The position numbers and the translations under genes are program-made. Shown one piece after another: positions 1 through 12,484 of a stretch of DNA of 12,484 nt. Positions within the stretch are counted from its first letter, which is position 1. Each line of letters opens with the position of its first letter. The notes under the pieces were generated by a model. It saw only the letters and a list, made by a program, of their open reading frames with translations. It ran no database searches and was not told the origin of the DNA. This DNA is from Candidatus Micrarchaeum sp. (GTDB taxonomy: Archaea > SpSt-1190 > DYHY01), in assembly GCA_020723935.1 (NCBI GenBank), contig DYHY01000023.1, positions 1 to 12,484 of the forward strand. The letters run 5' to 3'.

Positions 1-2
1 AA

Positions 3-59
3 CAACAACAGCAACAACAACAGCAACAACAACAGCAACAACAACAGCAACAACAGCAG
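3..59 (+). repeat. CAA/CAG trinucleotide tract with 12-base periodicity
   Basis: The tract is 57 bases of pure CAA/CAG triplets, arranged mainly as CAACAACAACAG repeated. It begins at or before the window edge, so its full length is unknown. It encodes 19 consecutive glutamines and is the kind of tract expected to change length by replication slippage. Confidence 0.85.
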
Positions 60-149
60 ACCCAGCAGACGGCGTGGCACCGCGAAGGGCAGCAGCTGCC
101 GCCCTCCATGCAGCCATACGTCCCCCAGCAGAAGAAGCAGCAGAAATAG
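3..149 (+). CDS. C-terminal fragment of a polyglutamine-tailed protein (5' end outside window)
   Basis: This open frame enters from the left edge and stops at TAG 147-149. Its first 19 visible codons are all Gln (CAA/CAG), followed by a short tail rich in Gln, Pro and Lys that ends QQKKQQK. The Gln codons follow a nearly regular CAA-CAA-CAA-CAG order, so a 12-base unit is repeated. No domain is visible in the remaining 48 residues and the function cannot be judged from this tail. The frame is supported by uninterrupted coding to the edge and by codons that make sense in one frame only. The next gene starts about 90 bases downstream on the same strand and may be co-transcribed. The tail is probably disordered. 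Confidence 0.6.
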   Translation, partial: QQQQQQQQQQQQQQQQQQQTQQTAWHREGQQLPPSMQPYVPQQKKQQK

Positions 150-215
150 CGAGAAGGGCGGCAAGCCAAGTGAAGTGAAGTGAAGCGCGCGCCCGCACAT
201 CGCACCGACGATCAA

Positions 216-220
216 GGAGG
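216..220 (+). promoter_or_regulatory. Shine-Dalgarno-like GGAGG with unusual spacing
   Basis: GGAGG lies 16 bases before ATG 237 and one base before the in-frame TTG 222. It is a perfect match to the archaeal anti-SD consensus but at non-optimal distance from either start, so it does not settle which start is used. Confidence 0.4.
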
Positions 221-236
221 ATTGAAGAAAAAAGAC

Positions 237-1316
237 ATGGCGGGAGGAAGCGCATCAGCATCAGCTGCAGCTACAGCTACTGCGGCGGCGGCTAAGGCCC
301 AGGCCGCCGAAGGCAAGCAGGCGGGGATTGCGTCTTCCGCGTTCTCCCGCGTCTCCGGAAGCCTTGAGCTCGTCTGGCGCGCCTTCGGCCTGATGAAGGG
401 GTATCCATTCCTGTTCCTCTTGTTCGCCGGGGAGTTCGTGACGATAGGCCTCTTCACGCACCAGTTTTTCTTCGCAAGAGCCCCCCTCCAGGGCCTCTTC
501 TCCGGGGGAACCTACGGGTTCCTGCGCCCCGTCCTCTTCTTCGCCTGGGCCGTCTCGTTCATAATAATAATCTTCAACGGGCTAGGGGTTTTTGTCCTCT
601 ACAAGCTGGCGGGCGGGAGGAAGAAGCTGTCCTTCCTCTCCCTCTTGATAGCCCTCCCCGCCCAGGTGATATATTCGCTCGTGATGATGCTCCTCACGGT
701 CTCCGTGCAGATAGTCGCGCGCGCGTTCAACAAGGGCAAGTTCGACCTGGAATCGTACCTGGGGAACTTCGGGGTTGCGGCTTCGGGGCCCATCGGCCCC
801 GGGTTAAAGGCCGCCGAAGCCGTCGCGAACAACGCGGCCGTCGGCCCGAACCTGCGGCCCCACCAGCTGCTGCTCAAGGTCCTCTACGAGCTCTGGTCCG
901 GGATAACCTATTTCACGAACCAGGCGATGGTGATCGAGCGCAGGAACTTCTTTGCCAGCGTCGATAGGTCCGTGGAGATAACCAAGAACTGCTTTGCGGA
1001 GGTGATAACGGGCCACATAATCTACAGCTCCCTCCTCTATGTCTACGGCACGGTCCTCGTGGTCGCGGTCACCGCCTCCGCCCTCGTCGGCGTGATGCTC
1101 AAGGTCTCGCCCGTCCAGATGGTGGACCTCCTCAAGTTCTTCGCCGTCTTCTGGGGCCTGCTGATACTCTTGTTCTACACGTACCTCGCCCAATCGTATT
1201 TCACGATGGTCTACGTCTGGAACGAGGACCTGGAGGAGGCAAGGAAGAAGGACCCCTCGGCAAGCCTCTCGCAGATCCCGCTGCCCGACGCCTTTGCCGG
1301 GGCCAAGAAGTCCTAG
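237..1316 (+). CDS. Multi-pass membrane protein, DUF6159-like
   Basis: This is a 359-residue integral membrane protein if ATG 237 is used. Residues 1-35 are a polyAla/Ser/Thr low-complexity head. Hydrophobic spans lie at about 57-73, 98-122, 132-161, 259-285 and 299-322. The layout, with a conserved-looking WSGITYFTNQAMVIE stretch near 220-234 followed by a segment resembling 'ea.krS.e..k..f.e...g', resembles the uncharacterised DUF6159 membrane family. That match is from memory and is not certain. Start choice is ambiguous. A strong GGAGG lies at 216-220, 16 bases before ATG 237 and too close to the in-frame TTG 222, while GTG 180 would add 19 basic residues. Its stop is one base from the stop of the convergent GNAT gene. 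The function is unknown. Confidence 0.8.
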   Translation: MAGGSASASAAATATAAAAKAQAAEGKQAGIASSAFSRVSGSLELVWRAFGLMKGYPFLFLLFAGEFVTIGLFTHQFFFARAPLQGLFSGGTYGFLRPVLFFAWAVSFIIIIFNGLGVFVLYKLAGGRKKLSFLSLLIALPAQVIYSLVMMLLTVSVQIVARAFNKGKFDLESYLGNFGVAASGPIGPGLKAAEAVANNAAVGPNLRPHQLLLKVLYELWSGITYFTNQAMVIERRNFFASVDRSVEITKNCFAEVITGHIIYSSLLYVYGTVLVVAVTASALVGVMLKVSPVQMVDLLKFFAVFWGLLILLFYTYLAQSYFTMVYVWNEDLEEARKKDPSASLSQIPLPDAFAGAKKS

Positions 1317-1317
1317 G

Positions 1318-1818
1318 CTAGGAACCCCAGGCGGACAGATCCTTTTCGAAGAGCACTGTGGGTATCTTGGGGCGCGTCCTGCCGACGAGCCGCCCGCCTT
1401 TCCTCAAGTAGCCCATCCTCGCGTAGAACCTGGCGCTCGTCACGCTCGCGTTCGCCCTGATCTTCCCGCGGCCCCTTTCCTTGGCAAGGGCCCTGATTCT
1501 TGCGAGGAGCGCCGAGCCTATGCCGGTCCCCTGGGCAGCCGGGGAGACGTAGAGCCCCTTCAGCCAGCCCTCCGAGTCAAGGGCGCCCTTCCCGACAAGC
1601 CTCCCTTCCCGATTCTCCGCGACGAAAATCGCAAGGCCCTCCTCCTGAGGATCCCGGCGCAGCTGTCCTTGCAGAGGCGCCCGATTATCGCCGGAGGATA
1701 ATCCGCAGAGTGAGTTGCTGCTTCTAAGGATCCTTCTCGAAAGCGCCGCGACGCCCGCAAGATCGCCGTCCCGGGCGCGCCTTAGCCTGATCCCCGCCGG
1801 AACAATGATTTCACGCAT
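1318..1818 (-). CDS. GNAT-family N-acetyltransferase
   Basis: This 166-residue protein would transfer an acetyl group from acetyl-CoA to an unknown amine. The acetyl-CoA binding motif A is clear at residues 91-101 (VSPAAQGTGIG, matching Q/R-x-x-G-x-G/A), preceded by the beta-strand GWLKGLYV. The motif B-like segment NASVTSARFYARMGY at 123-137 carries the usual tyrosine. Length and motif order fit a single GNAT domain. The ATG at 1818 shares one base with the TGA stop of the upstream isomerase gene (overlap TGATG), so the two are probably translationally coupled in one operon. The substrate cannot be predicted. The stop lies one base from the stop of the opposing membrane protein gene, leaving no room for a dedicated terminator. 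Confidence 0.92.
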   Translation of the reverse strand: MREIIVPAGIRLRRARDGDLAGVAALSRRILRSSNSLCGLSSGDNRAPLQGQLRRDPQEEGLAIFVAENREGRLVGKGALDSEGWLKGLYVSPAAQGTGIGSALLARIRALAKERGRGKIRANASVTSARFYARMGYLRKGGRLVGRTRPKIPTVLFEKDLSAWGS

Positions 1819-3020
1819 CAGGGGCTTGCGGGGGCGGCCGGCGCCTGGCCCGCCTCTGCGGGCGCCCCGCCCTTAGCCTGGATTCCCGCGAGGATCCCCT
1901 CGGTGAAGCTCTTGGGAAGCTTCTTCTTCACTGCCTCCTGCAGCGGCGTCTTTGCGACGTTCGTCCTCAAGCGCAGCGCCAGGTAATACGACAGGAACAT
2001 CCCGAAATAGGACGTCGCGACGAGGCGCGCGAGCTTGCTCCTCGTCTGCGGGAGGGAGATCTCCAGGAAGACCTTCGCGTTCCTCTTGAGGACCTTGGCC
2101 GACAGGTCCAGGCCTAGCCTAACCTCTTCGGATTCGTCCTGGGAGCTCCTGAGGAGTATCGCCGCCGCCCTGGGCTTCCCCTGCCAGGTCGAGAACTCGT
2201 TGTGGTTGCATTCCGGGAGCGGTTCGGCTTTCACCGGCGCCTTGGCGTTCTCCGCGATGTCGTTCTTGATCCTCGCGGCGACGCTCCCGATGGACGCGTG
2301 CGAGTATATTGTTATCGGCAGGCCCGACAGCTGCCTCGCCATCCTCTTGGCCGGATTGCGCTTCTCCGGGACGGAGAGCGCGCAGTCCTCCAGGACCTTC
2401 CTAGCAGTCCCCACTATCTCGTCCATGTCCTCGCCGGAGAGCTGCAAGATCCCCAGCTTCTTGAGGAGGCCCGCCGGCGTGAAGGTGACAAACGACATGC
2501 CGATCCTCGTCGGCTGGTAGAGAAGGGGTATCTCGACGTGAGTGCTCGCAGTCCTAGAGCAGGCTTCCTTGAGCGCGAAGCCCCCGCCTATCCCAAGGAG
2601 GTTGCAGTTCCTCCTGTGCGCCTCGGCGGCGGCGGCTATCGTCTCCTCGGTCTTGCCGGAATAGGTGATGGCGATGCAGAGCGTCTCCGGGCCGAAGTAC
2701 GGAGGTATGGAATAGTCGTGCACAGAGTGGATGTCGAGGTACGGCGCGGCGTCCCTCAGGAAGTCCCCACCCGCCCCGCTCCCGCCCATTGCGAGGAACG
2801 CGATCCGCTCGTATTTCCTGAAGTATCTCATCGGGAGGGTGACGCCCTCGCCCAGGCGCAGGGCCTCGCGTATCGTCTGCGGGAACGCCTCGATCTTCCC
2901 GTAAATCCCCTCGCGGTCTAGCCTCCTTGCGAACTTCTCGGAATCCAGGTCAACCTTGAGCTTCCCGGGCGCGCCCCGCCCGCCCGCCCTTCTCTTCGTC
3001 TTGGATGGTTTTTTCGCCAT
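1818..3020 (-). CDS. Bifunctional phosphoglucose/phosphomannose isomerase (archaeal SIS type)
   Basis: This 400-residue enzyme interconverts glucose-6-phosphate, or mannose-6-phosphate, with fructose-6-phosphate in the cytosol, linking glycolysis/gluconeogenesis to mannose activation. The sugar-isomerase fold shows the phosphate loop GGSGAGGD (79-86) and the second SIS motif YSGKTEET (120-127). Arg172 lies in PTRIGMS. Glu257 (DIAENAK) and His273 (CNHNEF) keep the 16-residue spacing of the catalytic Glu and His of the Pyrobaculum enzyme. A lysine cluster near 365-367 is the likely site of the conserved C-terminal Lys. The protein exceeds the roughly 300-330 residues usual for the family through a basic N-terminal head (KPSKTKRR) and an Ala/Pro-rich C-terminal tail (about 381-400). 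AGGGGAG about 12 bases before ATG 3020 may be its SD. It follows the CPBP gene by 28 bases and overlaps the GNAT gene by one. Confidence 0.95.
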   Translation of the reverse strand: MAKKPSKTKRRAGGRGAPGKLKVDLDSEKFARRLDREGIYGKIEAFPQTIREALRLGEGVTLPMRYFRKYERIAFLAMGGSGAGGDFLRDAAPYLDIHSVHDYSIPPYFGPETLCIAITYSGKTEETIAAAAEAHRRNCNLLGIGGGFALKEACSRTASTHVEIPLLYQPTRIGMSFVTFTPAGLLKKLGILQLSGEDMDEIVGTARKVLEDCALSVPEKRNPAKRMARQLSGLPITIYSHASIGSVAARIKNDIAENAKAPVKAEPLPECNHNEFSTWQGKPRAAAILLRSSQDESEEVRLGLDLSAKVLKRNAKVFLEISLPQTRSKLARLVATSYFGMFLSYYLALRLRTNVAKTPLQEAVKKKLPKSFTEGILAGIQAKGGAPAEAGQAPAAPASP

Positions 3021-3048
3021 TTGGATTCTCAGCTCCCCTGAAAGGCAG

Positions 3049-3849
3049 TTATGACTGGAAGAACACCACGACCATCAGCGTCTCGTAGATCGTGCGCGCC
3101 AGCGCCGGCACCGCGACCTTCCCGCTCCTGTCGTAGAGGTAGGCGCAGGTCGCCCCGACGATCGTCCCTATCACGAAATTGAGGAAGAAGGACCCCGTCC
3201 CGAGGGCGGACCTGTAGAGGCCGAACGCAAGGGCGGAGAAGACGAGGGCCGTCCCCCGGCTCCACATAAGCGTGTTGTACGCCTCGTGCTGGACTATCCC
3301 GCGCCAGAACGACTCCTCGACGAGGGCCACGCAGAACCTGATCGCAAAGCCCACGAGGGTGAGGACCGCGAGCTGGTAGGCTGATGCCGCTATCGGGGCG
3401 GGGTTCCTGCCAAGTATGACGGCGAACACGAAGTAGTTGAGGACGAAGAGGGCGAGGGCGCTGGTGAGTATCCCGCTGTAGAACATCCCGCCCTTAGAGA
3501 AGTTGAAAGTCTCGAGGAAGTCCCAGGGCATCACGCCGAGCCTGTCCCGCCTCTTCAGGGCGCGGACCGTCAGGAAGACGAAAAGGACGATCGCCGCGTA
3601 AGCCGCCGCCCACGTCCAGGAGCTTATCATCGTGCCCAGGGGCGTCGCAGTGTATATCCCGGCGGAGACGAGCGTCTTTGAGCCCTTCCCCAGGGAGAGG
3701 AGGAGGAAGAACGCGATCAGGACTGCCGGAGGGACGAGCGTGAGGAGATAGCCCTTCTTCTCCCCCGGGGTCGGGCGCGCATGCTCCCTTGAATGCTTGA
3801 GTGCCTGCCTCTTCCTTGCCTCCTTCAACCCCTTCGGCGTTTCCGGCAT
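3049..3849 (-). CDS. CPBP-fold membrane protein, probably catalytically inactive
   Basis: This 266-residue multi-pass membrane protein has the CPBP (CAAX protease/bacteriocin-processing, ABI) fold. The first signature is intact at residues 178-184 (EESFWRG, matching E-E-x-x-x-R). The second motif, normally F-x-x-x-H, reads F209-G-L-Y-R213. The third, normally H-x-x-x-N near the end, reads R252-T-I-Y-E256. Both metal/catalytic histidines are therefore arginines and the Asn is Glu, while the spacing is preserved, which argues against a misassigned frame. Membrane spans lie at about 35-52, 78-95, 125-147, 155-176, 200-212 and 222-238. The N-terminus is basic and cytosolic-looking. GGAGAA lies about 8 bases before ATG 3849. 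It sits between a small membrane protein and PGI/PMI in a tight operon. It may be a non-proteolytic membrane scaffold. Confidence 0.82.
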   Translation of the reverse strand: MPETPKGLKEARKRQALKHSREHARPTPGEKKGYLLTLVPPAVLIAFFLLLSLGKGSKTLVSAGIYTATPLGTMISSWTWAAAYAAIVLFVFLTVRALKRRDRLGVMPWDFLETFNFSKGGMFYSGILTSALALFVLNYFVFAVILGRNPAPIAASAYQLAVLTLVGFAIRFCVALVEESFWRGIVQHEAYNTLMWSRGTALVFSALAFGLYRSALGTGSFFLNFVIGTIVGATCAYLYDRSGKVAVPALARTIYETLMVVVFFQS

Positions 3850-3902
3850 TTCGTCTTCTCCGCTTCTCCCGCGGACGGTCGCTATCGCTTCCGCTCCCGC
3901 TC

Positions 3903-4046
3903 CTACTGCTTCTTCTTGGGCTTTTCCTGCGGGCCCTCGAAGGCCACGAGCGCTATCCCCATGAAGAAGAAGATGCAGTAGACCATCACGAGGACGCCCA
4001 GGATTATGTTCTCGGGCGAGCTGAACAGGTCCGCAAACGGAGCCAT
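3903..4046 (-). CDS. Small single-span membrane protein (47 residues)
   Basis: The sequence runs from MAPFADLFSSPENIILG, through a hydrophobic helix at residues about 14-36, to a lysine-rich tail KPKKKQ. The frame could be extended upstream to 4136, but ATG 4046 is preferred. A TATA-like box on the minus strand at 4071-4080 is centred about 29 bases upstream, which predicts an essentially leaderless mRNA beginning at this ATG, and the extension is non-hydrophobic Arg/Gly-rich sequence lying over the promoter. The positive-inside rule would put the Lys tail in the cytosol. It is the first gene of the operon that continues with the CPBP-fold protein 53 bases downstream, so it may be a partner subunit. 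No family is recognised. Confidence 0.7.
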   Translation of the reverse strand: MAPFADLFSSPENIILGVLVMVYCIFFFMGIALVAFEGPQEKPKKKQ

Positions 4047-4070
4047 TGTGCGGGCATGGCTACATGGGCT

Positions 4071-4080
4071 CTTTTTATTC
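4071..4080 (-). promoter_or_regulatory. TATA box for the 47-residue protein / CPBP / PGI-PMI / GNAT operon
   Basis: The minus strand reads GAATAAAAAG, preceded by GGAAA, which resembles a BRE. Transcription about 25 bases downstream would begin near 4050, four bases before ATG 4046. Confidence 0.6.
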
Positions 4081-4139
4081 TTTCCACCCGCCCGCGTCCG
4101 CGCAGGGCCCAGAAGCGCCCGCGCGCCCCGCCCCAAGGG

Positions 4140-4146
4140 TTAAATA
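4140..4146 (+). promoter_or_regulatory. TATA box for the HIT gene
   Basis: TTAAATA sits about 33 bases upstream of ATG 4176 in the divergent promoter region. The expected start of transcription is about 4167-4170, giving a very short leader. AAGGAG at 4162-4167 has good SD spacing (8 bases) to ATG 4176 but would lie at the edge of such a transcript, so which signal operates is unclear. Confidence 0.55.
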
Positions 4147-4175
4147 GGCTAAGCTATGCCCAAGGAGCCAGGAAA

Positions 4176-4748
4176 ATGGCGGCAGCACCATCCCAGCAAC
4201 AGGCCTCTGCATCTCCGCTTCCCCCTCAGAAGCCCCCTCTCGCGGCAAGGCCGCCGCAGGCGCAGCACAGGGGCCCTGCCCAGGCCCAGGCGGCCGCCCC
4301 CTGTATCTTCTGCAAGATCGCCTCGGGCCAGTCGAAATCATACCGGGTCTACGAGGACGCCTCCTTCGTCGCGATTCTGGACGCCTTCCCGGTGACGGAG
4401 GGGCACATCCTCCTCATACCCAAGATGCACTACAAGACGTTCTTTGACATGGACGATCCGGAGCTCGCCGCGGCCTTCGCGACGACGAGGAAGCTTGCCG
4501 CCGTCCTGAGAAAGGCCTTGGGCGCCGACTCGTTCAACATCGCGACGGCCCCCTCGGCGATAGACCACTTCCACATACACCTGATGCCCCGCTACGACTA
4601 CGACCTAATGGGGCCCCTTGCGGACCTGGACAACAAGCGCGAGATGTCGGCCGACAGGATGGCCGGGATCCAGAAGAAGATCCTCGCCTTCCTCGGCGGC
4701 GGCGGCGCAGCGCCGGACGCAGCCGGGTCTGCCAAGGCGAAGGTCTAA
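4176..4748 (+). CDS. HIT-family (histidine triad) nucleotide hydrolase/transferase
   Basis: This 190-residue cytosolic protein probably hydrolyses or transfers nucleoside monophosphates from phosphoramidate or dinucleotide substrates. The HIT domain spans about 42-172, with CIFCKIASG (C43, C46; zinc-type CxxC of Hint proteins), VYEDASFVAILDAFPVTEGH (58-77) and the triad HFHIHL (131-136). The middle His133 would be the nucleophile. The residues before the triad read APSAID instead of the common AGQxVxH, so the substrate loop differs from canonical Hint. A head of about 41 residues is low-complexity (Gln, Ala, Pro), and a Gly/Ala tail follows the domain. ATG 4176 is favoured by AAGGAG 8 bases upstream and by the TATA at 4140; the frame is open further upstream but lies in promoter sequence. 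Its TAA overlaps the TAG of the convergent gene. Confidence 0.9.
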   Translation: MAAAPSQQQASASPLPPQKPPLAARPPQAQHRGPAQAQAAAPCIFCKIASGQSKSYRVYEDASFVAILDAFPVTEGHILLIPKMHYKTFFDMDDPELAAAFATTRKLAAVLRKALGADSFNIATAPSAIDHFHIHLMPRYDYDLMGPLADLDNKREMSADRMAGIQKKILAFLGGGGAAPDAAGSAKAKV

Positions 4749-5599
4749 TCGGAGAGCTCCGCTTCAATCCCGCCGACCAGTTTCGCCGCGAGATTGTACA
4801 TGATGGCCCCTACCAGCGCGATCAGGAAGCTTATCCAGGCGAGGACGGCCGGGAATAGGAGCGCGATCCCTATCAGCCCGAAGCCCTGGACGGCGGATTC
4901 CAGCCCTGGGAGGAGAGCTAAGATGACGCTCCCGAGGAGGCCGACGATCAGCCCGATGACCGCTCCGACGATGACCGCGACGACCGCCTGGATCTTCGCC
5001 GCTGAAAGGGGATCGACGGAGACAAGGACCACTTGCCTTTCTCTCCCCTTCTTCCTTTCCAGGACGAAGCCCGTCCCGCCGACAAGGCCCGCCGAGATGT
5101 TGTAGAGGAAGCTGGAGAGCGCGCCGCCGACGAAGCCGAAGACCACATGCATGAACAGGGAGAACGAGGAGGGAATGTGGAAGAAGAGCGCGAGCGCCGC
5201 CGATATGCAGCCCGTTATGAGCGACACCATCCCGTTGAACGTGGCCATGGACAGGACGCCCAGGCCCGCGAGGATGAATGATTCAGGGCGCTCTCCTCCA
5301 TTGTCTTTCTCCTTCCCCTTCACGAGAACGAGCTCTACGCCCTTCACGAGGCCCAGGGAGGCGTTGTAGATCGCCGCGAATGCGAGGCCCACTACGAACC
5401 CGATCGCGGCGCCGATCGCAGCGTAGATTAATAGGATTACCACCAAGATGGCTGCGACGTCCGAGAAGGATGTTGTGTCGGGCAGGACCGAGAACATGGC
5501 GAGGCCTGAGAAGACGGCCACCACGATTCCCATTATCCCCGTGGAAATAGCCGCGATCTTCCCGAAGGACAGGACGCCGACCTTCCTGAGAGTTGCCAT
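4745..5599 (-). CDS. Triplicated membrane protein, DUF3566-like repeats
   Basis: This is a 284-residue multi-pass membrane protein made of three related units. Each opens with a short motif (VGVLSFGKIAAI at 7-18, LGVLSMATFNGM at 113-124, VDPLSAAKIQAV at 195-206) followed by a glycine-rich helix. Each closes with a second helix ending in Tyr-Asn and an amphipathic LVGG-type segment (IYNASLGLVKGVEL 77-90, LYNISAGLVGGTGF 165-178, MYNLAAKLVGGIEA 267-280). Single-unit proteins with this opening and the YNxxAxxVGGIE ending are common small membrane proteins in archaea and bacteria and resemble DUF3566. Unit 3 is closest to that consensus and units 1-2 are diverged. Charged linkers (KGKEKDNGGERPE and ERKKGRERQ) separate the units. 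ATG 5599 fits a leaderless transcript from a TATA at 5621-5630. The function is unknown. Confidence 0.85.
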   Translation of the reverse strand: MATLRKVGVLSFGKIAAISTGIMGIVVAVFSGLAMFSVLPDTTSFSDVAAILVVILLIYAAIGAAIGFVVGLAFAAIYNASLGLVKGVELVLVKGKEKDNGGERPESFILAGLGVLSMATFNGMVSLITGCISAALALFFHIPSSFSLFMHVVFGFVGGALSSFLYNISAGLVGGTGFVLERKKGRERQVVLVSVDPLSAAKIQAVVAVIVGAVIGLIVGLLGSVILALLPGLESAVQGFGLIGIALLFPAVLAWISFLIALVGAIMYNLAAKLVGGIEAELSD

Positions 5600-5620
5600 A
5601 TCGCGCCTGACCGCCCTGAA

Positions 5621-5630
5621 GGATATAAAG
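5621..5630 (-). promoter_or_regulatory. TATA box for the triplicated membrane protein
   Basis: The minus strand reads CTTTATATCC, preceded by GCAAA. The predicted start of transcription, about 25 bases downstream, is near 5600, at ATG 5599. This supports a leaderless mRNA and separates the gene from cobO upstream. Confidence 0.65.
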
Positions 5631-5650
5631 TTTGCTCCAGGGAAGGGGCC

Positions 5651-6322
5651 CTAGAATTCTATCCCCTTCCTAGCGTAGATCCCTTTGTCATAAGGGTGCT
5701 TGAGGAAGTTCACCTCGTTCACGACGTCGGCGGCCTCAATCAGCTCCTTCCTCGCGTTCCTCCCGGTGAGGATGAGCTCCGTCTTGGGCCACTTCGAGCG
5801 CACGACATCAAGGACGTCTTCCATGGAGACGAGGCCGAAATCTATCGCCACGTTGACCTCGTCGAGTATCACGATGTCCTTCTGCCCGGACGAGGCTAGG
5901 CGCTTCCCCTGGGCGAGGGCCTCCTTGCAGAAGGCCTTGTCCTCCTCGGTTATGTTGAAGCATTCCCTGCAGAAGCTCTCGAACCTCCCCGCGGCGATGT
6001 CGGCTATGTGCCGCTCGTGGTTGGCGCACTTCTTCCCGTAGGAGATTATCTCGATCGGGAGCTCCCTGTGCCTCTTGAGGGCGAGGACCTCCCCCGTGTA
6101 GCCGGTCTTGAGGAACTGGACCATCGCAGTGCTGTAGCCATGGCCGGCGGCGCGCAGGGCGAGGCCCAGGGTCGCGGTGGTCTTCCCCTTGCCGTTCCCT
6201 GTGTAGACCTGCACGAGGCCCAGGCGGCTCCGGCTCCTGTCCGCCCTCTCCGGCGGCAGGGTCTCCGGGACCATGGAAAAGGGCTCCGGTGCTCCTGCGG
6301 GGTTTTTCTTTTCTTCTGCCAT
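5651..6322 (-). CDS. cobO: Cob(I)alamin / cob(I)yrinic acid a,c-diamide adenosyltransferase (CobO/CobA/BtuR type)
   Basis: This 223-residue enzyme transfers the 5'-deoxyadenosyl group of ATP to Co(I) corrinoid, forming adenosylcobalamin. The unusual P-loop of the family is seen as GNGKGKTT (42-49), preceded by VQVYT, followed by AMVQFLK (66-72) and the Walker B-like VILDEVNVAIDFGL (151-164). The signature LTGRNA (185-190) and the C-terminal HPYDKGIYARKGIEF are also typical. Residues 1-31 are an extra hydrophilic head. A segment at 96-132 is Cys/His-rich (C99, H102, H105, C118, C121, C132) where many relatives carry Trp/aromatic residues, which may mean a metal or redox site. It lies 94 bases downstream of the adenosylcobalamin-dependent reductase, whose cofactor it supplies. 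A weak TATA-like TACTTTAAG (6387-6395, minus) could give it its own promoter. Confidence 0.93.
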   Translation of the reverse strand: MAEEKKNPAGAPEPFSMVPETLPPERADRSRSRLGLVQVYTGNGKGKTTATLGLALRAAGHGYSTAMVQFLKTGYTGEVLALKRHRELPIEIISYGKKCANHERHIADIAAGRFESFCRECFNITEEDKAFCKEALAQGKRLASSGQKDIVILDEVNVAIDFGLVSMEDVLDVVRSKWPKTELILTGRNARKELIEAADVVNEVNFLKHPYDKGIYARKGIEF

Positions 6323-6416
6323 GTGCGGCTGCCTTCTTAGGTCTGTTGCGAGTTCTTGGGCCTTGGGGCGCCTTGCGCCGGCCGCCCTTAAAGTACCCGC
6401 CCTCTCCTTTTTGCCC

Positions 6417-8948
6417 CTAGAGGCTGCAGGCGGAATATCCGCACTCCTTGCACGTCAGGCAGCCCTCCGCGTACTGGATGTTCGCGCTCTTGCATATCAG
6501 GCAGGCGTCAAGGCTGGAGAGCGCCGACTTGGACGCAACGAACGAGGGGGCTATCACTATTGTCTGGGGCGTCTGGCTCGCCACCATCGCCTCCAGCGGC
6601 GGGAGAGCCTCGGGGCGGACGGCCTGGTGGGGCGTATGCTGCGCGCCGTGGACGTTGGCATGACGGGCGTGCCTGTCTTCCGCAACAGCAGCAGTAGCAG
6701 CAGTAGCAGCAGCAGCAACAGCAGCGGGGGAGGCGGCGGCGGGCTCGTTGTCCGCCGAGCCCTTCCTCTCCTTCTCCTCCTTGACGAGGTTGAGGATCTG
6801 CACCTTCCGCGAGTCGTTCCTGTAGACGGTGCAGCCCTTGCAGCCCATCTTCCAGGCGTGCACGTAGCCGGCCATCACGTCCTCCTTGGTCGCCCCGTAC
6901 GGGAAGTTTATTGTCTTGGATATCGAGTTGTCGACGTTCTTCTGGAAGGCCGCCTGCATCCTGATGTGGTCCTCGGCCGGGATGTCCAGGGCGGTGACAA
7001 AGACCTTCTGGATGTCTGTGGGAATCTCCTCGATCCCCTGCACGGAGCCGGTCCTCGCTATCTTCTTCATGAGGTCCTCGCTGAAGATGCCCCTCTCCTT
7101 GAGCCGGGCCTCGAGGTGCCTGTTCACATAGTGCAGGACCTGCCCGCCCATGATGTTGCTCTTCTCGTAGACGAGGGCGAAATAGGGCTCAAGGCCGCTA
7201 GCCACGTCGTATATCATGGAGATGGAGCCGGTCGGCGCTATCGTTGTGAGCGCCGCGTTCCTCATCCGGACCCCCTGCGCCTTGTAGACGGACTTGTCCC
7301 AGTTGGGGAAGATGCCCTTCTCCTTGGCGATGATCTCGCTGGCCCTGTGCGCCTCGGCGTTTATGAATGCGGAGACCTCCTCGGCGACGCTGAACCCCTC
7401 CTCGGAGTTGTAGCGTATGCTCATCTTGTAGAGCATGTCCGCGAAGCCCATCAGGCCGAGGCCCACGCGCCGGTTGGCCTTGCATGTCCTGTTGACGCGG
7501 TCCACCGGGAAATGCGTCCTGTCGATGACGTTGTCAAGGAGTCTGACTGACAGGTGCACGACCTCCTTGAGGTGCGGGTAGTCAATTGTCGAGTCCTCGC
7601 TCCTCACGAACTTCTCCAGGTTTATCGAGCCCAGGTTGCAGACGTCCCCGTCGTGCAGGAACTGCTCGCCGCACGGGTTGCAAGCCTCTATCCTCCCGCA
7701 GCCGGGGAGGGGGTTGGTCCTGTTCACCGAGTCAATGAAGACGACCCCCGGCTCGCCGTTGTTCCAGGCGGCGGTGACTAGCTCGTTCATGATGTCGCGC
7801 GCCGTCATCCTCTCCTCCTTCACCGTCGTTATGCTGTTCCACTTGTCGCGGGTTATCCGGCGCGGCAAGTAGTTCTTGCCGTTGAAGGAGCACACCCAGG
7901 GCTCGTCCGAGGCGCTGTCGATGGCCGCCATGAACTTGTCGGTGAGCGCTATCGATATGTTGAAGTTCCTTATCTCGCCCTCGACGGCCTTGCAGTGGAT
8001 GAAGTCGAGGATGTCGGGGTGGTCGACGCGCATTATCGCCATGTTGGCCCCGTGCCTGCCCTGCTGCTTGATCACGCCGAATGCCTGGTTGTAGACGTCC
8101 AGGAACGAGACGGGGCCGCTGGCGACGCCTCGCGACTTGACCGTCATCGTGCCCGCGGGCCTGAGGAGATGGAAGGGGAAGCCTAGGCCCGAGCCGGCCT
8201 GCTGGAGGAGCGCCGCCTCCCGGAGGGTCGAGAATATCCCGTCCATGCTGTCGTCCATGTGCAAGACTATGCAGTTGGAGACGAGGGGCGTGGGCCCGCC
8301 GGCGTTCGCTAGCGTCCGGCCTGCCGGGATGAACTCCGCGTTCATCATTATCGTCTTGAACTTCTCGGAGAGGGCGGCGACGGAATCCTCGCCAATGCCG
8401 TAGTCCTTCTCCACCTCCGCTAGGGCCCGGGCTACGCGCCCGAACATCTCGTTGGGGGTCTCCACTATGCTGCCCTGCTCGTCGCGCACGACGTAGCGGG
8501 CGGCTATGACCTTGAGCGCGTTCATCGAGAGGTTCGTCTTGAAGTTCCTCCTGAAGAGCGCCACCTTCTGCTGGCGGAACTCGGTGCGCTGGGCGCGGTA
8601 GAGGATGTAGGCCTTCGCCGTCTTCGCGTGGCCGTTGTGGACGAGGACGCTCTCGACGACGTCCTGGATCTGCTCGACGTCCGGTATTGCGCCGCGGGAG
8701 AAGAAGCGCTCCTCCAGGATCGCCGTCACCTGCCTGGCCTCGTCCTCGGATTTGGCCCGCTCCCTGCCGCCTACAGCCAGGACCGCCTTGAATATCGCGT
8801 CCGCGACCTTCCCCTCCTCGTATGCGACGGCCCGCCCGTCGCGTTTTCTCACCTGCCGCGCGCCGACAAGGCCGCCCTCGCCGCTCACAAGGGAACTCTC
8901 GAGATCGCGCCCGGAGACGCCCGACTTATCCGACTCTTCCGCCTTCAT
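6417..8948 (-). CDS. nrdJ: Adenosylcobalamin-dependent (class II) ribonucleotide reductase
   Basis: This enzyme reduces ribonucleotides to deoxyribonucleotides using a cobalamin-generated thiyl radical. Numbering here is from the alternative TTG 8963 (848 residues); ATG 8948 gives 843. An ATP-cone-type regulatory domain (about 37-128) opens with VRKRDGRAVAYEEGKVADAI. The barrel follows, with SNCIVL (redox Cys231), GSGLGFPFHLLRP, the radical motif N429-P-C431-G-E433, and VCNLGSINL (redox Cys442). APTGSISMI (576-584), GCKGCTVYR (707-715) and a C-terminal ribbon with Cys at 821, 824, 835, 838, 841 and 847 complete the class II NrdJ/NrdZ layout. An Ala-rich linker (about 735-770) joins barrel and tail. 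No intein is present. ATG 8948 is preferred over TTG; a TATA at 9011-9018 would give a leader of about 40 bases. It is followed by cobO. Confidence 0.96.
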   Translation of the reverse strand: MKAEESDKSGVSGRDLESSLVSGEGGLVGARQVRKRDGRAVAYEEGKVADAIFKAVLAVGGRERAKSEDEARQVTAILEERFFSRGAIPDVEQIQDVVESVLVHNGHAKTAKAYILYRAQRTEFRQQKVALFRRNFKTNLSMNALKVIAARYVVRDEQGSIVETPNEMFGRVARALAEVEKDYGIGEDSVAALSEKFKTIMMNAEFIPAGRTLANAGGPTPLVSNCIVLHMDDSMDGIFSTLREAALLQQAGSGLGFPFHLLRPAGTMTVKSRGVASGPVSFLDVYNQAFGVIKQQGRHGANMAIMRVDHPDILDFIHCKAVEGEIRNFNISIALTDKFMAAIDSASDEPWVCSFNGKNYLPRRITRDKWNSITTVKEERMTARDIMNELVTAAWNNGEPGVVFIDSVNRTNPLPGCGRIEACNPCGEQFLHDGDVCNLGSINLEKFVRSEDSTIDYPHLKEVVHLSVRLLDNVIDRTHFPVDRVNRTCKANRRVGLGLMGFADMLYKMSIRYNSEEGFSVAEEVSAFINAEAHRASEIIAKEKGIFPNWDKSVYKAQGVRMRNAALTTIAPTGSISMIYDVASGLEPYFALVYEKSNIMGGQVLHYVNRHLEARLKERGIFSEDLMKKIARTGSVQGIEEIPTDIQKVFVTALDIPAEDHIRMQAAFQKNVDNSISKTINFPYGATKEDVMAGYVHAWKMGCKGCTVYRNDSRKVQILNLVKEEKERKGSADNEPAAASPAAVAAAATAATAAVAEDRHARHANVHGAQHTPHQAVRPEALPPLEAMVASQTPQTIVIAPSFVASKSALSSLDACLICKSANIQYAEGCLTCKECGYSACSL
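6682..6725 (-). repeat. GCT/ACT/GTT triplet tract encoding the polyAla linker of nrdJ
   Basis: On the minus strand this is an almost pure run of GCT triplets with interspersed ACT and GTT, encoding an Ala/Thr/Val stretch near residues 747-761. GCT is not the preferred Ala codon in the surrounding gene (GCC/GCG), which suggests origin by slippage. Confidence 0.8.
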
Positions 8949-9010
8949 CCTAGATTCCGCCAAACCCTTCGAACACCCCGAAAACTGATTTTTGTGCGCC
9001 GGAGTTTTCC

Positions 9011-9018
9011 TTAAATAG
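9011..9018 (-). promoter_or_regulatory. TATA box for nrdJ
   Basis: The minus strand reads CTATTTAA (followed by GG). A transcript starting near 8989 would carry a leader of about 40 bases before ATG 8948. A second AT-rich candidate (AATAAATAAAG, minus, 9053-9063) lies further upstream, so the real start site is open. Confidence 0.5.
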
Positions 9019-9112
9019 ATATCTGCCGCGGGAAATAGAGACGTGAGTATCGGCTTTATTTATTGAAGACCACTCCCTGGGAGACAATCGGCGCCGGGAT
9101 GCCACTGCAATA

Positions 9113-9120
9113 ATTTATAA
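9113..9120 (+). promoter_or_regulatory. TATA box for the 191-residue protein
   Basis: ATTTATAA lies about 38 bases before ATG 9155. The expected transcription start is about 9142, giving a leader of about 12 bases with no obvious SD. The 206-base region 8949-9154 holds only this and the divergent nrdJ promoter elements; I see no gene or RNA in it. Confidence 0.6.
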
Positions 9121-9154
9121 ACCCAAAAACGGTTGTAGGAAACCGACAACGCGC

Positions 9155-9730
9155 ATGAAATTCGCCCAGAAGTACCCTGAGAAGCTTTCCTCCTCGCCGA
9201 TGCTCATGGCCGAGGCCCTCAAGGCGTGCGGCGCGGCCCTGGATCCGGAGCGGATCCTCGCGGCAAACGGCTCCTGGTACTATGTCCTGGACGACGGCAA
9301 GGAGGTCGTGAAGACCGCGGATTTCGAGTTCCTGCTCGTGGACGAGAAGAGCAGCCCCGTCCAGTACAACCTCTCCTGGGAAGGGGGCAAGTGGTCCAAG
9401 CCCGAGAAGAAGGACCTCGCCGAGGAGCTCGGGCAGATGAAGGAGGAGGCCGATCTCCTGAAGTCGATGGAAAAGAAGCTCCTTTCGGAGGAGGCGGCTG
9501 TCAAGGCAGTGGAGGGGAAGCTCATGGAGCTACGCAAGGGCTCGCCTCACCTGAGGATCACCCTCGTGGCCTTCTCGGTGTCCGACCAGGAATACGAGGT
9601 TCCGGCGTGGCGGGTCGAGGCGAACAACTGGCCGATAATCTCCTATTTCAAGAGCCGCGAGAAGCAGAAGTCGGCGGTCGCCGTCCTGGACGCTTTGGAC
9701 GGCAAGATCCTCTCGTTCAAGGCCGAATAG
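9155..9730 (+). CDS. Hypothetical soluble protein with central coiled coil and PepSY-like C-terminus
   Basis: This 191-residue protein is not recognised as a named family. There is no signal peptide or membrane span. Residues 1-80 form a mixed alpha/beta region (SWYYVLDDGKEVVK, then FEFLLVDEKSSPVQYNLSW). Residues about 84-127 are a charged Leu/Glu/Lys-rich segment likely to form a coiled coil. Residues 131-190 look like a compact beta domain with the phrase YEVPAWRVEANNWPII and an ending AVLDALDGKILSF. That pattern, an aromatic 'P-x-W-x-V' followed by 'vDaxxGkil', recalls PepSY-type domains, but this is a weak resemblance. ATG 9155 is supported by an upstream TATA. The codon use matches the window. 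It is followed by its own intergenic space and a new promoter, so it is probably monocistronic. Confidence 0.8.
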   Translation: MKFAQKYPEKLSSSPMLMAEALKACGAALDPERILAANGSWYYVLDDGKEVVKTADFEFLLVDEKSSPVQYNLSWEGGKWSKPEKKDLAEELGQMKEEADLLKSMEKKLLSEEAAVKAVEGKLMELRKGSPHLRITLVAFSVSDQEYEVPAWRVEANNWPIISYFKSREKQKSAVAVLDALDGKILSFKAE

Positions 9731-9835
9731 GCGCGGCCCGCCGCCGGACAGCGCCGGCAGGGACATTTTACGATTTCAGTAAATTTTACCAGAAATCTCC
9801 CCTCTAAGGTGCTTAAACCTTTCTGTAATAGTAAC

Positions 9836-9844
9836 TTTTATAAG
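9836..9844 (+). promoter_or_regulatory. TATA box for the 275-residue orphan
   Basis: CTTTTATAA is centred about 28 bases before ATG 9869, predicting transcription start at or just before the ATG. This decides the start: GTG 9809, which would add 20 residues, lies upstream of the box. Confidence 0.65.
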
Positions 9845-9868
9845 CCGGAGTGTCTTTCCAGTGCAGGT

Positions 9869-10696
9869 ATGGAATCGAACCTCACCCTCGTCGCGAGGGA
9901 TGCAGTTTTGGCAGAGTTGAACGGGAAATATCGACAGGTAGTTCATAAGCACACTCCGGGTCTTCTGGCGCCCCTGGTGGCCGCGGTCCCCGTCGACGAG
10001 ACGGCCGCGACTTGGGGGGATGTGTTAGAGCAGCTGGACGGCGTCCTTGAGACCAGCACCACCTATAGGGGGGCGGTCAAGCAACTCGCGTGCATGAGGA
10101 AGCTGATATCCCAGATCGCCAACCTCGAGGAGGAGTCAAAAGACCCGCTCGCGGCCAGCGTCGTCGCGTACTACAACGCGGGCGGCCCAATCGACAAGTT
10201 CAATAAGTTACTGAGCGACTACAACGACACGCAGATGACACAACAATACACCGGCAGGGAGCGCTTCATGTGCGGCGAGTGCGCTCCGGTCAACCAGACG
10301 ATCGAGAGAGTCCTGAATATATTGGCGATGGTCGCCCTCACTGTCGCGACGGGCGAGATGAGCGAAGATGTCGCGGACGGGTATAAGAGGTGTGTGGACC
10401 GCTACCTCCTCGACATGGGCAGTCCCCCGGGGCTCACGGGCGGTGAGCTCATCAATGCCCTCGAGACAAGGCGCAATACGCTCAAGTCGATGCCCGCGCA
10501 GGTGGGAGCTCCCACGTACGACGAGCTGGTCACCGTCGTGCGGGACGTGACGAATGGGCTACCCCCCTATGCGAATGTCGTGGCGGTGATCCCCCCTTCC
10601 TATAGCGTGGCGTCCCAGATAGAGTGGGTGCTGGGCGGCGACACATTCGGCAGCGGAAACGGGTTCATAGTAATAGAGCCGAGCGAATCGTCCTAG
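9869..10696 (+). CDS. Orphan hypothetical protein, 275 residues
   Basis: I do not recognise this protein. It looks soluble and mostly helical, with a CxxC pair at 135-138 (MCGECAP) and one mildly hydrophobic helix at about 148-160. A C-terminal portion (about 215-275) has alternating hydrophobic residues and ends in GSGNGFIVIEPSESS, perhaps a beta region. The start is ATG 9869, based on a TATA 28 bases upstream and a leaderless mRNA; the reading frame extends to GTG 9809 but would include the promoter. The early part of the gene uses more A/T-ending codons (TTG, TTA, CTA, CAT, ATA) than its neighbours, which could mean later acquisition. It is flanked by its own promoter and a strong terminator, so it forms an independent unit. 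Confidence 0.75.
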   Translation: MESNLTLVARDAVLAELNGKYRQVVHKHTPGLLAPLVAAVPVDETAATWGDVLEQLDGVLETSTTYRGAVKQLACMRKLISQIANLEEESKDPLAASVVAYYNAGGPIDKFNKLLSDYNDTQMTQQYTGRERFMCGECAPVNQTIERVLNILAMVALTVATGEMSEDVADGYKRCVDRYLLDMGSPPGLTGGELINALETRRNTLKSMPAQVGAPTYDELVTVVRDVTNGLPPYANVVAVIPPSYSVASQIEWVLGGDTFGSGNGFIVIEPSESS

Positions 10697-10715
10697 GGAA
10701 AGGGAAGGCGCAAAA

Positions 10716-10756
10716 CGCGTCCCCCCTCCGGGAGAGGAGGGGGGCGCGCATTTTTT
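10716..10756 (+). terminator. Hairpin plus T-run terminator
   Basis: A GC-rich stem pairs 10716-10729 with 10736-10748: four CGCG base pairs, one bulged T, then nine base pairs around the loop GGGAGA. A run of six T (10751-10756) follows directly after CA. It lies 20 bases after the stop of the 275-residue gene. The A-run at 10712-10715 can extend pairing with the T-run, so it may also slow transcription from the opposite strand. Confidence 0.8.
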
Positions 10757-10845
10757 CATTCTGATTGATCGGCGACGCAGAGGATCGGGCCGTTTCCCTC
10801 GCGGCTTACGCGCCCGCAAGAAAGGTGGGCCGCGGCCGGGCCCTT

Positions 10846-10862
10846 GCCGGAAATTTTCCGGC
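10846..10862. other. Inverted repeat (8-base arms) between convergent genes
   Basis: GCCGGAAA and TTTCCGGC flank a single T. The repeat lies just downstream of the stop of the minus-strand 89-residue gene, so it could form a small hairpin at that mRNA's 3' end or be a symmetric protein-binding site. No T-run follows it on the minus strand. Apart from this and the terminator, 10697-10885 shows nothing coding. Confidence 0.4.
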
Positions 10863-10885
10863 CCCTTGGATCCGGGACTACACTA

Positions 10886-11155
10886 CTACTTGCGCCTGGA
10901 GATCTTCTTCTCCTCTGCAAGGATCTTCTTCTCGCCCTCGAGGAGCTTGGACTCGATCTTCCCCATATGGAGGATCATGTCGGCGAGGAGGATGAGAATC
11001 GCGAGGTCCAGGAGCTCCGAGCGCACGAAGTCGCCCGCCTGCGCGGCGGAGAGGTCCTTTATCATGAACCACGCGCCCACTAGGAGGAGCGCCACGGCCA
11101 CTAGCACGAGCTTGTCGTGGTGTTCCAGTTCCCTGATGTCCTTGAAGATTCCCAT
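10886..11155 (-). CDS. Small two-span membrane protein with basic helical tail (89 residues)
   Basis: Residues 16-32 (LVLVAVALLLVGAWFMI) and 47-63 form two hydrophobic helices joined by a short loop. Residues 64-89 are a charged Lys/Glu-rich tail (KILAEEKKISRRK), likely a cytosolic helix. The start GMGIFKDIRELEHHDK is amphipathic. The gene ends in two tandem TAG stops (10886-10888 and 10883-10885). ATG 11155 is supported by a TATA on the minus strand at 11184-11190, which predicts a nearly leaderless mRNA. It sits 65 bases downstream of galT but has its own promoter signal, so co-transcription with galT is optional. No family is recognised; the shape is typical of small archaeal membrane proteins of unknown role. 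Confidence 0.8.
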   Translation of the reverse strand: MGIFKDIRELEHHDKLVLVAVALLLVGAWFMIKDLSAAQAGDFVRSELLDLAILILLADMILHMGKIESKLLEGEKKILAEEKKISRRK

Positions 11156-11182
11156 GGTGTGACTATCCCCAGTGACAACCGA

Positions 11183-11191
11183 CTTTTAACC
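11183..11191 (-). promoter_or_regulatory. TATA box for the 89-residue membrane protein
   Basis: The minus strand reads GGTTAAAAG, centred about 32 bases before ATG 11155, predicting a leader of only a few bases. Confidence 0.55.
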
Positions 11192-11219
11192 CTTTTCCCC
11201 CGCGGGCGGCTCCCGCGGA

Positions 11220-12200
11220 TTATTCCGGCGGAAGGGCTTCCCGCAGCGCCTTTGCGGCTTCCTCGGGGGCGATTGAGTTGATGTATATTCCCGCGCCCTT
11301 CTCCACGCCCGCTGGCGTCGAGAGCTTCGGGAGAAAATCCAGGTGGAAGTGCAGCTCCTTGCCCTTGGGCGAGACGTGGACGACGTAGTTGTAGGAGACG
11401 CTCCCGAGGACCTTCTCGTACGCAAGGATCAGGCGCCTCATCACGCCCGAGAACGCCCTTACGGGGAAATCGTACCCGCCGACGTGCTTCTTCGGGATGA
11501 CCATTGTCTGGTATTTGAAGGCGGACGCCCACGGGCAGATGACGGCGAAATCCTGCGTCTCGAAGACCATCCGCTCGCCGGCCTTCCTCTCCGCCTTGAC
11601 GGTGTCGCAGTATATGCAGCGGCCCGTCGCCTTCTTGTAGCGCGCGACGCCCTTGAGCTTCCTTCGGACCTCGGAGGGGACCAGGGGGAAGGCTGCTATC
11701 TGGGTGTGCAGGTGGGAGAGGCTAGCGCCCGCATCCTTGCCGTAGTTCTGGAAGACAAGGACGTACTTGAAATCCTTCCTGAGGGAATCGAAGCGCTCCT
11801 TCTGGACCTCGAAGGCGTCGGCGAACTGCTCCTCGGTGAGCGAGCCCATCGGCGCGCCGTGCGCCCTCGTCTCCACGACGACCTCGTGCTTGCCGAAGGC
11901 GGGCGATCCGAAGAAAAGGGCCGTTCCCGTCCACTTGAACGGCCTCTTCTCGTCGTGGTCTAGGGCCGAGAACTTGTTGTCGAAGCAGCGGGTGTGCCAG
12001 TCGGACTCGCCCATCCCGGCCGGGGCGCGGTAGGAGATTGTGGGCGGGGTTATCTTCTCGTTCCCAGGGCAGAAAGGGCAGCTTGCCGTCGAGGAGACCT
12101 CGGGCGGCTTGTCTATGAAATCGGTGGGCCTCGCGGCCCGCCCGGTGGAAATTATCACGACGTCCCCGGTGACGGGGTCTACCCGGAACTCGTTGGCCAT
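11220..12200 (-). CDS. galT: Galactose-1-phosphate uridylyltransferase
   Basis: This 326-residue enzyme (from ATG 12200) exchanges UMP between UDP-glucose and galactose-1-phosphate in the Leloir pathway. Motifs in order are VDPVTGDVVIIS (7-18), the zinc pair CPFC (41-44), GKHEVVVE with His105, NYGKDAGASLSHLHTQ (152-167) and ELHFHLDF (282-289). His165 of HLHTQ is the expected nucleophile; C41, C44, H105 and H163 match the zinc ligands of the E. coli enzyme. An additional CIYC pair at 195-198 is present. Bacterial enzymes read HPHGQ where this one reads HLHTQ. ATG 12227 would add nine residues (MVSRPPPEE), but the TATA GGATAAAT overlaps it and predicts transcription near 12204, so ATG 12200 is preferred. 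A related ADP-sugar phosphorylase specificity cannot be excluded. Confidence 0.93.
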   Translation of the reverse strand: MANEFRVDPVTGDVVIISTGRAARPTDFIDKPPEVSSTASCPFCPGNEKITPPTISYRAPAGMGESDWHTRCFDNKFSALDHDEKRPFKWTGTALFFGSPAFGKHEVVVETRAHGAPMGSLTEEQFADAFEVQKERFDSLRKDFKYVLVFQNYGKDAGASLSHLHTQIAAFPLVPSEVRRKLKGVARYKKATGRCIYCDTVKAERKAGERMVFETQDFAVICPWASAFKYQTMVIPKKHVGGYDFPVRAFSGVMRRLILAYEKVLGSVSYNYVVHVSPKGKELHFHLDFLPKLSTPAGVEKGAGIYINSIAPEEAAKALREALPPE

Positions 12201-12225
12201 CTCTTCAGGAGGGGGCCGGCTCACC

Positions 12226-12233
12226 ATTTATCC
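12226..12233 (-). promoter_or_regulatory. TATA box for galT, overlapping an upstream ATG
   Basis: The minus strand reads GGATAAAT preceded by ACAAAAA. It is centred about 30 bases before ATG 12200 and its last bases are part of ATG 12227, so the longer start would not be in the transcript made from this box. Confidence 0.55.
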
Positions 12234-12306
12234 TTTTTGTCCCGGGGCAGGGGGGCCGCGGCCCTCCGCAGACGGCTTCTTGGCCGCGGTTTCGGAAGGC
12301 TTTCGC

Positions 12307-12432
12307 CTAGTTCCCCCCACTGCCCGCGCCGAAAGACCACTCCCCGCCCTCCGCGGCGAAGCCCACGAGCGGCACCTCTACGAACGAATACGCTTCCCTC
12401 CCCTTGCCGGATTTCTTCCTGCCGCCCATCAT
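12307..12432 (-). CDS. Candidate 41-residue small protein upstream of galT
   Basis: The minus-strand frame begins with two consecutive ATG codons (12432 and 12429). It reads MMGGRKKSGKGREAYSFVEV, continues PLVGFAAEGGEWSFGAGSGGN, and ends at TAG 12307-12309. Codon use agrees with the window (AGG for Arg, GGC/GGG, GAG, GTG). GGGGGAG lies directly before the first ATG, and a TATA-like AATTTAAAC lies about 40 bases upstream. A longer overlapping frame (GTG 12451 to 12221) has an Arg-rich, compositionally poor product and is less likely. The basic head plus Gly/aromatic tail might bind nucleic acid, but nothing is recognised. It could also be a leader ORF for galT, 107 bases from ATG 12200. Confidence 0.5.
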   Translation of the reverse strand: MMGGRKKSGKGREAYSFVEVPLVGFAAEGGEWSFGAGSGGN

Positions 12433-12465
12433 AGCTCCCCCCGGGCGCCACACTTGGGCCGGCTG

Positions 12466-12474
12466 TTTAAATTT
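12466..12474 (-). promoter_or_regulatory. TATA box for the 41-residue ORF
   Basis: The minus strand reads AATTTAAAC after a run of A residues. Transcription would start near 12444, giving a leader of about 12 bases containing the GGGGGAG. Confidence 0.5.
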
Positions 12475-12484
12475 TTTTGCCGCA

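Follow-up and report, generated by a model that had tools for sequence, protein, structure and literature searches.

The window, by which we mean the whole 12,484-nucleotide stretch of the Candidatus Micrarchaeum contig that was analysed, carries a gene for a 284-residue membrane protein, which starts with an ATG at 5599 and ends with a stop codon at 4745-4747 on the minus strand. The protein consists of three related two-helix units joined by charged linkers. The gene closes a same-strand run that begins with a ribonucleotide reductase (RNR) gene, and it meets a HIT-domain gene tail to tail; none of the neighbouring genes names a partner for the protein. The features are as follows.

3801-4748, convergent with the three-unit gene: HIT-domain gene, overlapping it tail to tail by 4 bases
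4745-5599, minus strand: three-unit DUF3566 membrane protein gene, 284 aa (open reading frame list and Pfam)
4748-5029, minus strand: unit 3, residues 191-284 (unit HMM, 54.2 bits)
5030-5056, minus strand: charged linker 2, residues 182-190, RKKGRERQV, predicted cytosolic (charge count)
5057-5263, minus strand: unit 2, residues 113-181 (unit HMM; frame residues 130-198)
5264-5323, minus strand: charged linker 1, residues 93-112, VKGKEKDNGGERPESFILAG, predicted cytosolic (charge count and pLDDT)
5324-5599, minus strand: unit 1, residues 1-92 (unit HMM, 26.7 bits over residues 3-92)
6322-5651, minus strand: corrinoid adenosyltransferase, between the RNR gene and the three-unit gene
8963-6417, minus strand: RNR, probably class II, in the same-strand run
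9155-9730 and 9809-10696: two open reading frames, 191 and 295 aa long, neither of them matched confidently in Pfam or NCBIfam

A Pfam-A scan of the protein returns a single family, DUF3566 (PF12089), at 33.4 bits against a gathering cut-off of 22.2, and places it on three stretches; the NCBIfam scan gave no match. The likeness to DUF3566 lies in the two-helix unit itself, in a Ser-x-x-Lys start, and in a Tyr-Asn-...-Gly-Gly end; the difference is that the bacterial members we retrieved have one unit and the window protein three, a single unit being usual for the family but no part of how Pfam defines it. The motifs described in the earlier note are present in each unit, L-S followed by K (T in unit 2) at the opening and Y-N...G-G (K-G in unit 1) at the close. 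Unit 1 opens with GVLSFGK and closes with YNASLGLVKGVEL. Unit 2 is the most diverged, having a short inter-helix loop, Thr for the opening Lys, and the closing sequence YNISAGLVGG. Unit 3 is the most canonical, with the motifs DPLSAAK...YNLAAKLVGGIEAEL, and is closest to the actinobacterial protein CofA (56-65% identity across ~25 aa). The losses from the motif in the window protein are the Lys of unit 2 and the first Gly of unit 1.

Similarity between membrane helices is inflated, and hydrophobic helices might resemble one another by chance with no true repeat behind them. To avoid circularity we left out the window sequence and built a first unit HMM only on single-unit proteins from other organisms, 17 in all, of which 13 were archaeal and 4 actinobacterial. 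Scored singly, units 1, 2 and 3 reach 31.3, 27.8 and 58.7 bits; unit 2 is found as two fragments, residues 113-139 (6.0 bits) and 150-178 (19.8 bits). Each real unit scores above the maximum of 1,000 block shuffles that preserve its local hydropathy profile (22.3, 16.5 and 20.9 bits), and a second unit HMM, likewise made without the window rows, finds exactly three units in the protein. Direct alignment gives scores that are matched by 2 of 1,000 block shuffles for units 1 and 2, by 0 of 1,000 for units 1 and 3, and by 6 of 1,000 for units 2 and 3. Units 2 and 3 align poorly—their best local path runs partly out of register—and their kinship rests mainly on the family profile. The identical three-unit layout is, however, seen again in dozens of genomes, and this census together with the shuffle-controlled profile scores already refutes chance likeness, to which we give next to no credence.

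The window gene encodes three diverged copies of a DUF3566 hairpin. The earlier note had read the protein as a triplicated DUF3566-like two-helix unit, and the triplication is real: Pfam marks three stretches, the independent profile with its shuffles finds three units, and structural models give three hairpins. The boundaries it proposed (residues 7-90, 113-178 and 195-280) are correct to within a few residues, and no known non-repetitive family covers the full length in Pfam, NCBIfam or PHROGs.

The full-length AlphaFold2 model, built on 12 sequences, is modest in quality (pLDDT 63, pTM 0.46) and too weak to show how the hairpins are placed relative to one another. Its helices span residues 9-38/45-84, 109-139/144-173 and 197-228/233-275, forming three hairpins whose boundaries agree with those from the profiles; a model of unit 3 by itself reproduces its hairpin with a pLDDT of 82. 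The region of linker 1 (residues 85-111) has a pLDDT <50, and linker 2 is flanked by modelled strands at 178-181 and 189-192. Lys and Arg number 3, 5 and 6 in the segments that hold the N-terminus and the linkers, and 0 in the short inter-helix loops of units 1 and 2. By this positive-inside count an N-in/C-in topology is predicted, with all three hairpins pointing in the same direction and the charged linkers in the cytosol, where they had also been placed before. Comparisons with known structures gave little: Foldseek found no match with E below 0.49 for the full model against the PDB, and VIA-align of unit 3 gave Z <=7 on helical hairpins, with no single member prominent. An MBH subunit in the PDB has a 25-residue match to the unit profile (E 0.005), which we put down to composition.

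The motif residues are largely retained across the family. The Asn that closes helix 2 occurs in 53/53 single units and in 53/54 units of three-unit proteins, and at each of the three positions most units retain the other motif residues, from which it follows that all three units are under constraint and that two of them have not decayed into spacers.

Relatives are numerous in archaea. Profile searches covered about 700 archaeal genomes altogether. A whole-protein search of 197 archaeal genomes found single-unit open reading frames of ~95-140 aa in many and multi-unit frames in few. With a 25-unit profile the family is present in 98/394 archaeal genomes, in 59/196 from the phylum that includes G346 and G135, in 6/19 from the one that includes G039 and G059, and in 82/151 of the class of G113; the tested members of this last class carry methyl-coenzyme M reductase (mcrA) and are therefore methanogens. 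A single-protein scan of genome contigs gave no match. A viral origin was considered and set aside, as the viral contigs searched hold no relative of the three-unit protein.

Units were then counted with the second unit HMM, without window sequences, in the open frames of loci L058-L160 and the window. In the 109 unit-bearing frames examined, one unit was counted in 64, three in 41, two in 3 and four or more in none. These counts overstate independence because many loci are related and because two collections each supplied a few of the one-unit loci. Four loci with weak profile matches (L071, L072, L074, L075) resemble other membrane proteins and were excluded as evidence for the family; the frames of L071 nevertheless pass the second profile and are among the 64. 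The two-unit frames are those of L069, whose N-terminal part is long, L137, which is partial, and L143, which ends at a contig edge. By family the tally is 7 three-unit against 2 two-unit (p = 0.09 if the two were equally likely, not significant alone), which means that few independent lineages stand behind the scarcity of two-unit forms.

Three-unit proteins are 265-350 aa long and occur in the window's sister genus, in two other small-genome archaeal groups and throughout the mcrA-bearing methanogen class; they fall into seven family-level groups (f1, which holds the window and G001, f9, f28, f30, f36, f39 and f79). The methanogen relatives in f36 and f79 share the three units, at 280-330 aa, as the main form in their class, but they differ in that the opening Lys is often missing, and in several members of both groups purB adjoins the three-unit gene. 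Of the archaeal three-unit proteins that were scanned, most score under the Pfam cut-off, and most fall short of those of NCBIfam; two methanogen three-unit proteins of ordinary length have no Pfam or NCBIfam family. The single unit is the usual form, as had been supposed—it is the ordinary bacterial form and is frequent in archaea too. The accompanying remark that no three-unit version had been described stands for the literature on DUF3566 that we searched, although such proteins are common in archaeal genomes. The three-unit form of this known family is thus widespread in archaea and apparently undescribed.

Several loci have arrangements of their own. L070 (G295:C1:65896-67818) holds five consecutive single-unit DUF3566-like frames, all on the same strand; four are intact, and the match of the fifth includes a TAG. 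The row is possibly a stage before fusion, or possibly a set of different subunits. The protein at L141:3043-4560 (G575) has three units and a C-terminal tail of ~200 aa, nearly all charged or polar. L069:1-1578 (minus strand; G002, from the class of the window genome) is a 526-aa frame in which acidic N-terminal repeats precede two DUF3566-like units. The three-unit gene at L062:5106-5959 (G346) seems to be split, with the N-terminal half of unit 1 lying upstream in another frame (66 aa), which may reflect a frameshift or an assembly error.

Kinship within the family can be followed in part. Used as a query, unit 3 finds four actinobacterial DUF3566 genes and seven archaeal ones. Alignments of three-unit and single-unit archaeal proteins match in hhalign at 99.2% probability, and archaeal single units match actinobacterial units at 97.4% over 26 columns only, those of the C-terminal motif. 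A tree of 54 units is unresolved, with one starred branch; in part of f9 and among the methanogens the first units of different proteins group together, so these groups probably inherited one triplication.

The only characterised relative is CofA, a PBP1a cofactor (Cgp_0016 in Corynebacterium glutamicum; Rv0007 in mycobacteria). In C. glutamicum it is a protein of 114 aa with two transmembrane helices in N-in/C-in topology, which interacts with itself and binds the transmembrane helix of PBP1a; accumulation of PBP1a at the pole requires CofA (PMC7205459). Its unit is homologous to those of the window protein, and its self-interaction fits an assembly of several units, in line with the presumption of the earlier note that single units associate as oligomers (PMC7205459). 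CofA differs, however, in being a single unit that stabilises a peptidoglycan synthase, whereas the window protein has three units and a genome without such a synthase: neither the transglycosylase family PF00912 nor the transpeptidase family PF00905 has a match in the window genome (91% complete), and both match in 10 control bacteria. The partner of the window protein is therefore not a PBP of a known kind, and CofA's own partner cannot be carried over to it. The gene settings differ as well; the CofA gene lies downstream of a DNA gyrase gene, close to the replication origin, whereas the window gene adjoins adenosyltransferase, RNR and HIT genes, with no DNA gyrase among the window genes scanned.

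We propose that the protein is a fused pseudo-trimeric membrane scaffold, in which three tandem CofA-type hairpins, arranged with pseudo-threefold symmetry, would bind a partner; we put the probability of this reading at about 0.5. Each hairpin would start and end at the cytosolic side, and because each enters and leaves there, the three would have the same orientation. They would most likely pack as a six-helix pseudo-threefold bundle, standing in for a homotrimer of single units. In every unit the conserved residues, Ser and Lys where helix 1 begins and Tyr-Asn and Gly-Gly where helix 2 ends, would lie at the cytosolic membrane surface. By analogy with CofA, the bundle may act as a scaffold or chaperone that binds a partner's transmembrane segment, stabilising and positioning the partner. 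We infer the trimer, its cytosolic side and its partner-binding role, moving from three units to a ring and, by analogy, from likeness to CofA to a scaffold. Parallel hairpins can pack round a common axis, and three is the recurring unit number; the census (41 three-unit, 3 two-unit and no four-unit frames) lends the idea indirect support, and the one-or-three pattern in archaea points to a ring of three as the working form.

The alternatives share the three units and differ in what the units build. Small membrane proteins are often channels, and three equivalent hairpins could enclose a central path; the earlier note offered a pseudo-trimeric channel, alongside a scaffold or a membrane-shaping protein. 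The helices, however, are nearly without charged residues (1.6% in the window protein, 0.4% in single units), have few polar residues, and are rich in Gly—a composition that suits tight packing, not an aqueous pore—and the conserved residues sit at the predicted cytosolic helix ends and are not spread along the helices. We know of no conductance for CofA. An aqueous channel is thus disfavoured, and we regard a channel or pore as improbable. A less remote alternative, though still on the unlikely side, is that the tandem units form no closed ring and serve as a multivalent tether for up to three partner helices or several complexes, or as a curvature-inducing patch. The charged, flexible linkers (pLDDT <50), the long charged or polar tail of the methanogen homologue at L141, and the five adjoining single-unit genes of L070 would all fit such an open arrangement, but it leaves the consistent number three unexplained.

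The neighbourhood offers another reading, in which the protein is an accessory of cobalamin-dependent ribonucleotide reduction or of nucleotide metabolism. RNR, adenosyltransferase and the three-unit gene form a run on one strand in the window, and RNR genes lie within 6 kb in 4/18 three-unit lineages and near none of the single-unit loci (Fisher p = 0.005). RNR was chosen post hoc, however; P-type ATPases are equally frequent nearby (4/18 lineages), 14/18 three-unit lineages have no RNR nearby, and RNR classes and gene orders vary between lineages. We therefore give this linkage little weight and hold an accessory role to be very unlikely; RNR/HIT linkage as a clue to function went from 4/8 loci at first to 4/18 in the larger set and was judged weak. 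The pair of RNR and corrinoid adenosyltransferase recurs in L061, near another three-unit gene. A HIT gene directly adjoins the three-unit gene in L133 and L135 as it does in the window, but its orientation varies.

The pseudo-trimeric scaffold may extend beyond the window. We suggest, tentatively and with somewhat less confidence than for the window protein, that DUF3566 hairpins work as trimers across archaea and Actinobacteria, and that archaea fused three of them, either in several lineages or in one early ancestor. If this is true, threefold membrane scaffolds would form an archaeal family, so far unrecognised, that runs across methanogens and small-genome archaea, and the stoichiometry of the CofA family would be fixed. 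CofA aids cell wall building in corynebacteria and probably in mycobacteria; natural three-unit fusions, constant at three across wide distances, point to a trimer, and they would provide a one-chain form open to structure determination or to mutation unit by unit. The range of a wall-associated bacterial family would also come to include archaea that lack peptidoglycan, in which its partner must be a different one.
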